A stretch of 64,000 nucleotides of DNA, taken from NCBI RefSeq assembly GCF_025149465.1, contig NZ_CP102275.1, positions 248,001-312,000 of the forward strand, written 5' to 3'. The notes beneath the pieces are model-generated. The model was not told the origin of the DNA. It worked only from the letters and a program-made list of their open reading frames with translations, and did no database searches. This document shows positions 1-64,000 of the stretch, in pieces (position 1 is the stretch's first letter; each line of letters begins with the position of its first letter). The position numbers and the translations under genes are program-made. The DNA comes from Thomasclavelia spiroformis DSM 1552 (GTDB taxonomy: Bacteria > Bacillota_I > Bacilli_A > Erysipelotrichales > Coprobacillaceae).

Positions 1-186
1 AATCAGGATGTTATGCCTGGAGATATATTATGGAAAGTTGATCTTGACTATATTAAAGCTAATGCTGTAAGTGAAGAAATTATGATTATTGTTATAAATG
101 CATCAAAAGATACGGAATTTGTGAAATTATATGGGTATAAAGAGCAAGGTGAATTAATTGGATTTATTAAAAAGGAGGAACGTTGA
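1..186 (+). CDS. PTS glucose-type EIIA domain, C-terminal end (partial)
   Basis: The window opens inside this gene; 61 codons remain before the TGA at 184-186. The visible residues (VMPGDILWKVDLDYIKANAV, then IIVIN) match the last part of a glucose/beta-glucoside-type EIIA domain, where a GD-LL-D-I pattern precedes the final beta strand. Such domains take phosphate from HPr and pass it to EIIB of a sugar permease at the membrane; here it may be the C-terminal domain of a fused EIIBCA permease. The next gene is a LicT-like antiterminator whose SD lies inside this reading frame, so the two are translationally linked. The sugar cannot be told from this fragment. Confidence 0.75.
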   Translation, partial: NQDVMPGDILWKVDLDYIKANAVSEEIMIIVINASKDTEFVKLYGYKEQGELIGFIKKEER

Positions 187-188
187 CA

Positions 189-1019
189 ATGTATGAGATT
201 GTAAAAGTATTGAATAACAACACGCTTTTAGCTTTAAAAGATAATCAGGAAGTTATTTTTTTAGGTAAAGGAATAGGATTTAAAAAGAAGGTTGGAGAGT
301 TATTTCAACCAGATGAGCAATGTCAAGAATATGCATTGGTAGAAAAAGGAAATGGAAAAAGAAATATAGAAAAAGATATCGTTAGTATTAATCCTATCTT
401 TATCGAAATAGCGTCAGAAATTATTCGTTTAGCTAAAATACAATTTGATCATGTTGACGAAAAAATATTATTACCATTGGTTGATCATATCGAATTTGCA
501 ATTTCAAGGTTAGAAAATAAAATGGAAATAAATAATCCTTTTACTAAAGATATAGAATTACTTTTCCCAGAAGAATATAAGATAGCTTTAAAAGGGCGAG
601 AAATCATTGAAAAATATACTCAGTATAAAATTCCTGATAATGAGGTTGGATACATTACATTACATGTTCATTCAGCAATAAGTACAAGTAAAACAACTGA
701 ATCAATTCAAGTAATGGAAGTTATTCGTGAAAATATTGATCAGTTAAGAAAAGATTTAAGAATTACTATTGATGAAAATTCAATTTCTTATACACGTTTA
801 ATGAATCATCTCAAATATTTATTATTAAGATTAGATACTAAAGAAAAATTACAAATGGATATTAGTGATTTTACAAAAACTAAATTTCCGTTTGCATATG
901 AACAAGCAACAAATATGTGCCAACAGCTATCAAAAGTATTAGATAAAGAAATTCCAGAAACAGAGATAGGTTATTTAGCTTTACATTTGGAACGTATTTT
1001 ATCATTGGAATTAAAATAA
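189..1019 (+). CDS. licT: BglG/LicT-family transcriptional antiterminator
   Basis: The 276-residue product has the layout of PTS-controlled antiterminators: an RNA-binding CAT domain at about 1-55 (VLNNNTLLAL and GKGIGFKKK are typical), PRD1 at about 65-170 and PRD2 at about 175-275. The PRDs contain the usual histidines (VDH and HVHS in PRD1, MNH and ALHLER in PRD2), which are the phosphorylation sites by which the PTS controls dimerisation. The dimer binds an RAT hairpin in mRNA and prevents termination. ATG 189 was chosen over TTG 183 because AAGGAGG at about 173-179 is correctly spaced only from 189. It directly follows a PTS EIIA gene, probably part of the permease it controls; no RAT site is inside the window. 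Confidence 0.88.
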   Translation: MYEIVKVLNNNTLLALKDNQEVIFLGKGIGFKKKVGELFQPDEQCQEYALVEKGNGKRNIEKDIVSINPIFIEIASEIIRLAKIQFDHVDEKILLPLVDHIEFAISRLENKMEINNPFTKDIELLFPEEYKIALKGREIIEKYTQYKIPDNEVGYITLHVHSAISTSKTTESIQVMEVIRENIDQLRKDLRITIDENSISYTRLMNHLKYLLLRLDTKEKLQMDISDFTKTKFPFAYEQATNMCQQLSKVLDKEIPETEIGYLALHLERILSLELK

Positions 1020-1070
1020 GAGTGTTTAATTAATAAATTGTTATTTTGTGGAATAAAATTTAAAATTTAC

Positions 1071-1099
1071 TTGAAAAAATAAGATATTAATGTTATCAT
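1071..1099 (+). promoter_or_regulatory. Sigma-A-type promoter of rpmE
   Basis: TTGAAA (1071-1076) and TATCAT (1094-1099) are separated by 17 bp and lie about 55 bp before the rpmE start. This fits a housekeeping promoter that gives a short leader. Confidence 0.55.
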
Positions 1100-1155
1100 A
1101 CATAAGAAACTTACTTTGTAGTAAAGAAGACTATAAGGCGGAAGGAGATAAAAAA

Positions 1156-1359
1156 ATGAAAAAAGGAATTCATCCAAATTACAAAAAAGTAAAAGTAGTT
1201 TGTACTTCTTGTGGAAACGAATTTGAAAGTGGATCAGTTTTAGATGAAGTACGTGTTGATACTTGCTCAAATTGTCATCCTTTTTATACTGGTAAACAAA
1301 GATTTGCTAGTGCAGATGGACGAGTTGATAAATTTAATAAAAAATACGGATTCAAATAA
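1156..1359 (+). CDS. rpmE: 50S ribosomal protein L31, zinc-binding type
   Basis: The 67-residue basic protein has the typical L31 start MKKGIHPNY and end, with Cys16-x2-Cys19 and Cys37-x2-Cys40 forming the zinc site of the C+ (zinc-containing) type. L31 sits on the large subunit at the intersubunit bridge to the 30S head. ATG 1156 follows GGAAGGAG with normal spacing; an in-frame extension back to 1090 is not supported by a ribosome binding site or by family length. It is a single-gene unit with its own promoter and a strong terminator. Confidence 0.97.
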
Positions 1360-1369
1360 TTTAAAAATT

Positions 1370-1391
1370 AAGGGGCTTAGTCCCCTTTTTT
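1370..1391 (+). terminator. Rho-independent terminator after rpmE
   Basis: Stem AAGGGG / CCCCTT with a six-base loop, followed directly by a T run. Confidence 0.85.
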
Positions 1392-1477
1392 GATTTATTT
1401 ATTAAAAAATTATTCATTAACTGTAAACAAAAAATATTTATGTTATAATACTTTTACAAAAAAGAGGGAGTGAGTAG

Positions 1478-2227
1478 ATGCAATTTCATGTTTTAGCGAG
1501 TGGTTCTAAAGGAAATAGTACTTTTATTTTTGATGAAGGAATTGGAATATTAATTGATTGTGGAATCAGTAGAAAACAGCTATTATATAAATTAAATAAC
1601 TTGGGTTTTAATGAAAATAATATTAATTATGTACTTTTAACACACGATCATTATGATCACAATAAAAATATAAATATATTTGATAATAAGATATGTTATT
1701 GTGGTAAAGGGTGTATAAAAGATATTGATACTGCTCATGAACTAACCCCATATAAATCATTTAATTTAGCACATTATGAAATTATGCCTTTAAGTATTTC
1801 TCATGATGCTACAAGTCCTCTAGCATATGTCATTAAAGGAAAAAAAGAAAGTATTTTATATATGACAGATACAGGATACGTTTCGCAAAAAAATCGACAA
1901 TATATTAATAATTTAGATTATTATATTATTGAAAGTAATCATGATGTTGAAATGCTAATGAAAACTAATCGTCCTTATTTTTTAAAGCAAAGAATTCAAG
2001 GAGATGTAGGTCATTTAGATAATGTTTATAGTGCCAGATTAATGGTTGAATTGATTGGTGATAGAACTAAGGAGATTGTTTTAGCACATCTAAGTGAAGA
2101 AGCTAATAGTGAGCAAGTAGCATTAACAACATATATGAAAATTTTTTATGAATATAATCTAGATTTTAATAACATTAAAGTTGCTAGTCAGGTTAATGTT
2201 ATTAGTGGGGGAGATTATGAAGATTAA
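1478..2227 (+). CDS. walJ: WalJ/YycJ-like metallo-beta-lactamase-fold hydrolase
   Basis: The 249-residue cytoplasmic protein begins with the conserved VLASGSKGNST and carries the metal-binding motif THDHYDH near residue 55, with further ligands in AHLSEE near the end. WalJ (YycJ) proteins are dsDNA exonuclease-like MBL enzymes associated with DNA repair and, in Bacillus, with the WalRK cell-wall locus. Here walRK is not adjacent, but the following gene is rlmH, which keeps the Firmicutes yycJ-rlmH neighbourhood. A TATAAT at 1444-1449 precedes the gene. The start at 1478 follows an AGAGGGAG site. The last 11 bases overlap rlmH. Confidence 0.88.
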   Translation: MQFHVLASGSKGNSTFIFDEGIGILIDCGISRKQLLYKLNNLGFNENNINYVLLTHDHYDHNKNINIFDNKICYCGKGCIKDIDTAHELTPYKSFNLAHYEIMPLSISHDATSPLAYVIKGKKESILYMTDTGYVSQKNRQYINNLDYYIIESNHDVEMLMKTNRPYFLKQRIQGDVGHLDNVYSARLMVELIGDRTKEIVLAHLSEEANSEQVALTTYMKIFYEYNLDFNNIKVASQVNVISGGDYED

Positions 2228-2696
2228 AATAATATGTGTTGGTAAATTAAAAGAAAAGTATTTAGTAGCTGGAGTAAATGAGTATATAAAAAGATTAAAA
2301 GGGTATTGTAAAGTTGAAATATACGAAGTAGCAGATGAAAGTATTCCTGATAATTGTTCACTTGCTAATGAGGTCATTATAAAAGATAAAGAGGGAATAA
2401 AGATTCTTGATAAAATAAAACAAGATGATTATGTTATTTTATTAGATGTTTCAGGTAATCAGATTGATTCAGTTGAATTGTCAAAACAAGTGGAAAGTTG
2501 TATGATAAATGGAAAAAGTACAATTGATTTTGTTATCGGGGGATCTTTAGGACATGGTTCTAAAATATTAGAGCGTGCTAATTATCGATTAAGCTTTTCA
2601 AAAATGACCTTTCCTCATCAGTTAATGAGATTGATTTTAGTAGAACAGATTTATCGAGCATTTAAGATTATGAAAAATGAAAACTATCATAAATAA
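2217..2696 (+). CDS. rlmH: 23S rRNA pseudouridine1915 N3-methyltransferase
   Basis: The 159-residue SPOUT-class enzyme methylates the pseudouridine at position 1915 in helix 69 of 23S rRNA, using S-adenosylmethionine. The start MKIKIICVGKLKEKYL, the central FVIGGSLGHG (the SAM-binding knot) and the end LILVEQIYRAFKI-NENYHK are hallmarks of RlmH. ATG 2217 was chosen because it gives the family N-terminus and overlaps the end of walJ by 11 bases, indicating translational coupling; upstream in-frame starts lie inside walJ. Confidence 0.96.
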   Translation: MKIKIICVGKLKEKYLVAGVNEYIKRLKGYCKVEIYEVADESIPDNCSLANEVIIKDKEGIKILDKIKQDDYVILLDVSGNQIDSVELSKQVESCMINGKSTIDFVIGGSLGHGSKILERANYRLSFSKMTFPHQLMRLILVEQIYRAFKIMKNENYHK

Positions 2697-2707
2697 GGAG
2701 ACTAATA

Positions 2708-3004
2708 ATGGAAGTAGGATTAGTTATTGCAATGTTTGTTTGTAATGCTTTGGCACTTAATTTTATGGTTAATGGCAAACATAAATTATCAGGTACTTTT
2801 AATATCATTAATTTATGTTTGATTGTAGCAACTGCTTATCAGTTTGAGTTAGTTGATTCAATTATCATGGTATTGATTATTTTTGCGATTTTAATTATTA
2901 TTGGTTTGATTTTGAATAAGAAAAGAAAAGAGAGAAAGTTTGCAAATCAAATTATTGATGCGAAAATTGAAGAAAAGAGAGGAGAAAATAAATGGAAACA
3001 GTAA
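2708..3004 (+). CDS. Small membrane protein of unknown function
   Basis: The 98-residue protein has about three hydrophobic segments (roughly 2-22, 30-48 and 50-68) followed by a strongly charged tail rich in Lys, Arg and Glu. I do not recognise a family. It lies in the rlmH-cyclophilin operon: it starts 11 bases after rlmH and its last 13 bases overlap the cyclophilin start, so it is expressed with them. The charged tail is predicted to be cytoplasmic. Confidence 0.7.
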   Translation: MEVGLVIAMFVCNALALNFMVNGKHKLSGTFNIINLCLIVATAYQFELVDSIIMVLIIFAILIIIGLILNKKRKERKFANQIIDAKIEEKRGENKWKQ

Positions 3005-3474
3005 AAATTGCTATTGAAATGGAAGATGGAGAAGTAATGAAAGGAGAACTTTATCCTGAAATTGCCCCAATTACAGTTGAAAATTTTTTAAATTTAATTG
3101 ATCAAGATTTTTTTGCAGGGTTAATCTTCCACCGTGTTATCCCTGGATTTATGATCCAAGGTGGTGGGTATGATAAAGACTTTAATCATCATGAAGCTAA
3201 AAGTATTAAAGGAGAATTTAGTAGTAATGGTGTAAAAAATGATTTGTTACATACACGTGGCGTATTATCAATGGCTCGTACAATGGTTCCAGATTCAGCT
3301 TCTTCACAGTTTTTTATTATGCATGAAGATGCTCCACATTTAGATGGGCAATATGCTGCATTTGGAAAAATTACTGAGGGACTAGAAATAGTTGATAAAA
3401 TTGCCAATATGCCAAGAAACTTTCAAGATTGTCCTAATGAGCCAGTTGTTATTAAAACAATTAGAAGAGATTAG
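2992..3474 (+). CDS. Peptidyl-prolyl cis-trans isomerase, cyclophilin type
   Basis: The 160-residue protein is a single cyclophilin domain that catalyses proline isomerisation during protein folding. Recognisable elements are the catalytic FHRVIPGFMIQGG, SMARTMVPDSASSQFFI and the HLDGQYAAFGKI segment, all in the expected order. There is no signal peptide, so it is cytoplasmic (PpiB-like). ATG 2992 is preceded by GAGGAG and lies inside the end of the previous gene, which implies coupled translation. Confidence 0.95.
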   Translation: METVKIAIEMEDGEVMKGELYPEIAPITVENFLNLIDQDFFAGLIFHRVIPGFMIQGGGYDKDFNHHEAKSIKGEFSSNGVKNDLLHTRGVLSMARTMVPDSASSQFFIMHEDAPHLDGQYAAFGKITEGLEIVDKIANMPRNFQDCPNEPVVIKTIRRD

Positions 3475-3478
3475 TAAA

Positions 3479-3739
3479 ATGAAAATGTTTATTTTAGAAA
3501 ATTGTCCACATTGTAAAAGAGCTCGTGCTTGGATTGAGGAATTGAAACAAGAAAATCCAATATATCAAAGTATTGAAATTGAATTAATTGATGAACAAGA
3601 AAACATTGAAATAGCTAATCGATATGATTATTATTATGTGCCTGCGTTATTTGATGGTAATATTAAATTACATGAGGGAGTAGCCTCAAAAGAAGGGATA
3701 AGAAAAATTTTTGATAAATATTTAAAAAATGATATATAA
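3479..3739 (+). CDS. Thioredoxin/glutaredoxin-like protein
   Basis: The 86-residue protein carries a CPHC active site at about residues 9-12 (ENCPHCKRA) and a YYYVPALF segment with the cis-proline typical of the thioredoxin fold. It is probably a small cytoplasmic thiol-disulfide oxidoreductase. ATG 3479 lies just after the cyclophilin stop; a second ATG at 3485 is also possible, and the upstream SD is weak. It is the last gene of the walJ-rlmH operon and is followed by a terminator. Its partner is not visible. Confidence 0.75.
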   Translation: MKMFILENCPHCKRARAWIEELKQENPIYQSIEIELIDEQENIEIANRYDYYYVPALFDGNIKLHEGVASKEGIRKIFDKYLKNDI

Positions 3740-3775
3740 AAGCGCCAGGATAAGATATAATTAAAGGCGCTTTTG
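3737..3775 (+). terminator. Rho-independent terminator
   Basis: AAAAGCGCC pairs with GGCGCTTTT across a loop of about 20 bases, ending in a T-rich tail. It closes the operon that begins at walJ. Confidence 0.75.
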
Positions 3776-3847
3776 TCTTGAAGATATAATAAAATATTAG
3801 TTCTGTACCTTAAGAAGTAGAATAATGGTGAAAGAGGGCGATGAAAT

Positions 3848-4462
3848 ATGATAAAGTTTGATATAAAAAAAGAATATCCGCAATTGTATCGGGCGACTAC
3901 TAAAAAGATTAGCCAAATAGTAGTGCCTAAGTTAAAATATATTGCAATAGATGGAATTGGTAATCCTACTGTTTTAGAATTTAAAGATAAGTCAAAATTA
4001 ATGTTTGCAATTAATAAGTCTTTAAGAAAATATTATCAAAATGAAGGTATCACTTTTAGTGGATCTAAATTGGAGGGGATTTGGGATACATATGATAATA
4101 GTCATTTTGATGTAACAAGAAAACAAATGATAAAATATACTTTAATGATGTTACAGCCCCCTATATTAACAGAAGAAATATTAGAAAAAGTTAAGGCGGA
4201 ATTATTAGCTAAAACAAATAATTCTTATATTTTAGATGTTTATTTCAAGGAATTTGAAGAAGGTGAATGTATTCAAATGCTACATATTGGACCTTATAAT
4301 ACAGAGATAAATTCTACTAAGGAAATTATGGAATATATAACTGTTGCTAATTTGAAATTAAGTGGATTTCATCACGAAATATATTTAAATAAACCAGAGT
4401 ATGTAGCACCAGAGAATTTAAAAACAATTGTACGTTATCCAGTAAAGGAGGATTTAGTTTAA
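3848..4462 (+). CDS. GyrI-like small-molecule-binding domain protein
   Basis: The 204-residue protein resembles the stand-alone GyrI-like (SOUL/BmrR effector-domain fold) proteins of COG4832. Supporting patches are VPKLKYIAIDGIGNP near the N-terminus and IQMLHIGPYNTE in the second half, where such domains bind hydrophobic or cationic small molecules. It has no DNA-binding part. It is directly followed, without spacing, by a phosphodiesterase gene and probably shares a transcript with it. The ligand is unknown. Confidence 0.72.
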   Translation: MIKFDIKKEYPQLYRATTKKISQIVVPKLKYIAIDGIGNPTVLEFKDKSKLMFAINKSLRKYYQNEGITFSGSKLEGIWDTYDNSHFDVTRKQMIKYTLMMLQPPILTEEILEKVKAELLAKTNNSYILDVYFKEFEEGECIQMLHIGPYNTEINSTKEIMEYITVANLKLSGFHHEIYLNKPEYVAPENLKTIVRYPVKEDLV

Positions 4463-5014
4463 ATGAAATTAATGTTTATATCTGATATACATGGATCATT
4501 TTATTATGCTAATGAAGCAATTAAAAAGTTTGAAAAAGAAAAAGCAGATAAGTTAATCATATTAGGTGATATTTTATATCATGGACCTCGTAATGATTTA
4601 CCTAAAGAGTATGCTCCTAAAAAAGTTATTAGTTTATTGAATGCTTATAAAAATAAAATAATAGCTGTTCGTGGTAACTGTGATGCTGAAGTTGATCAAA
4701 TGGTTTTAGATTTTCCAATTCGTAGTGATTATGCTACAATTGATGTTGATAATCATCATTTCTTTTTGACACATGGACATTTATTTGATGAGAATAATTT
4801 GCCTAATTTAAATAGTGGAGATATTTTTGTTTATGGACATATTCATAAACAAGTTATGAAAATAGAAAATGGAATTTATATTATTAATCCTTCTTCTATT
4901 TCTTTACCTAAAGAAGGTAATAATAGTTATGGTATCTATGAAAATGATGAATTTATGATTAAAGAGTTTGATAATAGCATTATTAAAAGAATAAAGTTTG
5001 AAAAGGCAATGTAA
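4463..5014 (+). CDS. yfcE: YfcE-like metallophosphodiesterase
   Basis: The 183-residue calcineurin-like phosphoesterase has the full metal motif series: DIHG near residue 8, GDIL near 34, GNCD near 73, THGH near 105 and GHIH near 126. YfcE proteins hydrolyse phosphodiester model substrates using Mn; the natural substrate is not settled. ATG 4463 follows immediately after the GyrI-like stop, and the SD AAGGAGG lies in that gene's end. Confidence 0.88.
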   Translation: MKLMFISDIHGSFYYANEAIKKFEKEKADKLIILGDILYHGPRNDLPKEYAPKKVISLLNAYKNKIIAVRGNCDAEVDQMVLDFPIRSDYATIDVDNHHFFLTHGHLFDENNLPNLNSGDIFVYGHIHKQVMKIENGIYIINPSSISLPKEGNNSYGIYENDEFMIKEFDNSIIKRIKFEKAM

Positions 5015-5109
5015 ATTGTCTTTTTGTATATTTGATATTAAATAAAATATGTTATTGGTACTATTTAGATAATAAAATAATATTATATAAATAAAAAATT
5101 ATCATTTTA

Positions 5110-5138
5110 TTCACACTGAAAAAAAGTAACTGTATAAT
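5110..5138 (+). promoter_or_regulatory. Promoter of glnN
   Basis: TTCACA (5110-5115) and a perfect TATAAT (5133-5138) are separated by 17 bp. A TTTGTATGCC element, read on the minus strand (5142-5151), lies just downstream of the -10, at the same place as the similar element at the aconitase promoter. The leader is about 55 bases. Confidence 0.65.
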
Positions 5139-5198
5139 AACGGCATACAAACATATATGTAATATATAATTAATAAAAGTTATAAGGAGGGCTGTAAA

Positions 5199-7277
5199 AT
5201 GGAAATGACTAGATTATTAGAGGATTATGGATGTTTAACATTTAGTGATGATGTAATGAAGGAACGAATTCCAAAATCTATTTATAAAGAGTTTCATGCA
5301 TCTTTAGATAAGGGAGAAGAATTATCAAAAGAATGTGCAACAGTAATTGCTAATGCGATGAAAATATGGGCATTAGAAAATGGAGCAACACATTTTACTC
5401 ATTGGTTTATGCCAATGACTGGATTAACAGCAGAAAAACATGATGCATTTATTGAACCGGATGGTTCTAAAGCAGTATTAGAATTTAGTGGAAAGACTTT
5501 AAGAAAAGGAGAGCCTGATGCTTCATCTTTTCCATCTGGAGGCTTAAGAGCAACATTTGAAGCTAGAGGATATACTGCATGGGATTGTACTTCGCCAGCA
5601 TTTGTAAAGGATAGCAGTTTATATATACCAACTTTATTTTGTTCATATACAGGTGAGGCACTGGATAAAAAAACACCATTATTAAGATCATGTGATGCTT
5701 TATCAAAAGCTGCATGTAGATTATTACCATTATTAGGAGTTGAAGGTGTAACAAAAGTAACAGCATCAGTTGGTGCTGAACAAGAATATTTTTTAGTGTT
5801 AGATGAGTATTATCAGCAAAGAATGGATTTAAAATTAACTGGTCGTACTTTATTTGGCACAATGGCGCCAAAAGGACAAGAACTTGAAGATCATTACTTT
5901 GGTAGTCTTAAACGTAAAGTAGCAGCGTTTATGAAAGATTTAGACCATGAATTATGGAGGTATGGAATTCCTTCAAAAACAAAGCATAATGAAGTTGCAC
6001 CAGCACAACACGAAGTGGCTTGTGTATATTCCAAAGTTAACATTACAACTGATAACAATCATTTATTAATGCAAATAATGCAAGATATTGCTAAAAAACA
6101 TGGACTTCGTTGTTTATTGCATGAAAAACCATTTGCAGGTGTTAATGGATCTGGAAAACATGATAATTGGTCGGTTATTACTAATACTGGTATTAATTTA
6201 TTTAATCCAGGAAATAATCCAGCAGAAAATAAACCATTTATAGCTGCACTTGCATGTACAATTAGAGCAGTTGATATGTATGCTGATTTAATGCGCATGA
6301 GTATTGCAAGCGCAGGAAATGATCATCGTTTGGGAGCTAATGAAGCCCCTCCAGCCATTATTTCAATGTTTTTAGGTGAGGATTTGGAAGCTCTTATTGA
6401 TGAAATTTGTGAAGGTAAGGAAATTAAAAAAGCAAATACATCTCGTTTTGCAACAGGAGTATCAGTTGTTCCAACTTTTTCTAAAGATAATACAGATCGT
6501 AATCGTACTTCTCCTTTTGCCTTTACAGGTAATAAATTTGAGTTTAGAGGGGTCGGTTCTAGTCAATCCATTGCTGGACCAAATACAGTGTTAAATTCTA
6601 TTTTTGCAGATTCAATGGAAGTTATGGCTGATGAAATTGATGGTGGTAAGTCATTTGAAACAGTGGTAAAAGAATTTATAACTAAGCATCGACGTATTAT
6701 TTTTAATGGTGATGGTTATTCAGCAAAATGGGAAGAAAAGGCCAAAGAACTAGGATTGCTTAATAATAAAAATACAGTTGATGCATTAAATTGTTTAAAA
6801 GATCAAAAGAATGTTGATATGTTTAAACGTTTAGGTGTTTATAGTGATATTGAATTAAAAGCTCGTCATGAAATATTATTAGAAAGTTATATAAAAACAA
6901 TTCAATTAGAAGGATTAACGGCTTTAAAGATGGCTAAAACCCAACTTTATCCTGCGGTTTGTGATTATTTAGCTAAGCTTTCTTCAGAAATTGTATCAAT
7001 TAAAAATGCCGATTTAGATGCTGAATTCTTATTTAAAGATGCTAATAAATTAACTAAACAAGTTAAATTAATGAAAGAGGAAATGGATAAGTTAGAGCAA
7101 AATATTAAATTTGCACAAAATTTAGATGATAATATTGAAAAACAAGCAATTGTTTGGCGTGATTATGTATTTACATCAATGCAATCATTAAGAGAAATAA
7201 CTGATATGATTGAAGAATCAGTTGATGCTAAATATTGGCCAATTCCTACTTATGTAGATTTATTGTTTGGAATTTAA
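5199..7277 (+). CDS. glnN: Glutamine synthetase, type III (GSIII)
   Basis: The 692-residue protein matches the long GSIII family rather than the 440-470-residue GSI. It makes glutamine from glutamate, ammonia and ATP as a large homo-oligomer in the cytoplasm. Visible GSIII blocks include THWFMPMTG, EPDASSFPSGGLR, GAEQEYF, HNEVAPAQHE, GVNGSGKHDNWS and NDHRLGANEAPPA, which supply the metal, glutamate and nucleotide sites. ATG 5199 follows AAGGAGG with good spacing. The gene has its own promoter and a terminator, so it is monocistronic. It is the main ammonia-assimilation gene visible here. Confidence 0.96.
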   Translation: MEMTRLLEDYGCLTFSDDVMKERIPKSIYKEFHASLDKGEELSKECATVIANAMKIWALENGATHFTHWFMPMTGLTAEKHDAFIEPDGSKAVLEFSGKTLRKGEPDASSFPSGGLRATFEARGYTAWDCTSPAFVKDSSLYIPTLFCSYTGEALDKKTPLLRSCDALSKAACRLLPLLGVEGVTKVTASVGAEQEYFLVLDEYYQQRMDLKLTGRTLFGTMAPKGQELEDHYFGSLKRKVAAFMKDLDHELWRYGIPSKTKHNEVAPAQHEVACVYSKVNITTDNNHLLMQIMQDIAKKHGLRCLLHEKPFAGVNGSGKHDNWSVITNTGINLFNPGNNPAENKPFIAALACTIRAVDMYADLMRMSIASAGNDHRLGANEAPPAIISMFLGEDLEALIDEICEGKEIKKANTSRFATGVSVVPTFSKDNTDRNRTSPFAFTGNKFEFRGVGSSQSIAGPNTVLNSIFADSMEVMADEIDGGKSFETVVKEFITKHRRIIFNGDGYSAKWEEKAKELGLLNNKNTVDALNCLKDQKNVDMFKRLGVYSDIELKARHEILLESYIKTIQLEGLTALKMAKTQLYPAVCDYLAKLSSEIVSIKNADLDAEFLFKDANKLTKQVKLMKEEMDKLEQNIKFAQNLDDNIEKQAIVWRDYVFTSMQSLREITDMIEESVDAKYWPIPTYVDLLFGI

Positions 7278-7278
7278 G

Positions 7279-7307
7279 AGTTATAGGCAATGCTTATAAC
7301 TTTTTTT
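7279..7307 (+). terminator. Terminator of glnN
   Basis: GTTATAGGC and GCTTATAAC form a nine-base stem with one wobble and a three-base loop, followed by seven Ts. Confidence 0.8.
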
Positions 7308-7361
7308 ATTTAATAAGAATTTGGATTCGTCAACGGGTATATTGTAAAAATAAAACTATAA

Positions 7362-7385
7362 GGGTACCTTTAAAATAAGGTACCC
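7362..7385. repeat. Perfect 9-bp inverted repeat at the 3' side of the IS91-like element
   Basis: GGGTACCTT and AAGGTACCC flank a six-base loop. It may be the element's terminal hairpin or the terminator of its two minus-strand genes. Confidence 0.6.
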
Positions 7386-7404
7386 AAAAAAGTGTCAGAA
7401 AATA

Positions 7405-7680
7405 TTATTTCCTGAACATGTTTTTATTACACTCTGGACATTGGCAGCTGTATCTTCTTTCTTTTGATCCGTTATGTAATTCTATTTCCAAAAATTCTTC
7501 CAGTATCCAATCAGGTACGTCTTCTTCATACCCGCATGATTCACATTTCATCCTGACCATTACATCATTTTCAATAAACTGCATAAGTTCTTCATCAGTC
7601 CATCCCTGTTGCTGCTGGTCTGGTTCGACTTTTGAGATACTTTGAGTTGTAGATGCATCCGTTTCGATATCGTCTGTCAT
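7405..7680 (-). CDS. Zinc-ribbon accessory protein of the IS91-like element
   Basis: The 91-residue acidic protein has paired cysteines Cys46-x2-Cys49 and Cys79-x-Cys81-x2-Cys84, suggesting a zinc ribbon in its second half. I do not know a named family. Its ATG at 7680 has an excellent SD (GGAGGG, about 7 bases upstream) and it overlaps the transposase C-terminus by 86 bases in another frame. The SD and preserved cysteines argue that it is a real second gene of the element and not a shadow frame. It may assist DNA binding or regulate transposition (inference). Confidence 0.65.
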   Translation of the reverse strand: MTDDIETDASTTQSISKVEPDQQQQGWTDEELMQFIENDVMVRMKCESCGYEEDVPDWILEEFLEIELHNGSKERRYSCQCPECNKNMFRK

Positions 7681-9007
7681 TTTTTATCCCTCCTTCAAAA
7701 GGATCATATGTCTCTGCATAATTCATTATTTCTCCACATGTACATAGTAGAGGATCCCTCTGAAATGATTGTATCATATAATATCTGAAATGTGTCTTTT
7801 CCTTATTTATTTTAGCTGCTGCTGCTCTTTCTTTTTTGTACTGAACTTTACGTTTAAGTTTTTTTCCAACCAGTTCTGCCATTCTGTCATATGTCTTTAA
7901 ACTTTTGTTTGCATAGAATCCAAAATATCTTACCATCTTAAAATTTCTTTCAGGACAGTGTAGAACAACATTATTGATAAAACTGGTAACTGGTTCGATT
8001 ACATCAATACGCTTATCATCTTCGTGTCGGTGATAAAACCAGTGAACTGTTTTATTGATATCATCATATTTTACTATCCTGCTTTCGGCCATGACCGGTC
8101 TGCTGGTATACCTGGTGATATATTTAACGCAATCATTGATATCGTCTTCATCCTGATCTTTTTTGAATTTAGGAGCATGGACATAGAAACCTTCAGTGTA
8201 TTTAGTATAATACCAGAGTTTTAGTCTTCTGAAGGTCTCATTGTTACCGATTCTTTTATCAAGATAATCAAGTAGCTGATATCGCCATGTCTGTCTTAGT
8301 TTTTTATAGGACATAAAGGAAAAGTTTTTAATTTTATCATTTTTTGTATCGTATGCATCTTCACATACTAAAATATGAATATGAGGATTCCATTGGAGAT
8401 TACGCCCAAAAGTATGCAATGAAGCGATAGCACCAAATATAATATTATTTCTGGTATCTTTGTAGAGATATTTGGATTTGTGCTTTGTTTTTTTGCAGAT
8501 ATGATTCTTTTTAAATCTGTTTTTCATTTTACGGTATTTACAGTCATTGAAAAGAGAAGCCAGTACATTGCGAGATACAGTGAAGAAACCCTCAAGAAGA
8601 GATCTGTCTTTTAAAAAGAAAGGTCTAAGTTCTTTAGGGATAGTAAAAACAATGTGTCGATGTTTTGATTCAAAAGCCATAGCAGAAACATGAGCAGCAC
8701 GTTGCTGGGCAGCTTTTGAACCGCATTTGCTGCAGAATCTGGAAGAACAGGTATGAGGGACAATAGTTTCATGACCGCAGTTAGGGCATTCGAAAAGATC
8801 GAAACCTAAATAAACAGAGGAGCAAAGAATAGTTTTTTGAATATTATCAAAAGTAATATCACGCAATTTACCAGAAAGATAAAGATTGTGAATATATTCA
8901 AAATTATCAAAGAAAATGTATTTAAAAGATTCTTTAGAATTTTTTTTAAAATATTGTCTTAAATTAAAAAGAGCTAATGTATCAGTAGGTACAGCTAAAT
9001 CAATCAT
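7595..9007 (-). CDS. IS91-family HUH transposase
   Basis: The 470-residue protein starts with a zinc-binding region (Cys74, Cys77, Cys87, Cys92, Cys95) typical of the IS91/IS801 N-terminal domain. It continues with the HUH motif WNPHIHILV (His209, His211) and the tyrosine motif YITRYTSRP-AESR (Tyr296 and Tyr300), where the catalytic tyrosine nicks single-stranded DNA. The C-terminus has a CTCGEIM cysteine patch. The start is preceded by GGTGAT. The coding frame is intact, so the element could be active. It is transcribed against glnN and its last 86 bases overlap the accessory ORF. Confidence 0.9.
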   Translation of the reverse strand: MIDLAVPTDTLALFNLRQYFKKNSKESFKYIFFDNFEYIHNLYLSGKLRDITFDNIQKTILCSSVYLGFDLFECPNCGHETIVPHTCSSRFCSKCGSKAAQQRAAHVSAMAFESKHRHIVFTIPKELRPFFLKDRSLLEGFFTVSRNVLASLFNDCKYRKMKNRFKKNHICKKTKHKSKYLYKDTRNNIIFGAIASLHTFGRNLQWNPHIHILVCEDAYDTKNDKIKNFSFMSYKKLRQTWRYQLLDYLDKRIGNNETFRRLKLWYYTKYTEGFYVHAPKFKKDQDEDDINDCVKYITRYTSRPVMAESRIVKYDDINKTVHWFYHRHEDDKRIDVIEPVTSFINNVVLHCPERNFKMVRYFGFYANKSLKTYDRMAELVGKKLKRKVQYKKERAAAAKINKEKTHFRYYMIQSFQRDPLLCTCGEIMNYAETYDPFEGGIKNDRRYRNGCIYNSKYLKSRTRPAATGMD

Positions 9008-9078
9008 CTAAAATCACCAGTTCTATTATAAAACAAAAAAAGGGAGATAATCATAAAAGTTGTGATTTATCACCCAAT

Positions 9079-9108
9079 GGACAAAATTTATTTTTGTCCT
9101 TTTTTTAT
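9079..9108 (+). terminator. Hairpin with T run upstream of the holin gene
   Basis: GGACAAAA and TTTTGTCC form a stem around a short loop, followed by seven Ts. It could insulate the holin genes from readthrough out of the IS region. Confidence 0.65.
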
Positions 9109-9156
9109 GTTTACACCTTTTTTTGTTTTTGGAATAAAATATTATGAGGTGAGAAA

Positions 9157-9618
9157 GTGAATAGTTTAAGTGAGTTGAATTATATAGATTCATATAATGC
9201 GATTGTTGGTGGGATTGTAACTTTTTTAACAATGGTTTTAGGAGAACATTGGATTTTGTTTGTTTTGTTTTTGTTATTTAATGTAATTGATTTTATTACA
9301 GGATGGATGAAGGCAAGGATGACTAAAAAAGAAAATTCAATTAAAGGATTTAAAGGAGTTATAAAAAAATTAGGGTATTGGTTAATTATTCTAGTTTCTT
9401 TTAGTACATCAGTCTTGTTTATTGAAATAGGTGAAGTGTTAAAAATTGATTTAAGTATTACGACGATGTTAGGTTGGTTTGTTTTAGCTTCTTTGGCAAT
9501 AAATGAAATTAGATCGATTATTGAAAATATTGTAGAATGCGGCTATAAAGTGCCACAGATTTTGATAAAGGGATTGGATATTGCAAACAAAGTAATCAAT
9601 AAAAAAGAAGATGATTAA
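9157..9618 (+). CDS. Phage-type holin family protein (toxin secretion/phage lysis holin)
   Basis: The 153-residue membrane protein resembles the Phage_holin_4 (Cph1/TcdE-like) family. It has an amphipathic start, two hydrophobic segments around 20-50 (ending NVIDFITGWMKARM, a family signature) and further hydrophobic stretches at about 75-115. Such proteins form membrane pores that release endolysins or large proteins. The start is GTG at 9157 after GAGGTG. No phage genes are nearby; only the next ORF overlaps it by 8 bases, so the two form a pair. Confidence 0.8.
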   Translation: MNSLSELNYIDSYNAIVGGIVTFLTMVLGEHWILFVLFLLFNVIDFITGWMKARMTKKENSIKGFKGVIKKLGYWLIILVSFSTSVLFIEIGEVLKIDLSITTMLGWFVLASLAINEIRSIIENIVECGYKVPQILIKGLDIANKVINKKEDD

Positions 9619-9928
9619 GGTGTTCAATATTAAGTTGGACTCATATAGTTTTACAGGTATGGCAGTTATTGTGGGATATTTGTTAACTAATGAATTTGAT
9701 GTTCTTGAACAAGCAGCGTTAGGTGCATGGTTTAATGTTGTAGGCGATATTTTAGCTTCTAATTCATCATTTAGTGCTATTTTAGAAGAACAAAGTGATA
9801 ATTTTGATTTAGAGGGACAAAAAGACGATACAGAAATTGATTTAGAAACTATAGATAAAGCGATTGATAAATTAAAGGAGAGTATTGAAAAAATAAAAAA
9901 AGAAAAGAAATTTAATAATGATGATTAG
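9611..9928 (+). CDS. Unknown protein coupled to the holin
   Basis: The 105-residue protein has one moderately hydrophobic stretch at about 13-50 (FTGMAVIVGYLLTNEF then AALGAWFNVVGDILAS) and a charged, helical tail from about 60 with repeated Asp/Glu and Lys (probable coiled coil at 78-100). I do not recognise the family. Its start overlaps the holin stop by 8 bases, which suggests co-translation and a shared role, for example as a holin partner or modulator (inference). Its end overlaps the convergent VanZ-like gene by 17 bases. Confidence 0.6.
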   Translation: MIKVFNIKLDSYSFTGMAVIVGYLLTNEFDVLEQAALGAWFNVVGDILASNSSFSAILEEQSDNFDLEGQKDDTEIDLETIDKAIDKLKESIEKIKKEKKFNNDD

Positions 9929-10340
9929 ACTTCTTTTCTTTTTGCCATAAATAGATGATTGAAAGCATTATTATCATCCCAGTAGTATCGATTATTACAT
10001 CTTTAAATTGACCGCTACGACCAGAAATAAATATTTGATGAAATTCATCACTGCACGCATATAAAATAGAGATTATTAAAGATATTAATAGCTTATATTG
10101 ATATTTAATTGTTTTATGTAAACCATAATATATTAATAGAAATAATATCGCATATTCACACATATGTGCAATTTTTCGAATAATAAATGTTAAAATATTT
10201 AAATCAACATTTATAAATCTTAAAATAATTTGTGCAATAAAGTTGCTTTGATTTGATGAATCATTCCCATTTGTATGAGACATAATAAAGATAAAAATCA
10301 TCCAAATAATAGCAGGTATAAAATATCTAATTTTTTTCAT
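9912..10340 (-). CDS. VanZ-like membrane protein
   Basis: The protein (142 residues from ATG 10340) has four predicted membrane segments and the VanZ signature order: start MKKIRYFIPAIIWMIFIFIM with a S-x-Q-x4 loop, RKIAHMCEYAILFLLI, and SDEFHQIFISGRSGQFKDVIIDT. VanZ-like proteins are linked to low-level glycopeptide tolerance, but most have unknown roles. An in-frame start at 10424 would add an AT-rich 28-residue leader overlapping the divergent riboswitch promoter and is less likely. No clear SD precedes 10340, and a TATAAT lies very close, so the mRNA may be nearly leaderless. Confidence 0.82.
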   Translation of the reverse strand: MKKIRYFIPAIIWMIFIFIMSHTNGNDSSNQSNFIAQIILRFINVDLNILTFIIRKIAHMCEYAILFLLIYYGLHKTIKYQYKLLISLIISILYACSDEFHQIFISGRSGQFKDVIIDTTGMIIMLSIIYLWQKEKKSNHHY

Positions 10341-10408
10341 AAAATCATTATAAACTAGTAGTATAAAAATAACAAATAATAATTTTATTATATATTTATA
10401 AAAAAAGT

Positions 10409-10436
10409 TTGCAATTGTATACAATTAGCGTATAAT
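10409..10436 (+). promoter_or_regulatory. Promoter of the glycine riboswitch/AGCS transporter with palindromic operator
   Basis: TTGCAA (10409-10414) and TATAAT (10431-10436) have 16-bp spacing. The spacer contains a perfect 14-bp palindrome, AATTGTATACAATT (10413-10426), the type of site bound by GntR/FCD regulators. A protein bound there would block RNA polymerase, so the gene may have transcriptional repression as well as riboswitch control. Confidence 0.65.
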
Positions 10437-10458
10437 GGATATGTATATCGGATGATAA

Positions 10459-10607
10459 TGGCGAAAGAGATTCTAAAAGAACACCGAAGAGTTAAAGATT
10501 TCAGGTAAAAGGATCGCTATTGGACGAACCATTGGAGAGACTTATTGAATTAAGCACCGAAGGAGCAAACCTATATATAGGTGAAACTCTCAGGTAAAAG
10601 GACAATG
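10459..10607 (+). ncRNA. Tandem glycine riboswitch (gcvT motif)
   Basis: Two consecutive aptamers carry the conserved glycine-riboswitch core. The first runs from about 10459 to 10522 (GCGAAAGAG, ACACCGAAGAG, TTTCAGGTAAAAGGA); the second from about 10533 to 10606 (GGAGAG, GCACCGAAGGAGCAAAC, CTCTCAGGTAAAAGGAC). CCATTG and CAATGG close the P1 of the second aptamer. The RNA senses glycine cooperatively and controls the transporter gene that starts 60 bases downstream. No classic terminator stem is visible after it; only a T run (10618-10625) and a weak CTTAA/TTAAG hairpin before the SD, so the expression platform is unclear. Confidence 0.93.
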
Positions 10608-10667
10608 GCTTAAATAGTTTTTTTTCATTATTAATTCCGACTTAATTATTTAAGAAGGAGTTTTTTT

Positions 10668-12041
10668 ATGGAGTTTTTTACAGAATTATTGAAGAAAATT
10701 AATGAATTGGTATGGGGATTACCGTTAATTTGTTTATTGTTAGGAACAGGGATTTATTTTACGTATAAATTAAAATTAATACAATTAATCAAATTAAAAT
10801 TGGCATTTAAATTAATTTTTAAAAAAGAAAACAATAAAGAAGGTGATGTTTCTAGTTTTCAAGCTTTGTGTACAGCTTTGTCATCAACTGTAGGAACTGG
10901 AAATATTGTAGGGGTTGCTACAGCGATAGCTGCAGGTGGTCCAGGAGCATTGTTTTGGATGTGGGTTTCTGCATTTTTTGGAATGGCAACTAAATATGCT
11001 GAAGGATTATTAGCGATTCGTTATCGGGTCAAAGATGAAAATGACCAGATGGCTGGCGGTCCCATGTATTATTTAGAACGTGGGTTGGGTAATAAGTTTT
11101 TAGCAAAATTGTTTGCTTTTTTTGGAGTAGCAGTAGCCTTGTTAGGAATTGGGACATTTACGCAAGTTAAATCTATTTCTGATGCGATGTTTTTATCGTT
11201 TAATATCCCACCTTATGTAACAGCAATTATTCTTACAATCTGTGTGGGATTTATTACTGTAGGCGGGATTAAAAGAATTGCAAATGTGGCTGAAAAAGTA
11301 ATTCCTTTGATGTGCGTGTTTTATATTGGCGGAGTTGTAATCATTTTAGTTACGCATTTAAATGTAATTCCTCATGTAATTATGTTAGTTATTCAATCTG
11401 CTTTTAATCCTCAAGCGGCATTGGGTGGAGGCGTTGGTATTACTATGGTGATGGCAATGCAAAAAGGAATTAGTAGAGGTATTTTTTCTAATGAAAGTGG
11501 TTTAGGTAGTGCTCCAATTGCAGCAGCAGCTGCTAAAACTGATTCATGTGTTGAACAAGGGCTTGTATCGATGACCGGAACTTTTATTGATACGATTGTT
11601 ATTTGTACAATGACCGGACTTGCGATTTTACTTACAAATAGTCATACAAGTGGTTTAGAAGGAGCAGCAATGACAACACTTGCGTTTAATAAAGGATTGT
11701 TTATTCCGATGATTGGTAAATATGTTGTTAATATTGGTCTTATTTTCTTTGCATTTACAACTATTATTGGATGGAATTATTATGGTGAAAGATGTATGTA
11801 CTATTTAAAAGGATTGAAAGCAATTCCTTATTATAAATTTATTTTTATTGTGTTTATTGCTATTGGTCCATTTATGTCTTTAGAGTTTATTTTCATTTTG
11901 GCAGATATTGTTAATGGATGTATGGCACTTCCAAATTTAATAGGATTAATTGGACTTAGAAAAGAGATTGTTATGGAAACGCAGGCGTATTTTAAAAAAG
12001 ATAAAGATTCGATTGTTTTAGAAGAATTTGTATGTGAATAA
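10668..12041 (+). CDS. AGCS-family sodium:amino acid (glycine/alanine) symporter
   Basis: The 457-residue inner-membrane carrier has about 11 hydrophobic segments and AGCS signatures: SSTVGTGNIVGVATAIAAGG in the first third, GGPMYYLERGLG, and SNESGLGSAPIAAAAAKTD in the second half. The family imports alanine or glycine with sodium. The glycine riboswitch in its leader indicates that glycine is the relevant substrate. ATG 10668 follows AAGGAG. It is monocistronic, ending in a strong terminator. The direction of control (on at high glycine for catabolism, or off when glycine is plentiful) cannot be read from the sequence. Confidence 0.93.
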   Translation: MEFFTELLKKINELVWGLPLICLLLGTGIYFTYKLKLIQLIKLKLAFKLIFKKENNKEGDVSSFQALCTALSSTVGTGNIVGVATAIAAGGPGALFWMWVSAFFGMATKYAEGLLAIRYRVKDENDQMAGGPMYYLERGLGNKFLAKLFAFFGVAVALLGIGTFTQVKSISDAMFLSFNIPPYVTAIILTICVGFITVGGIKRIANVAEKVIPLMCVFYIGGVVIILVTHLNVIPHVIMLVIQSAFNPQAALGGGVGITMVMAMQKGISRGIFSNESGLGSAPIAAAAAKTDSCVEQGLVSMTGTFIDTIVICTMTGLAILLTNSHTSGLEGAAMTTLAFNKGLFIPMIGKYVVNIGLIFFAFTTIIGWNYYGERCMYYLKGLKAIPYYKFIFIVFIAIGPFMSLEFIFILADIVNGCMALPNLIGLIGLRKEIVMETQAYFKKDKDSIVLEEFVCE

Positions 12042-12048
12042 AAAATAT

Positions 12049-12095
12049 AAATAGGATGTAATAATGCAGATAACTTTATTACATCCTATTTTTTA
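12049..12095 (+). terminator. Strong terminator after the AGCS gene
   Basis: A 15-bp perfect stem (AATAGGATGTAATAA with its complement at 12076-12090) around an 11-base loop is followed by Ts. Confidence 0.9.
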
Positions 12096-12294
12096 GTATT
12101 TTTAATTAAAAAGACATAATTTTATATAAATTAAAATCTAATTATTGTAGTAAATCTAAAGATTTTTTATGTTATTACTTTGTTTGACAAAATATTTATT
12201 TAAAATGTGATTTATTTATTAGGTGCTTATTATTCATAAAAAATTATTTTATGAATATAGTTTAATTAGATAGTCAATTTTGGAGGAATATTAT

Positions 12295-12480
12295 ATGTTA
12301 ATAAAACCATTAATGTTAGGAGTTTCAATTACCTTAGCACTATTATCTTTAACTATATTACTACGATTTCTTATTTATCCATTATGGTTAAATATAAAAC
12401 CTAAAAGAAAACAAACAACAAATATTGATTATCAAGATAAGACAATTGAAATTAGAATAAACCATAAGTTAGTTAGCTGA
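12295..12480 (+). CDS. Small single-span membrane protein, unknown
   Basis: The 61-residue protein has one long hydrophobic segment (about 8-36) followed by a basic, polar tail. No family is recognised. ATG 12295 is placed by TGGAGG at 12281-12286, eight bases upstream. The next small ORF begins 15 bases after its stop, so the two probably form an operon. About 200 bases before it hold no gene, only AT-rich sequence and an ATTCATAAAA/TTTTATGAAT inverted repeat. Confidence 0.55.
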   Translation: MLIKPLMLGVSITLALLSLTILLRFLIYPLWLNIKPKRKQTTNIDYQDKTIEIRINHKLVS

Positions 12481-12495
12481 TGGGGAGGTGGGGAA

Positions 12496-12726
12496 ATGGT
12501 AAATTTATTACTTGATAATAATAGTTTTAAAAAGATTAATAGTGGTGCTATCAGTCATTTAATTGTTTGTAAAGAAGAAGGAATTAAGCAAGGGGATTTT
12601 GTTTTTTTAAGTAATAGTGATAATAGAAATAATTGTATTGTAAAGGTTAATTATGTTGATTGTGAAGGATCAGGGGTTGAAGAGAATTATTGTATATTGA
12701 ATGTAAAAAAAGTAAAAGCGGTATAA
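12496..12726 (+). CDS. Small hypothetical protein, possibly DUF3850/ASCH-like
   Basis: The 76-residue soluble protein has the pattern SGAISHLIVCKEEGIKQGD-VFLS, then a beta-rich second half. This resembles small PUA/ASCH-fold or DUF3850 proteins, where an SGxK segment is followed by a GD turn, but the match is by eye only. It follows a GGGGAGGTGGGG ribosome binding site and shares an operon with the small membrane protein before it. A shared hairpin separates it from the convergent ABC-F gene. Confidence 0.5.
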   Translation: MVNLLLDNNSFKKINSGAISHLIVCKEEGIKQGDFVFLSNSDNRNNCIVKVNYVDCEGSGVEENYCILNVKKVKAV

Positions 12727-12741
12727 AAATTATACCGCTTG
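12713..12741. terminator. Bidirectional terminator
   Basis: AAGCGGTATAA and TTATACCGCTT form an 11-bp stem with a three-base loop. It contains the stop of the 76-residue gene and the last codons of the convergent ABC-F gene. Confidence 0.75.
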
Positions 12742-14589
12742 AAGCATTTCCCATTCTTCCATAAGTTCATTAAGTTGAGTTTCTAAAACATTTATTTCAT
12801 CATTTATTTGATTATATTTTTGATAATCATTTAATACTTCATCACTTTGTAGTTGTTCAGTTAATGTTTTGATTTGGTTTTCGATATTTGAAATATTTGT
12901 TTCTACTTTTTTTATTTTATTTTGTTGTTTTCGATATAGTGCATTTTGTTGCTTCATACTTAAATAATCTTTGTTTTCTTTTTTTATAGGTTTATCAATG
13001 ATTTTATGATTAAAATATGTATCATAATTACCGTCATAACTAATTGCTTGATTATTTGTTAATTCGATTACTCTAGTAGCAACTTTGTTGATAAAGTAAC
13101 GATCATGACTAATAAAGAAAATAGTTCCCTCAAATTGATTCAAAGCATCTTCAAGTACTTCTTTTGAAGCAATATCTAAGTGGTTGGTAGGTTCATCAAG
13201 AATTAAAAAATTAGCTTGTTTCAATAAAATTTCAGTTAATACAACACGACCTTTTTCACCACCAGATAATAATGAAATTTCTTTAAACACATCATCACCT
13301 TTAAAATTAAATAAAGCTAAAGTATTACGTATTTCAGTATTTGTCATTTTAGGGAAATTATCACTAATTTCATTAAAAATTGTTTTATTCATTGAAAGTG
13401 TTTGATGTTCTTGATCATAATATGCAATATCTACTTTACTACCAAATTTAATTTTACCAAGATATGGAGTTAATAAATTTAAAATGGTTTTAAATAAAGT
13501 TGTTTTACCAATACCATTATCACCAACAAGAGCAACACGTTCTTGTTTTTTTATATCAATATTAATATTTTGAAATAATATATCATCAAATTTGACCGCA
13601 AGATTTTCAATTTTTAAAACATCAAATCCAGATTCACGATTAGGTTTAAAATTAATTGTAATCGTATCAGGTAAATTTTCTGGACGTTCAATTCGTTCTA
13701 TTTTAGCTAATTGTTTTTCTTTGGATTCAGCTCGTTTGATTTGTTTTTCGCGATTAAAAGATTTTAAAGTATCAATACTTTCTTGGATACGTTTAATTTC
13801 TTTTTGTTGATTGATATAATGTTTTAAATCTACTGCTCTTTGTTTTTTCTTTAAAATAGAGTATTCATTATATTTACATTTATATGTTTTAGATTTACCG
13901 TTTTCTATTTCAATAATTTTATTAGATACTTGATCAATAAAATAGCGATCATGACTTACTATTATAAGGGCATGAGGATAATTTTTTAAATAGCCTTCTA
14001 GAAAATTAATTGCCATACTATCTAAATGGTTAGTAGGTTCGTCAAGCAATAACAATTTAGGTTCTTGTAATAGCATTCTAGCAAGAGCTAATCTTGTTTT
14101 TTGACCTCCGGATAACATCGATACCTTATAATTAAATTCTTCTTCACTAAAACCGAGTCCTTTTAATACACCTGTTAATTTACTTGGATAACTATAACCA
14201 TCTTTTTGTTGAAACTCATGAGTTAGACGATCATATTCACTTAATATTTTTTCGCTTTGATTATTTGACATCATTGTTTCTAATTCACGTAATTTATTTT
14301 CAATGGCAATTAATGATGAAAACACATCTAAACCCGTTTCATATACTGTTTTATTCATATTTAAATCATGCTGTTGCTTTAAGTAACTTAATGATAAGTC
14401 CTTGTTACAAAAAAGATTTCCACTATCATACTCTTCTTCACCTGATATAATTTTTAAAATAGTAGTTTTCCCTGCACCGTTTACACCAATAATAGCAATT
14501 TTATCATGATTATCTACTTTAAAAGTTATATCTTTTAATAATGGAATTCCCTGAAAAGATTTTTTTATATTTGAACATTCTATTAACAT
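12730..14589 (-). CDS. ABC-F family ATPase (ribosome-associated, Uup/YdiF-like)
   Basis: The protein, 619 residues from ATG 14589, has two ABC cassettes in one chain and no membrane domain. Walker A sites are GVNGAGKTT and GDNGIGKTT; signatures are LSGGQKTRLALARM and LSGGEKGRVVL; both Walker B motifs end LLDEPTNHLD or LILDEPTNHLD. The linker at about 235-320 is long and basic, and the last 70 residues are a Lys/Glu/Gln-rich coiled coil, as in Uup/YdiF. ABC-F proteins act on the ribosomal E site, in translation quality control or antibiotic protection. The start at 14589 has a GGTGATAA site; the longer start is nine codons upstream. Confidence 0.9.
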   Translation of the reverse strand: MLIECSNIKKSFQGIPLLKDITFKVDNHDKIAIIGVNGAGKTTILKIISGEEEYDSGNLFCNKDLSLSYLKQQHDLNMNKTVYETGLDVFSSLIAIENKLRELETMMSNNQSEKILSEYDRLTHEFQQKDGYSYPSKLTGVLKGLGFSEEEFNYKVSMLSGGQKTRLALARMLLQEPKLLLLDEPTNHLDSMAINFLEGYLKNYPHALIIVSHDRYFIDQVSNKIIEIENGKSKTYKCKYNEYSILKKKQRAVDLKHYINQQKEIKRIQESIDTLKSFNREKQIKRAESKEKQLAKIERIERPENLPDTITINFKPNRESGFDVLKIENLAVKFDDILFQNINIDIKKQERVALVGDNGIGKTTLFKTILNLLTPYLGKIKFGSKVDIAYYDQEHQTLSMNKTIFNEISDNFPKMTNTEIRNTLALFNFKGDDVFKEISLLSGGEKGRVVLTEILLKQANFLILDEPTNHLDIASKEVLEDALNQFEGTIFFISHDRYFINKVATRVIELTNNQAISYDGNYDTYFNHKIIDKPIKKENKDYLSMKQQNALYRKQQNKIKKVETNISNIENQIKTLTEQLQSDEVLNDYQKYNQINDEINVLETQLNELMEEWEMLQAV

Positions 14590-14616
14590 ATTTATCACCG
14601 TTAGTAATTTTACCAT

Positions 14617-14981
14617 ATTTTATCAATTATTTACAGTCAACAAGATTAAAACCTCTGATTCTATTTATTGTGATCGAGATAGGTGATTTTATAATGGATG
14701 ATTAAAATTTAGAGATATACTTATAATATAATAATTTTTTTGTAAAAAACAGATATTATTATAATAATATCTTTATCGATGTATACAAAGATACAATATT
14801 TTCTGTATACAATATTGAAAGGGAAAAGACGATTTGATATAATATGTGTATATTACTGGAAAAATATACATAATTTTGCAAATAAAAACATATTTTAACA
14901 AAGTAGCTGGATGTAAAATTAAATAATAATGTATACTTTTTGTGTAATATTAATAAAAAATGTATGACAGGGAGGTAAAAA
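14617..14981 (+). promoter_or_regulatory. Regulatory region of the opp operon
   Basis: This 365-base gap holds a near-consensus promoter, TTGAAA (14815-14820) and TATAAT (14838-14843) with 17-bp spacing. Three TGTATAC elements are present at 14780-14786, 14804-14810 and 14930-14936; two lie just upstream of the -35 and one within the leader. They match the palindrome in the AGCS promoter. The leader of about 130 bases has no recognised riboswitch. oppA starts after GGGAGGT. Confidence 0.65.
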
Positions 14982-16568
14982 ATGAAAGGACTAAAAAGAT
15001 TTGTTTCTGTTTTTGCAATTGCAGCTATGACAGTATCTTTAGTAGGATGCGGTGGCGGAAATAGTGAAAGCAGTGATGAAAAGGTATTTCGTTTTGGACA
15101 ATCTAATCCAAAAGTTGGATTAGATATGCAAACAAATTCTAATTCAGGAGCATCATCAGTTGCTGATAATGTTGTTGAAAGCTTAATGCGTTGGAATGAC
15201 GATAATGAAGAAGAATGTGTGTTGATTACCGATTTTCCAACAGTATCAGAAGATGGATTAACTTATTCTTTTGAATTAAAAGAAGATGTTAAGTTTAGTG
15301 ATGGAACTGATTTAACTGCTGAGGATGTTAAATACACATTTGAAAGAATGTTTACACCAGAAACTGGCTCAGTTAATACATATATGTATGACATGATTGA
15401 AGGAGCTAGTGAAATGCTAGCTGGTACAGCTACTGAATTATCAGGAATTCAAATTCAAGATGATTATCATTTTACAATTAAATTAGCATATAAATTTGCA
15501 CCATTTATTGCTAATTTAGGAATGGATTATGCATCTATTTATCCTAGTGAAGCTTGTGAAAAAGCTGGAGATCAATGGGGTAGAGGAACTAACTTGATTG
15601 GTACAGGACCTTATGTAATTGTTGAAAATGATGAAGCGACTAAAGTCGTAATGGAACCAAATAAGGATTATCATGGTGGTAAACCTAATTTAGATCGTTT
15701 GGAAGTTGTATATATTGATGATATAAGTACAAAAATGATGGAATATGAACAAGGAAATATTGATATGTGTGATTTAGATAATCAGTTATTAGATCAATAT
15801 AAAAATGGTGATTTTGCTGATGAAATTACACAAATCACACCATTAGGAACATATTTCTTATCACTTAAAGTTACTGATCCAGCATTAGATAATGCTAAAG
15901 TAAGAGAAGCTATTTCACTTGCTATTAACCGTGAAGAGTTATGTGAAACAGTATTAAGTGGTGCTGCTGAACCTGCATCATCATTCTTAAATCCAGGAGT
16001 ACCTGGTTATGATGATACTTTAGGAACATATGAATATAATGTTGATAAAGCAAAACAGGTTTTAGCTGAAGCGGGACTTACAAATGTTGAGTTTACTGCT
16101 AAAGTTAGAGCGAAAGAAGAAAAAATCGCTACTGCAATTCAAGCTTATTTAAAAGAAGCAGGAATTACAATGAATGTAGAAGTTATCGATAATGGTGTTT
16201 GGACATCATCTCGTAGCGAAGGAAGTTTACAAGCAACTATCGTAGGATGGTTCCCATTATATGCCGATGCAGATAATCAAATGTATACATATTATTATTC
16301 TGAAAATGCAGTTGGAAAAGGTGTTTTTTATAACAATCCTGAATTCGATGCATTAATGACTGAAGCTCGTCAAACTGTTGGTGATGATGCAAAACGTGAA
16401 GAATTGTATAAACAAGCAGATTATATTTTATCTCGTGAAGACTATGCAACAATTCCTTTATATTATCCAAAATTACAGTTTGTTGCTAAACCATATGTAA
16501 AGAATGCTAAATTAGGTAACTTGATTTATCATTTATATAATATCGATATTGATTTAAGTAAAAAATAA
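14982..16568 (+). CDS. oppA: Peptide ABC transporter, substrate-binding lipoprotein
   Basis: The 528-residue protein has a lipoprotein signal (basic start, hydrophobic stretch, LVGC with Cys at about 23), so it is anchored outside the membrane. It belongs to SBP family 5 (OppA/DppA): motifs are SFELKEDVKFSDGTDLTAED, GTGPYVI, and LSLAINRE with an LNPGVPGYD segment. It binds peptides and delivers them to the permease encoded downstream. The domain size suits di- to oligopeptides; nickel or other ligands cannot be excluded. A 27-base palindrome follows the gene and may set the ratio of binding protein to permease. Confidence 0.93.
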   Translation: MKGLKRFVSVFAIAAMTVSLVGCGGGNSESSDEKVFRFGQSNPKVGLDMQTNSNSGASSVADNVVESLMRWNDDNEEECVLITDFPTVSEDGLTYSFELKEDVKFSDGTDLTAEDVKYTFERMFTPETGSVNTYMYDMIEGASEMLAGTATELSGIQIQDDYHFTIKLAYKFAPFIANLGMDYASIYPSEACEKAGDQWGRGTNLIGTGPYVIVENDEATKVVMEPNKDYHGGKPNLDRLEVVYIDDISTKMMEYEQGNIDMCDLDNQLLDQYKNGDFADEITQITPLGTYFLSLKVTDPALDNAKVREAISLAINREELCETVLSGAAEPASSFLNPGVPGYDDTLGTYEYNVDKAKQVLAEAGLTNVEFTAKVRAKEEKIATAIQAYLKEAGITMNVEVIDNGVWTSSRSEGSLQATIVGWFPLYADADNQMYTYYYSENAVGKGVFYNNPEFDALMTEARQTVGDDAKREELYKQADYILSREDYATIPLYYPKLQFVAKPYVKNAKLGNLIYHLYNIDIDLSKK

Positions 16569-16589
16569 GATTTAATTCAGAGGTAATAA

Positions 16590-16616
16590 ATATGGAATGC
16601 ATTATGCATTCCATAT
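16590..16616 (+). repeat. 27-base perfect palindrome between oppA and oppB
   Basis: ATATGGAATGCAT and its exact complement are separated by one base. There is no T run, so it looks like an mRNA-stabilising or partial-attenuation hairpin rather than a terminator. Confidence 0.75.
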
Positions 16617-16662
16617 TCGTATCTATGGATTAATTCTTGATAAGTATGGAAGGAGGAAAAAT

Positions 16663-17598
16663 ATGGGTAAGTATTTGTTAAAACGAATATTACAAGCAAT
16701 TGGGGTTATTTTTTGTATTTCTTTAATTACTTTCTTTGTTTTAAATATTGTACCTGGTAACCCAGTAGAAATTATGCTTGGTGAACAAGCTGATCAAGCT
16801 ACAATTGCTCGTGTTACTCATGAAATGGGATTAGATCAACCAATTGTTACACAATATATTAATTGGTTTACTAATATGCTTCATGGTGATTTTGGAGTTT
16901 CATATTTTCAAAATCGACCAGTTATTGATATTTTAACTTCAACTTTTGCAGTTACAGCAAAATTAGCAGGTGTAGCTTATGTAATTGCTGTAATTTTAGG
17001 TGTTGGAGTAGGGGTAATTGCTGCGGTTAATCGTGGTAAATGGATTGATTCACTTTTAATGACTATTTCTGTTGTTGGTATTTCTGCACCAGCTTTCTGG
17101 ATTGCAATTATCTTACAGATTGTTATTTGTTTAAAGCTGAATCTTTTGCCATTATCGGGAATAGATAGTTTTGCATCTTTTATATTACCAGGGATTGCTT
17201 TAGGAACCCGTTATGCAGCAAGTATTGCCAGAATTACTAGAACAAGTATGTTAGAAGTTTTATCACAAGATTATATCCGTACCGCTCATGCAAAAGGATT
17301 AAAAAAATGGACAGTAGTTATTAAGCATGCACTTAGAAATGCCCTAATACCAATTATAACTATTGCAGGTACAGATTTAGGAAATATTTTGACTGGTTCG
17401 GTATTAGTAGAGTCAGTATTTTCGATTCCAGGAATTGGAAAAATGCTAGTCGATAGTATTAATACTCGTGATTTGCCTATTGTACAAGGCGGAGTTATGT
17501 ATATTGCTGTTATTTGTGTAATTATGTATTTAGTTATTGATATTTTATATACAGTTGCCGATCCGCGTATACGTTTAGGAAAGGAGTCTGAAAATTAA
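16663..17598 (+). CDS. oppB: Peptide ABC transporter permease 1
   Basis: The 311-residue permease has the DppB/OppB layout: an N-terminal membrane segment (YLLKRILQAIGVIFCISLIT), a 60-residue outer loop containing PGNPVE and GLDQPI, and five further segments. The coupling region RITRTSMLEVLSQDYIRTAH-AKG contacts the ATPases. ATG 16663 is placed by GGAAGGAGG; an in-frame start at 16597 would lie within the intergenic palindrome and is rejected. It forms the translocation pore with the next gene. Confidence 0.94.
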   Translation: MGKYLLKRILQAIGVIFCISLITFFVLNIVPGNPVEIMLGEQADQATIARVTHEMGLDQPIVTQYINWFTNMLHGDFGVSYFQNRPVIDILTSTFAVTAKLAGVAYVIAVILGVGVGVIAAVNRGKWIDSLLMTISVVGISAPAFWIAIILQIVICLKLNLLPLSGIDSFASFILPGIALGTRYAASIARITRTSMLEVLSQDYIRTAHAKGLKKWTVVIKHALRNALIPIITIAGTDLGNILTGSVLVESVFSIPGIGKMLVDSINTRDLPIVQGGVMYIAVICVIMYLVIDILYTVADPRIRLGKESEN

Positions 17599-17599
17599 T

Positions 17600-18466
17600 A
17601 TGTTTAAGAAAAAAGATAAGACTTATCATAGTTATTGGTCGATAAGTTGGAATATATTTAAAAAGAATAAAGTGGCAATGGCTTGTTTAGGAATTGTTAT
17701 TATTTTATGTTTAGTTGCTTTATTTGCACCATGGATTGCACCATATGATCCAGATGCTCAGGTTTTAACTGAACGTTTAATGCCACCAAGTGCTCAACAT
17801 TGGTTTGGAACTGATGATTTGGGTCGAGATATTTTTTCAAGAATTGTATATGGTTGCCGTATTTCTTTAAGTGTTGGAGTTGTTTCACAAATTATTGCAA
17901 CTGTTATTGGTTATACAATGGGAGTATGTGCAGGATACTTTGGTGGAAAAGTTGATGCTGTAATTTCTTTTATCATTCAAGTATTTTCATCTTTTCCATT
18001 CTTATTATTTGCAATTGCAATCATGTTTGTTTTAGGACCTGGTTTGGTTAATTTATATCTTGCATTAGGACTTTTAGGTTGGGCTTCTACTGCAAGGTTG
18101 ATTCGTGGTGATGTAATGCGTTTAAAGAAAATGGAATATATTGATGCATGTAAGATTAGTGGGGGAAGTAGTTTTAAAATTATTATGAAACACTTATTAC
18201 CTAACTGCTTATCTACGTTAATTGTAACTGTTACTTTAGGTATTCCAAGTGCTATCATGTCAGAAGCATCATTAAGCTTTTTAGGTTTAGGAGTTAGACC
18301 ACCAATGTCTAGTTGGGGTTCTATGATTAGTTTTTCACAACCTTATATTAGAAGTGCAACATATTATAGTGTAATTCCAGGGTTAGCAATTATTATTACA
18401 GTATTAGCATTTAATATGTTAGGTGATGGATTACGTGATGCATTAGATCCTAAATTAAGATCGTAA
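17600..18466 (+). CDS. oppC: Peptide ABC transporter permease 2
   Basis: The 288-residue partner permease begins with a short cytoplasmic stretch, a membrane segment at about 25-48 and a loop with PPSAQHWFGTDDLGRDIFSR, the hallmark of DppC/OppC. Its coupling motif is RGDVMRLKKMEYIDACKISGG. It starts one base after oppB ends, so the two are translated together and make the heterodimeric channel. Confidence 0.95.
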   Translation: MFKKKDKTYHSYWSISWNIFKKNKVAMACLGIVIILCLVALFAPWIAPYDPDAQVLTERLMPPSAQHWFGTDDLGRDIFSRIVYGCRISLSVGVVSQIIATVIGYTMGVCAGYFGGKVDAVISFIIQVFSSFPFLLFAIAIMFVLGPGLVNLYLALGLLGWASTARLIRGDVMRLKKMEYIDACKISGGSSFKIIMKHLLPNCLSTLIVTVTLGIPSAIMSEASLSFLGLGVRPPMSSWGSMISFSQPYIRSATYYSVIPGLAIIITVLAFNMLGDGLRDALDPKLRS

Positions 18467-18477
18467 GAGGTGAAAAT

Positions 18478-19479
18478 ATGAGTGAAAATAAAGAATTATT
18501 AAAAGTTAACAATCTTGGGATTACCTTTTTTACTGATCGTGGAGCTTTACCAGCTGTTCAAGAAGTTAGTTTTACAGTTCATCCCGGTGAAACTTTAGGT
18601 GTAGTAGGAGAATCTGGATGTGGGAAAAGTATGACAGCATTATCATTAATGCAATTGATTCCTTCTCCTCCTGGTAAAATTACATCGGGAGAGATTATAT
18701 ATAAAGGTGAGGATTTGTTAAAGAAATCAGAGCGTGAAATTCAAAATATTCGTGGTAAAGAAATTTCAATGATTTTTCAAGAGCCAATGACTTCCTTAAA
18801 TCCAGTAGTTACAGTTGGTAAACAAATAATGGAAGCTGTTTTAACTCATGAAAATATTTCTAAAGAAGATGCTAAAAAAAGAGCGTTAGAAATGATTTCA
18901 TTAGTTGGAATACCAATGCCTGAAAAAGTATTTGCTTCTTGTCCACATCAATTATCTGGAGGAATGAGGCAAAGAATTATGATTGCAATGGCATTATCTT
19001 GTAAACCGTCATTGTTAATTTGTGATGAACCTACAACTGCTCTTGATGTTACAATTCAGGCACAGATTTTAAAATTAATTAATCGTTTAAAATATGAAAT
19101 GAATTCATCAGTATTATTGATTACCCATGACATGGGAGTAATTTCTGAAATGGCTGATAATGTTATTGTAATGTATGCTGGAAAGATTGTTGAATATACA
19201 AGTGTAAATGATTTATTTAAAAATCCGTTACATCCTTATACTGTTGGATTAATGAAATCTATTCCAGATATTGATTCTGATAGTGAAGAAGAGTTAGAAG
19301 TAATTCCTGGTTCTGTTCCAATGTTATATGAACTACCAGAAGGATGTTTTTTTGCACCTAGATGTAAATATGCAAAAGATCTTTGCCATAAAAAATGTCC
19401 AGCAATGATCGATGCAGACAATGGTCATTTAGTACGTTGTTGGAAATATCATGAAGAGTGGGAAAAGGAGGATAAGTAA
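18478..19479 (+). CDS. oppD: Peptide ABC transporter ATPase 1
   Basis: The 333-residue ATPase has Walker A GESGCGKS, signature LSGGMRQR, Walker B LLICDEPTTALD and the H-loop THD. The C-terminal oligopeptide-transporter domain contains a cysteine cluster (CFFAPRC...LCHKKC) like the one reported to bind an Fe-S cluster in some OppD/DppD proteins. It hydrolyses ATP on the cytoplasmic side of the permease. ATG 18478 is preceded by AAGAGGTG, and its stop overlaps the oppF start by one base. Confidence 0.95.
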   Translation: MSENKELLKVNNLGITFFTDRGALPAVQEVSFTVHPGETLGVVGESGCGKSMTALSLMQLIPSPPGKITSGEIIYKGEDLLKKSEREIQNIRGKEISMIFQEPMTSLNPVVTVGKQIMEAVLTHENISKEDAKKRALEMISLVGIPMPEKVFASCPHQLSGGMRQRIMIAMALSCKPSLLICDEPTTALDVTIQAQILKLINRLKYEMNSSVLLITHDMGVISEMADNVIVMYAGKIVEYTSVNDLFKNPLHPYTVGLMKSIPDIDSDSEEELEVIPGSVPMLYELPEGCFFAPRCKYAKDLCHKKCPAMIDADNGHLVRCWKYHEEWEKEDK

Positions 19480-20468
19480 TGGAAAAAAATGATGATATTT
19501 TATTAAAAGTTGAACATTTAAAAAAGTATTATCCTGTTAAATCATCTTCATTAAAGCGTTCAAATGGTTTTGTCAAAGCAGTAGATGATATTAGTTTTGA
19601 TGTTAAGGTTGGAGAAACTTTTGGAATTGTAGGGGAATCTGGTTGTGGTAAGTCAACAATGGGTAAGAGTGTTATTCGTTTGATTGAACCTACTGATGGT
19701 AAAGTTATTTTAGATGGACAGGATTTTACAGCATTAAAAGGAAAAGAGTTAAAAAAAGCAAGAGAAAATATTAAATTAATTTTTCAAGATCCTTATGCTT
19801 CATTAAATCCTAGAATGACAGTTAAAGATATTATTGGAGAACCAATTGATATTGCTAAAATATATAAAACAAAAAAAGAACGTGATGATCGAATTATTGA
19901 AGTAATGAAACAAGTTGGTTTAAATTTGGATTATTTGTATCGTTATCCTCATGAGTTTTCTGGAGGTCAACGTCAAAGAATCGGAATTGCTCGAGCAATT
20001 GCTTTACAGCCAAAATTAATTATTTGTGATGAACCAGTTTCAGCACTAGATGTTTCAATTCAAGCAAAAATTATTAATTTATTAAAGGAATTACAACAAA
20101 AATTAGGAATTGCATATATTTTTATCTCTCATGATTTAAGTGTTGTAAAACATATTGCTGATCGAGTAGGGGTAATGTATTTAGGAAATATGATGGAAAT
20201 GGCTGATAAAAAAGCACTTTATAATAATCCATTACATCCTTATACTCAAGCATTATTTTCAGCGATTCCTAAGATTTCAAGTGAACGTATTGATGATAAA
20301 GAAATTTTGGGTGGAGATGTACCAAGTCCGGCTAATCCACCTAAAGGATGTCGTTTTGTTACAAGATGTCCTAAAGCAATGGAAATTTGTAAGTCAGTAC
20401 GTCCTGAGTTAAAAGAAGTGGAACCAGGGCATAAATGTGCGTGTCATTTATATGATAATAAAAAATAA
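19479..20468 (+). CDS. oppF: Peptide ABC transporter ATPase 2
   Basis: The 329-residue second ATPase has Walker A GESGCGKS, signature FSGGQRQR and Walker [13 protein letters not shown], plus the C-terminal cysteine-containing domain ([15 protein letters not shown]). It pairs with OppD as a heterodimer. Its SD (AAGGAGG) lies within the end of oppD. The M42 peptidase gene follows after 20 bases, which suggests that imported peptides are cut by the operon's own peptidase. Confidence 0.95.
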
Positions 20469-20488
20469 GATTAATAGAGGTATTGAAG

Positions 20489-21529
20489 ATGGAAATTTCA
20501 GTTGATAGAAAAGAAATTGTAGAATTTTGCAAAGAGTTTATTAATGTACCAAGTCCTGTGAGCTATTATGAAGAAATTCATCCTTTTTTAGAAAAGAAAG
20601 CTAAGGAATTTGGATATGAAGTGACTTATGATCGAAAAAGAACAGGTTATATTACTTTAGAGGGTGAAGATAATTCTAAAACGGTTTGTATGGGGGCTCA
20701 TCTTGATACAATTGGTTTGATTATTCGTCATATTACTGACGAAGGTCATTTAGAAGTTCGTCAATTAGGTGGAATAAATTATTCAAGTATTGAAGGTGAA
20801 GGAGTAACTATTCATACACGTGATGGTAGAAAATATCGAGGAATGGTTATTTGTAAATCACATTCAGTTCATGTGTTTGATGATGCTAGAACAGCACCAC
20901 GTGATGAATTACATATGGAAGTTATTTTACACGAAGATGTTAAGTCTAAAGAAGATGTTATGAATTTAGGAATTGATCATGGTGATGTTATTTCAATTGA
21001 TCCACATTTTGAATATACACCATCAGGATATGTTAAATCTCGTTTTATTGATGATAAAGCGGCAGTAGCTGCGTTGTTTGAAATGATTGCTTATTTTAAA
21101 CGAAATAATTTAAAACCTAAATATCGTACATTATTAGCTTTCCCATTATATGAAGAAATTGGACATGGAGGTGCATATGTACCTGAAGAAGTAAGTGAAT
21201 ATGTTGCTTTAGATATTGGTTTAATTGGACCAGATTATCATGGAAATGAAACAACAGTAAGTATATGTGCAAAAGATAATTATTCTCCATATGATCGTGG
21301 ATTAACTAATCGAATTATTTTGCAAGCTAAGAAAGCTAATTTAAATTATTGTGTTGATGTTTTTTACCGTTATGGAACTGATGCAAATGCAGCAATAAGA
21401 GCTGGAAATAATGTTTATGCAGCGGCTTTTGGAATGGCATGTATTAATTCACACGGAATGGAGCGTTGTCATATAAGTGCAATTGAAGAAACAGCTAAAC
21501 TAGCAATAGCTTATGCTTTGGATATTTAA
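20489..21529 (+). CDS. M42-family aminopeptidase
   Basis: The 346-residue cytoplasmic metallopeptidase has the M42 (glutamyl aminopeptidase/FrvX/TET-type) motif series: MGAHLDTIG (metal His and catalytic Asp), FIDDKAAVAALFEM (bridging Asp), LYEEIGHGG (catalytic and metal Glu), ALDIGLIG and INSHGMERCH (metal His). Such enzymes form large particles that trim peptides from the N-terminus. ATG 20489 was preferred to TTG 20483 because AGAGG is eight bases upstream. It closes the opp operon before a terminator, so it probably degrades the imported peptides. Confidence 0.92.
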   Translation: MEISVDRKEIVEFCKEFINVPSPVSYYEEIHPFLEKKAKEFGYEVTYDRKRTGYITLEGEDNSKTVCMGAHLDTIGLIIRHITDEGHLEVRQLGGINYSSIEGEGVTIHTRDGRKYRGMVICKSHSVHVFDDARTAPRDELHMEVILHEDVKSKEDVMNLGIDHGDVISIDPHFEYTPSGYVKSRFIDDKAAVAALFEMIAYFKRNNLKPKYRTLLAFPLYEEIGHGGAYVPEEVSEYVALDIGLIGPDYHGNETTVSICAKDNYSPYDRGLTNRIILQAKKANLNYCVDVFYRYGTDANAAIRAGNNVYAAAFGMACINSHGMERCHISAIEETAKLAIAYALDI

Positions 21530-21540
21530 TGGTTAGTCAA

Positions 21541-21562
21541 AGGGGAATTACTCCCCTATTTT
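21541..21562 (+). terminator. Terminator of the opp operon
   Basis: AGGGG and CCCCT close a seven-base loop followed by a T-rich tract. Confidence 0.75.
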
Positions 21563-21674
21563 TGTTTTATAGATTAATAAAAAGAGTATTTTTTATTTGT
21601 TTTAATATTTTTCTTGGTATAAAGGTGAAGTTATAATAAATTACTTAACTTATTTTAAAATTTCACATAAAGGG

Positions 21675-21713
21675 TTGTAATCAAGATTGTTTTTTTGTAT
21701 AATTGTATGCAAT
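21675..21713 (+). promoter_or_regulatory. Promoter and palindromic operator of acn-icd-gntR
   Basis: TTGTAA (21675-21680) and TATAAT (21698-21703) are 17 bp apart. ATTGTATGCAAT (21702-21713), a near-perfect palindrome, begins inside the -10 and covers the start site. This is where a repressor would act, and the GntR/FCD gene is the last gene of the operon, so autoregulation is likely (inference). Confidence 0.68.
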
Positions 21714-21738
21714 ATAGAGAATGCGGGGGTGTGATAGA

Positions 21739-23664
21739 ATGGGTATGAATTTAGCATATAAAATTTTAAATAGTAAACTTAAAGAAGGAAAGTTAATTCC
21801 TGGTGAACAAATTGGGATTCAAATAGATCAAACATTAACACAGGATTCTACAGGGACTATGGCTTATCTTCAATTAGAAGCTATGAATATTAAACACGTT
21901 GCTGTTGAAAAAGCAGTAGCTTATATTGATCATAATATGTTACAAACTGGATTTGAAAATATGGATGACCATGAATTTATCCGTAGTGTAGCTAAAAAAC
22001 ATGGGATTGTATTTTCAAAACCAGGTAATGGAGTATGTCATCAATTACAATTGGAAAATTTTGCGAAACCTGGTAAAACATTAGTTGGTTCTGATTCACA
22101 TACACCAACTTGTGGGGCAATGGGGATGATTGCAATTGGTGCTGGTGGATTAGATGTAGCTGTAGCAATGGCTACTGGTAAATATTATTTACAATGTCCA
22201 AGTGTAGTTAAAGTTAATTTGGTTGGTAAAAAGGCACCATGGGTAAGTGCTAAGGATATTATTTTATATATTTTACAACAGTTAACGGTTAAAGGTGGCG
22301 TTAATAAAATTATTGAATATACTGGCAAAGGAATTGCGTCGCTATCTTTAACAGATCGAGCAACTATTTGTAATATGGGAGCAGAACTTGGGGCGACAAC
22401 TTCAATTTTCCCAACTGACAAGCGAACTAAAGAATATTTACAACAACAAGGACGAGTTGAAGATTATATTGAAATTAAAGCTGATGAAGATGCTACTTAT
22501 GATCAAGAATTGACAGTTGATTTGAGTACATTAGTACCAATGACAGCTAAACCACATAGTCCTGATGCGGTTGTTCCGGTTAAAGAACTTGAAGGAATGA
22601 AAATTAATCAAGTAGTAATTGGAAGCTGTACAAATTCATCTTTTGCAGATATGATGAAAGCTGCAAAAATTTTAAAAGGAAGAAAAGTGGCTGAACATGT
22701 TTCTTTGGTAATTGCACCTGGATCTAGTTCGATTTTAGCAATGCTTGCTAAAAATGGGGCTTTAGGTGATATGGTACAGGCAGGAGCACGTATTCTTGAG
22801 TGTGGATGCGGGCCATGTATTGGTATGGGACAAGCACCTTTGTCTAAAGGAATTTCACTTAGAACAATTAACCGTAATTTTAAAGGACGTTCTGGAACTA
22901 ATGATGCAAGTGTTTATTTGGTATCTCCAGAAGTGGCAGCGTTGAGTGCGATTAAAGGATATATGTCACAAGAATTTGAAGATGATATGTATTTAGCTGA
23001 TGTGCCAAATACACCATTTATTAAAAATGAAAATTTCTTTATTGATGAATATGATGAAAATAATGAAGTGTATATGGGACCAAATATTAAACCAGTACCA
23101 CGTGGTGATAAGATTCAAGATGAAATAACTGGAAAAGTTGTTTTAAAAGTAGGTGACAATATTTCAACTGATCATATTGTTCCTTCTGATAGTAAATTAT
23201 TGCCATATCGTTCAAATGTACCATATTTAGCTAAATTTTCATTTAGTAAAGTTGATCCAGAATTTTATAATCGAGCAGTAGCTAATAATGGTGGATTTAT
23301 TGTTGGTGGTGATAATTATGGACAAGGAAGTTCTCGTGAGCATGCTGCTTTAGTTCCTAATTATTTGAAAATAAAAGCTATTTTTGCAGTTTCTTTTGCA
23401 AGAATTCATCGTTCTAATTTGATTAATAATGGTATTTTACCATTAGTGATTAAAGCTGATGAACAAGATTTCTTCAATGATCATGATAGTTATAAAATTA
23501 TAAATATTAAAGAAGTAGTTGAAAATAATGGAGAAGTTAAAGTTATTAATGAAAATACTAATGAGTCGATTAATGCAAGTTTAACTTTATCGCCAAGAGA
23601 AAAAGTAATGATTAAATATGGGGGATTATTAAACGCTATTAAAGAATTAGGAGGTGATTTTTAA
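21739..23664 (+). CDS. acnA: Aconitate hydratase
   Basis: The 641-residue protein isomerises citrate to isocitrate with a [4Fe-4S] cluster. Cluster cysteines are visible in GSCTNSSFADM and ECGCGPCIGMG; SDSHTPTCGAMGM and the C-terminal swivel-domain motif GGDNYGQGSSREHAAL are also present. The length is that of the short Aquifex-type family rather than the 900-residue AcnA. ATG 21739 was chosen because GGGGGTGTG precedes it; an in-frame ATG at 21721 lacks an SD. It forms an operon with icd and gntR. No citrate synthase is in the window. Confidence 0.94.
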   Translation: MGMNLAYKILNSKLKEGKLIPGEQIGIQIDQTLTQDSTGTMAYLQLEAMNIKHVAVEKAVAYIDHNMLQTGFENMDDHEFIRSVAKKHGIVFSKPGNGVCHQLQLENFAKPGKTLVGSDSHTPTCGAMGMIAIGAGGLDVAVAMATGKYYLQCPSVVKVNLVGKKAPWVSAKDIILYILQQLTVKGGVNKIIEYTGKGIASLSLTDRATICNMGAELGATTSIFPTDKRTKEYLQQQGRVEDYIEIKADEDATYDQELTVDLSTLVPMTAKPHSPDAVVPVKELEGMKINQVVIGSCTNSSFADMMKAAKILKGRKVAEHVSLVIAPGSSSILAMLAKNGALGDMVQAGARILECGCGPCIGMGQAPLSKGISLRTINRNFKGRSGTNDASVYLVSPEVAALSAIKGYMSQEFEDDMYLADVPNTPFIKNENFFIDEYDENNEVYMGPNIKPVPRGDKIQDEITGKVVLKVGDNISTDHIVPSDSKLLPYRSNVPYLAKFSFSKVDPEFYNRAVANNGGFIVGGDNYGQGSSREHAALVPNYLKIKAIFAVSFARIHRSNLINNGILPLVIKADEQDFFNDHDSYKIINIKEVVENNGEVKVINENTNESINASLTLSPREKVMIKYGGLLNAIKELGGDF

Positions 23665-24659
23665 TGAAAGCTGTATTGATACCTGGAGATGGAATTGGTA
23701 AAGAAATATCAAAAAGTGTAGTTGATATTACTAAAGCGATGAATTTAGATATTGAATGGATGGAGTATCAAGCTGGTGGCGAATATGCCGCTAAAACAAA
23801 AGAGGTATTTGAACCAGGGTTAATTGATGCAATAAAAGAATATAAATGGGCGCTAAAAGGTCCAACTGCGACACCGATAGGAACAGGGTTTAGAAGCGTT
23901 AATGTTGCTTTAAGACAACAGTTTGCTACTTATGCTAATGTGCGACCAATAAAGTCTTTTAAAGGAATCAATTCTCGTTATGAAAATATTGATTTAGTTA
24001 TTATCCGTGAAAATACAGAGGATTTATATAAAGGGATTGAATATATGATCAATCCTAATATGGCAAATGGAATTAAATTAATTACAAGAGAAGCAAGTGA
24101 AAAGATTTGTCGATATGCTTTTGAATATGCAAAAAATAATAATCGTAAAAAAGTAACTGCTATTCATAAAGCAAATATTATGAAATATACAGACGGATTA
24201 TTTTTAGAGGCATTTAGAGATGTAGCAAAGGATTATCCAGAAATCGAAGCACAAGAAGTAATTGTAGATAATATGTGTATGCAATTAGTTATTCGTCCTG
24301 AAACATTTGATGTTTTAGTAGCGCCTAATTTATATGGTGATATCGTTTCTGATTTGTGTGCTGGATTAGTTGGTGGATTAGGATTTGCACCAAGTGGAAA
24401 TATTGGCGATGAGTATCGAATTTATGAAGCTGTTCATGGTAGTGCACCTGATATTGCAGGTAAAGGTATAGCTAATCCAAGTGCATTATTATTAGCGTTT
24501 GCTTTAATGTTGGAAGCGCTAGGTAAAGTTGAAGATGCTAATAAGTTAAAAATAGCATTACAAGCAGTAGTTGAAGAAGGAATTACGATTACTCCTGATA
24601 TTGGCGGTAATGCTACAACAGAAGAATTTACAGATGCAATTATAAGGAAGTTAGGGTAA
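23664..24659 (+). CDS. icd: NAD-type isocitrate dehydrogenase
   Basis: The 331-residue enzyme belongs to the beta-decarboxylating dehydrogenases: PGDGIGKEI at the start, the substrate loop GTGFRSVNVALRQQF, IIRENTEDLYKG, KANIMKYTDG, the metal site NLYGDIVSDL and the C-terminal VHGSAPDIAGK-NPSA. The RSVN-ALRQ loop points to isocitrate rather than isopropylmalate, and the short form suggests NAD rather than NADP. It converts isocitrate to 2-oxoglutarate, so with aconitase it supplies the carbon skeleton for glutamate. The ATG overlaps the last base of acnA. Confidence 0.92.
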   Translation: MKAVLIPGDGIGKEISKSVVDITKAMNLDIEWMEYQAGGEYAAKTKEVFEPGLIDAIKEYKWALKGPTATPIGTGFRSVNVALRQQFATYANVRPIKSFKGINSRYENIDLVIIRENTEDLYKGIEYMINPNMANGIKLITREASEKICRYAFEYAKNNNRKKVTAIHKANIMKYTDGLFLEAFRDVAKDYPEIEAQEVIVDNMCMQLVIRPETFDVLVAPNLYGDIVSDLCAGLVGGLGFAPSGNIGDEYRIYEAVHGSAPDIAGKGIANPSALLLAFALMLEALGKVEDANKLKIALQAVVEEGITITPDIGGNATTEEFTDAIIRKLG

Positions 24660-24662
24660 GAT

Positions 24663-25346
24663 ATGGCAAAGAATTTATTAGAAAATGCAGGACATGGGTC
24701 GTTAGGAAATAAGATTTTTAATGTTCTACGTGATAAAATTTTAAATGAAGAATATGTTCAAGGTCAAAAACTTAATGAAGTTGCTTTATCAAAGGAACTG
24801 AATATTTCTAGAACACCTATCCGAGAAGCCTTAAAGCAATTAGAATTAGAAGGATTAGTTAAAAGTATTCCTAATAAGGGTGTATATGTTTTAGGATTTT
24901 CTCATCGTGATATTGATGATATGCTGGAAATTCGTTATGCGTTAGAAGGACTTGCAATTCAATTAGCAATTGAAAGAATTACAGAAGATGAATTAGAAAA
25001 GATTAAAGAAGTATATGATTTGATGGAATTTTATGCTAAAAAAGGTGATCAAGAAAAATTCAATGATATTAATATTGCTTTCCATGATGCTATATATCGT
25101 TGTACACAATCTAAATATTTTGAACAACTTTTAAGTGATATTAATTATTATATTCATGTAACTTCTAGACATTCAATTCGTCAACCAGATCGTTTAATTT
25201 CGGCTGCTAAAGAACACCGTGAAATATATGAAGCTATTTTAGCACGTGATAAAAAATTAGCTAAAGAAAAAATACAGCATCATATTAGAAAAACACAAAT
25301 GTTAGTTAGAAATTATTATGAAAAGAAAAATAATAGTGAAGAATAA
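24663..25346 (+). CDS. GntR-family transcriptional regulator, FCD subfamily
   Basis: The 227-residue protein has an N-terminal winged helix at about 12-80 (LSKELNISRTPIREALKQLELEGLV, of which RTPIREAL is the recognition-helix signature) and an all-helical FCD effector domain at about 88-215. The FCD metal histidines are visible in FHDAIY, KEHREIYEAI and KIQHHI. FCD regulators respond to organic acids or amino acids. It is the third gene of the acn-icd operon, starting three bases after icd. Matching palindromes at this operon, opp, the AGCS transporter and weakly glnN make it a candidate regulator of carbon/nitrogen genes (inference). Confidence 0.93.
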   Translation: MAKNLLENAGHGSLGNKIFNVLRDKILNEEYVQGQKLNEVALSKELNISRTPIREALKQLELEGLVKSIPNKGVYVLGFSHRDIDDMLEIRYALEGLAIQLAIERITEDELEKIKEVYDLMEFYAKKGDQEKFNDINIAFHDAIYRCTQSKYFEQLLSDINYYIHVTSRHSIRQPDRLISAAKEHREIYEAILARDKKLAKEKIQHHIRKTQMLVRNYYEKKNNSEE

Positions 25347-25358
25347 AATTATTTTAGA

Positions 25359-25384
25359 GGGTTAGATTAAAATCTAACCTTTTA
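25359..25384 (+). terminator. Terminator after gntR
   Basis: GGTTAGATT and AATCTAACC form a nine-base stem with a two-base loop and a T tail. Confidence 0.85.
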
Positions 25385-25464
25385 TGTATTTAAAATGAAT
25401 AATTTAGAAAGATAGCATAAACTTATGGTGTATATTATAATGTAAATAAAAAGGGGGTGTAATT

Positions 25465-26691
25465 ATGAAGGCAAAAAATTATAACTTAAACGATACAAAA
25501 TTAGATGATAGTAAAGTATTTCGTGATGCTGTACATAATTATATACATGTTGATCAACCGGTTATACTTGATTTAATTAATTCTAAAGAAATGCAAAGAT
25601 TAAGAAGAATAAAACAATTGGGTGGAACACATTTGGTATACCAAAGCGCAGAACATTCACGTTTTTGTCATTGTTTAGGGGTATATTTTATTGTTCGAAA
25701 AATGATTTTTAATAGTGAGGTTGGTAAGTATCTTAGTGATTATGATAAGTTGACAGTTATGTGTGCAGCATTATTACATGATCTTGGTCATGGACCATTT
25801 TCACATTGTTTTGAAGGTGCTTTTGGATTAAATCATGAAGAGTATACAGTTAAAATTATTAATGGAAATAGTGAGGTTAATTGTATTTTAGAATCTTTTG
25901 AAAAAGGTTTTTCTAAAAAAGTTAGCAGTATTATTGAAAAAACACATCCTAATACTATTTTAATTCAAATGATATCTAGTCAGTTAGATGCTGATAGAAT
26001 GGATTATTTATTGCGAGACTCTTATTTTACAGGGACTACGTATGGTCATTTTGATTTATATAGAATTTTACGAGTGATGAAAGTAGTAGATAATAAAATT
26101 GTTTATAAATATTCTGGGGTTCAAGCAATAGAAAATTACATTCTAGCAAGATATCATATGTATTGGCAAGTTTATTATCATCCTACATCAAGAAGCTATG
26201 AGCAATTGTTGATTAGTATTTTTAGAAGAATGAAAGATTTATATAATGAAGGATATGATTTTGGAGATATTCGCTATTTAAACCCCTTTTTAGATGGAAA
26301 TGTTAATGAGGTAGATTATGTTAAATTAGATGAAAGTATCGTTCTATATTATTTTAGATTATTAAGTGAAAGTAATGATAAAATTTTAGCTGATTTATGT
26401 GATCGATTTTTAAATCGTAAATTATTTGCATATCGAGATTTAAATAATGAAGAAGAAAAGATAAAAATCATAAAAGAATTTGCTAAAAGTGGAATTGCAG
26501 TAAGATATTATGTTGTAAGTGATGATCAAAGTCAAATTCCATATTTGTATTATGATAATAATGAAGTTAATGCAATTGAGATATTAGTTAATCATGAATT
26601 AAAGTTGTTACCAGAAGTATCAGAAATTGTTGGGGCAATAACCAATTCTAGTAAGAATAAAATTGATCATAAAATATTTTATCCTGAATAA
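25465..26691 (+). CDS. HD-domain phosphohydrolase (dNTPase-like, YwfO type)
   Basis: The 408-residue protein has the SAMHD1-like family start FRDAVHNYIHVDQPVILDLI, followed by the RLRRIKQLGGTHLVY segment, the HD motif LLHDLGHGPFSH near residue 108 and QLDADRMDYLLRD near 175. Related proteins hydrolyse deoxynucleoside triphosphates or other nucleotides in the cytoplasm. It has its own AAGGGGGTG ribosome binding site; a TATAAT occurs at 25436-25441 with no good -35. It is convergent with a penicillin-binding protein gene through a shared hairpin. Confidence 0.88.
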   Translation: MKAKNYNLNDTKLDDSKVFRDAVHNYIHVDQPVILDLINSKEMQRLRRIKQLGGTHLVYQSAEHSRFCHCLGVYFIVRKMIFNSEVGKYLSDYDKLTVMCAALLHDLGHGPFSHCFEGAFGLNHEEYTVKIINGNSEVNCILESFEKGFSKKVSSIIEKTHPNTILIQMISSQLDADRMDYLLRDSYFTGTTYGHFDLYRILRVMKVVDNKIVYKYSGVQAIENYILARYHMYWQVYYHPTSRSYEQLLISIFRRMKDLYNEGYDFGDIRYLNPFLDGNVNEVDYVKLDESIVLYYFRLLSESNDKILADLCDRFLNRKLFAYRDLNNEEEKIKIIKEFAKSGIAVRYYVVSDDQSQIPYLYYDNNEVNAIEILVNHELKLLPEVSEIVGAITNSSKNKIDHKIFYPE

Positions 26692-26705
26692 TTTATTCAG
26701 GATTG
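26681..26705. terminator. Bidirectional hairpin between the HD and PBP genes
   Basis: ATCCTGAATAA and TTATTCAGGAT form an 11-bp stem with a very short loop, overlapping the end of the plus-strand gene and lying at the end of the minus-strand gene. Confidence 0.65.
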
Positions 26706-28580
26706 CTTTTTCTTGAACCAATATACTATACCATTTTCGTCAAATTCACTGCTAATTGGATCAATAGCGATTGCTTGAAGATTTTTAGTAGGTTTATACC
26801 ATTTAACATCTTGAGTTTCATTAGTGTAATTCAATACATCTACAACTGTTTTTTTTGCTACAGTTTTATCATTTGATGTTTTCATTTTTCGATTATCATC
26901 ATATCCAACCCAACTAGCTACTAAAACATTAGGATTATACGCTACAGCTAAATTATCAAAGTCAGTACTTCCAGTTTTACAGGCATTAGTATTTTCTAGT
27001 TTATATGTAGCCATAGTAGCTTGTAAATAAGTGCTATATCGATTATCAAAAGAAGCGGTTAATAATTGTGATAGAGCCAAGCAACTATCTTTATTCAACA
27101 TTTGTTTATTTTGTGCTTTATGTTGATAAATAATTTTACCTTCATTATTAGTGATTTTTTCAATAGTATATAAATGATTATATACTCCTTCACTTGCAAG
27201 TGTATTATACATATTAGCAAGATTATAAATATTAGTATTTAATGTTCCTAATGCAAGAGAAGCATTTGCTTCTACATCTTCAATACCAAATTTTTTAATT
27301 AAAGAAGCAAGGTTTTCTTTGCCAAGAAAAAGATGTGTTTTTACTGCATATATGTTATCAGATACTGCAATTGCTTGAGCAAGATTGATTTCTTTATATG
27401 CGTATTTATCATTGAAATTACCAGGACTATAAGTTGTATTGTCTTCTAATTTAAAAGTTGTAGGTTCGTTTAAAAAAGTTGTTGTAGGACTAAAACCATT
27501 TTCTAATGCTAAATAATATAATAATGGTTTGATAGTACTTCCAATTTGACGATTTGCTTTAGTTGCTCGATTGAACTGTGATTTTGAATAATCTTTACCG
27601 CCTATTAATCCTAAAATTTTACTAGTGTAAGGTTCAACGACAATACTTGATGTTTCTACTTCGCTGTCTTTTGTATAATTAGTAGCGCTTTGTTCTAATA
27701 CTTTTTGATAGTCAGAATCTAATGTTGTATATACATTTAAACCTTGATTTAAGTAAGTATTATTATAATATCCTAGCTCTTCTAATTCATCAATAACGGT
27801 ATCTTTATAGAAATTATTTGATAGATTTTCATCAACTTTATGTTCACTTGCTAGATTTAAAGGACTATTTAAAACTTCCTGTTTTTGTTGTTTAGTGATT
27901 TTTTTGGTATCGATTAGTGCGTCTAAAACGACACCTTGTCTTTTTCTGGCGCTTTCTTCATCATTTAGTGGTGAAAAATAAGTAGGTCCATTAACTATTC
28001 CAGCAAGCATAGAGCTCTCGTTTAAATTTAAATCTTTGGCGCTTTTATCGTAAAAATAGCGTGCAGCATTTTCGATACCATAAATACCATGACCAAAATA
28101 TACGTTATTTATATAACCTTCAAGGATCAAATCTTTACTTAAATGGGTTTCAAGTTGCATGGTTAAAAAAGCCTCTTTTATTTTACGAGACCAGGATTTT
28201 TCGTTTGTTAAGTATAGTAAACGAGCATATTGTTGAGTTATTGTACTAGCCCCTTGTGATTTATCTTGATTTGTGATATTTACTTTTATAGCTCTTAAAA
28301 TACCAATAGGATCAAAACCACGGTGTTGATAGAAGCGACGATCTTCGATAGCTACGATACTGTCTTTGAAATATTGACTGACATTATCCAAAGAAACATA
28401 GTGACCAGCATAATCATTGATTGACTGATAATAAATTTGTTGATTGTTATCATATAGTTTTAGATATCTATTTTTATTTAAATCTGGAGAACCTATTAAG
28501 TATGCAATAACATATAATGATAAAAGTGAAGTTGTCATGATAGTTAAAATAGTTAAGATTATTTTTATAAATTTTTTCAT
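26697..28580 (-). CDS. Class A penicillin-binding protein (PBP1a-like)
   Basis: The 627-residue bifunctional enzyme polymerises and cross-links peptidoglycan outside the membrane. It has one N-terminal membrane anchor (about 5-30). The glycosyltransferase 51 domain follows, with catalytic EDRRFYQHRGFD (Glu79) and GASTITQQYAR. The transpeptidase domain shows the SxxK box GSTIKP, the SDN box AVSDN and the KTGST box in order. The SD GGTGAG precedes ATG 28580. The C-terminus is short, without the extra repeats of larger PBP1a proteins. It is divergent from ywiB. Confidence 0.95.
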   Translation of the reverse strand: MKKFIKIILTILTIMTTSLLSLYVIAYLIGSPDLNKNRYLKLYDNNQQIYYQSINDYAGHYVSLDNVSQYFKDSIVAIEDRRFYQHRGFDPIGILRAIKVNITNQDKSQGASTITQQYARLLYLTNEKSWSRKIKEAFLTMQLETHLSKDLILEGYINNVYFGHGIYGIENAARYFYDKSAKDLNLNESSMLAGIVNGPTYFSPLNDEESARKRQGVVLDALIDTKKITKQQKQEVLNSPLNLASEHKVDENLSNNFYKDTVIDELEELGYYNNTYLNQGLNVYTTLDSDYQKVLEQSATNYTKDSEVETSSIVVEPYTSKILGLIGGKDYSKSQFNRATKANRQIGSTIKPLLYYLALENGFSPTTTFLNEPTTFKLEDNTTYSPGNFNDKYAYKEINLAQAIAVSDNIYAVKTHLFLGKENLASLIKKFGIEDVEANASLALGTLNTNIYNLANMYNTLASEGVYNHLYTIEKITNNEGKIIYQHKAQNKQMLNKDSCLALSQLLTASFDNRYSTYLQATMATYKLENTNACKTGSTDFDNLAVAYNPNVLVASWVGYDDNRKMKTSNDKTVAKKTVVDVLNYTNETQDVKWYKPTKNLQAIAIDPISSEFDENGIVYWFKKKQS

Positions 28581-28682
28581 TTTCTCACCAAAACTATTAT
28601 TAGCAAATTTGTGTTATAATATACACCGTATTAATTTTTAATGTGATAAAATAAATATAATTTTTATTAAAGGAGACATATG

Positions 28683-29060
28683 ATGGAGCCAATTAAGGTT
28701 AAATATAGAAGTGTTTTTAAATATGATAGTCATCAAGAAACGATAAAGTTTGATACGAATGGATATTTAAAAAATACTAGTAACGGAAAAACAATAAGTT
28801 TTAAAGGGGATAAAGAGATTAAGATTGAAATTATGCTGGATAAAGTTATTTTACATAATGGAAAGAGTGTGTTGCATTTGGTCTTAAATGATGAAATTGT
28901 AAATGAATATGAAACTGATTATGGAGTTGTTTTGTTAAAAACAAAGTTAATCTCTTATCAATATGAAAATCCACTTAAATTAAGGTATGAATTGTATGAT
29001 GGAAATAATTTGATTAGTAGTGTTTATTTAATGGTTTCGTATTTACAATTAGAAAATTAA
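28683..29060 (+). CDS. ywiB: DUF1934 (YwiB-like) beta-barrel protein
   Basis: The 125-residue protein is almost all beta strand, as in YwiB/DUF1934 calycin-like proteins. The start KVKYRSVFKYD and end SSVYLMVSYLQLEN fit this small family. In Bacillus ywiB precedes argS and rpoE, and the same order is kept here with cls inserted. ATG 28683 has the better spacing (seven bases) from AGGAG; ATG 28680 is the alternative. A TATAAT at 28615-28620 may be its promoter. Function is not established. Confidence 0.8.
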   Translation: MEPIKVKYRSVFKYDSHQETIKFDTNGYLKNTSNGKTISFKGDKEIKIEIMLDKVILHNGKSVLHLVLNDEIVNEYETDYGVVLLKTKLISYQYENPLKLRYELYDGNNLISSVYLMVSYLQLEN

Positions 29061-29123
29061 TTTAAAATGGGATGAATATTTAATTTTAAATAGTTTAAGT
29101 TGTAGTCAAAAGGAGTGATAGAG

Positions 29124-30644
29124 ATGAAAAAGGGATTAGAGTTTTTATCGAATCGTATAGTTGTTTCAATTATTTTGATTATTATCCAAATAATTGCTAT
29201 TTTAATATTTGCATATACTTTATTTATTGACTTATGGGTTTTTAAAATAATATTTATGATGTTAAGTTTGTTGGTTGTATTGTATATTATAAATAAAGAT
29301 GATGATCCTAGTTATAAAATTATTTGGTTAGTTCCAATTTTATCTTTTCCTGTTTTTGGCGGTGTTTTGTATCTTACTTTTGGAAATAAAAAACCAGCAA
29401 AAAAATTGCAGATTGCTTTTGATAAACAAAGTAAAGCAACTAATCCATATATTTATCCAAATCATGTTCTTGAAGAAATTGCTGATCCTATTATTAAGGG
29501 ACAAATTAAGTATTTAGTTAATGAAAATTTTCCTGTTTATAATAATAGTGAGATTAAATATTATTCTTTAGGAGAAGAAGCTTATTTGGATTTGTTAGAG
29601 GAACTTGCTAAAGCTAAACATTTTATTTTTATGGAATATTTTATTGTTGAAGAGGGTAAGATGTTTGATGCAGTTTTAAATATTTTAAAACAGAAAGTTA
29701 AAGAAGGCGTTGAAGTTCGTTTTATGTATGATGATGTAGGTTCTTTAACGATGTTACCGTTTAAGTATTATCAAAAATTGGAGAGTTATGGAATTAAATG
29801 TATCTCATTTAATCATTTTGTCCCATTTATTTCAGCAGTAATGAATACCCGTGATCATCGTAAAATCACGGTAATTGATGGAAATATTGGTTTTAGTGGT
29901 GGATTTAATCTTGCTGATGAATATATCAACGAAAAAGTTAAATATGGTCACTGGAAAGATACAGGGGTAATGATTAAAGGTGAGGCGGTATGGAATTTAA
30001 CATTGATGTTTTTGGTGACATGGAATGCATCTTTAAATAGTTTTGAAGATTATGATAAATATCATCCGCGTCATTACAGTGTTGATAAAATAAGACCAGA
30101 TGGTTATATTTTACCATATGGAGATTCACCGTTAGATAATAAACCGGTAGGTAAAAATGTTTATTTAAATATGATAAATCAAGCTCAAAAATATATATAC
30201 ATTAATACACCTTACTTGATTATTAATGATGAATTAAAAAATGCTTTGTGTTTAGCTGTACAAAGAGGGGTCGATGTAAGAATTATAACACCGGGGATTC
30301 CAGATAAAAAACTAGTATATAAAGTTACACGCTCTTATTATGAAATATTGATTAATGAGGGTGTAAAAATATATGAATATACACCAGGGTTTATTCATGC
30401 AAAAAACTTTGTTTGTGATGATAAAGTGGCTACTGTAGGAACAATAAATTTGGATTATCGTAGTTTGTATTTGCACTTTGAATGTGGTGTGTATATTTAT
30501 CAGACATCAGCGATTAAAGATATAAAAAATGACTTCTTAAAGACAATTACTTTGTCAAAAGAAATAACGCAAGTTGATGTTATGCATGGTAAGTTTAGAG
30601 GATGGACTGAGGCAATATTAAGAGTGTTTGCACCATTATTATAA
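29124..30644 (+). CDS. cls: Cardiolipin synthase
   Basis: The 506-residue enzyme condenses two phosphatidylglycerol molecules to cardiolipin. It has two N-terminal membrane segments (about 10-60) and a PLDc_N region (PSYKIIWLVPILSFPVFGG). Two HKD motifs follow: HRKITVIDGNIGFSGG near residue 245 and HAKNFVCDDKVATVGTINLD near 430. ATG 29124 follows AAGGAG with eight-base spacing. It separates ywiB from argS, genes that are adjacent in Bacillus. Confidence 0.95.
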   Translation: MKKGLEFLSNRIVVSIILIIIQIIAILIFAYTLFIDLWVFKIIFMMLSLLVVLYIINKDDDPSYKIIWLVPILSFPVFGGVLYLTFGNKKPAKKLQIAFDKQSKATNPYIYPNHVLEEIADPIIKGQIKYLVNENFPVYNNSEIKYYSLGEEAYLDLLEELAKAKHFIFMEYFIVEEGKMFDAVLNILKQKVKEGVEVRFMYDDVGSLTMLPFKYYQKLESYGIKCISFNHFVPFISAVMNTRDHRKITVIDGNIGFSGGFNLADEYINEKVKYGHWKDTGVMIKGEAVWNLTLMFLVTWNASLNSFEDYDKYHPRHYSVDKIRPDGYILPYGDSPLDNKPVGKNVYLNMINQAQKYIYINTPYLIINDELKNALCLAVQRGVDVRIITPGIPDKKLVYKVTRSYYEILINEGVKIYEYTPGFIHAKNFVCDDKVATVGTINLDYRSLYLHFECGVYIYQTSAIKDIKNDFLKTITLSKEITQVDVMHGKFRGWTEAILRVFAPLL

Positions 30645-30743
30645 GATATAGTTTTTGGATAAATTGTTTTAAAAACATTGACTTAATGGGGCTTTAATGG
30701 TAATTTAATAAAGATATGTGGTAAAGACGTAAGGAGGACAATA

Positions 30744-32405
30744 ATGGCAATTAATAAGATAGAAGCAACTTTAAAAAATGTATTGAAAAAAGCAATAATA
30801 TCACGTGGATTTGTGGAAGATTATGATCAAGAAAATATTATAATTGAGATTCCTAGAGATAAAACACATGGTGATTATTCAACAAATTTAGCAATGCAAT
30901 TAACAAAATTATTAAAAAGAAATCCACGTGAAATTGCTACTGCAATAGTAGAAGCGATAGATAAAGAAACTGCCAATATTGAAAAAATAGAAATAGCGGG
31001 TCCAGGATTTATTAATTTATTTTTAGCTAAAGATGCAATGACATCAATTATAAAAGAAGTATTAGATGAAAAAGAAAATTATGGTAAAAGCAATTATGGA
31101 AATGGAATTAAATATAATGTAGAGTTTGTTTCTGCTAATCCAACTGGAGATTTGCATTTAGGTCATGCTAAAGGTGCGGCTGTTGGGGATAGTATTTGTC
31201 GTATTATGGAAGCAGCAGGTTATGATGTTACACGTGAATATTATATAAATGATGCGGGAAATCAAATTCATAATTTAGCATTATCTTTATATGCGCGTTA
31301 TCAACAAGCTTTTGGTAAAGAGGTTACGATGCCAGAAGATGGATATCATGGTAAGGATATTATTGATATTGCAAATAAGATTAAAGAAATTGAAGGTGAT
31401 AAGTATTTAGGATTACCTGAAGATAAAGCGATTGCTTATTTTAGAGCTAAGGGAACTGAATATGAGTTACAAAAAATAAAAGATATTTTAAATGAGTTTA
31501 GAGTTTCTTTTGATGTTTGGTTTTCAGAAACTTCTTTATATGAAGAAAATAAAGTTGTACCAACAATTGAAAAATTAAAAGAAGCTGGATATACATATGA
31601 AGAAGATGGAGCTTTATGGTTTAAATCAACTGAATTTGGTGATGATAAAAATCGTGTACTAATTAAAAGCGATGGATCATATACTTATTTGACACCGGAT
31701 ATTGCTTATCATTTAAATAAATTAGATCGTGGCTATGAATATTTAGTTGACTTGTTAGGTGCAGATCATCATGGATATATTAATCGTATGAAGGCAGCAA
31801 TTCAAGCTCTTGGATATAATGCTGATCAATTAAATATTGATATTATTCAAATGGTTAGAATGATGAATAACGGTGAACCAGTTAAAATGTCTAAAAGAAC
31901 TGGAAATGCAGTAACTATTAAAGATTTAATTGAAGAAATTGGAGTAGATGCTACACGTTACTTCTTTGTATCAAAAGCAGCCAATACACCTTTTGATTTT
32001 GATATTGGATTAGCTAAATCTCATTCAAATGAAAATCCTGTTTATTATGCACAATACGCTCATGCAAGAATGTGTTCAATTAAAACTCAGGCAGATAAAG
32101 CAAAGATTGACTATAGTGATAAATTTGATTTGCTAGTTAATAATAAAGAAATTGAATTAGTTAAACATATTAATGAATTTAGAAATGTAATTGTAGATAG
32201 TGCTATTAATAGAGCACCACATAAAATTGCTAATTATATTCAACGATTAGCACAATTGTTTCATAGTTTTTATAATGAATGTTATGTTATCGATGAAAAT
32301 AATATAGAATTAAGTAAGCAAAGATTATCGTTAGTTGAGGCAACTAGAATAACAATGGCTAATGCATTGAATTTAATTGGTGTAAGTGCCCCAGAAAAAA
32401 TGTAG
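30744..32405 (+). CDS. argS: Arginyl-tRNA synthetase
   Basis: The 553-residue class I synthetase charges tRNA-Arg. It has an N-terminal additional domain (about 1-110), the HIGH-type motif NPTGDLHLGHAKGA near residue 130, the KMSKRTGNAVT motif near 380 and a C-terminal anticodon-binding helical domain with the FYNECYV segment. The start follows AAGGAGG. It is followed after 12 bases by rpoE, as in other Firmicutes. Confidence 0.97.
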   Translation: MAINKIEATLKNVLKKAIISRGFVEDYDQENIIIEIPRDKTHGDYSTNLAMQLTKLLKRNPREIATAIVEAIDKETANIEKIEIAGPGFINLFLAKDAMTSIIKEVLDEKENYGKSNYGNGIKYNVEFVSANPTGDLHLGHAKGAAVGDSICRIMEAAGYDVTREYYINDAGNQIHNLALSLYARYQQAFGKEVTMPEDGYHGKDIIDIANKIKEIEGDKYLGLPEDKAIAYFRAKGTEYELQKIKDILNEFRVSFDVWFSETSLYEENKVVPTIEKLKEAGYTYEEDGALWFKSTEFGDDKNRVLIKSDGSYTYLTPDIAYHLNKLDRGYEYLVDLLGADHHGYINRMKAAIQALGYNADQLNIDIIQMVRMMNNGEPVKMSKRTGNAVTIKDLIEEIGVDATRYFFVSKAANTPFDFDIGLAKSHSNENPVYYAQYAHARMCSIKTQADKAKIDYSDKFDLLVNNKEIELVKHINEFRNVIVDSAINRAPHKIANYIQRLAQLFHSFYNECYVIDENNIELSKQRLSLVEATRITMANALNLIGVSAPEKM

Positions 32406-32417
32406 GAGGATTTAAAG

Positions 32418-32762
32418 ATGGATAGTATGGATAGATATTATAATATGTCTATGGTTGATGTAGCATATGAATTAATGACAAAAAAGAAAACAGCAGTTAA
32501 TTTTTATAAATTGTGGAATGAAGTTTGTCAAATGAAAAAATTTGATGAAGAAAAAAGAAATGAAAAAGAATCATTATTTTATACTAACATTACTTTAGAT
32601 GGGCGTTTTATTACAGTTGGTGAAAATAATTGGGATTTAAGAAGTCGACATACATTTAGTGAAGTTCATATTGATATGAATGATATTTATGCTGAAGAAG
32701 AAGATGTACCAGAAGAACCTGAAGAAGATGTGGATTCAACAATTGAAGATGACTATAATTAA
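32418..32762 (+). CDS. rpoE: DNA-directed RNA polymerase delta subunit
   Basis: The 114-residue protein has an N-terminal HARE-HTH domain (about 10-80, with VDVAYELMTKKKTAVNFYKLW and the conserved FYTNITLDGRFI-VGENNWDLR) and an acidic Glu/Asp tail at about 88-114. Delta binds RNA polymerase in Firmicutes, lowering non-specific binding and speeding recycling. The tail is shorter than in Bacillus subtilis. AGGAGG precedes the ATG, and it lies directly downstream of argS. Confidence 0.92.
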   Translation: MDSMDRYYNMSMVDVAYELMTKKKTAVNFYKLWNEVCQMKKFDEEKRNEKESLFYTNITLDGRFITVGENNWDLRSRHTFSEVHIDMNDIYAEEEDVPEEPEEDVDSTIEDDYN

Positions 32763-32800
32763 TTTTATTTTTAATTATAAAATGAAAAGGGAAATTAAAA

Positions 32801-32926
32801 GTGTTTAATCGATTTAAAGGGATTAAATTAAAGTGGTATCATTTTATTGTTTTTTGTTTACCAGGAGGGATGTTCATGTTAACATGCTTACTGGCTTATG
32901 AATATAAAAAAACAAAGATGTTATGA
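32801..32926 (+). CDS. 41-residue small membrane protein, unknown
   Basis: A GTG-started ORF encodes a basic N-terminus (MFNRFKGIKLKWYH), one hydrophobic segment at about 15-34 and a basic C-terminus. AAAAGGG precedes it by about ten bases, a modest SD. It lies 38 bases after rpoE, and a good terminator begins exactly at its stop codon, which supports its being the last gene of the argS-rpoE transcript. No family is recognised. Confidence 0.5.
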   Translation: MFNRFKGIKLKWYHFIVFCLPGGMFMLTCLLAYEYKKTKML

Positions 32927-32956
32927 AAGCTAGATAATGTATCTGGCTTTTTATTT
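32926..32956 (+). terminator. Terminator of the argS-rpoE operon
   Basis: AAAGCTAGATA and TATCTGGCTTT pair over 11 bases with one wobble and a three-base loop, then a T-rich tail. Confidence 0.8.
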
Positions 32957-33038
32957 TGCAAAAAATTCAGATATGTAATTAAATTAATTTTATATTGATT
33001 TTCATAATTACAATGAAATATTATTTAAAATTAAAAAA

Positions 33039-33061
33039 TCACCGGAAATAAATTCCGGTGA
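33039..33061 (-). terminator. Terminator of the alcohol dehydrogenase gene
   Basis: TCACCGGAA and TTCCGGTGA form a nine-base stem with a five-base loop; on the minus strand it is followed by six Ts. Confidence 0.85.
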
Positions 33062-33077
33062 ATAGAAAATTGATAAA

Positions 33078-34247
33078 TTATTTCATACTTTGTTTTAAAA
33101 TAGTTATAATTTCATCTTTTGTAAGAACTTTATAACCACCATTCATAATAAATGTACCTTCAGCAATTCCCTCAAGCATTTCTTCTTTAACACCTAAATC
33201 ACTAATATTCATTACTAAACCAAGGTCACGCATATATTTTTCCATACATTCAAGCCCTTCATTAGCGATTTGTTCATCAGTTTTTCCTTCACTTAATACA
33301 TCCCATACATTGATTGCATAACGTTTAAATTTATTTAATCCATAAGGGCAAATATATTTATAATAAGGGATAGATACAGCAGCAAGAGTCATTCCGTGAG
33401 TTGCATCAGTATAAGCACCAATTGATTGACCAATCATATGTACCATCCAATCAGTAGTTTTTCCTTTAGCAACTAAAGTATTTAAAGCCCAAGTTGCTAT
33501 CCACATGATATTGCTTCGTGCTTCATAATTTGTTGGATCATTTACTGCTATTTTTGATGAATGAATTAATGATTTTAATAATCCTTCCATAATATAGTCG
33601 GAAGTATTATCATCTTCACCTGAGAAATATTGTTCTAAAATATGAGACATGATGTCATAAAAACCAGCTATCATTTGATATTTTGGTAAAGTATATGTGA
33701 ATGTTGGATTGAGGATTGAGAATTTTGGAAAAACATTATCACCAAAAACATGCCCAATTTTTAATTTTTGTTCATGATTAGTAATAACTGAACCACCATT
33801 CATTTCGGAACCAGTTCCAACCATAGTTAAAATACAGCCTACAGGAATAATTTTATTGTCAACGTCTTCCATACGTAAATAATATTTTTCCCATGGGTCT
33901 TCATTGCAATATGTTGAAACTGATACTGCTTTAGCATAGTCACAAACACTTCCGCCACCAACAGCAAGAATTAAATCAACATTACCCTCACGAGCAAGTT
34001 TGCAGCCTTCATATAGTTTTTCAACTGTTGGATTAGGCATTACACCTGCATCTTCTATAATTGTTTTATCACATTTTTTTAGGATATCAATTACTTTATC
34101 ATATATACCATTTTTTTTAATTGATCCTCCACCATAGACTAATAATACGTTTTTTCCATAATTTTTAAGTTCTGTAGAAAGATTATCTAGTGAGTTTTCA
34201 CCAAAATAGATTTTTGTAGGATTTGAATATGTAAAATCACCTAACAT
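33078..34247 (-). CDS. Iron-containing alcohol dehydrogenase (butanol dehydrogenase type)
   Basis: The 389-residue group III dehydrogenase reduces aldehydes to alcohols with NAD(P)H. The Rossmann-like part has GGGSIKKNG and AVGGGSVCDYAKA; the metal site is formed by GFYDIMSHILEQYF and MVHMIGQSIGAYTDATHGMTLA. The full-length relation to BdhA/YqhD proteins suggests a broad role in aldehyde detoxification or fermentation. The SD GGAGG precedes the ATG. It is divergent from a MerR regulator, and its promoter has the 19-bp spacer and AdhR-type operator described at 34365. Confidence 0.93.
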   Translation of the reverse strand: MLGDFTYSNPTKIYFGENSLDNLSTELKNYGKNVLLVYGGGSIKKNGIYDKVIDILKKCDKTIIEDAGVMPNPTVEKLYEGCKLAREGNVDLILAVGGGSVCDYAKAVSVSTYCNEDPWEKYYLRMEDVDNKIIPVGCILTMVGTGSEMNGGSVITNHEQKLKIGHVFGDNVFPKFSILNPTFTYTLPKYQMIAGFYDIMSHILEQYFSGEDDNTSDYIMEGLLKSLIHSSKIAVNDPTNYEARSNIMWIATWALNTLVAKGKTTDWMVHMIGQSIGAYTDATHGMTLAAVSIPYYKYICPYGLNKFKRYAINVWDVLSEGKTDEQIANEGLECMEKYMRDLGLVMNISDLGVKEEMLEGIAEGTFIMNGGYKVLTKDEIITILKQSMK

Positions 34248-34327
34248 AAATTAACCTCCATTAAATATTTTATTTATAGATATTTAAATTTTTCATGAAT
34301 TATTGTGATTAAGAAATAAGTGATTTC

Positions 34328-34356
34328 TTGACAAGATTCATGTAGATTTATATAAT
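34328..34356 (+). promoter_or_regulatory. Consensus promoter of merR/adhR
   Basis: TTGACA (34328-34333) and TATAAT (34351-34356) are both perfect, with 17-bp spacing. TAGATT and AATCTA form an inverted repeat across the -10. The transcript starts within the -10 of the divergent dehydrogenase promoter. Confidence 0.75.
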
Positions 34357-34364
34357 CTAAATGT

Positions 34365-34395
34365 ATTATAAAACTTAAAGTTAACTTTAAATCAA
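34365..34395 (-). promoter_or_regulatory. MerR-type promoter of the alcohol dehydrogenase with AdhR-like operator
   Basis: On the minus strand, TTGATT (34390-34395) and TATAAT (34365-34370) are 19 bp apart, the long spacing used by MerR-activated promoters. The spacer contains CTTAAAG-TTAA-CTTTAAa (34374-34391), almost identical to the inverted repeat I recall for Bacillus AdhR (CTTAAAG-N4-CTTTAAG). Confidence 0.75.
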
Positions 34396-34444
34396 TACTT
34401 TTTTGTTACTTTTATAAAAAATAATAGAAAGGAATTTTTAGATC

Positions 34445-34894
34445 ATGACATATACAATTGGAGAAATGTCAAAAATGTTAAATGTTTCATCATCAACGAT
34501 TCGTTATTATGATAAAGAAGGATTGTTGCCTTTTGTAGAACGTACAGAAGGCGGGATACGTGTTTTTAAAGAAAAAGATTATGAATTTTTAAAGATTATA
34601 CATTGTCTAAAGGCAACAGGAATGCAAATAAAAGATATTCGTAAATTTATTCTTTTAGTGATTCAAGGAGATAAAACAATTGATGCACGTTTGAAGTTGT
34701 TTCAAAATCAAAAAAATGAGGTAGAAAAACAAATAAAACAATTGGAAGAAGCATTAGATACAATTAAGTTTAAATGTTGGTATTATGAAACTGCAAAATC
34801 AGTTGGTAATACAGCATTTGTAGATAGTATTCCAGATGAAGAGTTACCAGAAGATTTAAGAATTATTAGACAAAAAATGCGTAGTTTAGAATAA
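34445..34894 (+). CDS. adhR: MerR-family regulator, AdhR/NmlR-like
   Basis: The 149-residue protein has the MerR winged helix at 1-70 (YTIGEMSKMLNVSSSTIRYYDKEGLLP) and a long dimerisation coiled coil at about 80-120. Cys54 (IIHCLKATGM) sits where AdhR of Bacillus has its aldehyde-sensing Cys52. It is divergent from an alcohol dehydrogenase whose promoter carries an AdhR-type operator, so it probably activates that gene when reactive carbonyls modify the cysteine (inference from family). A consensus promoter drives it. It ends in a terminator shared with clpP. Confidence 0.85.
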   Translation: MTYTIGEMSKMLNVSSSTIRYYDKEGLLPFVERTEGGIRVFKEKDYEFLKIIHCLKATGMQIKDIRKFILLVIQGDKTIDARLKLFQNQKNEVEKQIKQLEEALDTIKFKCWYYETAKSVGNTAFVDSIPDEELPEDLRIIRQKMRSLE

Positions 34895-34936
34895 TATAAA
34901 AGCTAAAGGAATCAATTTAATCCTTTAGCTTTTATA
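34895..34936. terminator. Bidirectional terminator between merR and clpP
   Basis: A 16-bp perfect stem (TATAAAAGCTAAAGGA and its complement at 34921-34936) surrounds a ten-base loop. The clpP stop codon lies within it. Confidence 0.85.
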
Positions 34937-35504
34937 TTATTTCATCAATTATACCATAGACTAAAGCTTCATTGGGTTCTAGAAAGTAATCGCGATCGGT
35001 ATCTGTAATTATTTTTGATAATGGTTGATTTGTATTTTTGCTTAAAAGTTTATTTAATTTTTCTTTTTGTTTTAGAATCCTTTTGGCACTGATTTCAATA
35101 TCACTGGCTTGTCCTTCGAATGCTCCAAGTGGTTGATGAATCATGATTTCACTGTTTGGTAAGCTACAACGTTTCCCTTTTGTACCAGCACTTAGCAAAA
35201 AAGCGGCCATACTTGCAGCCATGCCAATTACAATAGTCGAAACATCACACTTTATAAAATTCATAGTATCATATATAGCCATACCGGCATTGATACTGCC
35301 ACCTGGGGAATTTATATACATATAGATATCAGCACTGTTATCAATTGATTCCAAATAAAGAAGTTGACCAACAATACTACTTGCCATTTTGTCATCAATA
35401 GTGCCAGTTAATAAGATAATACGATCTTCTAGCAATCTAGAATATATGTCATAAGCATATTCACGTTGATTTGTTTTTTCAATAACTGTTGGAATTAAAT
35501 GCAT
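34932..35504 (-). CDS. clpP: ATP-dependent Clp protease, proteolytic subunit
   Basis: The 190-residue serine protease forms the tetradecameric degradation chamber used by ClpX or ClpC. The triad is visible as Ser98 ([11 protein letters not shown]), His123 (MIHQPLG) and Asp172 (DTDRDYFL). [15 protein letters not shown] is the conserved oxyanion region. GGAGG precedes the ATG. Its upstream region (35505-35654) is AT-rich and holds no clear CtsR box. The gene originally lay back to back with gapA before the IS insertion. Confidence 0.95.
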
Positions 35505-35654
35505 ATTATACCTCCATATTTAAGTATAGATATTAAATTTTTAATTATTCATTTTAATATGTATTTGATTAAAATTATTTTTATGAACGATATAAAAAAT
35601 CGAATAACATATGTTAGTTAAAGATATTTTATCTAAATAATTTTAAATATAGTT
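35505..35654. other. AT-rich region between clpP and the duplicated repeat
   Basis: This 150-base stretch, upstream of clpP, contains no ORF, no recognisable operator and no clear consensus promoter. It must carry the clpP promoter on the minus strand. Confidence 0.5.
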
Positions 35655-35764
35655 GAGATATTTGTAGATAAAAGTACTAATAGTTTTACTTTATGATAAA
35701 AAGATAAATTTTTTAAATGAAAACCGTTTCATTAGTTGCTTTTCTTCAATTTCTGGAATATAAT
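35655..35764. repeat. 110-bp direct repeat, left copy (target duplication)
   Basis: This sequence is identical base for base to 37732-37841. It contains a copy of the gapA promoter (TTGCTT 35736-35741, TATAAT 35759-35764) and the ATGAAAACCGTTTCAT element (35717-35732). It abuts the left end of the IS1634-like element, so it is the left target-site duplication; the promoter copy now points into the element against its transposase. Confidence 0.9.
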
Positions 35765-35787
35765 CCCGTCTTTGACAGTTGTAAATA

Positions 35788-35835
35788 TAAAAAAATCCAT
35801 AAAGTATTGAATATATCAGCACTTTTTGGATTTTT
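35788..35835. terminator. Hairpin at the 3' end of the IS transposase
   Basis: AAAAAATCC-ATAAAGT pairs with ACTTTTT-GGATTTTTT with a small bulge. T runs on both strands suggest a bidirectional terminator inside the left end of the element. Confidence 0.6.
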
Positions 35836-35859
35836 TCTTTTGTATTGAATATGCGTAAA

Positions 35860-37593
35860 TTATCTGATTTTCGTATTTTTTATTATATTTCTCATTTTTT
35901 TCTTTCCAATTATCTCATAATCCGTTCTAAAACCGAACAGCTGATGAAGTTCATCCGTTATCTGTGTTCTTTTATATGCTGGTATATAACCGTTATACTG
36001 GGTATCTATCACTTCCATTTCTCTTAGTGTTTTCAATATTTCATTTACTGTGTATTTATTTTCCAGTTTATCTGCCAATAGCCTATAAATGATCAATGAA
36101 ATAAAACATGTGAGAAAATGCGCCTTGATTCTTTCTTTGTTCTGTAAATATACCGGTCTTGCTTTGAAATCTGTTTTCATGATTCTGAAGCATTCCTCTA
36201 TCTGCCATCTTCTTTCTGAAACCTTGATGATCTCATTTACATTGTCATCTTCAAGATTTGTAGTAATGGCATAAAATCCATCATACATCTCTTCTTCATG
36301 AATTTTTTCGTGATTTAATGCAAAATATTCTTCTATGATTTCACCGTTTTTGTCAGTTGTATGTTTTTCAATAAATCTTGCAGGATCATTTGGATTCTTT
36401 CTGTTCTTTTTCAATTTTCCTTTTTTATTTATCATCCTGCTTGCGCGTTCGATCTGCCTGTTTCTTATTTTCTTTTGATAGCTTGCATATTTAGGTGAAT
36501 ATGTAATGATAAGTCTTTCCTCTAAAGGACTTTCCAAGGGCATTTCCTTATAGAATATCCTGTTTTGGTTTTTCTCGTCGCTGAAATCGATCTCATCAAT
36601 ATTGATCCTATGACTGTTTTCAACACCGATTTCATAGAAACCGCTATGTTTTAATGCAACTTCCCTGTCATCCTTTTTGAGTTTCTTCAGTGACTGAGTG
36701 ATGATATATGCTCTATCCTGTATGCTGTTGAATTTCTTGTTGGTTTTAGAGGCAAGACCGGCATCACTGCAGTAAATGAATTTTGAAAGTTCAAAATCCT
36801 TGATAATTCTTTCTTCAAGAGGCTTCAAGGTTGTCTGTTCGTTCCTGTTTCCTTCATATAGATCAAAAGCCAATGGAATACCATCTCCATCCATCATAAG
36901 TCCCATACCTACAACTGGATTAGGTCTATTTTCTTTGCTTTTACCATATTTTCTGAAATCATCATCATCTTCAATTTCAAAATAGTAATTAGTGCAGTCA
37001 TAATATAATGCACCGGTATTTCTTGTTTTTATAAAATGGCTGTTTTTATAGAGTTCAGACTGAATATAGTCAGATTCTTCTGCCAGTACAGACAGAGCCC
37101 GATAAACATCGTGAAGCTCATATTTAGTTTTTTCTAACAGAGTCGAAGAAAACTCATAAGAAGAACGCTTGCTTGAAGGACATAGAATCCTTGAATAAAT
37201 CAGATCAGAAAGAACAGCATTGATATCATAGCTGAACTGGTGCCGGTTTTTTATATTCCTGCAGATATTATCGAGGCGGAGCTGATAATAAATATACTGA
37301 AGAAAAAGGTAGCCGCAGTTAAATTTTCTTTGAACGTCCTTATCGATGATTCTGGTAGGGACAAAGGGGATGATAGTATCCTGATTGATGTCATTGTCTT
37401 TGACAGTCAGTTCCTTAGCATAATTCTTTGCCCAGGTAATGACTTCATCTCTGGACATGTTTTTTTCAGAACAGAGATCTTCGATCTTACCAAGCTTTTG
37501 ATAAATTTTAGTAGTACGGGAACCATTATTATAAATATCCCTGATAATATAGATAAATTCATGATTTTTAGATTTGGAAATATTGATACGCAT
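35860..37593 (-). CDS. IS1634-family DDE transposase
   Basis: The 577-residue protein matches IS1634-like transposases of the IS4 superfamily. Visible blocks are LYYDCTNYYFEIE-DFRKYG (first catalytic Asp), FIYCSDAGLAS (second Asp) and YDGFYAITTN followed by SERRWQIEECFRIMKTDF, which carries the catalytic Glu. It cuts and joins DNA at the element ends. ATG 37593 is placed by GGAGG just upstream; the longer frame back to 37725 would include the terminal repeat. The frame is intact and the duplication is perfect, so the element may be active. Confidence 0.92.
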   Translation of the reverse strand: MRINISKSKNHEFIYIIRDIYNNGSRTTKIYQKLGKIEDLCSEKNMSRDEVITWAKNYAKELTVKDNDINQDTIIPFVPTRIIDKDVQRKFNCGYLFLQYIYYQLRLDNICRNIKNRHQFSYDINAVLSDLIYSRILCPSSKRSSYEFSSTLLEKTKYELHDVYRALSVLAEESDYIQSELYKNSHFIKTRNTGALYYDCTNYYFEIEDDDDFRKYGKSKENRPNPVVGMGLMMDGDGIPLAFDLYEGNRNEQTTLKPLEERIIKDFELSKFIYCSDAGLASKTNKKFNSIQDRAYIITQSLKKLKKDDREVALKHSGFYEIGVENSHRINIDEIDFSDEKNQNRIFYKEMPLESPLEERLIITYSPKYASYQKKIRNRQIERASRMINKKGKLKKNRKNPNDPARFIEKHTTDKNGEIIEEYFALNHEKIHEEEMYDGFYAITTNLEDDNVNEIIKVSERRWQIEECFRIMKTDFKARPVYLQNKERIKAHFLTCFISLIIYRLLADKLENKYTVNEILKTLREMEVIDTQYNGYIPAYKRTQITDELHQLFGFRTDYEIIGKKKMRNIIKNTKIR

Positions 37594-37731
37594 AAAAGAC
37601 CTCCAAAATATATAAATATTATAACACAAGATACGAAAAAATACGATATAAAATAACAAAAAAGTTGACAAAAAAATAAAGCATCTATCAATGCTTTTTG
37701 AATTTTTTTCAATTATGACTGTCAAACTCCC

Positions 37732-37841
37732 GAGATATTTGTAGATAAAAGTACTAATAGTTTTACTTTATGATAAAAAGATAAATTTTTTAAATGAAAA
37801 CCGTTTCATTAGTTGCTTTTCTTCAATTTCTGGAATATAAT
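37732..37841. repeat. 110-bp direct repeat, right copy (target duplication)
   Basis: Identical to 35655-35764. This copy lies directly upstream of gapA and ends exactly with the TATAAT of the gapA promoter, so gapA keeps a complete promoter despite the insertion. Confidence 0.9.
37794..37841 (+). promoter_or_regulatory. gapA promoter with cre-like operator
   Basis: TTGCTT (37813-37818) and TATAAT (37836-37841) are 17 bp apart. Directly upstream, ATGAAAACCGTTTCAT (37794-37809) has six-base palindromic arms and differs from the catabolite-responsive element consensus at one central base. CcpA control of glycolysis is possible. Confidence 0.65.
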
Positions 37842-37876
37842 AAGTTCATAAAATGATTCAAGGAGGAATATATAGA

Positions 37877-38893
37877 ATGGCAGTAAAAGTAGCTATTAAT
37901 GGATTCGGACGTATTGGACGTCTTGCATTCAGACAAATGTTTGGTGCTGAAGGATATGAAGTTGTTGCAATTAACGACTTAACAGATCCAAAAATGTTAG
38001 CACACTTATTAAAATATGATTCAGCACAAGGTAGATATGCATTAGCTGATACAGTTGAAGCTGGTGAAGGATCAATCACTGTAGATGGAAAAGAAATTAA
38101 AATCTACGCAGAAGCAGATGCTTCTAAATTACCTTGGGGTGAATTAGGTGTAGACGTAGTATTAGAATGTACAGGTTTCTATACTTCTAAAGCTAAATCT
38201 CAAGCTCATATCGATGCAGGAGCTAAAAAAGTTGTTATTTCTGCTCCAGCAGGAAATGACTTACCAACAGTTGTATTTGGTGTAAATGAAAACATCTTAA
38301 CTGCTGATGATACAATCATCTCTGCAGCATCTTGTACAACTAACTGTTTAGCACCTATGGCTAACGCTTTAAATAAATTAGCTCCAATTAAATCAGGTAT
38401 CATGTTAACAGTACATGCTTACACTGGAGATCAAATGGTATTAGATGGACCTCATAGAAAAGGTGATTTAAGAAGAGCACGTGCTGCTGCAGTTAACATT
38501 GTACCTAACTCAACTGGTGCAGCTAAAGCAATCGGATTAGTAATTCCAGAATTAAATGGAAAATTAATCGGTTCAGCACAACGTGTACCTGTTCCTACAG
38601 GATCAACTACTATCTTAACTTCAGTTGTTGAAGGTGAAGTAACAGTTGAACAAGTAAATGCAGCTATGAAAGCAGCAACTACTCCATCATTTGGATATAC
38701 TGAAGAACAATTAGTATCTTCTGATATTATCGGAATTACATATGGTTCTTTATTTGATGCAACTCAAACTATGGTTAAACCATTAGATAACGGAACTACT
38801 GAAGTTCAAACAGTTGCTTGGTATGATAATGAAAATTCATACACTTCTAACATGGTTAGAACAATTAAATATTTTGCTGAATTAACTAAATAA
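37877..38893 (+). CDS. gapA: Glyceraldehyde-3-phosphate dehydrogenase, NAD type
   Basis: The 338-residue glycolytic enzyme oxidises glyceraldehyde-3-phosphate to 1,3-bisphosphoglycerate. The Rossmann start is [14 protein letters not shown], the catalytic cysteine is Cys153 in [13 protein letters not shown], and Asp34 (INDL) indicates NAD specificity. The codon use is more biased than that of its neighbours, as expected for a very highly expressed gene. ATG 37877 follows AAGGAGG; the upstream in-frame start at 37853 has no SD. The IS insertion lies just upstream, but its target duplication preserved the promoter. Confidence 0.98.
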
Positions 38894-38908
38894 TTAAGTT
38901 AAATATTA

Positions 38909-38938
38909 GAGGTTGGAGTAAAATCCAACCTTTTTATT
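38909..38938 (+). terminator. Terminator of gapA
   Basis: AGGTTGGA and TCCAACCT form an eight-base stem around six bases, followed by TTTTTATT. Confidence 0.88.
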
Positions 38939-38947
38939 ATTCTAAAT

Positions 38948-38981
38948 TAAAAGATTGTAAGAATTATTTCTTACAATCTTT
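38948..38981 (-). terminator. Terminator of lrgAB
   Basis: A 15-bp stem (AAAAGATTGTAAGAA and its complement) with a four-base loop lies just after the lrgB stop on the minus strand. Confidence 0.8.
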
Positions 38982-38985
38982 TAGA

Positions 38986-39678
38986 TTAAAGTAATGAAGA
39001 CATAATTGGTGCTACTATTACTGTTATTAGGCCAGCTATAACAATAGATAAACTACTCATCGCACCTTCGATTTCTCCAAATTCAATAGCTTTTGCTGTA
39101 CCAATTGCATGGGCACCGTTACCTAGCGATAAACCAATTGCAACAGGATGTTTAATTCTAAATAGTTTGAAAATGCTTTTTGCAATAATGGCACCTAGAA
39201 TACCAGTAACAATTACAACACCAACAGTAATTGTAGAAATACCGCCAATTTTATCAGCTACACCAATTGCAATGGCAGTAGTAATTGATTTAGGTAATAA
39301 AGAATAGTAAATAGTAGGATCTGCTTTCATTAATAAACACATAATAAAGATTGAAAACATACCAGCAATAGTACCAGCAAAAATACTAATTAAAATAGCA
39401 TCTAAATATTTAATTAATATTCGTATTTGTTTATATAATGGTACAGCTAAACAAACTGTAGAAGGTGTTAGTAACATAGTAATGAACTTGGCACCTTGAT
39501 TATATGTTTCAAAATCAATATCAAAAATAATTAAAATAGTAATTGTAATAATTGCACTAATCAATAATGGATTAAATATTGGATAGGGAAATTTTTTTCT
39601 TATTTTTGTTGCAACCCAATATGTTAATAAACTTATTACAATTCCAAAATATACAGTCTCTATAAATACTTTATCCAT
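38986..39678 (-). CDS. lrgB: LrgB-family membrane protein
   Basis: The 230-residue protein has six or seven membrane segments and LrgB/CidB signatures: LLTPSTVCLAVPLYKQ, LPKSITTAIAIGVADKIGG and GLSLGNGAHAIGTAKAIE. The LrgAB pair was first described as antiholin-like; later work links related proteins to pyruvate or overflow-metabolite transport. Its start overlaps the end of lrgA by eight bases, so they are co-translated. Confidence 0.93.
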   Translation of the reverse strand: MDKVFIETVYFGIVISLLTYWVATKIRKKFPYPIFNPLLISAIITITILIIFDIDFETYNQGAKFITMLLTPSTVCLAVPLYKQIRILIKYLDAILISIFAGTIAGMFSIFIMCLLMKADPTIYYSLLPKSITTAIAIGVADKIGGISTITVGVVIVTGILGAIIAKSIFKLFRIKHPVAIGLSLGNGAHAIGTAKAIEFGEIEGAMSSLSIVIAGLITVIVAPIMSSLL

Positions 39679-40033
39679 TTTTATTTTGTTCCTTTCTTTC
39701 GATAATTAATTGAGCGATTTTACCTGTTACAACCATTACAATAATAGTACTAACTAAAGTAATTACACTGATAATTAAAATATCTTGTAACAGTGTATCA
39801 GCAACATTAATTAAACTAACGGCTGAAGGAACAAATAATAAAGGCATAATAATTATCAGCCAATTAGCAGCATCTTCAATTTGATTTAATTTAATAATTT
39901 TTGTAAATAAGCAAATAAGCATAATTATTAAACCATATACACTTGCAGGTATTGGCAAAGGTAATAATATACTTAATAATTCACCCATAAAAGAAATAGT
40001 TATAATAATTAAAAATTGATGTATGTATTTCAT
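39671..40033 (-). CDS. lrgA: LrgA/CidA-family membrane protein
   Basis: The 120-residue protein (from ATG 40033) has four membrane segments and the CidA/LrgA features LPLPIPASVYGLIIMLI and LLFVPSAVSLI, with the PxxVYG motif. ATG 40033 follows GGGGG at a fair distance; an ATG at 40045 would start almost on the predicted transcription start. It is the first gene of the lrgAB operon. Confidence 0.88.
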   Translation of the reverse strand: MKYIHQFLIIITISFMGELLSILLPLPIPASVYGLIIMLICLFTKIIKLNQIEDAANWLIIIMPLLFVPSAVSLINVADTLLQDILIISVITLVSTIIVMVVTGKIAQLIIERKEQNKNG

Positions 40034-40055
40034 AATAACCCCCATTCTTTGGAAG

Positions 40056-40084
40056 ATTATATCATTATATTTGATGTATTTGAA
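40056..40084 (-). promoter_or_regulatory. Promoter of lrgAB
   Basis: On the minus strand TTCAAA (40079-40084) and TATAAT (40056-40061) are 17 bp apart, giving a very short leader. No LytR-type repeat is evident. Confidence 0.55.
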
Positions 40085-40098
40085 TAAGTAAATTAAAA

Positions 40099-40122
40099 AA
40101 ACACTGATTTTAAAATCAGTGT
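40099..40122 (-). terminator. Terminator of the first NlpC/P60 gene
   Basis: AACACTGATTTT and AAAATCAGTGTT form a 12-bp perfect palindrome, followed on the minus strand by a long T run. Confidence 0.8.
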
Positions 40123-41411
40123 TAACTAACTCTTCTAATTGTAGAAATTCTAGAATAATAATATGAACCTGGTTCTATTGAAGAAATTTTTACTTTAGCA
40201 TCTGGATCATTACCATGAGTAGAACTATCTCCACCACCAGCATGAATCATAGAACGACTACCATCACCATTAACAATTACTATTCCAATATGATATGCGG
40301 GACTACCAAAGCATACTAAATCACCTGTTTGTGAATTGTTGAAACTAACTGCTGACCATTTCTGTGAATAACTAGCAGCAGTTCCACGACCACCAGAAAC
40401 ACCAGCCTGTTTTAATGACCAATAAACAAGACCAGAACAATCAAAATAGTCAGGACCTGATTTTCCCCACCAATATAATTTACCTAGTTTAGCGTAGGCA
40501 GCAGCATAAATTCTTTCACCTAAGTCTCCAACACTTGGAGGAACATTTTCATCACTGCTATCATTATTGTCATTATTGTTGTTACCGTTGTTGCTATTGT
40601 TATTTCCACCATTATTAACAGGTGGTGGTGGAGTAGGAGTAGGGGTTTCATATGCGTTTTTATTGAATTCTTCAATAGCAGCATTTAATTCTTCGGTCAT
40701 TTCTCCATAGTCATAGATTGCATTTTGAGTATATGCAATATCCTTATTTTGTTTTTCTAATAATGCAGTGTATTGAGTTTGCAAAGCTTTTTGTTCGTTT
40801 TGTTGACTAACTAAAACAGCTTTGGCATCTTCTAAAGTTTTTTGTTGCTCTTTGACTTGTTCTCTTTGTTCACTAAGTTCTTTAATTAAATCTTGATCAT
40901 TTTTAGTTAATTCATTAAAGCCTTCAATTCGAGAGAACATATCAGAAAAACTTGATGCACCAAAAATAAAATCAATATATGTATTTTCATTAGTGTATGA
41001 TTGCATTGCATACATACGGTCTCTTAATATTTGATTATTTTTTTCGATGTTTGCTTGCAAATTATTAATAGTAGTAGTTAAATAATTTATTTCTGCTTCT
41101 CTATCACTAATTTGTTGATTAATTGTTTCTAATTCTTTTTGTACACTTTCTAATGTAGCTTTAGTATCACTAGCTGCTTGTTTTTGATTTGCTAGTTGAG
41201 AGTTTAAATCTTTATTTTTTTGTTTTAAATATTTATTGAATTGATCACAAGTAGATTTATTGCTTCTAGAGATATTTGATGAAGAGCATAGATTCATATA
41301 TTTATCTTCATTACCTTCAAAGTCAATAGCTTTTACTTGAATGATACCTGAATATGTTGATAAAAAGATTGTCAATGCTAACAATGACGATATTAGTTTT
41401 TTTAATTTCAT
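40122..41411 (-). CDS. Secreted NlpC/P60 peptidoglycan hydrolase with coiled coil (CwlO/PcsB-like)
   Basis: The 429-residue protein has a signal peptide (about 1-28), a conserved two-cysteine segment (CSSS...STC, about 42-55), a long coiled coil to about 225, a Pro-Thr and Asn/Asp-rich linker (about 250-292) and a C-terminal NlpC/P60 domain. The catalytic cysteine is in YFDCSGLVYW, with histidines in AYHIGIVI and MIHAGGG. Such enzymes cut D-iGlu-DAP-type bonds in wall peptides at division and are usually activated through FtsEX via the coiled coil. The next upstream gene is a paralogue with its own terminator, so each is probably a separate unit. Confidence 0.92.
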   Translation of the reverse strand: MKLKKLISSLLALTIFLSTYSGIIQVKAIDFEGNEDKYMNLCSSSNISRSNKSTCDQFNKYLKQKNKDLNSQLANQKQAASDTKATLESVQKELETINQQISDREAEINYLTTTINNLQANIEKNNQILRDRMYAMQSYTNENTYIDFIFGASSFSDMFSRIEGFNELTKNDQDLIKELSEQREQVKEQQKTLEDAKAVLVSQQNEQKALQTQYTALLEKQNKDIAYTQNAIYDYGEMTEELNAAIEEFNKNAYETPTPTPPPPVNNGGNNNSNNGNNNNDNNDSSDENVPPSVGDLGERIYAAAYAKLGKLYWWGKSGPDYFDCSGLVYWSLKQAGVSGGRGTAASYSQKWSAVSFNNSQTGDLVCFGSPAYHIGIVIVNGDGSRSMIHAGGGDSSTHGNDPDAKVKISSIEPGSYYYSRISTIRRVS

Positions 41412-41492
41412 TTAATCACCTCGATACAAAATAATTATCCTATAAATAAAGTTATAAGTAAATACTAATTATGAAATTTATTATTTAAATAA

Positions 41493-41515
41493 AAAGATAA
41501 GCAAAGTTGCTTATC
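41493..41515 (-). terminator. Terminator of the second NlpC/P60 gene
   Basis: AGATAAGCAA and TTGCTTATCT form a ten-base stem; T-rich on the minus strand. Confidence 0.75.
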
Positions 41516-42717
41516 TAATATAATCTTCTTACATCATACCAATGAGCCTGATAATAAGAACTATTAAGTGAAGCAATTTTTACAACGTCACCAGTTTGTG
41601 GAGCATGCACCATATTTCCTCCACCAATATAGATACCTACATGATGGATACCACTGGCACTGCCATTGCTACTAAATAAGATAATATCACCAGCTTGCAT
41701 ACTACTACGTGATACACTAACTCCTTTATTAGCCAATGTTTTTGTACTGTTGCTACCAATGTTTACACCTGATTGATAGAAAGCCCAGTTAACTAGACCA
41801 GAACAGTCGAATCTCGATTGGTTTGGATTAGCTATTTCTGACATGCTATGGCAAGCACCGTATACATAAGGGCTACCACGTCTACTTAAAGCCATATTTG
41901 CAATTTTATTTCCGATCTCCAAGTCACCTGAAATAACACTGCCATCAGAAACTTCAGATTCTTTAACAGCTGCAGCAAAAGCAGCTAGATTGTCATCGAT
42001 TTCATCGCTTTGATATTGTGCTTGTAAAGCAGCTTTTTCTTGGGCGATTACTTCAGCATTTTGTTTAATATATAATGCTTGGAATTGTTCTTGTAATGTT
42101 TTTTTAGATTCTCGTTGATTTTCAATATTGGCTTTTACGCTTTCTACAGTATCTTTTTGTGATTTGACTTGCTCTTTTTCATCAGCTAATTGCGATACTA
42201 GGTCTTTATCATATGCAGTCAATTCATTAATACTTTCAATTCTTGAATACATATCTGAAAAATCAGCAGCTCCAAATATATATTCTATGTATGAATTATC
42301 ATTCATATATGATTGCATGGAATACATACGATCTTTTAATTCAATTTCTTTTTTTTCAATACTAGCTTCTAAGTTAGAAATAGAAGTTTCTAAATAACTG
42401 ATCTCAGCTTCCTTTTGTGCAATTTGATCATTTAATGTTGTAATTTCAGCACTAATACTATCAAGACTAGCTTTAGTATCAGATACGATTGATTTTGCAC
42501 TATTAACTTGATTTGTTAAGTTTTTATTTTTCTTTTTTAAATATGAATTAAATTCTCTACATGTATTTACATTACTATCTGATAAATTAGAAGAAGAACA
42601 TATTTTCATATACTTGTCTTCTTGTCCTTCAAAGTCTGTTGCTTTGATTGAAGATGGAGAAACAACTAATGTTAATGTTGTACATACCCCAAGGGCAGAA
42701 ATAAACAGTTTTTTCAT
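41515..42717 (-). CDS. Secreted NlpC/P60 peptidoglycan hydrolase, paralogue
   Basis: The 400-residue protein is organised like the neighbouring hydrolase: signal peptide (about 1-26), CSSS...NTC pair, coiled coil to about 225, then a shorter Ala/Ser-rich linker without the Pro/Asn tract and an NlpC/P60 domain. The catalytic cysteine is in RFDCSGLVNW, with histidines in IHHVGIYIG and MVHAPQ. The N-terminal regions of the two proteins are clearly similar along their length, so they arose by tandem duplication, while the linkers have diverged. GGAGG precedes the ATG. Confidence 0.92.
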   Translation of the reverse strand: MKKLFISALGVCTTLTLVVSPSSIKATDFEGQEDKYMKICSSSNLSDSNVNTCREFNSYLKKKNKNLTNQVNSAKSIVSDTKASLDSISAEITTLNDQIAQKEAEISYLETSISNLEASIEKKEIELKDRMYSMQSYMNDNSYIEYIFGAADFSDMYSRIESINELTAYDKDLVSQLADEKEQVKSQKDTVESVKANIENQRESKKTLQEQFQALYIKQNAEVIAQEKAALQAQYQSDEIDDNLAAFAAAVKESEVSDGSVISGDLEIGNKIANMALSRRGSPYVYGACHSMSEIANPNQSRFDCSGLVNWAFYQSGVNIGSNSTKTLANKGVSVSRSSMQAGDIILFSSNGSASGIHHVGIYIGGGNMVHAPQTGDVVKIASLNSSYYQAHWYDVRRLY

Positions 42718-42875
42718 TTTATTACCTCCATTATAAGTTATATTAAATTGAAAAATATATCTCGTTAAAACATAACAGAGTGATTATAACACATTTATAA
42801 AATAAATAAAAATACTGATGTAAAATTCACACATTTTTTTATAATTAATCATATATTTATATGGGAGGAAAAATA

Positions 42876-43901
42876 ATGTTACGAAGAGATGTGTTAACAA
42901 ATGGAATTGATGTTTCGCAATATCAAGGTTTGATTAATTGGGAAGTTGTTAAAAATCATATTGACTTTGCCATTATTCGATGTGGATATGGTCAGGATAT
43001 AATTGGACAAGATGATGAATTATTTAAACGTAATGCTGATGAGTGTACTAGGTTAAATATTCCTTTTGGAGTATATTTATATTCATATGCTAAAAATGTT
43101 GAAGATGCCAGAGGTGAAGCTCGTCATGTTATGAGATTAGTTAAAGATTATAAAATGGCATATCCAGTATATTATGATTTAGAAGACGAAAATACAACTG
43201 GAAGACAATCAAATGAGGTAATTGCAAATATCGCAAAGGCATTTGCTGACGAATTAGAAGCAAATGGCTATTTTGTAGGAATGTATGCATCTTTATATTG
43301 GTGGAAGACAAAATTGACTAGTGAAATTTTTGATAAATATACTCGCTGGGTCGCTAATTATGCCGCAGAATTGAATTTTGATAAGGATTATGATATGTGG
43401 CAATATTCTTCTACCGGTTGGGTTGAAGGAATATCAACGATAGTTGATTTGAATTATTGTTATAAAGATTTTCCAAAAATTATTAGTGAAGCTGGAAAAA
43501 ATAACTTTAATAAAAATATTCCGGTAGAAAGATATAAAGTAGGAGATAATGTAAGGTTTAATTATGTTTTTTTAACAAGCGAGTCAACGAATCCTTTAAG
43601 ACCGTATCGAAATGTTGGAAGAATTACTAAGGTTGTAAAAAATGCTCGAAATCCTTATTTGATTGGTGAAGATCAAGGATGGGTAAATGATCAGGTAATT
43701 GAAGGGAAAATAAATTATTTATCGAATCCTGATTATGTAGGTGATAGTTTTGTTAATGCACTAAAACAAATTGGAGAAGATATTAGTTTTGAAAATAGAA
43801 GTAGGATAGCAAGATTGAATGGTATAAATAATTATGTTGGTAGTGCAACACAAAATCTAGAATTGTTGCAATTATTAAAAGATGGAAGATTAATTAGTTA
43901 G
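42876..43901 (+). CDS. GH25 muramidase (lysozyme) without signal peptide
   Basis: The 341-residue protein has an N-terminal glycoside hydrolase 25 domain at about 8-205: GIDVSQYQG with Asp12, and YPVYYDLEDEN with Asp101 and Glu103 as catalytic acids. A linker domain follows (about 220-285, VGDNVRFNYVF...), then a C-terminal helical module at about 290-341 (NALKQIGEDISFENRSRIA and QNLELLQLLKDGRLIS) like modules seen in lysins. It cleaves the glycan strands of peptidoglycan. There is no signal peptide, as in phage endolysins. ATG 42876 follows GGGAGG. Confidence 0.9.
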   Translation: MLRRDVLTNGIDVSQYQGLINWEVVKNHIDFAIIRCGYGQDIIGQDDELFKRNADECTRLNIPFGVYLYSYAKNVEDARGEARHVMRLVKDYKMAYPVYYDLEDENTTGRQSNEVIANIAKAFADELEANGYFVGMYASLYWWKTKLTSEIFDKYTRWVANYAAELNFDKDYDMWQYSSTGWVEGISTIVDLNYCYKDFPKIISEAGKNNFNKNIPVERYKVGDNVRFNYVFLTSESTNPLRPYRNVGRITKVVKNARNPYLIGEDQGWVNDQVIEGKINYLSNPDYVGDSFVNALKQIGEDISFENRSRIARLNGINNYVGSATQNLELLQLLKDGRLIS

Positions 43902-43917
43902 TTTATCTAACTAATTT
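43892..43917. terminator. Bidirectional hairpin
   Basis: TTAGTTAG and CTAACTAA flank a five-base loop between the convergent GH25 and ferritin-like genes. Confidence 0.6.
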
Positions 43918-44352
43918 AGTCTCCCATTTTTTAAGTAGTGTTATATGTTTTTTGTTGTCGTAGATAATTTGATTTAAAATAGAAATAATTTTTGGATCAT
44001 CAATTATATTGACTTGATATAATAATTTGTTGATCATTTTATATTCCATTTCTAATGCGTTAATAATAATATTTGTAATTTGACGACTATAATTTAAATA
44101 AGATGGAGACCAATAACAACATTGATCATTTAAACAAGTCCACCATCTAGGATTCATATTTAAAGTTAAAGCCAAGGTCATTAAAATATTTAAATGTTTC
44201 ATTTCATCTTTAGCCATGTCTAAAAAAAGTGTTTTTAATTCACGAAAACTATCATCAATAATAATATAGTTATACATATATTGACTAATAGTAGACACTT
44301 TTGAATCCATACCACCGACATTATCTAAAATCATTAATCCGTATTCTTCCAC
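43903..44352 (-). CDS. Ferritin-like four-helix protein with altered metal site
   Basis: The 149-residue protein matches the ferritin-like/rubrerythrin-type small proteins of clostridia: a first helix with ISQYMYNYI, a KDEMKHLNIL helix supplying Glu50 and His53, the YWSPSYLNYS loop, a third helix with Glu103 and a fourth with His136 (DNKKHITLL). The usual first-helix glutamate is Lys18 and the usual fourth-helix glutamate is Asn133, so two di-iron ligands appear lost. It may have lost ferroxidase activity or bind metal differently. GGAGGT precedes the ATG. Confidence 0.72.
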   Translation of the reverse strand: MEEYGLMILDNVGGMDSKVSTISQYMYNYIIIDDSFRELKTLFLDMAKDEMKHLNILMTLALTLNMNPRWWTCLNDQCCYWSPSYLNYSRQITNIIINALEMEYKMINKLLYQVNIIDDPKIISILNQIIYDNKKHITLLKKWETKLVR

Positions 44353-44428
44353 ATATTTACCTCCTTAAACATATTTAAAAATATGCTTAATTATTAAAAA
44401 TATGCATAGAATAAATAACTATCTTAAA

Positions 44429-44923
44429 TTAAAAAACTTTTTCATAAGCACGACGGGTACTTTTGTTTTCAAGATAAATTGTACCACAATATGTAAAACC
44501 ATATTTAATTAAAAAACGTTGCATCGATAAATTATCATCATGAGTATCAATACGAATACTATGGATATCTGGATGAAGTTTCAACGCTTCATCGATAATA
44601 ATCTTAGCTAGTCCTTTACCTTTTTGATCATTACGTATGGCAATTCTATGAATGACCATATATTTATCATTTTGTAACCAGTTACCCTCGATATAATTAT
44701 AGGTAGGTTCAATATTACTTGAAATCATTGTAGTTGCAAGAATTTTACCGTTATTTTCTAGTACATATGCTTCATTTTGATTAATATCATTAATAATTGA
44801 ATCTTCATTGGGATAACCATCTTGCCATTGATCGATTCCTTCGTTTTTAAAATATAGTTTTGCCTGATTGATTATTTCAATAACTTCAGGTAAGTCATTA
44901 ATTGTTGTAGGTCTTAATTTCAT
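44429..44923 (-). CDS. GNAT-family N-acetyltransferase
   Basis: The 164-residue protein begins MKLRPTTINDLPEVIEIINQAK and contains the acetyl-CoA loop RNDQKGKGLAKIIIDEAL (Q/R-x-x-G-x-G/A pattern) followed by YCGTIYLE near the end. The acceptor is unknown. A GGATGTGATC site precedes the ATG. It is probably a single-gene unit; the preceding 70-odd bases hold no other feature. Confidence 0.85.
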   Translation of the reverse strand: MKLRPTTINDLPEVIEIINQAKLYFKNEGIDQWQDGYPNEDSIINDINQNEAYVLENNGKILATTMISSNIEPTYNYIEGNWLQNDKYMVIHRIAIRNDQKGKGLAKIIIDEALKLHPDIHSIRIDTHDDNLSMQRFLIKYGFTYCGTIYLENKSTRRAYEKVF

Positions 44924-45057
44924 TTGATCACATCCTTGGCTATAAATATAGCATATTATAGGTGGTAAAGAAAAGAATTATTTGCTGATATAAAAAATAA
45001 TGTCGATTATATAGTAAAAGAGTTTTTATTTGAGTATAATATATTTGGGTGAAGAAA

Positions 45058-45837
45058 ATGATTGATTTAAAAAAAGCACAACAAGTATTTAATCACTATG
45101 TTCATAAATATAATATAAATGATGATAAAGTTGCATTGAAGATAAGCCATACTTATCGTGTTATGCAACGTTGTCAAGAAATAGCAGAAAGTTTAAAATT
45201 AGAACAAGAAGATATTGAACTAGCGGGATTGATAGGCTTACTTCATGATATTGGTAGATTTGAACAATTACGAAGATATGATAGTTTTATTGATAATAAA
45301 ACAGTTGATCATGCTGCTTTGGGAATTGAGATATTATTTAATGATGGTTTAATTGAGTTATTTGATATTGATAAGCAATATTATTCATTAATTAAAACAG
45401 CAGTATTTAATCATAATAAATATGAAATTGAACCGGATTTAGATAATCATACATATCTTCATTGTCAAATTATTCGAGATGGGGATAAGATTGATATTTT
45501 TAATACAGGATTATTAGAATCGTTTGAAGCATTTTTGGATGTTAGTCAAAATGTTTTGGAAAATGATATGATTAGTGATGATATTTTTGAAACATTTATG
45601 CAACAGCAAACTATTTTGAGTATTAATCGAAAGACTGATTTGGATCGTTGGGTATCTTTTTTAGCTCTAGTTTTTGGATTGAATTTTACGTATAGTTTTG
45701 AATATGTAAGTAAATATAGTTTTCTTGAAAAGTTAATTAGAAGATTGGATTATAAAAATCTTGATAGTAAAATGAAAATGGAACAAATTGAAAGTTGTTG
45801 TAAATATTTTTTAAAAGATAAAGTAGAAAGTATTTAA
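45058..45837 (+). CDS. HD-domain phosphohydrolase
   Basis: The 259-residue protein carries an HD domain: SHTYRVMQRCQEIAE, LLHDIGRFEQLRRY (the HD pair) and TVDHAALG, with a later DGDKIDIFN segment. The family hydrolyses nucleotide-type phosphates; no specific substrate can be named. ATG 45058 follows GGGTG; a GTG nine bases upstream is the alternative. It stands alone between the GNAT gene and the fatty-acid cluster. Confidence 0.82.
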   Translation: MIDLKKAQQVFNHYVHKYNINDDKVALKISHTYRVMQRCQEIAESLKLEQEDIELAGLIGLLHDIGRFEQLRRYDSFIDNKTVDHAALGIEILFNDGLIELFDIDKQYYSLIKTAVFNHNKYEIEPDLDNHTYLHCQIIRDGDKIDIFNTGLLESFEAFLDVSQNVLENDMISDDIFETFMQQQTILSINRKTDLDRWVSFLALVFGLNFTYSFEYVSKYSFLEKLIRRLDYKNLDSKMKMEQIESCCKYFLKDKVESI

Positions 45838-46015
45838 TTTAGGTAGTTTAGTGTAATAAGTGTTAATATTATGTTTTTTAGATAAGTAATTTGTTTTTTG
45901 AAGGAAGATAATAATATAAAATATTGTAAAAAATATGATTGTGTAATAAAAAAATTTTAATAAAATGATTGATTTTATTAGTGTTTCAGGCATTTTTTTA
46001 TATTTTGACAAAAAT

Positions 46016-46059
46016 TTTGAACATCAAACTATTTACAAATATTTTGATTTTGTTATAAT
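46016..46059 (+). promoter_or_regulatory. acpP promoter with FabT-type operator
   Basis: TTTGA-ACA-TCAAA (46016-46028) lies just upstream of TTTACA (46032-46037) and TATAAT (46054-46059), spaced by 16 bp. The core TTTGA-N3-TCAAA is that known for FabT of streptococci and lactococci, and a fabT-like gene is in this cluster. The upstream 180 bases hold no gene. Confidence 0.75.
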
Positions 46060-46091
46060 GTACGCGTAATATACACGAGGAGGATATAAAC

Positions 46092-46325
46092 GTGAACGCA
46101 GAATTTGAAAAAGTAAAAGAAATAATTGTAGATTCTTTAAGTTGCGATGAAGATGCAGTAACTTTAGAAGCTAATTTAAAAGAAGATTTAGAAGCTGATT
46201 CATTAGATGCAGTTGAATTAATTATGGCTGTTGAAGAAGAATTCGATATCGAAATTCCTGATGAAAAAGCTGCTGAAATCAAAACAGTACAAGATATCGT
46301 AGATTATATTAAAGCTAATGCTTAA
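46092..46325 (+). CDS. acpP: Acyl carrier protein
   Basis: The 77-residue acidic helical protein has the phosphopantetheine-attachment motif [10 protein letters not shown] (Ser near residue 37). It carries the growing acyl chain as a thioester for the fab enzymes downstream. The start is GTG at 46092 after GAGGAGG. A hairpin separates it from accB, so it is probably also made as a separate abundant transcript. Confidence 0.96.
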
Positions 46326-46329
46326 TTTT

Positions 46330-46352
46330 ATTACCCAGTTTAACTGGGTAAT
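46330..46352 (+). terminator. Terminator or attenuator after acpP
   Basis: TTACCCAGT and ACTGGGTAA form a nine-base stem; the following tract is T-rich only in part, so readthrough into accB is possible. Confidence 0.6.
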
Positions 46353-46370
46353 AATTTTACAAAAAAATAT

Positions 46371-46383
46371 TTTGATGTTCAAA
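46371..46383 (+). promoter_or_regulatory. FabT-type operator upstream of accB, site 1
   Basis: TTTGA-TGT-TCAAA. It overlaps a weak -35 (TTGATG 46372-46377) that pairs with TATTTT (46395-46400) at 17-bp spacing, so it may control a second promoter for the acc-fab genes. Confidence 0.7.
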
Positions 46384-46414
46384 CTATGAACATTTATTTT
46401 TTAATGAAATTTAC

Positions 46415-46427
46415 TTTGATACTCAAA
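46415..46427 (+). promoter_or_regulatory. FabT-type operator upstream of accB, site 2
   Basis: TTTGA-TAC-TCAAA, centred 44 bp after site 1 and just before the accB SD. The spacing is about four helical turns, which would place two bound regulators on the same DNA face. Confidence 0.68.
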
Positions 46428-46442
46428 ACAAAGGAGAAAGTT

Positions 46443-46892
46443 ATGAAAATTGATTTAGTAAAACAACTTATCAGTGAATTTGAAAATTCAGAAGTTTTTA
46501 AAATGAAAGTGGAAATGGAAGATGTTAAATTGGAATTAGAAAAAGCACCTGTAGCACCTGTTAATGTAGTTAGTGCACCAGTTGCAACTCCAGTGGTACA
46601 AGCCCCTGTTAACCAAGCAGCACCTGTTGAAGCTAAAGAAGAACCAGTGGTATCAGGAACACCAGTTAAATCACCGATTGTAGGGGTGTTTTATGCAGCT
46701 AGTTCACCAACAGCTAAACCATATGTTGAAGTAGGTAGTAAAGTAAAAGCAGGACAAGTGTTATGTATTGTTGAAGCGATGAAAGTAATGAATGAAATTA
46801 AAGCACCGATTGATGGTACAGTAACAGCAATTATGGCAAATACTGAAGATTTGGTAGAATATGATCAAGTATTAATGATTATTGAAGGGTAG
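46443..46892 (+). CDS. accB: Biotin carboxyl carrier protein of acetyl-CoA carboxylase
   Basis: The 149-residue protein has an N-terminal helical part, an Ala/Pro/Val-rich flexible linker (about 35-70) and a C-terminal biotinyl domain with EAMKVMNE, where Lys114 is biotinylated. It carries CO2 between AccC and AccDA in the first step of fatty acid synthesis. ATG 46443 follows AAAGGAG; the in-frame start at 46386 lies within an operator region and is not preferred. Confidence 0.95.
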   Translation: MKIDLVKQLISEFENSEVFKMKVEMEDVKLELEKAPVAPVNVVSAPVATPVVQAPVNQAAPVEAKEEPVVSGTPVKSPIVGVFYAASSPTAKPYVEVGSKVKAGQVLCIVEAMKVMNEIKAPIDGTVTAIMANTEDLVEYDQVLMIIEG

Positions 46893-46897
46893 TAAGT

Positions 46898-48250
46898 ATG
46901 TTTAAACGAATTTTAATTGCCAACCGTGGCGAAATCGCGGTAAGAATTATTCGAACTTGTCAGGAGTTAGGAATTGAAGCTGTAGCTATTTATTCTAATG
47001 TTGATAGTACTTCGTTACATGTACAATTAGCAGATCATGCAGTTTGTATTGGTTCAGCTAAAGCAACAGATAGTTACTTGAATATGAAAAATATATTAAG
47101 TGCAGCTACTGCTCTTGGATGTGATGCTATTCATCCAGGTTTTGGTTTTTTATCTGAAAATTCAACATTTGCTCGATTGGTTGAAGAATGTGGAATGACT
47201 TTTATTGGACCAAGTGGTGATATTATAGATATGATGGGGAATAAAAGTATGGCACGTCAAAAGATGATTGAAGCTAATGTTCCGGTAGTTCCTGGAAGTG
47301 ATGGAAGTGTTAATACTTTAGAAGATGCTAGAAAAGTAGCTAAGGAAATTGGTTTTCCAGTTTTAATTAAAGCTTCAGCTGGAGGTGGCGGACGTGGAAT
47401 GCGTAAGGCTTTTAGTGAAGATGAATTTGATGATGCATATTTAACAGCTAAGGCAGAAGCTAAAGCATGTTTTGGAGATGATGATATGTATATTGAAAAA
47501 TTGATTTTGAACCCAAAGCATATTGAATTCCAAATTTTAGCTGATAATTATGGCAATGTTATTCATTTAGGAGAACGTGATTGTTCAATTCAACGTCGTA
47601 ATCAAAAAATGATTGAAGAAGCACCAAGTAAAGCCTTAACACCTTTATTAAGACAAAAAATGGGAGAAGATGCTATTAAAGCAGCTAAAGGTGCTGGATA
47701 TCGAAATGCAGGAACGATTGAGTATGTTCTAGATCAAGATGGCAATTATTATTTCATTGAGATGAATACGCGTATTCAAGTAGAACATCCAATTACTGAA
47801 ATGATAACTGGCGTAGATTTAATCAAGGAACAAATTAGAATAGCTGCTAATCAAAAATTAACTTATAAACAAAGTGATATTCATTTAAATGGTCATGCTA
47901 TTGAATGTCGTATTAATGCTGAAAACCCTAAAGAGGGATTTAGACCTTGTCCAGGGACAGTAAATAGTTTACATTTACCTGGAGGACTAGGGGTTAGAAT
48001 TGACACAGCATTGTATCAAGGGTATAAAGTATCATCTCATTATGATTCAATGATTGCAAAAGTTATTGTTCATGGATCAAATCGTTTAGAAGCGATTCGA
48101 AGAATGCGTCGAGTTTTAGCTGAATTGGTGATTGATGGAATAGATACTAATCAAGAATTACAATATTTAATTTTACATACGGGAGAGTATGTAAAAGGAA
48201 ACTTTGATACAAGTTTTATTGAAAATAACTTAGATAAGTTGGTGGGATAA
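46898..48250 (+). CDS. accC: Biotin carboxylase of acetyl-CoA carboxylase
   Basis: The 450-residue ATP-grasp enzyme carboxylates the biotin on AccB using bicarbonate and ATP. Signatures are ILIANRGEIAVRIIRTC at the start, the glycine loop KASAGGGGRGMRKA, the ERDCSIQRRNQK segment and FIEMNTRIQVEHPITE. The length is that of a stand-alone AccC. It starts five bases after accB. Confidence 0.97.
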   Translation: MFKRILIANRGEIAVRIIRTCQELGIEAVAIYSNVDSTSLHVQLADHAVCIGSAKATDSYLNMKNILSAATALGCDAIHPGFGFLSENSTFARLVEECGMTFIGPSGDIIDMMGNKSMARQKMIEANVPVVPGSDGSVNTLEDARKVAKEIGFPVLIKASAGGGGRGMRKAFSEDEFDDAYLTAKAEAKACFGDDDMYIEKLILNPKHIEFQILADNYGNVIHLGERDCSIQRRNQKMIEEAPSKALTPLLRQKMGEDAIKAAKGAGYRNAGTIEYVLDQDGNYYFIEMNTRIQVEHPITEMITGVDLIKEQIRIAANQKLTYKQSDIHLNGHAIECRINAENPKEGFRPCPGTVNSLHLPGGLGVRIDTALYQGYKVSSHYDSMIAKVIVHGSNRLEAIRRMRRVLAELVIDGIDTNQELQYLILHTGEYVKGNFDTSFIENNLDKLVG

Positions 48251-48253
48251 TAA

Positions 48254-49126
48254 ATGGAAGAATTATTTAAAGAGCGAAAAGAGAAATTAAATTTATTTAA
48301 GTCATTTCGTAATAAACTACAGGATAAAAAAAGAATTGATGTACCAGATGGTTTGTATACTAAATGTGATACATGTGGAGAATCAATTTTAAGTGAAGAT
48401 CTTAAAGAAAATTATTATGTTTGTCCAGCTTGTGGGGCTCATTTAAAAATGAGAGCTTATACGCGTTTAAATCTTTTATATGATGGGGGAAAATATAAAG
48501 AATTATACCAATATATAAAATCTAATGATCCCTTGATGTTTCCTGGCTATAAAGATAAATTAGCTAAATTAAAACAAACAACTGGTCTTGACGAAGCAGT
48601 TGTTTGTGCTACAGGAAAAATTGATGGAAGAAAAGTAGTCGTTTGTGTTATGGATGCACGCTTTTTAGTAGGAAGTATGTCTGGAGCAGTTGGTGAAAAA
48701 ATAACTAGAGCAATTGAACATGCAACAAAAAGAAAAACGCCACTGATTATTTTTACTACTTCTGGAGGAGCGAGAATGCAAGAGGGGATTATTTCTTTGA
48801 TGCAAATGGCAAAAACTAGTGCAGCATTAGCAAGACATAATGATGCAGGATTATTGTATATATCTTATATTACTAATCCAACATATGGAGGAGTAACTGC
48901 TTCATTTGCAATGCTTGGTGATATTATTATTGGTGAACCTGATGCTTTAATTGGTTTTGCAGGACCGCGAGTAATTGAATCAACAATAAAACAGAAATTA
49001 CCAGATGGTTTTCAAAAAACAGAATTTATGCAAGATCAAGGGTTTATTGATATGATTGTAGAACGTAAAGATATGCGAAATACAATTATTAAATTATTAA
49101 AAATGCATAGCCGGGGGGTTCAATAA
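48254..49126 (+). CDS. accD: Acetyl-CoA carboxylase carboxyltransferase beta subunit
   Basis: The 290-residue subunit has the N-terminal zinc ribbon (Cys38, Cys41, Cys57, Cys60) specific to bacterial AccD and a crotonase-like domain with TTSGGARMQEGIISLMQM and YGGVTASFAMLGD. With AccA it moves CO2 from biotin to acetyl-CoA to give malonyl-CoA. It ends on the start codon of accA. Confidence 0.96.
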   Translation: MEELFKERKEKLNLFKSFRNKLQDKKRIDVPDGLYTKCDTCGESILSEDLKENYYVCPACGAHLKMRAYTRLNLLYDGGKYKELYQYIKSNDPLMFPGYKDKLAKLKQTTGLDEAVVCATGKIDGRKVVVCVMDARFLVGSMSGAVGEKITRAIEHATKRKTPLIIFTTSGGARMQEGIISLMQMAKTSAALARHNDAGLLYISYITNPTYGGVTASFAMLGDIIIGEPDALIGFAGPRVIESTIKQKLPDGFQKTEFMQDQGFIDMIVERKDMRNTIIKLLKMHSRGVQ

Positions 49127-50076
49127 TGTCACTTCAGGAAAAAGAGATTAAAATTAAAGAAATTGAATTGGAATTGTTAAAGTTAAAAGATGATCAAGAA
49201 ATTGATCATACTTTACAGATTCAAGATTTAGAAAATACAAAAGCTAAACTTGAAGCGGAGGCTTATCGAAATATAAGTGCTTATGATCGTGTTTATTTAG
49301 CACGTAAAGCTGATCGACCAAATGTTTATGAATATATTGAAAATCTTTTTGATGATTTTATTGAATTACATGGTGATCGTCTATATAAAGATGATGGTTC
49401 AATTGTTGGTGGATTAGCAATGTTTAATAATATTCCATGTACTGTAATTGGTCATCTTAAAGGTAGAACTTTGGAAGAAAATTTAAAATGTAATTTTGGA
49501 ATGTCGTCACCAGAGGGTTATCGTAAAGCAATGAGATTGATGAAACAAGCAGAGAAATTTAATCGCCCAATTATTACTTTTGTAGATACGCCAGGGGCTT
49601 ATCCTGGACTTAAGGCTGAAAAACATGGAATTGGAGAAGCAATAGCCCGTAATTTAATGGAAATGTCGAAGCTAACAGTACCAATTATTGTTATTGTAAT
49701 TGGTGAAGGTGGTAGCGGTGGAGCTTTAGCATTAAGTATTGGTGATCGTATGGTAATGCTTGAAAATAGTGTTTATTCGGTTTTATCACCAGAAGGTTTT
49801 GCTTCGATTTTATGGAAAGATAAAAATGGTAGTCGAGTTAGTGAAGCAGCTGAATTAATGAAAATGACTTCTGCTGATTTATATGAGATGAAAATTATCG
49901 ATAAGATTATTAAAGAACCCCGCGGTGGAATTACTAAAAATCGTGAATATGTATATAAACGCTTAAGAATATATATTCGTGATAGTCTAGAGGAATTAAT
50001 GAAATTATCTAAAACTTCTTTAATAACTAAACGATATAATAAATTTAGAGAAATGGGTCGAATTACTAATGACTAA
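49126..50076 (+). CDS. accA: Acetyl-CoA carboxylase carboxyltransferase alpha subunit
   Basis: The 316-residue subunit begins with a helical stretch and continues with the crotonase-like domain: YEYIENLFDDFIELHGDR, GHLKGRTLEEN, FVDTPGAYPGLKAE and IGEGGSGGALALSIGD. It completes the acc set beside accD. Its stop overlaps the fabT start by eight bases, so regulator and enzyme are co-translated. Confidence 0.96.
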   Translation: MSLQEKEIKIKEIELELLKLKDDQEIDHTLQIQDLENTKAKLEAEAYRNISAYDRVYLARKADRPNVYEYIENLFDDFIELHGDRLYKDDGSIVGGLAMFNNIPCTVIGHLKGRTLEENLKCNFGMSSPEGYRKAMRLMKQAEKFNRPIITFVDTPGAYPGLKAEKHGIGEAIARNLMEMSKLTVPIIVIVIGEGGSGGALALSIGDRMVMLENSVYSVLSPEGFASILWKDKNGSRVSEAAELMKMTSADLYEMKIIDKIIKEPRGGITKNREYVYKRLRIYIRDSLEELMKLSKTSLITKRYNKFREMGRITND

Positions 50077-50530
50077 TCGCGATATTTTAAATCGAGAATT
50101 AATTAATCATTTGTTTGTAAGATTATTTAATCAAATATTAGATATTGAAGGACGCTATATGTCAGGTAAGGGTATAGAGGATTTAAGTTTATCAGAATTA
50201 CACATAATTGATGTAATTAGTTCTTTACCGAATCCTGCAATGTCTAATATTGCTTCAAAAGCAACATTAACAAATGGAACTATTACAACAGCAATAAAAA
50301 AATTGGAAGTTAAAGGCTATGTAAAGCGTCGTAAAGATGATCTTGACCGACGAATTATTAGAGTTGAATTAACGACTAAAGGTAATCGTGCTTGTAAAGT
50401 TCACAGAGAATTTCATGAAGAAATGGTTAATAAAGTTTGTGAAGATAGTCATGTTCTTGATGATGAATTATTGATAAAATCTTTACAGCAATTGGTTTAT
50501 TTCTTTGAAGACGTCAAAGAAAAATATTAG
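50069..50530 (+). CDS. fabT: FabT-like MarR-family regulator of fatty acid synthesis
   Basis: The 153-residue protein has the MarR winged helix (about 45-110): LSLSELHIIDVI, SNIASKATLTNGTITTAIKKLEVKGYV and the wing RRKDDLDRRIIRVELTTKG. It resembles FabT over its length, including the HREFHEEMV helix after the wing. FabT represses fab genes when bound to long acyl-ACP. Its position between accA and fabH, and three TTTGA-N3-TCAAA sites in the cluster, support this. In streptococci fabT opens the cluster; here it lies in the middle. Confidence 0.88.
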   Translation: MTNRDILNRELINHLFVRLFNQILDIEGRYMSGKGIEDLSLSELHIIDVISSLPNPAMSNIASKATLTNGTITTAIKKLEVKGYVKRRKDDLDRRIIRVELTTKGNRACKVHREFHEEMVNKVCEDSHVLDDELLIKSLQQLVYFFEDVKEKY

Positions 50531-50538
50531 GAGATTAT

Positions 50539-51480
50539 ATGAATGGGTTAAAAGTGTTGTCAACTGGATATTATGCACCACAAAAAGTTCTTGATAATTT
50601 TGACCTAGAGCAAATGGTTGAAACATCAGATGAGTGGATTGTTTCTAGGACAGGAATAAAGAAAAGACATATTGTAGAAAATGAAAGCTGTATGGATTTA
50701 GGGTATCAGGCAGCTTTAAAGGCAATTGAAAAAATTGATAAAAATAAAATTGGTTTAATTATTTGTGCAACAATGACACCTGATTATTTTACCCCTAGTA
50801 TGGCTTGTTTAATTCAAGAACGTTTAGGGTTAAATGAACAAGAAGTAATGTGTTTTGATTTGAATGCAGCTTGTAGTGGATTTGTTTATGCATTGACTGT
50901 TGCACATTCATTATTACAAAGTTTGGATGATAAATATGCTTTAATAATTGGTAGTGAAGAAATTTCAAAAATTATTGATTTTACAGACCGTAATACATGT
51001 GTATTATTTGGCGATGGAGCAGGAGCGATTGTTGTTTCTAAAGGAACCGGAATATTTGCTAGTTACTGCAATTCATCAGGTAATTTAGAGGCATTAAAAG
51101 CTCCAGCAATTAATAAAAATGAAAATAATCATTATCTTACAATGGCTGGTCAAGATGTTTTCAAATTTGCTGTTAAAGTAATTCCTGAAAGCATTGATGC
51201 TGTTTTAGAAAAAACTTCACTAACGCTTGATGATATTAAATATGTAGTTTGTCATCAGGCAAATTATCGAATTATTAGAAATGTTTATAAAAAAATGAAA
51301 TCCACTGAAGAAAAGTTTTATATGAATTTACAAGAATATGGAAATACATCTGCAGCAAGTATTCCACTTGCATTAGGTGAAATGAATGAAAAAGGAATGT
51401 TGAATCCTGGAGATAAAATTATTTGTGTCGGTTTTGGTGGCGGTTTAACTTGGGGTGCAACATTGATAGAATGGAGTTAA
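50539..51480 (+). CDS. fabH: Beta-ketoacyl-ACP synthase III
   Basis: The 313-residue enzyme condenses acetyl-CoA (or another short acyl-CoA) with malonyl-ACP to start each chain. The catalytic triad is Cys112 in NAACSGFVYA, His in VCHQANYRI and Asn in EYGNTSAASIP. The start has an AGGAG site eight bases after fabT. Confidence 0.96.
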   Translation: MNGLKVLSTGYYAPQKVLDNFDLEQMVETSDEWIVSRTGIKKRHIVENESCMDLGYQAALKAIEKIDKNKIGLIICATMTPDYFTPSMACLIQERLGLNEQEVMCFDLNAACSGFVYALTVAHSLLQSLDDKYALIIGSEEISKIIDFTDRNTCVLFGDGAGAIVVSKGTGIFASYCNSSGNLEALKAPAINKNENNHYLTMAGQDVFKFAVKVIPESIDAVLEKTSLTLDDIKYVVCHQANYRIIRNVYKKMKSTEEKFYMNLQEYGNTSAASIPLALGEMNEKGMLNPGDKIICVGFGGGLTWGATLIEWS

Positions 51481-51483
51481 AAA

Positions 51484-52416
51484 ATGAAATTAAATGAAAT
51501 ATTAAATATTAAATATCCTTTAATTCAAGGAGGAATGGCAAATATCGCAACTGGTGAATTTGCTGCTAGTGTATCAAATGCTGGGGCTTTAGGTTTAATT
51601 GGAGCTGGTGGTATGGATACAGCTACTTTAAAAAAGAATATTGAAATTTGTCGTAGTTTAACTGATAAACCATTTGGTGTAAATATTATGTTAATTAATC
51701 CTTGTGCTGATGAAATGGCTCAATTAGTAATTGATGAAAAAGTTCCAATTGTAACAACTGGAGCTGGAAATCCTGGTAAATATATTGAAGCATGGAAAGC
51801 AGCTGGAATTAAAGTTTTACCTGTAGTACCAAGTGTTACATTGGCTAAACGTTTAGAAAAATATAATGTTGATGCAATTATTGTTGAAGGTACAGAAGCA
51901 GGAGGACATATTGGAGAATTAACAACAATGTCTTTAGTTCCTCAAGTTGTTGAGGCTGTAAATGTTCCGGTTGTTGCTGCTGGAGGAATTGCTAGTGGTA
52001 AACAATTATTAGCAGCTTATGCTCTTGGTGCATGTGGGGTACAAGTAGGAACATGCTTACTTGCAAGTGAAGAATGTCCAATTCATGATAATTATAAACA
52101 AGCAATTATCAAAGCTAAAGATACAAGTACAACTGTAACAGGAAGAATTGCAGGGACACCAGTTAGAATTATTAAAAACAAGATGGCCAAAGAATATATC
52201 AAGCGTGAAAAAGAGGGTGCTGATATGATGGAACTTGAAAAATATACTCTAGGTTCTTTAAAAAGAGCAGTTCTTGAAGGTGATATAGATACTGGTTCAT
52301 TAATGGCAGGACAAGTTGCCGGAATGGTAAATGAAATTAAACCAGTAGCGACAATAATTAAAGAGTTATTTGATGATTGTAATCAAGAGTTTAAAAGACT
52401 AGAAAGTGAGTTTTAA
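51484..52416 (+). CDS. fabK: FMN-dependent enoyl-ACP reductase II
   Basis: The 310-residue TIM-barrel flavoprotein matches FabK: YPLIQGGMANIATGEFAA at the start, His142 in EGTEAGGHIGE, the phosphate-binding VAAGGIASGKQL and GVQVGTCLLASEEC. It reduces trans-2-enoyl-ACP with NAD(P)H in the last step of each elongation cycle. No FabI is in the cluster, so this is the likely enoyl reductase, which would make the pathway insensitive to triclosan. It starts three bases after fabH. Confidence 0.93.
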   Translation: MKLNEILNIKYPLIQGGMANIATGEFAASVSNAGALGLIGAGGMDTATLKKNIEICRSLTDKPFGVNIMLINPCADEMAQLVIDEKVPIVTTGAGNPGKYIEAWKAAGIKVLPVVPSVTLAKRLEKYNVDAIIVEGTEAGGHIGELTTMSLVPQVVEAVNVPVVAAGGIASGKQLLAAYALGACGVQVGTCLLASEECPIHDNYKQAIIKAKDTSTTVTGRIAGTPVRIIKNKMAKEYIKREKEGADMMELEKYTLGSLKRAVLEGDIDTGSLMAGQVAGMVNEIKPVATIIKELFDDCNQEFKRLESEF

Positions 52417-52418
52417 AT

Positions 52419-53483
52419 ATGAAAAGCGTAAAAATTGGTGAAATGACTCTAGAAGTACCGATAATTCAAGGTGGTATGGGTGTAGGTATTTCACTTGGAA
52501 ATTTAGCAGGAAATGTTGCTTTAAATGGAGGAATGGGAGTTATTTCTACGGCTCAACCTGGATATCGAGCTGCAGATTTTGAAAAAAATACTGTAGAAGC
52601 TAATCGCCGAGAATTAGCTAATGAAATTCAAAAAGCAAAGGAGATTGCAAAAGGTAAAGGAATAGTTGCAATTAATGCAATGGTTGCTCTTACTGATTAT
52701 GCAGGAATGGTGGAAGTTGCAGTAAAAAATAAAATTGATGCAATTATTTCAGGGGCTGGATTACCGTTGAATTTACCAGGATTAGTAAAAGATACTAAAA
52801 TTAAGTTAGCACCAATTGTTTCAAGTGGAAAAGCAGCTAAATTGATTTGTAAAACATGGGATCGTAAGTTTAAGGTGATACCTGACTTTATTGTTATTGA
52901 AGGTAGTGAAGCAGGTGGTCATTTAGGTTTTCATAAAGAAGATGTTTTGAATAAAACAACAGCTAAATTGGCTGATATTTTTAAAGAAGTAAAAGAAACG
53001 ATTCAACCTTTTATTGAAAAATATCAAAAAGAAATACCGATTTTTGTTGCAGGTGGTATTTATGATAGTAAAGATATTCAAGAGTATTTAGATTTAGGTG
53101 TAGATGGGGTACAAATGGCAACACGCTTTATTTGTACTAAAGAATGTGATGCAAGTGATAAATATAAACAGGCATTTATCGATGCTAAAAAAGAGGATAT
53201 TGAAATTGTTAAGTCTCCAGTAGGAATGCCAGGTAGAGCAATTATGACTAAACTTACTGAAAAATTAAAAGCTGGTGAGCGAATTCCGGTAAAAAGATGT
53301 TATAATTGTTTAGTACCATGTGATATTAAAACTACTCCTTATTGTATAAGTGATGCTTTAATTAATGCTGTAAAGGGTAATCTTGATGAAGGATTAGTTT
53401 TTAGTGGTAGTAACGGATATCATAATGATAAAATTGTATCAGTAAAAGAATTAATGGATGAATTGAAAGAGGGACTTAAATAA
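52419..53483 (+). CDS. NMO-family flavoprotein with four-cysteine motif (FabX-like candidate)
   Basis: The 354-residue protein is a second nitronate-monooxygenase/FabK-fold TIM barrel: VPIIQGGMGVGISLG, His168 in EGSEAGGHLG, VAGGIYDSKDI and GVQMATRFICTKEC. It differs from FabK in a C-terminal extension carrying Cys294-x2-Cys297-x3-Cys301-x7-Cys309, a pattern suited to a [4Fe-4S] cluster. Helicobacter FabX, which makes unsaturated fatty acids, is an NMO-family flavoprotein with such a cluster. The position between fabK and fabD, overlapping the fabD start, argues for a role in acyl-ACP metabolism. The FabX-like activity is inference. Confidence 0.72.
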   Translation: MKSVKIGEMTLEVPIIQGGMGVGISLGNLAGNVALNGGMGVISTAQPGYRAADFEKNTVEANRRELANEIQKAKEIAKGKGIVAINAMVALTDYAGMVEVAVKNKIDAIISGAGLPLNLPGLVKDTKIKLAPIVSSGKAAKLICKTWDRKFKVIPDFIVIEGSEAGGHLGFHKEDVLNKTTAKLADIFKEVKETIQPFIEKYQKEIPIFVAGGIYDSKDIQEYLDLGVDGVQMATRFICTKECDASDKYKQAFIDAKKEDIEIVKSPVGMPGRAIMTKLTEKLKAGERIPVKRCYNCLVPCDIKTTPYCISDALINAVKGNLDEGLVFSGSNGYHNDKIVSVKELMDELKEGLK

Positions 53484-54415
53484 TGAGTAAAATAGGATTT
53501 GTTTATGCTGGTCAAGGTAGCCAAGTAGTTGGAATGGGTAAATCATTTTATGATAATTATCAAATAGCTAAAGATGTATTTGATAATATTGATTTAGATA
53601 TTGATGTAAAAAAAATATGTTTTGAAGGTCCAATTGAAGAATTATCAAAAACTAGTAATACACAACCATGTATGGTTACTGTTGCGATAATTGCTACAAG
53701 ATTATTGAAGGAAAATGGAATTGTACCTGATTATGTTGCAGGATTGAGTTTAGGTGAATATTCAGCATTAAATGCTGCTGGTGTATTAACTGATAACGAT
53801 GCAATTGATTTAGTTCGTTTCCGTGGTCAAGCTATGGAAAGAGCTGCAGCAGGAATAGAAAGTAAGATGTTTGCAATTATTGGTTTAGATCGTGAATTGT
53901 TAAATGAAGCGGTTAATGAAGCTAAAGATTTAGGTTTTGTTGCGATTGCTAATTATAATTGTCCTGGCCAATTAGTTATTGCCGGAGAAGTAGATGCCGT
54001 AACTAAAGCTAGTGAGTTAGCATTGGAAAAAGGAGCATGTCGTGCAATTCCTTTGAATACTAGTGGACCATTCCATACTGAATTATTAGCTCCAGCAAGT
54101 AAAGAACTTAAAGAAAAGTTTACTACTGTAACTTTTAATGAAATGCAAATACCAGTTGTATTTAATAGTTCTGCAAAAGAATTAGAGCCTGGCACTAGTA
54201 TTGCAAAGATGTTAGAAAAACAAGTTATGTCATCAGTTTATTTTGAAGATAGTATCCGTTATATGATTTCTAAAGGGGTGGATACAATTATTGAAATTGG
54301 TCCGGGAAAAGTATTAAGTGGATTTATTAGAAAAATAGATAAGAGTATTAAAACATATCAAGTTGAAGATCAAGCATCATTAGAAAAAACATTAATGGGG
54401 TTAAAAGGAGAATAA
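53483..54415 (+). CDS. fabD: Malonyl-CoA:ACP transacylase
   Basis: The 310-residue enzyme transfers malonyl from CoA to ACP. It shows VYAGQGSQVVGMG at the start, the nucleophile Ser89 in GLSLGEYSAL, the substrate Arg in VRFRGQAME and His in GPFHTELL. Its ATG overlaps the last base of the preceding flavoprotein gene. Confidence 0.97.
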   Translation: MSKIGFVYAGQGSQVVGMGKSFYDNYQIAKDVFDNIDLDIDVKKICFEGPIEELSKTSNTQPCMVTVAIIATRLLKENGIVPDYVAGLSLGEYSALNAAGVLTDNDAIDLVRFRGQAMERAAAGIESKMFAIIGLDRELLNEAVNEAKDLGFVAIANYNCPGQLVIAGEVDAVTKASELALEKGACRAIPLNTSGPFHTELLAPASKELKEKFTTVTFNEMQIPVVFNSSAKELEPGTSIAKMLEKQVMSSVYFEDSIRYMISKGVDTIIEIGPGKVLSGFIRKIDKSIKTYQVEDQASLEKTLMGLKGE

Positions 54416-54416
54416 C

Positions 54417-55169
54417 ATGAGATTAAAAGATAAAGTGGTTTTAGTAACAGGTGGAGCCCAAGGGATTGGTAAAGAAATCTGTTTAACATGTGCTCGAGAG
54501 GGAGCTAAGATAGTTGTTAATTATGTTGATTTTGGTGATAATGAAGCAATTGCTAAAGCAACAAAAGCTGAATTAGAAAGTTTAGGAGCAACTGTTATGT
54601 TGGTACAAGCTAATGTTGCTTCATTTGAAGAAACTGAAAAAATGTTTAAAGATGTTGTAAAAGAATTTGGAAGAGTTGATGTTTTAGTTAATAATGCTGG
54701 TATTACTAAAGATGGATTATTAATGAGAATGAAAGAAAATGATTTTGATGCTGTTATTGATGTTAATTTAAAAGGTACATGGAATTGTATGAAACATGCT
54801 ACTAAAATCATGATGAAACAACGTTATGGAAGAATTATTTCAATGTCTTCTGTAGTTGGAGTAATGGGAAATGCAGGTCAAGTAAATTATTCTGCTAGTA
54901 AGGCTGGAATTATTGGGATGACAATGTCTTTAGCACGTGAAGTTGGAAGTCGTGGAATTACTGTTAATGCTATTGCTCCTGGTTTTATTAAAACAGCGAT
55001 GACTGATGTTTTACCAGATGATATTAAAGATAGCATGGCTAAACAAATTCCATTAGGTGTTTTTGGTGAAGTTAGCGATATTGCTAATACTGTAGTTTTC
55101 TTAGCTAGTGATGATGCAAAATATATTACTGGTCAAACTATTCATGTTGATGGTGGAATGGCGATGTAA
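54417..55169 (+). CDS. fabG: 3-oxoacyl-ACP reductase
   Basis: The 250-residue short-chain dehydrogenase reduces 3-ketoacyl-ACP with NADPH. The cofactor motif TGGAQGIG is at about 11-18, NNAG at about 92-95 and the catalytic Ser-Tyr-Lys in MSSVVG and NYSASKAG (Tyr158, Lys162). It follows fabD after one base. Confidence 0.97.
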
Positions 55170-55177
55170 GGAGAGAT

Positions 55178-56422
55178 ATGATGGAAAGAAGAAGAGTTGT
55201 AGTTACTGGATTAGGAGCAATTAATGCAATTGGTCATAATGTAGAAGAAACTTGGAAAAGTATTAAAGATGGTGTTTGCGGAATTGCTGAAATAACTAAT
55301 TATGATAAAGAATTAACAAGAGTTAAAATTGCAGGTGAAGTTAAAGATTTTAATCCAGCAGATTATTTAGATAAAAAAGCAATTCGTAAAATGGATCGAT
55401 TCACTCAATTTGGTGTAATTGCTGCAAAAGAAGCTTTTAAAGATTCTGGATTAAAAATAGAAGATATTAATGCAGATCGTTTTGGAGTAGTAGTTTCTAG
55501 TGGAATTGGTGGTCTTGCTACAATTGAAAAAGATCATAGCAAAGGATTAGAAAAAGGATATGATCGTGTATCACCTTTCTTTGTGCCAATGGCAATTACT
55601 AACTTAGCGGCTGGAAATATTGCAATCGAACTTGGTGCTAAAGGAATTTGTACTTGTCCAGTTACAGCATGTGCTGGAGGAACAAATGCAATTGGTGATG
55701 CTTTTAGAAATATTCGTGATGGATATCAAGATATTATTGTTGCTGGTGGAGCTGAAGCTAGTATTACACCACTTGGAATTGGTGGTTTCTCTTCAATGAA
55801 AGCTCTTTGTGATAACAATGATCCAAATCATGCATCAATTCCTTTTGATGCAAATCGCAGTGGTTTTGTTATGGGTGAAGGTGCTGGAATAATTGTTCTT
55901 GAAGAATTAGAACATGCAAAAGCAAGAGGTGCTCATATTTACTGTGAAATGATTGGTTATGGAGTTAGTTGTGATGCCCATCATATTACTGCTCCTTTAG
56001 AAGATGGTTCAGGTGGTGCTAAGGCAATGATCAACGCTTTAGAAGATGCAAATATTAAACCTGAAGATGTAACTTATATTAATGCTCATGGTACAAGTAC
56101 ACCATTAAATGATAAAGGTGAAACTATGGCAATTAAAACTGCATTAAAAGATGCAGCCAATAGCGTTGCTGTTTCTTCAACTAAAGGAAATACAGGACAT
56201 TGTTTAGGTGCGGCAGGAGGAATTGAAGGAGTTATTTGTGTTAAAGCAATTGAAGAAGGATTTATCCCTCCAACAATTAATTACACAACACCTGATCCAC
56301 TTTGCGATTTAGATATTGTACCTAATAAAGGAAGAAAACAAGAAGTAAATGTAGCTATGTCAAATTCATTGGGGTTTGGTGGACATAATGCTACAATTGT
56401 ATTTAAGAAATATGGAGAATAG
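55178..56422 (+). CDS. fabF: Beta-ketoacyl-ACP synthase II
   Basis: The 414-residue elongating condensing enzyme has the Cys-His-His triad: Cys165 in [12 protein letters not shown], His in [11 protein letters not shown] and His in [12 protein letters not shown]. It is the only long-chain condensing enzyme in the cluster, so it must serve both saturated and any unsaturated chains. ATG 55178 and ATG 55181 are both possible; AAGGAGAG precedes them. Confidence 0.96.
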
Positions 56423-56425
56423 AAG

Positions 56426-56851
56426 ATGGAATTAAATAGTAATCAAATTCAAGAAATCAATCCACATCGTTATCCATTTGCCTTAGTTGACCGTATTACT
56501 GATTATCAGCCAGGTCAATGGGCAAAAGGAATCAAATGTGTTAGTGTAAATGAAATGCACTTTTGTGGACATTTTCCACAACATCATGTTATGCCTGGGG
56601 TTTTGATTGTTGAGGCATTGGCACAAGTTGGTTGTATTGCAATTCTTTCTAAAGAAGAAAATAAAGGTAAAATTGCTTTCTTTGGGGGAATTAATAAATG
56701 TAAATTTAAAGGGCAAGTTGTACCAGGTGATGTATTAGAAATGGAATGTGTTTTAACTAAACAAAAAGGACCAATTGGAATTGGTGATGCAATAGCAAAA
56801 GTAAATGGTAAAGTTGTTTGTAAAGCTGAATTAACTTTTGCAGTTCAATAA
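56426..56851 (+). CDS. fabZ: 3-hydroxyacyl-ACP dehydratase
   Basis: The 141-residue hot-dog-fold enzyme removes water from 3-hydroxyacyl-ACP. The active site is in HFCGHFPQHHVMPGVLIVEA, with His49 and Glu63. Its start INPHRYPFALVDRI is typical. It is the only dehydratase in the cluster, and no FabA, FabM or FabN is present beside it. It ends the operon. Confidence 0.97.
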   Translation: MELNSNQIQEINPHRYPFALVDRITDYQPGQWAKGIKCVSVNEMHFCGHFPQHHVMPGVLIVEALAQVGCIAILSKEENKGKIAFFGGINKCKFKGQVVPGDVLEMECVLTKQKGPIGIGDAIAKVNGKVVCKAELTFAVQ

Positions 56852-56854
56852 AAT

Positions 56855-56901
56855 AAAACTACCGATAATTAATGTGAAATACATTATATCGGTAGTTTTT
56901 A
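56855..56901 (+). terminator. Terminator of the fab operon
   Basis: AAAACTACCGATA and TATCGGTAGTTTT, extended by further pairs inside, form a long stem with a T-rich tail. Confidence 0.85.
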
Positions 56902-56936
56902 TTTTAGAAATATTATTTAGTTAGTGGTAATAGTTA

Positions 56937-57065
56937 TTATCTTTTTTTAAAATAGTTTAAGATCTTTGAGAAATTTTCACAAAAAATATAGTTTTCACTT
57001 TTTATCCATGAAGGATAATTATCGTAATTATTATCAACTACAAAATAACCATACATACTGTTCAT
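56937..57065 (-). CDS. 42-residue protein, unknown
   Basis: A short minus-strand ORF encodes a polar, aromatic-rich peptide (MNSMYGYFVVDNNYDN... ending YFKKR) with no membrane segment. Its ATG at 57065 has an almost perfect SD, AGGAGGG, seven bases upstream, which is unlikely by chance in DNA this AT-rich. No family is recognised. It is divergent from the PucR gene. Confidence 0.55.
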   Translation of the reverse strand: MNSMYGYFVVDNNYDNYPSWIKSENYIFCENFSKILNYFKKR

Positions 57066-57213
57066 ACAAATCCCTCCTAAATGTCTTATTTTTAATACAA
57101 TATTATTATATAACATTGTTTTAATAATAAAATAGACAAATATTATAAAAAAATAAAGTTTATTTGTGCATTATGCACAAATAATGATAAAATATTAATA
57201 GGAGGTGTACTAT

Positions 57214-58380
57214 ATGGGATTTACATTAGCGGATGCTTTAAACCAAAGTCAAGAACAGTATCATTTAAAATTATTAGCGGGGCAAGAAGGATGTAGTAAT
57301 ACAATTAGTTGGGTACATATGATTGAAGATACAACAATAATTCAACAGCTATGGGGTAAAGAATTAGTTGTAACGACTGGTCATGGATTTCAAAGTGAAG
57401 AGGAACTTTTTATGCTTATTAAATGTTTAATAAAGTATAATAGTGTTGGTTTGATTATAAATATCGGCAAGTATATATTTGAAATACCATTGCCGATTAT
57501 TGATTATTGTAATGAGCAAGAGTTTCCTCTTTTAACAATACCATGGGAAGTTCATCTTGCCGATTTGATTAAAGATTTTTGTATGCGTTGTTTATATTCT
57601 GAAAAAGAAGACCGAGAACTATCTAAACTTTTTCAAGAAATTTTGACTAATAACCAGATAATTGAAGAGGCAAGATCTCAATTAATGAGTGCGTTTGATG
57701 TTGATGGTGATTTTCAAGTCGTTTTAATTAAGGTAGAAGGATCGGATAATTTTAATGCTATTGAAAGAAGAAAAATAGCTTTTCAAATAGAATTATGTTT
57801 TGAGAAAATTGATAGTTCGTATGCTTTTTTTTGGTATGATGAATACTTTGTTTTGATAGTTAATAATCTTAAGGAAGATGAATTAAAAGTGATAATTAAT
57901 AAAATGCATAAACGGTCTAAAAAGCGAATTGATGATAAAAGAGTATATTTGGGAATAGGTAGTCAAATGAAAGATCTTGGACAGGTTTATTTAAGTTATA
58001 AACGTGCTAAGGCAGCGGTTTTAATGGCAATGCAATTTAAGTTACCAATAGTGTTTTTTGAGGATATGGGAGTGTATCAGATTCTTTTTTCAATTGAAGA
58101 TAAACAAATATTAATTGAAATGTATCATCGATTATTGCAACCATTAATAGATTATGATCAAAAACATCATGGAGAATTGGAGAAAACATTATTTTATTAT
58201 TTAATTTATGGGGAAAGTCAACTAACAATGGCTAAAAATTTATATATGCATCGAAATACTATTAATTATCGAATGAATAAAATAAAGGAATTATTGAATT
58301 GCCAATTAGATACTTTTGAAGAAAAGGTGCCATATATTTTATCATATTATATTAAAAAAGTTTTGGAAGAAAAAAAATAA
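57214..58380 (+). CDS. PucR-family transcriptional regulator
   Basis: The 388-residue protein has an N-terminal PucR domain (about 1-120, with ISWVHMIEDTTIIQQLWGKELVVTTG), a middle region with a degenerate GGDEF-like fold (about 160-270) and a C-terminal helix-turn-helix MAKNLYMHRNTINYRMNKIKELL of the PucR/CdaR type. The family activates purine, sugar-acid or amino-acid catabolic genes; no target is adjacent. ATG 57214 follows AGGAGGTG with good spacing; a GTG nine bases earlier overlaps that site. Confidence 0.88.
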   Translation: MGFTLADALNQSQEQYHLKLLAGQEGCSNTISWVHMIEDTTIIQQLWGKELVVTTGHGFQSEEELFMLIKCLIKYNSVGLIINIGKYIFEIPLPIIDYCNEQEFPLLTIPWEVHLADLIKDFCMRCLYSEKEDRELSKLFQEILTNNQIIEEARSQLMSAFDVDGDFQVVLIKVEGSDNFNAIERRKIAFQIELCFEKIDSSYAFFWYDEYFVLIVNNLKEDELKVIINKMHKRSKKRIDDKRVYLGIGSQMKDLGQVYLSYKRAKAAVLMAMQFKLPIVFFEDMGVYQILFSIEDKQILIEMYHRLLQPLIDYDQKHHGELEKTLFYYLIYGESQLTMAKNLYMHRNTINYRMNKIKELLNCQLDTFEEKVPYILSYYIKKVLEEKK

Positions 58381-58401
58381 AAACAGCTTAGGCTGTTTTT
58401 A
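58379..58401. terminator. Bidirectional terminator
   Basis: AAAAACAGC and GCTGTTTTT form a nine-base stem around a short loop between the convergent PucR and COG0523 genes. Confidence 0.85.
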
Positions 58402-59343
58402 TTAATCAAAAGTTACATATTGATTTTTTAATGGAGGGACTACTTTTAACTGTTCAACTGTTAAAATAGGAATATCTTTTTGATATTCTTGATCATAACT
58501 AGTAGATATTTTTCCTTCAACAACAATCCATTCTTCAGGAATAAGTTTACTTGCAAGAGGACTAATACAAACCATCCCAATTAATGATGTATCTTCTTCA
58601 CAGCAAACTAAAGCTTGTCGACCTAAAATAAAACCATTTTCGATTAAACGATCCAAACCAATAAATTTACCTTTCAATTTAACTGTTTTATTTACATATT
58701 TATCTGGATGATCCATAGCATCCATGCAGAAAATACCAAAATTATGGTCTTCTATTTCTAAATAATCTTTATTAACATCAAATGGTAAATCATCAATAAT
58801 ATTGGTTGTATCAATGGTACCATTTTCAAATTCATAAATAATTTGAGTGTTGCTGTTAATTGCTTTAACATTATTTCTAAGCATTGATTTTTTAATACTT
58901 TTATCATAACGATTAAAAATAACTAGGTCACTAAATACAATTTGACCATATACTAAAGAACGCATATTATTTAAATACATACTAAAAGTATTTGCATTAA
59001 TAGTAGTCAATACTTGTACAACATTCCAATTCTCTGGAATTTTTTCTTTTACAAAAACATTTAAATCCATCATTCCATTTGCTTCAATGATGATTTGAGT
59101 AGGACGATATTTTAATTCTAATTGCTTTAATTGTAAAGTGGTAAATTTTTCATAGTCTAATATTTCTAAGGCAGTATTTGACTTTTTTAAATATGTTTCG
59201 TTGTATGAAACTTCACCTTCTTCAAAGCTAATCAATAAAGTATCTTCACCACTATAGAAATCAGGATTCATTAAAGTATCATTGATAAATGAAGTTTTTC
59301 CACTATCAAGAAATCCAGCAAAAATATAAACACGTGTTTCCAT
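58402..59343 (-). CDS. COG0523 GTPase fused to a TIGR03943/DUF1980-like domain
   Basis: The 313-residue protein has an N-terminal CobW/COG0523-type GTPase domain (Walker A GFLDSGKTSF; NRYD in place of NKxD) but lacks the CxCC metal motif. Its second half (about 200-313: FGIFCMDAMDHPDKYVNKTV...KLKGKFIGLDR) resembles the OB-fold-like C-terminal domain of TIGR03943/YcgQ proteins, which are found with metal-linked permeases. It may work with the next upstream GTPase in metal delivery. Its start overlaps the last base of that gene. Confidence 0.75.
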   Translation of the reverse strand: METRVYIFAGFLDSGKTSFINDTLMNPDFYSGEDTLLISFEEGEVSYNETYLKKSNTALEILDYEKFTTLQLKQLELKYRPTQIIIEANGMMDLNVFVKEKIPENWNVVQVLTTINANTFSMYLNNMRSLVYGQIVFSDLVIFNRYDKSIKKSMLRNNVKAINSNTQIIYEFENGTIDTTNIIDDLPFDVNKDYLEIEDHNFGIFCMDAMDHPDKYVNKTVKLKGKFIGLDRLIENGFILGRQALVCCEEDTSLIGMVCISPLASKLIPEEWIVVEGKISTSYDQEYQKDIPILTVEQLKVVPPLKNQYVTFD

Positions 59344-60335
59344 TAATTTACCTCATCAAATAAAACTGATAATTTATCATCATTTAAATTTTCACCAATA
59401 ACACAAATTCTTCCAGTAAAATCAGCTTGTCCTGTGCGAATTTGATATTCACCTGGAACTAAATCAAAATATAACCACTTACCCTCACTACTATCAACAT
59501 ATCCCTTAGCTCTTAATATATTACCATATTCACTATGTTCACTTAGTTTTTTTAAAATAGCTTCAAGTTGTATTTTTGAGTATTTTTTAGGTGTTTGAAT
59601 GCCCCAGCTAGTAAATACTTCATCGGCATGGTGATCATGATCTTGGTGATGTTCATGATGGCAACATTCATGGTGCTCGTGATGATCGTGATGACAACAT
59701 TCATGATCTTCATTTACTTGTTTCAATAAATCACTTTGAAGAGTGGTATTACTAAAGGCATTAGTGATTGCTTGTTTAGTTAGTTGAAGCCAAGGAGTAG
59801 TGATAATATTTACATGATCATTATATTTTTTTATGATTTTGATGCATTCATCTAATTGGAAATCACTAATATCTTGAGTTCTGCTTAAAATAATCAATGA
59901 AGCATATTTAATTTGATTATTAAAGAATTCTCCAAAATTTTTAGTATATAAACGACATTTTTTAGCATCAATTACAGTTATATAATTATCTAAAACTAAT
60001 TTATCACTAGAAATATTATTAACTGCTTTGATTACATCAGATAATTTACCTACTCCTGAAGGTTCAATAATAATTCGATCAGGATGATATGTTTCTAAAA
60101 CCTCTTTTAATGATACCTCAAAATCACCAACCAAGCTACAACAAATACATCCAGAATTGATTTCAGTTACTTCTATGCCGCTATTATTCATAAATGTACC
60201 ATCAATACCGATTTCTCCAAATTCATTTTCAATCAATACAATTTGTTCATCTTGGTATACTTCCTTAATTAATTTTTTTATAAACGTTGTTTTACCGGCA
60301 CCAAGAAAGCCAGATATAATATCAACTTTACTCAT
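59343..60335 (-). CDS. COG0523 (CobW-type) metal-chaperone GTPase with His-rich loop
   Basis: The 330-residue GTPase has Walker A GFLGAGKTTF, the family metal motif SGCICCSL (Cys63, Cys65, Cys66) and a His-rich insertion at about 207-237 with more than a dozen histidines and several cysteines, before the C-terminal CobW_C domain. COG0523 members such as ZNG1 deliver zinc or other metals to target enzymes. The His-rich loop suggests metal storage or capture. ATG 60335 has an AGGAGA site eight bases upstream; the ATG at 60344 overlaps the SD. It is the first gene of a two-gene operon. Confidence 0.9.
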   Translation of the reverse strand: MSKVDIISGFLGAGKTTFIKKLIKEVYQDEQIVLIENEFGEIGIDGTFMNNSGIEVTEINSGCICCSLVGDFEVSLKEVLETYHPDRIIIEPSGVGKLSDVIKAVNNISSDKLVLDNYITVIDAKKCRLYTKNFGEFFNNQIKYASLIILSRTQDISDFQLDECIKIIKKYNDHVNIITTPWLQLTKQAITNAFSNTTLQSDLLKQVNEDHECCHHDHHEHHECCHHEHHQDHDHHADEVFTSWGIQTPKKYSKIQLEAILKKLSEHSEYGNILRAKGYVDSSEGKWLYFDLVPGEYQIRTGQADFTGRICVIGENLNDDKLSVLFDEVN

Positions 60336-60358
60336 TAAACTCATCTCCTATCTAAAAC

Positions 60359-60387
60359 ATTATAGCACTATGTTTTTTTTGGTACAA
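60359..60387 (-). promoter_or_regulatory. Promoter of the COG0523 pair
   Basis: On the minus strand TTGTAC (60382-60387) and TATAAT (60359-60364) are 17 bp apart. No convincing Zur-type palindrome is seen around it. Confidence 0.6.
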
Positions 60388-60495
60388 ATATTATATTTTA
60401 TTAAATTTTTATTTAAATATGGTCTAAATATATAATAAAAATATTACTATATGATAGATGAAGTATGTTAAAATATAAAAAAGGAGGTAGCATTT

Positions 60496-61083
60496 ATGGC
60501 TAAAAAAATTATAACTATTGCTAGAGAATATGGTTCAGGGGGAAGAATAATTGCACAAAAAGTAGCAGAAAAATTAGGAATTGTTTATTATGACAATGAA
60601 ATTATTGATTTAGCTGCTAAAGAAATGGGATTTGATGTTGATGTAATTAGAAAAGTTTCTGAACAAAAAGCATCTGGTTTTATGTACAGCCTATCATCTG
60701 GGACACTTAGTTTACCTTTAAATGACCAGGTATATACAATGCAATCAAAAATCATTCGTCATCTTGCAAATTATGATGCTTGTATCATTGTAAGTGGATG
60801 TGCTGATTATATTTTGGAGGATTATGATAATGTATTAAAAGTATTTATTCATGCACCATTAGAATCTAGGATAAAAAGAGTAAAAAATGAATATAAAGAG
60901 GTACATGATGATTATAAAAAGTATGTAATTAAAAAAGATAAAACAAGAAGTAATTATTATAATTACTATACTACTAATAAATGGGGGCAATTAAAGAATT
61001 TTGATTTAACTTTAAATAGTGATTTAGGATTAGATGAAGTGGCAAATATTATTGCAAATGTTTATTTAAAGGGGAATTTTTAG
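60496..61083 (+). CDS. Cytidylate-kinase-like protein
   Basis: The 195-residue protein begins KIITIAREYGSGGRIIAQKVAEKLG, the P-loop-like start of the cytidylate kinase-like family, followed by YYDNEIIDLAAKE and IVSGCADYIL. The family phosphorylates nucleotides or unknown small molecules and is common in gut Firmicutes in addition to true Cmk. AAGGAGG precedes the ATG. It stands alone and ends in a long hairpin. Confidence 0.85.
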   Translation: MAKKIITIAREYGSGGRIIAQKVAEKLGIVYYDNEIIDLAAKEMGFDVDVIRKVSEQKASGFMYSLSSGTLSLPLNDQVYTMQSKIIRHLANYDACIIVSGCADYILEDYDNVLKVFIHAPLESRIKRVKNEYKEVHDDYKKYVIKKDKTRSNYYNYYTTNKWGQLKNFDLTLNSDLGLDEVANIIANVYLKGNF

Positions 61084-61123
61084 TTAATATAATATTATAT
61101 TAAAAAGTGTAATTATTTTAAAT

Positions 61124-61162
61124 CAAATATTAAAGAAGTGTTTTCACTTCTTTTAATATTTG
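61124..61162 (+). terminator. Long hairpin after the cytidylate-kinase-like gene
   Basis: AAATATTAAAGAAGTG pairs with the complementary arm ending at about 61162 around TTTT. The T run after it is poor, but the stem is long. Confidence 0.65.
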
Positions 61163-61309
61163 ACATTTTGTTAGTGTTTACATCTTAATAGATAAATGGT
61201 ATCTTAATATTAGGGATGTGGGGTGAAGTTGATATAATAAAAAGATTTAGCATTTAAATTTTTGAAAATAACTAAAAGATGTTAATAATATAATATGGAT
61301 GGTGATAAG

Positions 61310-63082
61310 ATGAAAAATTATAAAAAAGTTATATCGGTAGTTTTGGGTTTACTATTAGCATTTAATGTTGTTGGATGTAGTAATACTAAAGACACTACTA
61401 GTACTAAAAATGATTCAAAAGAATTTGATGCTTATATAGAAAAATTGCCTACTAAATTACTTGGTGATAATGATATGAATTTGGAGTTTACATTTGAAAA
61501 TCCAAGTAATTATGGTTTTGAAGAAGAATTATTGGAACTTCCATGTAGCGATGAAGAGGATTATAAAGAAAGTAAAAAAGAAAGTGATAAAATTTTAAAA
61601 GAATTAAAGGAATTTGATTATTATAAACTATCTAAAGATCAACAGTTAACATATGATATTTTAGTAGATTATTTAGAAAGAGGAGAATATCATTATAAAT
61701 ATTATGATTTAGATAATAATTATTTAGGAAGTTTTATTAGCTTTCAAGCACAATTACCATTACTTTTAAGTGAGTATACGTTCGAACGTCAAAATGATTT
61801 AGATAGTTATTTTAATATGTTAGAAAGTGCTCAGGAAACTTTTTTAGAATATGCTGAAATTGAAAAAGAACGTCAAGAAAATAAAAGTGGGTTACCTAAA
61901 AATATTTTAGAAAAAACAATCGAGCAATGTCAAAATTATACGGCTAATACAGACACTTATTTAATTGAAAGAATTAATCAAAGAATTGATGAAGTAGAAT
62001 TTTTAAATGATGAACAAAAAACTGAAGCAAAACAAAAAAATGAACAATTAATATCGGTTAATTTAAAGAATGCATATCTTAGTTTAGAAGAAGAATTAAA
62101 GAAAATAACACCAACTAATACAGAAAATCAAGGATTATATTTTAGTCCTAATGGAAAAGAATATTATGAAGATATGCTTAAAGGTGAAGTTGGAACTGAT
62201 ATGAGTGTTGCAGAGGTTAAAGAATATCTTCAAAATAAAATGCTTGAAGTTTACCAAGAAATGACAACATTGATACAAGAAAATCCAGATTTGGCTAATA
62301 TGACAAATTTAAATGATGTAAAATATTCAGACTTCACTTCAGTATCAGAAACATTAGATTATTTAAAAACAGCAATAAATACAGATTTTCCTAAAATTGA
62401 TAATTTAAATTATGAAATTATTACAGTACCTGATGCATGGAAGGATAATTTCTCACCAGCAGCTTATTTACAAGGAAAAATAGATGCACCAATTGATACA
62501 CCAGAATTAATCTATATAAATGGTGAATATTCACAAAGTTTGTTTGGAACAATTGAACATGAAGGATATCCAGGGCATATGTATCAACATACGTATTTTA
62601 AACAACAAAAGAATATTCCAACAGTAAGATATTTAATGGATTATAATGGATATAGTGAAGGCTGGGCAACATATGTAGAATGGAATGGTTATAAGTATGC
62701 TCCAGTAGAAGATAAAGATGTGTTGCATCTTTTAAGTTTAAATGATAAATTTACATCAATTGTGATTGGTTTAATGGATATTGGAATTCATTATGATGGA
62801 TGGACATATGAGGATTATAAGAATTACTGGAAAGAAAATTTTAATATTGATGATGAAGAAGTTATGTTAGAACAATATAATTTGTTTATTGAAACACCTA
62901 CAAATTATTTACAATATTATTTATCTGGATTCTTATTTGAGGATCTATATAATAATGCAAGTAAAGAATTAGGGGATAAATTTTCAGCAGTAGATTTTCA
63001 TGAAGTAATTTTATCTACAGGTCCTGCGCCATTTAAGATTTTAGAAAAACAAGTAAATAAATATATTAATTCAAATAAATAG
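61310..63082 (+). CDS. DUF885-family lipoprotein, putative zinc peptidase
   Basis: The 590-residue protein has a lipoprotein signal (basic start, VVLGLLLAFNVVGC, Cys at about 23), then a helical DUF885 domain. The family metal motif is IEHEGYPGHMYQHTYF, near residue 422, and NGYSEGWATYVEW follows. DUF885 proteins resemble collagenase-like metallopeptidases and act outside the membrane. ATG 61310 is preceded by GGTGAT; an in-frame ATG at 61295 has no SD. It stands alone; the 200 bases before it hold no gene. Confidence 0.88.
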   Translation: MKNYKKVISVVLGLLLAFNVVGCSNTKDTTSTKNDSKEFDAYIEKLPTKLLGDNDMNLEFTFENPSNYGFEEELLELPCSDEEDYKESKKESDKILKELKEFDYYKLSKDQQLTYDILVDYLERGEYHYKYYDLDNNYLGSFISFQAQLPLLLSEYTFERQNDLDSYFNMLESAQETFLEYAEIEKERQENKSGLPKNILEKTIEQCQNYTANTDTYLIERINQRIDEVEFLNDEQKTEAKQKNEQLISVNLKNAYLSLEEELKKITPTNTENQGLYFSPNGKEYYEDMLKGEVGTDMSVAEVKEYLQNKMLEVYQEMTTLIQENPDLANMTNLNDVKYSDFTSVSETLDYLKTAINTDFPKIDNLNYEIITVPDAWKDNFSPAAYLQGKIDAPIDTPELIYINGEYSQSLFGTIEHEGYPGHMYQHTYFKQQKNIPTVRYLMDYNGYSEGWATYVEWNGYKYAPVEDKDVLHLLSLNDKFTSIVIGLMDIGIHYDGWTYEDYKNYWKENFNIDDEEVMLEQYNLFIETPTNYLQYYLSGFLFEDLYNNASKELGDKFSAVDFHEVILSTGPAPFKILEKQVNKYINSNK

Positions 63083-63088
63083 TTATTT

Positions 63089-63118
63089 AAATGATCTATC
63101 TTTGATAGATCATTTTTA
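63089..63118 (+). terminator. Terminator after the DUF885 gene
   Basis: ATGATCTATC and GATAGATCAT form a ten-base stem with a three-base loop, followed by TTTT. Confidence 0.85.
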
Positions 63119-63312
63119 TTTGTAATAAAAATGTAATAAATTATTATGTTTTTTGTAGTAATTTTATATGGGAATATTAAAAAAACATTCTTCATTTTTA
63201 GATATTATTATATATATATCAAATATAGATTTTATGGAGGGATTAAAATTAATAAATGTAGTAGTAATTAGATTAAAGATGATAATAAAAATTATATTAA
63301 AGGGGAATGTTA

Positions 63313-64000
63313 ATGTTACATAGAAAAAGAAGAGTATCGAGAGAAAATATTATTGTTATTATTGGGATTTTAGTTATTTTAATGGGATTTGTTTTCTTTA
63401 ATTTTGAACGAATTAATTTATTTTTAAAGGGTTATTCATTTAGTGAACAGAGTGTTATTTTAAATTTAGATGATGAAACAGTTAAACGTTTTTTGAATAA
63501 TAGTGAATTGATTGATATTAAATCGTGGAATGATATTGATAATGATAAACATTATCTAGAATATCAAAAATATCAAGAATATAAAAAACAATTATCAAAA
63601 AAAGAAGTGATTGGATATATTGATACATTTTATGATAAATACTATAAAAAATTAATTAAATTAAATTATACTTATGATCAAATGATTTCATTAATGAAAC
63701 ATGCTTTAATTAATGACTTTCAAATATTAATTGATAATAACTATAGTTATTCAAAAATACAGCCATATTTAAATATAAATGGAATAACATTTAAAGATAT
63801 AAGCAAATACATATCATCAAATAAAGAACCAATTGCACCTGATTGTAATAATAAAAAATTACGTAAAGATGCAGCTAAAGCTTTGGAAGAGATGTACCAA
63901 GATGCATTAAAAAAAGGCTATCATTTAGTTTTAAATAGTGGATATCGCAGTTATGAAAGTCAAATGGAAATATATGAGGAGTATTTTAGGAAGTATGATA
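63313..64000 (+). CDS. VanY-type D-alanyl-D-alanine carboxypeptidase (partial)
   Basis: The reading frame is open from ATG 63313 to the window end (229 codons). It has a basic N-terminus, one membrane anchor (about 15-33, IIVIIGILVILMGFVFF), a 120-residue Lys/Tyr-rich extracellular stretch and the beginning of an M15B peptidase domain: LRKDAAKALEEMYQDALKKG and LVLNSGYRSYESQMEIYEEY, where the SGYRSY motif is typical. It would trim the terminal D-Ala from wall peptides. ATG 63313 has AAAGGGGA eight bases upstream; ATG 63307 is an alternative. The catalytic His/Asp lie beyond the window. Confidence 0.85.
   Translation, partial: MLHRKRRVSRENIIVIIGILVILMGFVFFNFERINLFLKGYSFSEQSVILNLDDETVKRFLNNSELIDIKSWNDIDNDKHYLEYQKYQEYKKQLSKKEVIGYIDTFYDKYYKKLIKLNYTYDQMISLMKHALINDFQILIDNNYSYSKIQPYLNINGITFKDISKYISSNKEPIAPDCNNKKLRKDAAKALEEMYQDALKKGYHLVLNSGYRSYESQMEIYEEYFRKYD

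Follow-up and report, generated by a model that had tools for sequence, protein, structure and literature searches.

An IS1634-family insertion sequence duplicates the gapA promoter of Thomasclavelia spiroformis and belongs to a clade that probably targets sigma-A promoters

Results and discussion

Organization of the gapA locus

The window analysed here is a 64,000-nucleotide stretch of the Thomasclavelia spiroformis DSM 1552 genome (NZ_CP102275.1, positions 248,001 to 312,000). An insertion sequence lies between clpP and gapA, flanked on both sides by a copy of the gapA promoter. The features of the locus, in window positions, are as follows.

34932-35504, minus strand: clpP, the native neighbour of gapA, which it adjoins in 8/8 congeners
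35656-35764, plus strand: left copy of the duplication, 109 bp, a gapA promoter copy now directed into the element
35736-35741, plus strand: -35 box TTGCTT of the element-facing promoter copy, read in the sequence and conserved in congeners
35759-35764, plus strand: -10 box TATAAT of the element-facing promoter copy, directly next to the element
35765-37732, minus strand: IS1634-family insertion sequence, 1968 bp, from the repeat edges, the profile match and a second copy
35765-35779, no strand: terminal sequence on the transposase-3' side, CCCGTCTTTGACAGT, the end that meets the -10 box
35860-37593 (stop included), minus strand: DDE transposase, 577 aa (NF033559, Pfam DDE_Tnp_1, Tn5-transposase fold)
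37718-37732, no strand: terminal sequence on the transposase-5' side, reverse complement CGGGAGTTTGACAGT
37733-37841, plus strand: right copy of the duplication, the promoter that stays with gapA, from the repeat, the second copy and the congeners
37813-37818, plus strand: -35 box TTGCTT of the promoter kept by gapA, from the sequence and the congeners
37836-37841, plus strand: -10 box TATAAT of the promoter kept by gapA, from the sequence and the congeners
37877-38893, plus strand: gapA, type I glyceraldehyde-3-phosphate dehydrogenase (TIGR01534, 409.7 bits), downstream of the duplicated promoter

A repeat search of the window found positions 35655-35764 and 37732-37841 to be identical at 110/110 bases. 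This match is not due to chance, since exact matches arising by chance between flanks of this kind are at most about 10-16 nt long. The G at 37732 is the last base of the right end of the element (CTCCCG), and the flank of the second copy of the element is without that G. It is therefore assigned to the element, which occupies 35765-37732, and the duplication is 109 bp long (35656-35764 and 37733-37841), or 110 bp if the one ambiguous shared G is included. A single transposase gene lies on the minus strand between the two repeats. The motif TTTGACAGT is found at both ends of the element, at 35771-35779 and, as ACTGTCAAA, at 37718-37726. This inverted-end core holds an inward-pointing -35 consensus, TTGACA, and is common to many, though not all, element types. 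The duplication stops exactly at the last T of TATAAT in the TTGCTT-17-TATAAT promoter upstream of gapA.

The original prediction, made without database searches, had proposed identical 110-bp flanks, imperfect element ends with a shared sequence, and a duplication that ends just after the gapA -10 box and leaves gapA its promoter. All of these held, the first with a correction to 109 bp plus one shared G.

Assignment to the IS1634 family

The transposase scores 365.9 bits against the NCBIfam IS1634 profile NF033559 (cut-off 100), upholding the predicted IS1634-like identity, and contains the Pfam domain DDE_Tnp_1. Residues D199, D277 and E466 are invariant among 14 aligned relatives and, judging by their position, are inferred to be the catalytic DDE residues. 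The predicted fold (mean pLDDT 82.6) is IS4-like, as in the family, and resembles those of the Tn5 and piggyBac transposases in Foldseek, the best match being Tn5 transposase 1muh (E 2.5e-6); a PDB sequence search with the transposase returned nothing below E 0.3. With a length of 1968 bp and ends CCCGTCTT and CGGGAGTT, the element meets the family criteria of a size of 1500-2000 bp and C-----YT ends (PMC2266710). The 5-6 bp direct repeats typical of the family are not met (109 and 338 bp at the two copies in this genome), but such repeats are typical rather than defining, and IS1634, the type element, also carries long repeats. The trait of IS1634 and IS1549, long repeats that vary between copies, is met, with 37-831 bp over the 90 insertions described below. 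So is the trait of the promoter-targeting clade proposed here, a transposase-3' end just after a sigma-A -10 box, at both the gapA and tyrS copies. The element is thus an IS1634-family insertion sequence.

Empty sites in related genomes

In 8/8 congeneric genomes (G001-G008), clpP lies beside gapA with one copy of the promoter and no element. The TTGCTT-17-TATAAT promoter is conserved in the congeners compared at L176-L178, and at L180 the -35 box reads TTGCAT; the remaining spacer sequence has drifted among them. As all congeners have a single promoter copy, the second copy arrived with the insertion, and the 109-bp repeat is a target duplication made at that time, as had been predicted. Long exact repeats can also come from recombination, and it might be argued that the repeats were present before the element or are themselves products of recombination between repeats. 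This explanation is practically ruled out by the single-copy empty sites in 8/8 congeners, none of which is an uninterrupted relative with two copies, and by the finding that 90/90 insertions duplicate locus-specific sequence exactly abutting the element ends.

Other copies in the same genome

A second copy, the same at all 1968 bp, lies at G000:C1:1647313... in this 2,528,470-bp genome. The perfect 338-bp duplication around it takes in the 3' portion of a GNAT acetyltransferase gene and ends after TTGACT-17-TATAAT, the promoter of tyrS; a T-box leader begins 3 nt further on, followed by tyrS itself (L008). A third element, with 32% protein identity, lies between perfect 254-bp repeats that end in TATATTA. 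In all three, the -10-like sequence is at the same element end, on the 3' side of the transposase gene. The duplications of the other copies are therefore long and variable (338 and 254 bp) rather than short and constant. The insertion at gapA had been predicted to be recent, which agrees with 100% identity within each of the two duplications and between the two element copies. Broken remnants of more IS1634-type transposases are present at G000:C1:1012146-1012367 and 1036112-1037147.

A wider sample of insertions

The search for related insertions covered 9 genomes of the genus, 43 of the family, 294 drawn from the order and 392 drawn from the phylum. In the host's own order, 92 transposase records gave 63 insertions in 20 element types with recognisable ends, 57 of which were scored. 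The other 29 of the 92 records were dropped because they belonged to a short-repeat branch, were truncated, lay at contig ends or had no readable long repeat, and 6 of the 63 had no scorable duplication (L142, L143, L146, L162, L163:255085 and L164). A second set came from a separate scan of named genomes, with 80 loci, mainly from Lachnospiraceae. Of these, 26 lacked 600 nt on both sides, leaving 54; 17 of the 54 had no repeat of at least 25 nt and two (L196, L243) no standard end, so that 35 were scored. Two of the 35 were already in the own-order set, leaving 33 distinct insertions and a total of 90. Element ends were set by the repeat edges and the common terminal C, not by the -10 box, and the register reported below is therefore not fitted to TATAAT.

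Not counted in the junction statistics are L115, L102, L024, L098, L262, L266 and three copies in G445. Among these, L115 (TTGACG-16-TATAATA) and the G445 copies (TGTTATAA) match the pattern described below, and L102 is displayed from the opposite end.

Over the 90 distinct insertions, the duplications range from 37 to 831 bp, with a median of 119.5 and quartiles of 85.5 and 186. No helical periodicity was found in their length at periods of 9-12.75 bp, including 10.5 bp.

The near junction is a sigma-A promoter

The end of the element on the 3' side of the transposase gene, here called the near junction, is where the -10 box is found. A match of at least 5/6 to TATAAT at the fixed register is present in 39/57 insertions of the own-order set (20 exact; background 1.4%, p 6e-59) and in 28/35 of the named set (12 exact; background 0.9%, p 1e-50), or 26/33 once the two duplicates are removed. 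Such a match ends at the junction in 53/90 and one base earlier in 16/90, with 0-6 cases at each of the other offsets between -30 and +18; the one-base shift comes mainly from elements whose ends are of the CCTGAC type and whose cut falls one base later. In the original prediction the gapA promoter figured only as a feature of this one site, but such a promoter at the junction is the rule for the clade. Junctions with fewer than 5/6 matches to TATAAT at the fixed register number 18/57 and 7/35, and among them L147-L149 and L166 have no recognisable promoter.

The hexamer is accompanied by other promoter features. At sites carrying a TATAAT hexamer of at least 5/6 at the junction, to which the spacer counts were confined, matches of at least 5/6 to TTGACA occur at spacers of 16, 17 and 18 in 5, 11 and 2 cases, against 0-2 at each of the remaining spacers between 8 and 29. 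The controls for the -35 box and for TGn were intergenic TATAAT-like hexamers from the same loci. A -35 match of at least 5/6 is found in 14/28 sites of the named set (controls 33/831, 4.0%) and, as a modest excess, in 4/39 of the own-order set (controls 79/2686, 2.9%; p 0.029); TGn is found in 13/28 (controls 51/831, 6.1%) and 13/39 (controls 173/2686, 6.4%), respectively. The TTGACA carried in the element ends was considered as a source of the -35 signal and is not supported, with a -35 match of at least 4/6 in 9/28 sites without it and 9/29 with it.

The surroundings are also those of promoters. A same-strand ORF start within 300 nt in an intergenic setting is found at 38/56 sites in the order (against 9.6%) and 25/35 in the named set (against 10.8%), and the excess in gene orientation persists when only intergenic hexamers are compared (38/52 vs 127/341; 25/33 vs 83/193). 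The sites lie outside ORFs of at least 100 aa in 52/56 and 33/35 cases, compared with about 25% of control hexamers. At some sites without a nearby ORF, the junction is followed on the expected strand by a T-box, at 3 nt (L008, tyrS) or 18 nt (L208), or by a tRNA, at 77 nt (L218), 47 nt (L244), 45 nt (L247) or 38 nt (L051). An RNA scan of 19 loci placed a T-box or tRNA directly downstream in four (L208, L218, L244 and L247), and a second scan of 19 loci found such an RNA directly downstream in one (L051). On this sequence evidence, and in the absence of transcription data, the near junctions are real promoters and not hexamers alone.

Three rival explanations of this pattern can be weighed against these data. 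In the first, the transposase itself reads TATAAT or TGnTATAAT without any RNA polymerase, and promoters are struck only as carriers of the motif. In its favour, no other signal is nearly as strong as the hexamer, most target preferences of insertion sequences are of this sequence-reading kind, and the related Mycoplasma branch favours TTTT (10/21), as if target taste evolves in the transposase. Against it, the -35 box at a spacing of 16-18 and TGn exceed intergenic controls (14/28 vs 4.0%; 13/28 vs 6.1%), and the orientation excess holds within intergenic hexamers too. We consider this explanation unlikely. The second rival, a preference for easily melted, superhelically destabilised DNA in which the -10 box is merely the weakest spot, is less likely still. 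The -10 boxes are AT-rich, the T-tracts of the Mycoplasma branch would fit, and duplex destabilisation has been associated with IS5 hotspots (PMC5493358), but the single-base register (53 + 16 of 90), the fixed orientation and the peak in -35 spacing would not be expected. The third holds that insertion is random and that survivors are seen only where promoters are spared or kept. Selection too would place sites mostly outside ORFs (52/56, 33/35), but it can neither fix the junction one base after the -10 box nor prefer promoter over non-promoter intergenic hexamers, and we regard it as virtually excluded.

Two cases bear on repeated use of a site. L072 and L077 (G009) join the same nucleotide of a repeated target sequence with duplications of 97 and 161 bp, and are independent insertions with different far ends. 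At L051 (G027:C1:950500-968500), two different IS1634-type elements have inserted one after the other at one -10 box, the later one in the promoter copy already facing the first element. This nested insertion suggests that the element-facing copy there is still recognised as a promoter.

Little sequence preference at the far junction

At the far ends, a TATAAT match of at least 5/6 is found in 1/57 insertions on one strand and none on the other. The first base past the duplication is C in 25/40 elements of the CGGG/CCC type and in 5/17 of the other type. This terminal-base C is the sole signal, and the far junction is otherwise nearly free in sequence. The native C at this position matches the terminal base of the CGGG/CCC-type elements themselves.

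A proposed promoter-targeting clade

When 72 transposases were placed in a tree, a branch with support of 98/96 set the 56 promoter-targeting rows apart; the Mycoplasma-type long-duplication rows adjoin this clade and six short-repeat rows fall outside it. Some branches are long, leaving the deep joins unsure, and rows were labelled by branch, not each by its own junction. The short-repeat sister branch in G094 has 6-bp repeats, TATTAT and ATACTG, read directly in two copies, and the same genome also carries promoter-type copies with duplications of 54-167 bp.

Of 37 Mycoplasma-type copies taken (L282-L318, genome family f5), 21 were usable, with duplications of 21-253 bp. Their near junction has TTTT just before the same element end in 10/21 (background 3.0%). 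Since these copies have long repeats but favour TTTT over TATAAT, long duplications do not need promoter targeting: the taste for a -10 box marks one clade, and long duplications are more widespread. Targeting of intrinsic terminators by the Mycoplasma-type elements was considered and rejected, as hairpin energy did not differ from controls (p 0.70, 0.67). A few of the sites do resemble terminators, with no overall enrichment of hairpins.

A model for insertion

The geometry of insertion can be read directly. The transposase-3' end is joined directly after the -10 box, at about -7/-6, or one base later where the ends are of the CCTGAC type. Upstream of this promoter, at a distance of 37-831 bp, lies the joint with the other end, and the intervening stretch is duplicated. 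As a result the downstream gene retains a complete promoter together with its upstream DNA, the element is directed away from the gene, and the sequence places a second promoter copy facing the transposase gene from its 3' side.

We think it likely that this IS1634-family clade targets sigma-A promoters, probably by way of the state opened by RNA polymerase; the polymerase step is inferred, without transposition data. Guidance by polymerase is inferred, only indirectly, because a correctly spaced -35 box and TGn matter beyond the hexamer. In the proposed mechanism, the transposase would locate its site through RNA polymerase that is bound at the promoter or has opened it. Strand transfer would begin on the template strand of the promoter, within or next to the bubble, and would then take place on the other strand wherever upstream DNA comes close; such a two-site attack would yield a long, variable duplication. 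The polarity of DDE strand transfer would place the joint between element and target on the template strand at -7/-6, within the stretch that is melted in the sigma-A open complex. The predicted transposase fold itself gives no sign of polymerase contact: when a polymerase-binding domain was sought with Foldseek, the matches of useful score were all transposase or integrase folds. Transposases of the IS1634 family are able to bind the replication sliding clamp (PMC4549789), and coupling to replication is therefore not excluded.

Insertion of this kind is likely to be nearly harmless to the neighbouring gene, an inference from the arrangement described above. It is also possible, though again only inferred and without transcription data, that the captured promoter restrains the transposase by antisense transcription. 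The original prediction had the second promoter firing into the element; sequence cannot decide this, and the nested L051 case is the lone hint.

A bolder reading is that a large clade uses host sigma-A RNA polymerase as its target finder, that the duplication is both a by-product of two-site attack and a safety device that re-supplies the whole promoter, and that the spare, element-facing promoter may silence the transposase by antisense transcription. Taken jointly, these three propositions are in our judgement as apt to be wrong as right.

Relation to known systems and significance

IS1634 of Mycoplasma mycoides and IS1549 of Mycobacterium smegmatis have transposases of the same family and long, variable direct repeats. 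Their repeats of 8-514 bp are exceptions to the family norm of 5-6 bp, and a 2008 review of the family stated that no mechanistic model had yet been proposed for variable duplications (PMC2266710); the bearing sections of that review state no promoter or -10 targeting. Ordinary members of the family such as ISGka5 and Acidiphilium IS1634-1 are alike in transposase, ends and size, but differ by having repeats of 5-6 bp, as with the 6-bp direct repeats of ISGka5 (PMC8024623) and the three 6-bp repeat sequences given for an IS1634-family element (PMC4549789). In E. coli, insertion of IS5 near promoters has been tied to DNA opening (PMC5493358), but IS5 belongs to another family, and the abstract of that study describes neither a single-base link to the -10 box nor promoter-duplicating repeats. 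In yeast, Ty1 and Ty3 target the transcription machinery where insertion does little harm; they differ in being eukaryotic, in using RNA polymerase III and in their short target duplications. Targeting of -10 boxes or promoters by IS1634-type elements is unreported in the open-access literature that we searched; the original IS1634 and IS1549 papers lie outside it, and an earlier mention is possible.

The larger point beyond the gapA site is promoter targeting by, in all likelihood, a whole clade of the IS1634 family. The asymmetry of the junctions, with one end at the -10 box and the other free upstream, provides a concrete model for duplications that have been known for decades, and explains how the elements can spread beside essential genes (gapA, tyrS, tRNA genes) without switching them off. 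If true, this would give bacteria an example of a transposon that seeks out the basal transcription machinery. For gut bacteria that have been little studied, the duplication edges are a natural record of where sigma-A promoters lie, and if the mechanism holds, a promoter-targeted insertion tool could follow.

Atypical copies

A related element in G445 (L319-L321) cuts after TGTTATAA; one of its three copies has a -10-like sequence at the transposase-5' end, and the two ends of this element are nearly alike. In G094, two promoter-type copies (L158, L159) have been enlarged to 3.4 and 5.2 kb with extra internal DNA, and their outer duplications, of 120 and 167 bp, are still perfect.

What the first reader, a model, noticed from the sequence alone, without database searches (positions are those of the whole stretch)
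52419..53483. A second FabK-like flavoprotein with a 4-Cys motif in the fab operon: candidate FabX-type unsaturated fatty acid enzyme
The gene sits between fabK and fabD with a one-base overlap, so it belongs to the fatty acid operon. It has the NMO/FabK barrel and the His168 motif, plus Cys294, Cys297, Cys301 and Cys309 (C-x2-C-x3-C-x7-C), absent from the neighbouring FabK. From established knowledge, Helicobacter FabX is an NMO-family flavoenzyme with a [4Fe-4S] cluster that dehydrogenates and isomerises acyl-ACP to make unsaturated fatty acids. The cluster has only one dehydratase (FabZ) and one FabF and no FabA, FabM or FabN, so the source of double bonds is otherwise open. An anaerobe would need an electron acceptor other than oxygen, which would be new.
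Basis: partly seen in the sequence, partly recalled or inferred. Interest (0 to 1): 0.78.

Follow-up and report, generated by a model that had tools for sequence, protein, structure and literature searches.

The report
FabX-type unsaturated-fatty-acid enzyme in anaerobe
This gene, in the fatty-acid operon of a gut-type anaerobe, encodes a relative of Helicobacter pylori FabX and is probably the enzyme that makes membrane fats unsaturated without oxygen, a step whose enzyme has been missing in clostridia-like bacteria for decades.

Summary
Window 52419-53483 (+) encodes a 354-aa FMN TIM-barrel protein between fabK and fabD in a complete fab operon (acpP to fabZ). Its closest solved relative is H. 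pylori FabX over the full length (E 6e-78, 43% identity; predicted model 344 residues at 2.0 A, Z 48.9), well ahead of FabK (E 3e-19, Z 37). The catalytic His, the FMN contacts, the basic ACP-binding helix and four C-terminal cysteines are conserved; all four cysteines are present in 71 of 71 sampled relatives. The complete genome has one FabZ, and searches found no crotonase-fold protein (hence no FabM), desaturase, ETF or UbiA-type quinone-synthesis enzyme. Relatives are common in Clostridia and sit beside fab genes in more than half of 80 fetched loci, in about eight arrangements. It is therefore a FabX-family enzyme and very probably the source of double bonds. FabX/UfaA homologues in anaerobes are already described, so this is a new member of a known kind.

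The parts
52419..53483 (+). fabX-like gene, 354 aa: FMN TIM barrel (about 1-266) plus C-terminal 4-Cys subdomain (about 267-354)
52920..52922 (+). codon of His168, equivalent to catalytic His182 of H. pylori FabX
53298..53345 (+). codons of C294, C297, C301, C309: predicted [4Fe-4S] ligands (C-x2-C-x3-C-x7-C)
51484..52416 (+). fabK, enoyl-ACP reductase II (310 aa), lacks the 4-Cys subdomain; would compete with FabX for trans-2-enoyl-ACP
53483..54415 (+). fabD, start overlaps fabX stop by one base
   Evidence: assigned by sequence and by the conserved fab cluster order
54417..55169 (+). fabG
55178..56422 (+). fabF
56426..56851 (+). fabZ, the only FabA/FabZ-fold gene in the genome
50539..51480 (+). 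fabH
50069..50530 (+). MarR-family regulator, FabT-like by position
   Evidence: PF01047
46898..50076 (+). accC (46898-48250), accD (48254-49126), accA (49126-50076)
46443..46892 (+). accB (biotin carboxyl carrier; ORF listed from 46386, better start 46443 behind an RBS)
46092..46325 (+). acpP, acyl carrier protein, first gene of the operon
46016..46031 (+). FabT-type operator TTTGAACATCAAACTA, adjoining the -35 of a TTTACA-16-TATAAT promoter (46032-46059)
46371..46386 (+). second operator TTTGATGTTCAAACTA; a third, TTTGATACTCAAA, at 46415-46427

Best explanation
The gene encodes a FabX-family FMN/[4Fe-4S] flavoprotein that puts the cis double bond into growing acyl-ACP chains in this anaerobe. 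Shown here by computation: membership by sequence, fold and active-site residues; place in a fab operon; no FabM, no second FabZ-type dehydratase and no desaturase found in the genome. Inferred: the enzyme binds acyl-ACP by its basic helix (K138, K145, K150), places the chain between FMN and His168, and yields cis-3-decenoyl-ACP, which FabF then elongates. Most likely mode (my estimate 0.5): it takes trans-2-decenoyl-ACP made by FabZ, in competition with FabK, and isomerises it to cis-3. That is redox-neutral and needs no external electron acceptor. The stated confidence refers to family and role, not to this mode.
For: Homology: best PDB match is H. pylori FabX, full length, E 6e-78, 265 bits; FabK 72 bits, characterised NMOs 45 bits or less. 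Model pLDDT 94.8 fits FabX 7e1q at Z 48.9, 2.0 A, 344 residues, against Z 37 for FabKs and 28-34 for NMOs and related reductases. Residues N86, E161, Q232, T235 (FMN), H168 and S266 (catalysis), G114, I133, S135, G170 (phosphopantetheine), K138, K145, K150 (ACP helix) match those named in PMC8626469. In a FabK-rooted tree FabX forms one clade of 34 including HpFabX, apart from 17 FabKs. Operon linkage: fab genes within 10 kb in about 46 of 80 named loci, in about eight arrangements. Co-occurrence with FAS-II: in the window's family 32 of the 34 genomes with FabZ have it and none of the 4 without; in the class 39 of 40 FabX genomes have FabZ, against 41 of 254 without FabX (Fisher p 5e-25, not corrected for kinship). 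Alternatives not found in the genome. For the redox-neutral mode: no ETF alpha and no UbiA-type (menaquinone/ubiquinone) gene found; [quoted passage not shown] over-expressed F. nucleatum FabX relieves FabK inhibition (MIC 0.4 to 3.1 ug/mL, PMC11091888), which fits an isomerase diverting FabK's substrate better than a dehydrogenase consuming FabK's product (my inference).
Against: No activity, cofactor content or fatty-acid profile of this organism was available. In the class sample 41 of 80 genomes with FabZ lack FabX, and only 4 of these have an ECH-fold protein and 1 a second FabZ, so FabX is not universal and its absence is not visibly compensated. Two genomes of one genus lack it from an otherwise intact operon. 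H. pylori FabX requires oxygen for its dehydrogenase activity (PMC8626469). Some ACP contacts (T130, R160) and acyl-tunnel residues (Y277, F74) are not kept.
Confidence: 0.85

Rival explanations
1. Same family and role, but it works as in H. [quoted passage not shown]
For: H. pylori FabX does this with oxygen (PMC8626469). The Neisseria homologue NGO1024 works anaerobically with an unknown acceptor (as cited in PMC11300592). All cluster ligands are conserved, suggesting an electron-transfer role.
Against: From established thermodynamics, enoyl/acyl-thioester couples lie near 0 V, far above NAD and ferredoxin. The genome search found no ETF alpha and no UbiA family member, so no quinone or ETF route is evident. 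No recurrent redox partner gene was seen beside fabX.
Confidence: 0.33
2. A second enoyl-ACP reductase (FabK paralogue) that backs up FabK, not a double-bond-forming enzyme.
For: Same fold and catalytic His; next to fabK; F. nucleatum FabX over-expression partly offsets FabK inhibition (PMC11091888).
Against: Scores 114.5 against the FabK cut-off of 453.1, while the neighbour scores 435. The FabK C-terminal region is replaced by the 4-Cys subdomain as in FabX.
Confidence: 0.08
3. An ordinary nitronate monooxygenase that happens to lie in the operon.
For: Pfam calls it PF03060 NMO, but this family also holds FabK and FabX.
Against: Characterised NMOs score 45 bits or less against 265 for FabX, Z 28-34 against 48.9. 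Repeated linkage to fab genes in different positions. NMOs consume oxygen.
Confidence: 0.02

Closest known systems
Helicobacter pylori FabX (HP0773; PDB 7e1q, 9lt5)
   Same: Full-length homology, FMN barrel, catalytic His182/His168, Ser273/Ser266, four cysteines in the same C-terminal subdomain, basic ACP helix
   Different: 43% identity; first two cysteines x2 apart instead of x3 and last gap x7 instead of x11; about ten residues of a lid loop (after residue 54) missing; Y277 is Met; beside FabK rather than FabI; host without detected quinone synthesis
Neisseria gonorrhoeae UfaA / NGO1024
   Same: Reported as essential for anaerobic unsaturated fatty acid synthesis, acceptor unknown (as cited in PMC11300592); anaerobically induced (PMC3032703)
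   Different: Sequence not available here, so not compared directly; proteobacterial host
Fusobacterium nucleatum FabX homologue (C4N14_08920)
   Same: Anaerobe that also has FabK; cluster cysteines kept (PMC11091888)
   Different: There in an operon with a hypothetical protein, not with fab genes; 51% identical to H. pylori FabX according to that paper
Streptococcus pneumoniae FabM
   Same: [quoted passage not shown] Several clostridial fabX genes sit just before marR-fabH; from established knowledge fabM lies just before fabT there
   Different: Unrelated crotonase fold, no flavin or Fe-S; absent from this genome
FabK (enoyl-ACP reductase II)
   Same: Same superfamily, FMN and catalytic His
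   Different: NAD(P)H domain instead of 4-Cys subdomain; makes saturated chains

Membership tests
FabX | Full-length homology to H. pylori FabX, closer than to FabK or NMO | tested here: met
FabX | FMN-binding residues (N99, E175, Q240, T243) | tested here: met
   N86, E161, Q232, T235
FabX | Catalytic His182 and its partner Ser273 | tested here: met
   H168 and S266, 71 of 71 homologues
FabX | Four cysteines that can hold a [4Fe-4S] cluster in the C-terminal subdomain | tested here: met
   C294, C297, C301, C309 conserved; spacing of the first and last pair differs from H. pylori
FabX | A [4Fe-4S] cluster actually bound | not testable with these tools
FabX | Basic ACP-binding helix (K152, K159, R164) with R160 and T130 | tested here: inconclusive
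   K138, K145, K150 keep the charge; R160 is T146 and T130 is L117
FabX | Acyl-ACP dehydrogenase/isomerase activity | not testable with these tools
   no assay
FabX | Oxygen as electron acceptor | not testable with these tools
   host searches found no ETF alpha or UbiA; oxygen use cannot be read from sequence
FabK | NCBIfam TIGR03151 cut-off (453.1 bits) | tested here: not met
   114.5 bits; (the neighbouring FabK scores 435.3)
Nitronate monooxygenase proper | Closest relation to characterised nitronate monooxygenases | tested here: not met
   FabX far ahead
FabM / FabA / FabN | Crotonase or hot-dog fold | tested here: not met
   TIM barrel, PF03060

The most novel reading that the evidence does not exclude
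In strict anaerobes FabX-type enzymes work as redox-neutral, FMN- and [4Fe-4S]-dependent trans-2/cis-3 enoyl-ACP isomerases. This would be the missing double-bond enzyme of many Clostridia and related Firmicutes, and the oxygen-consuming dehydrogenase of H. pylori would be a derived variant.
Probability: 0.4. Interest if true: 0.75.

Novelty: new member of a known kind. Interest (0 to 1): 0.5.

Why it matters
Clostridia gave rise to the textbook anaerobic pathway of unsaturated fatty acids, yet their double-bond enzyme was still called 'novel and unknown' in 2009 (PMC2700279). This family, repeatedly tied to fab operons across Clostridia, is the best candidate and easy to test. It also bears on drug design: FabX was presented as rare in healthy gut flora and hence a selective H. 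pylori target, from a 50% identity cut-off (PMC8626469, PMC12079444). Relatives at 35-44% identity with the same cysteines are found in Blautia, Roseburia, Mediterraneibacter, Faecalibacterium and many others.

Tried and rejected
Single-sequence structure prediction failed (pLDDT 35.8); the 71-row alignment gave 94.8. Mutual exclusion of FabX with FabM or extra FabZ across the class was tested and not found: those alternatives are nearly absent everywhere, so the test has no power. A search for a recurrent redox-partner gene beside fabX found none. The papers of Isabella and Clark 2011 and Bi et al. 2016 are not held and are known only through citing papers. Papers on fatty acids of the window's own genus were not found. 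C. acetobutylicum itself was not checked.

Full report
Observation. The ORF at 52419-53483 (+) is 354 aa, starts 2 bases after fabK and overlaps fabD by one base. The operon runs acpP-accB-accC-accD-accA-marR-fabH-fabK-fabX-fabD-fabG-fabF-fabZ, 46092-56851.

Family. Against all PDB sequences the best hits are the H. pylori FabX entries, full length, E 6e-78; FabKs follow at 3e-19 and characterised nitronate monooxygenases at 5e-11 or worse. BLASTP identity to FabX is 43%. A model built from 71 window and locus proteins has pLDDT 94.8. It aligns to FabX 7e1q over 344 residues at 2.0 A with Z 48.9, against Z 37 for FabKs and 28-34 for NMOs and related reductases. The tree separates a FabX clade of 34, with H. 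pylori FabX in it, from 17 FabKs including the window's own. The position of H. pylori FabX inside that clade is not resolved (support 0.04 for the remaining 33).

Active site. Residues that PMC8626469 names for FMN, catalysis and phosphopantetheine are almost all kept: N86, E161, Q232, T235; H168, S266; G114, I133, S135, G170. The basic ACP helix is kept as K138, K145, K150. Differences are R160 to T, T130 to L, Y277 to M, and a missing lid-loop segment. All four cysteines are conserved in 71 of 71 relatives; spacing is C-x2-C-x3-C-x7-C in 64, x3-x3-x7 in 6 and x2-x3-x8 in 1, against x3-x3-x11 in H. pylori. Cluster binding itself is an inference.

Genome. The window lies in a complete 2.53 Mb genome. 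Searches found one FabA/FabZ-fold gene, no ECH_1 family member and so no FabM, no membrane fatty acid desaturase, no ETF alpha and no UbiA-family prenyltransferase. Several of the named control genomes rang in each search, so these absences are meaningful within the limits of each profile.

Distribution. In the window's family 32 of 38 genomes hold a close relative, complete or in pieces; in those mapped, fabK lies directly beside it. 34 of the 38 hold exactly one FabZ: 32 of these have FabX, and the 4 genomes without FabZ have none. In 294 genomes of the class, 39 of 40 with FabX have FabZ, against 41 of 254 without FabX. The kinship of genomes was not corrected for. In the 80 fetched loci, about 46 have fab genes within 10 kb. 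The gene lies between fabK and fabD (e.g. Eubacterium callanderi), after accA or accD (Blautia, Mediterraneibacter), between fabZ and fabH, between accC and accD, before marR-fabH (Clostridium tyrobutyricum, C. acidisoli), after fabZ, before fabD, or divergent from the cluster (C. saudiense, C. sartagoforme). Repeated association in different positions is good evidence for a role in fatty acid synthesis.

Regulation. The palindrome TTTGANNNTCAAA occurs exactly three times in the window, all in the promoter region of this operon (0.57 expected). The extended form TTTGANNNTCAAACTA occurs twice in the whole genome, both there, one of them adjoining the -35 of a near-consensus promoter. The palindrome is kept upstream of acpP in two relatives. 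The pneumococcal FabT palindrome is ANTTTGACTGTNAAATT (PMC8406281). With a MarR-family gene inside the operon, FabT-like control of fabX together with fabK is likely, an inference.

Mechanism. Two modes give the same product. In the H. pylori mode decanoyl-ACP is oxidised and oxygen takes the electrons. In an anaerobe without evident quinone synthesis or ETF, the near-zero potential of enoyl/acyl thioesters (established knowledge) leaves few acceptors. The second mode starts from FabZ's trans-2-decenoyl-ACP and only moves the double bond; PMC8626469 states that oxygen is not required for that step and that tunnel shape drives it. A further hint is that FabX over-expression in F. nucleatum raises the MIC of a FabK inhibitor from 0.4 to 3.1 ug/mL (PMC11091888): an isomerase would divert FabK's substrate, a dehydrogenase would add to FabK's work. 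A flavin/[4Fe-4S] enzyme with an isomerase reaction is known from clostridia, 4-hydroxybutyryl-CoA dehydratase (from memory). I put the isomerase mode at about 0.5 and the dehydrogenase mode at about 0.33.

Limits. Half of the FabZ-bearing genomes in the class lack FabX without a visible substitute, and G017 and G018 lack it from an intact operon while their congener G019 keeps it. Such species may take up unsaturated acids, do without, or use something unknown. Fatty acids C16:1 and C18:1 are reported in Erysipelotrichaceae grown in rich medium (PMC7543727), but the window's place in or near that group is my guess.

Novelty. Homologues in anaerobes were already reported or proposed: NGO1024 in Neisseria (title and citation in PMC11300592), F. 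nucleatum (PMC11091888), Bacteroidales (PMC11300592) and a list of mostly anaerobic species (PMC8626469). What this adds is the operon evidence across Clostridia, the ligand-spacing variant, the genome-level absence of alternatives, and the redox-neutral hypothesis.

Noticed in passing
46016-46031, 46371-46386, 46415-46427: FabT-type operators at the fab operon promoter; the extended form occurs nowhere else in the genome and the palindrome is kept in relatives L140 and L141.
   Followed up: partly
46333-46349: Inverted repeat ACCCAGTTTAACTGGGT between acpP and accB, possibly an attenuator or terminator that would make acpP transcript more abundant than the rest.
   Followed up: no
L137, L139 against L138: Two genomes of one genus lack fabX between fabK and fabD with the rest of the operon intact, while a congener keeps it: a natural experiment.
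   Followed up: partly
L037 (G027): fabX relative in G027 appears broken (split frames with stops), and its congener G028 has neither a FabX nor a FabZ match.
   Followed up: no
L058, L064, L065, L083, L098: fabX lies before marR-fabH or fabH in several Clostridium genomes, the place that fabM holds in streptococci: possible non-homologous replacement.
   Followed up: partly
L057-L136 as a group: Published claim that FabX homologues are rare in healthy gut flora rests on a 50% identity cut-off; relatives at 35-44% with the same cysteines are common in gut Firmicutes.
   Followed up: partly
58402-60344: Two adjacent CobW/G3E-type GTPase-like genes on the minus strand, one with a His-rich metal-binding stretch.
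   Followed up: no
L100, L130, L133: Close relatives in MAGs labelled Thermodesulfovibrionales, Dictyoglomaceae and Deltaproteobacteria: transfer between phyla or mis-binning.
   Followed up: no
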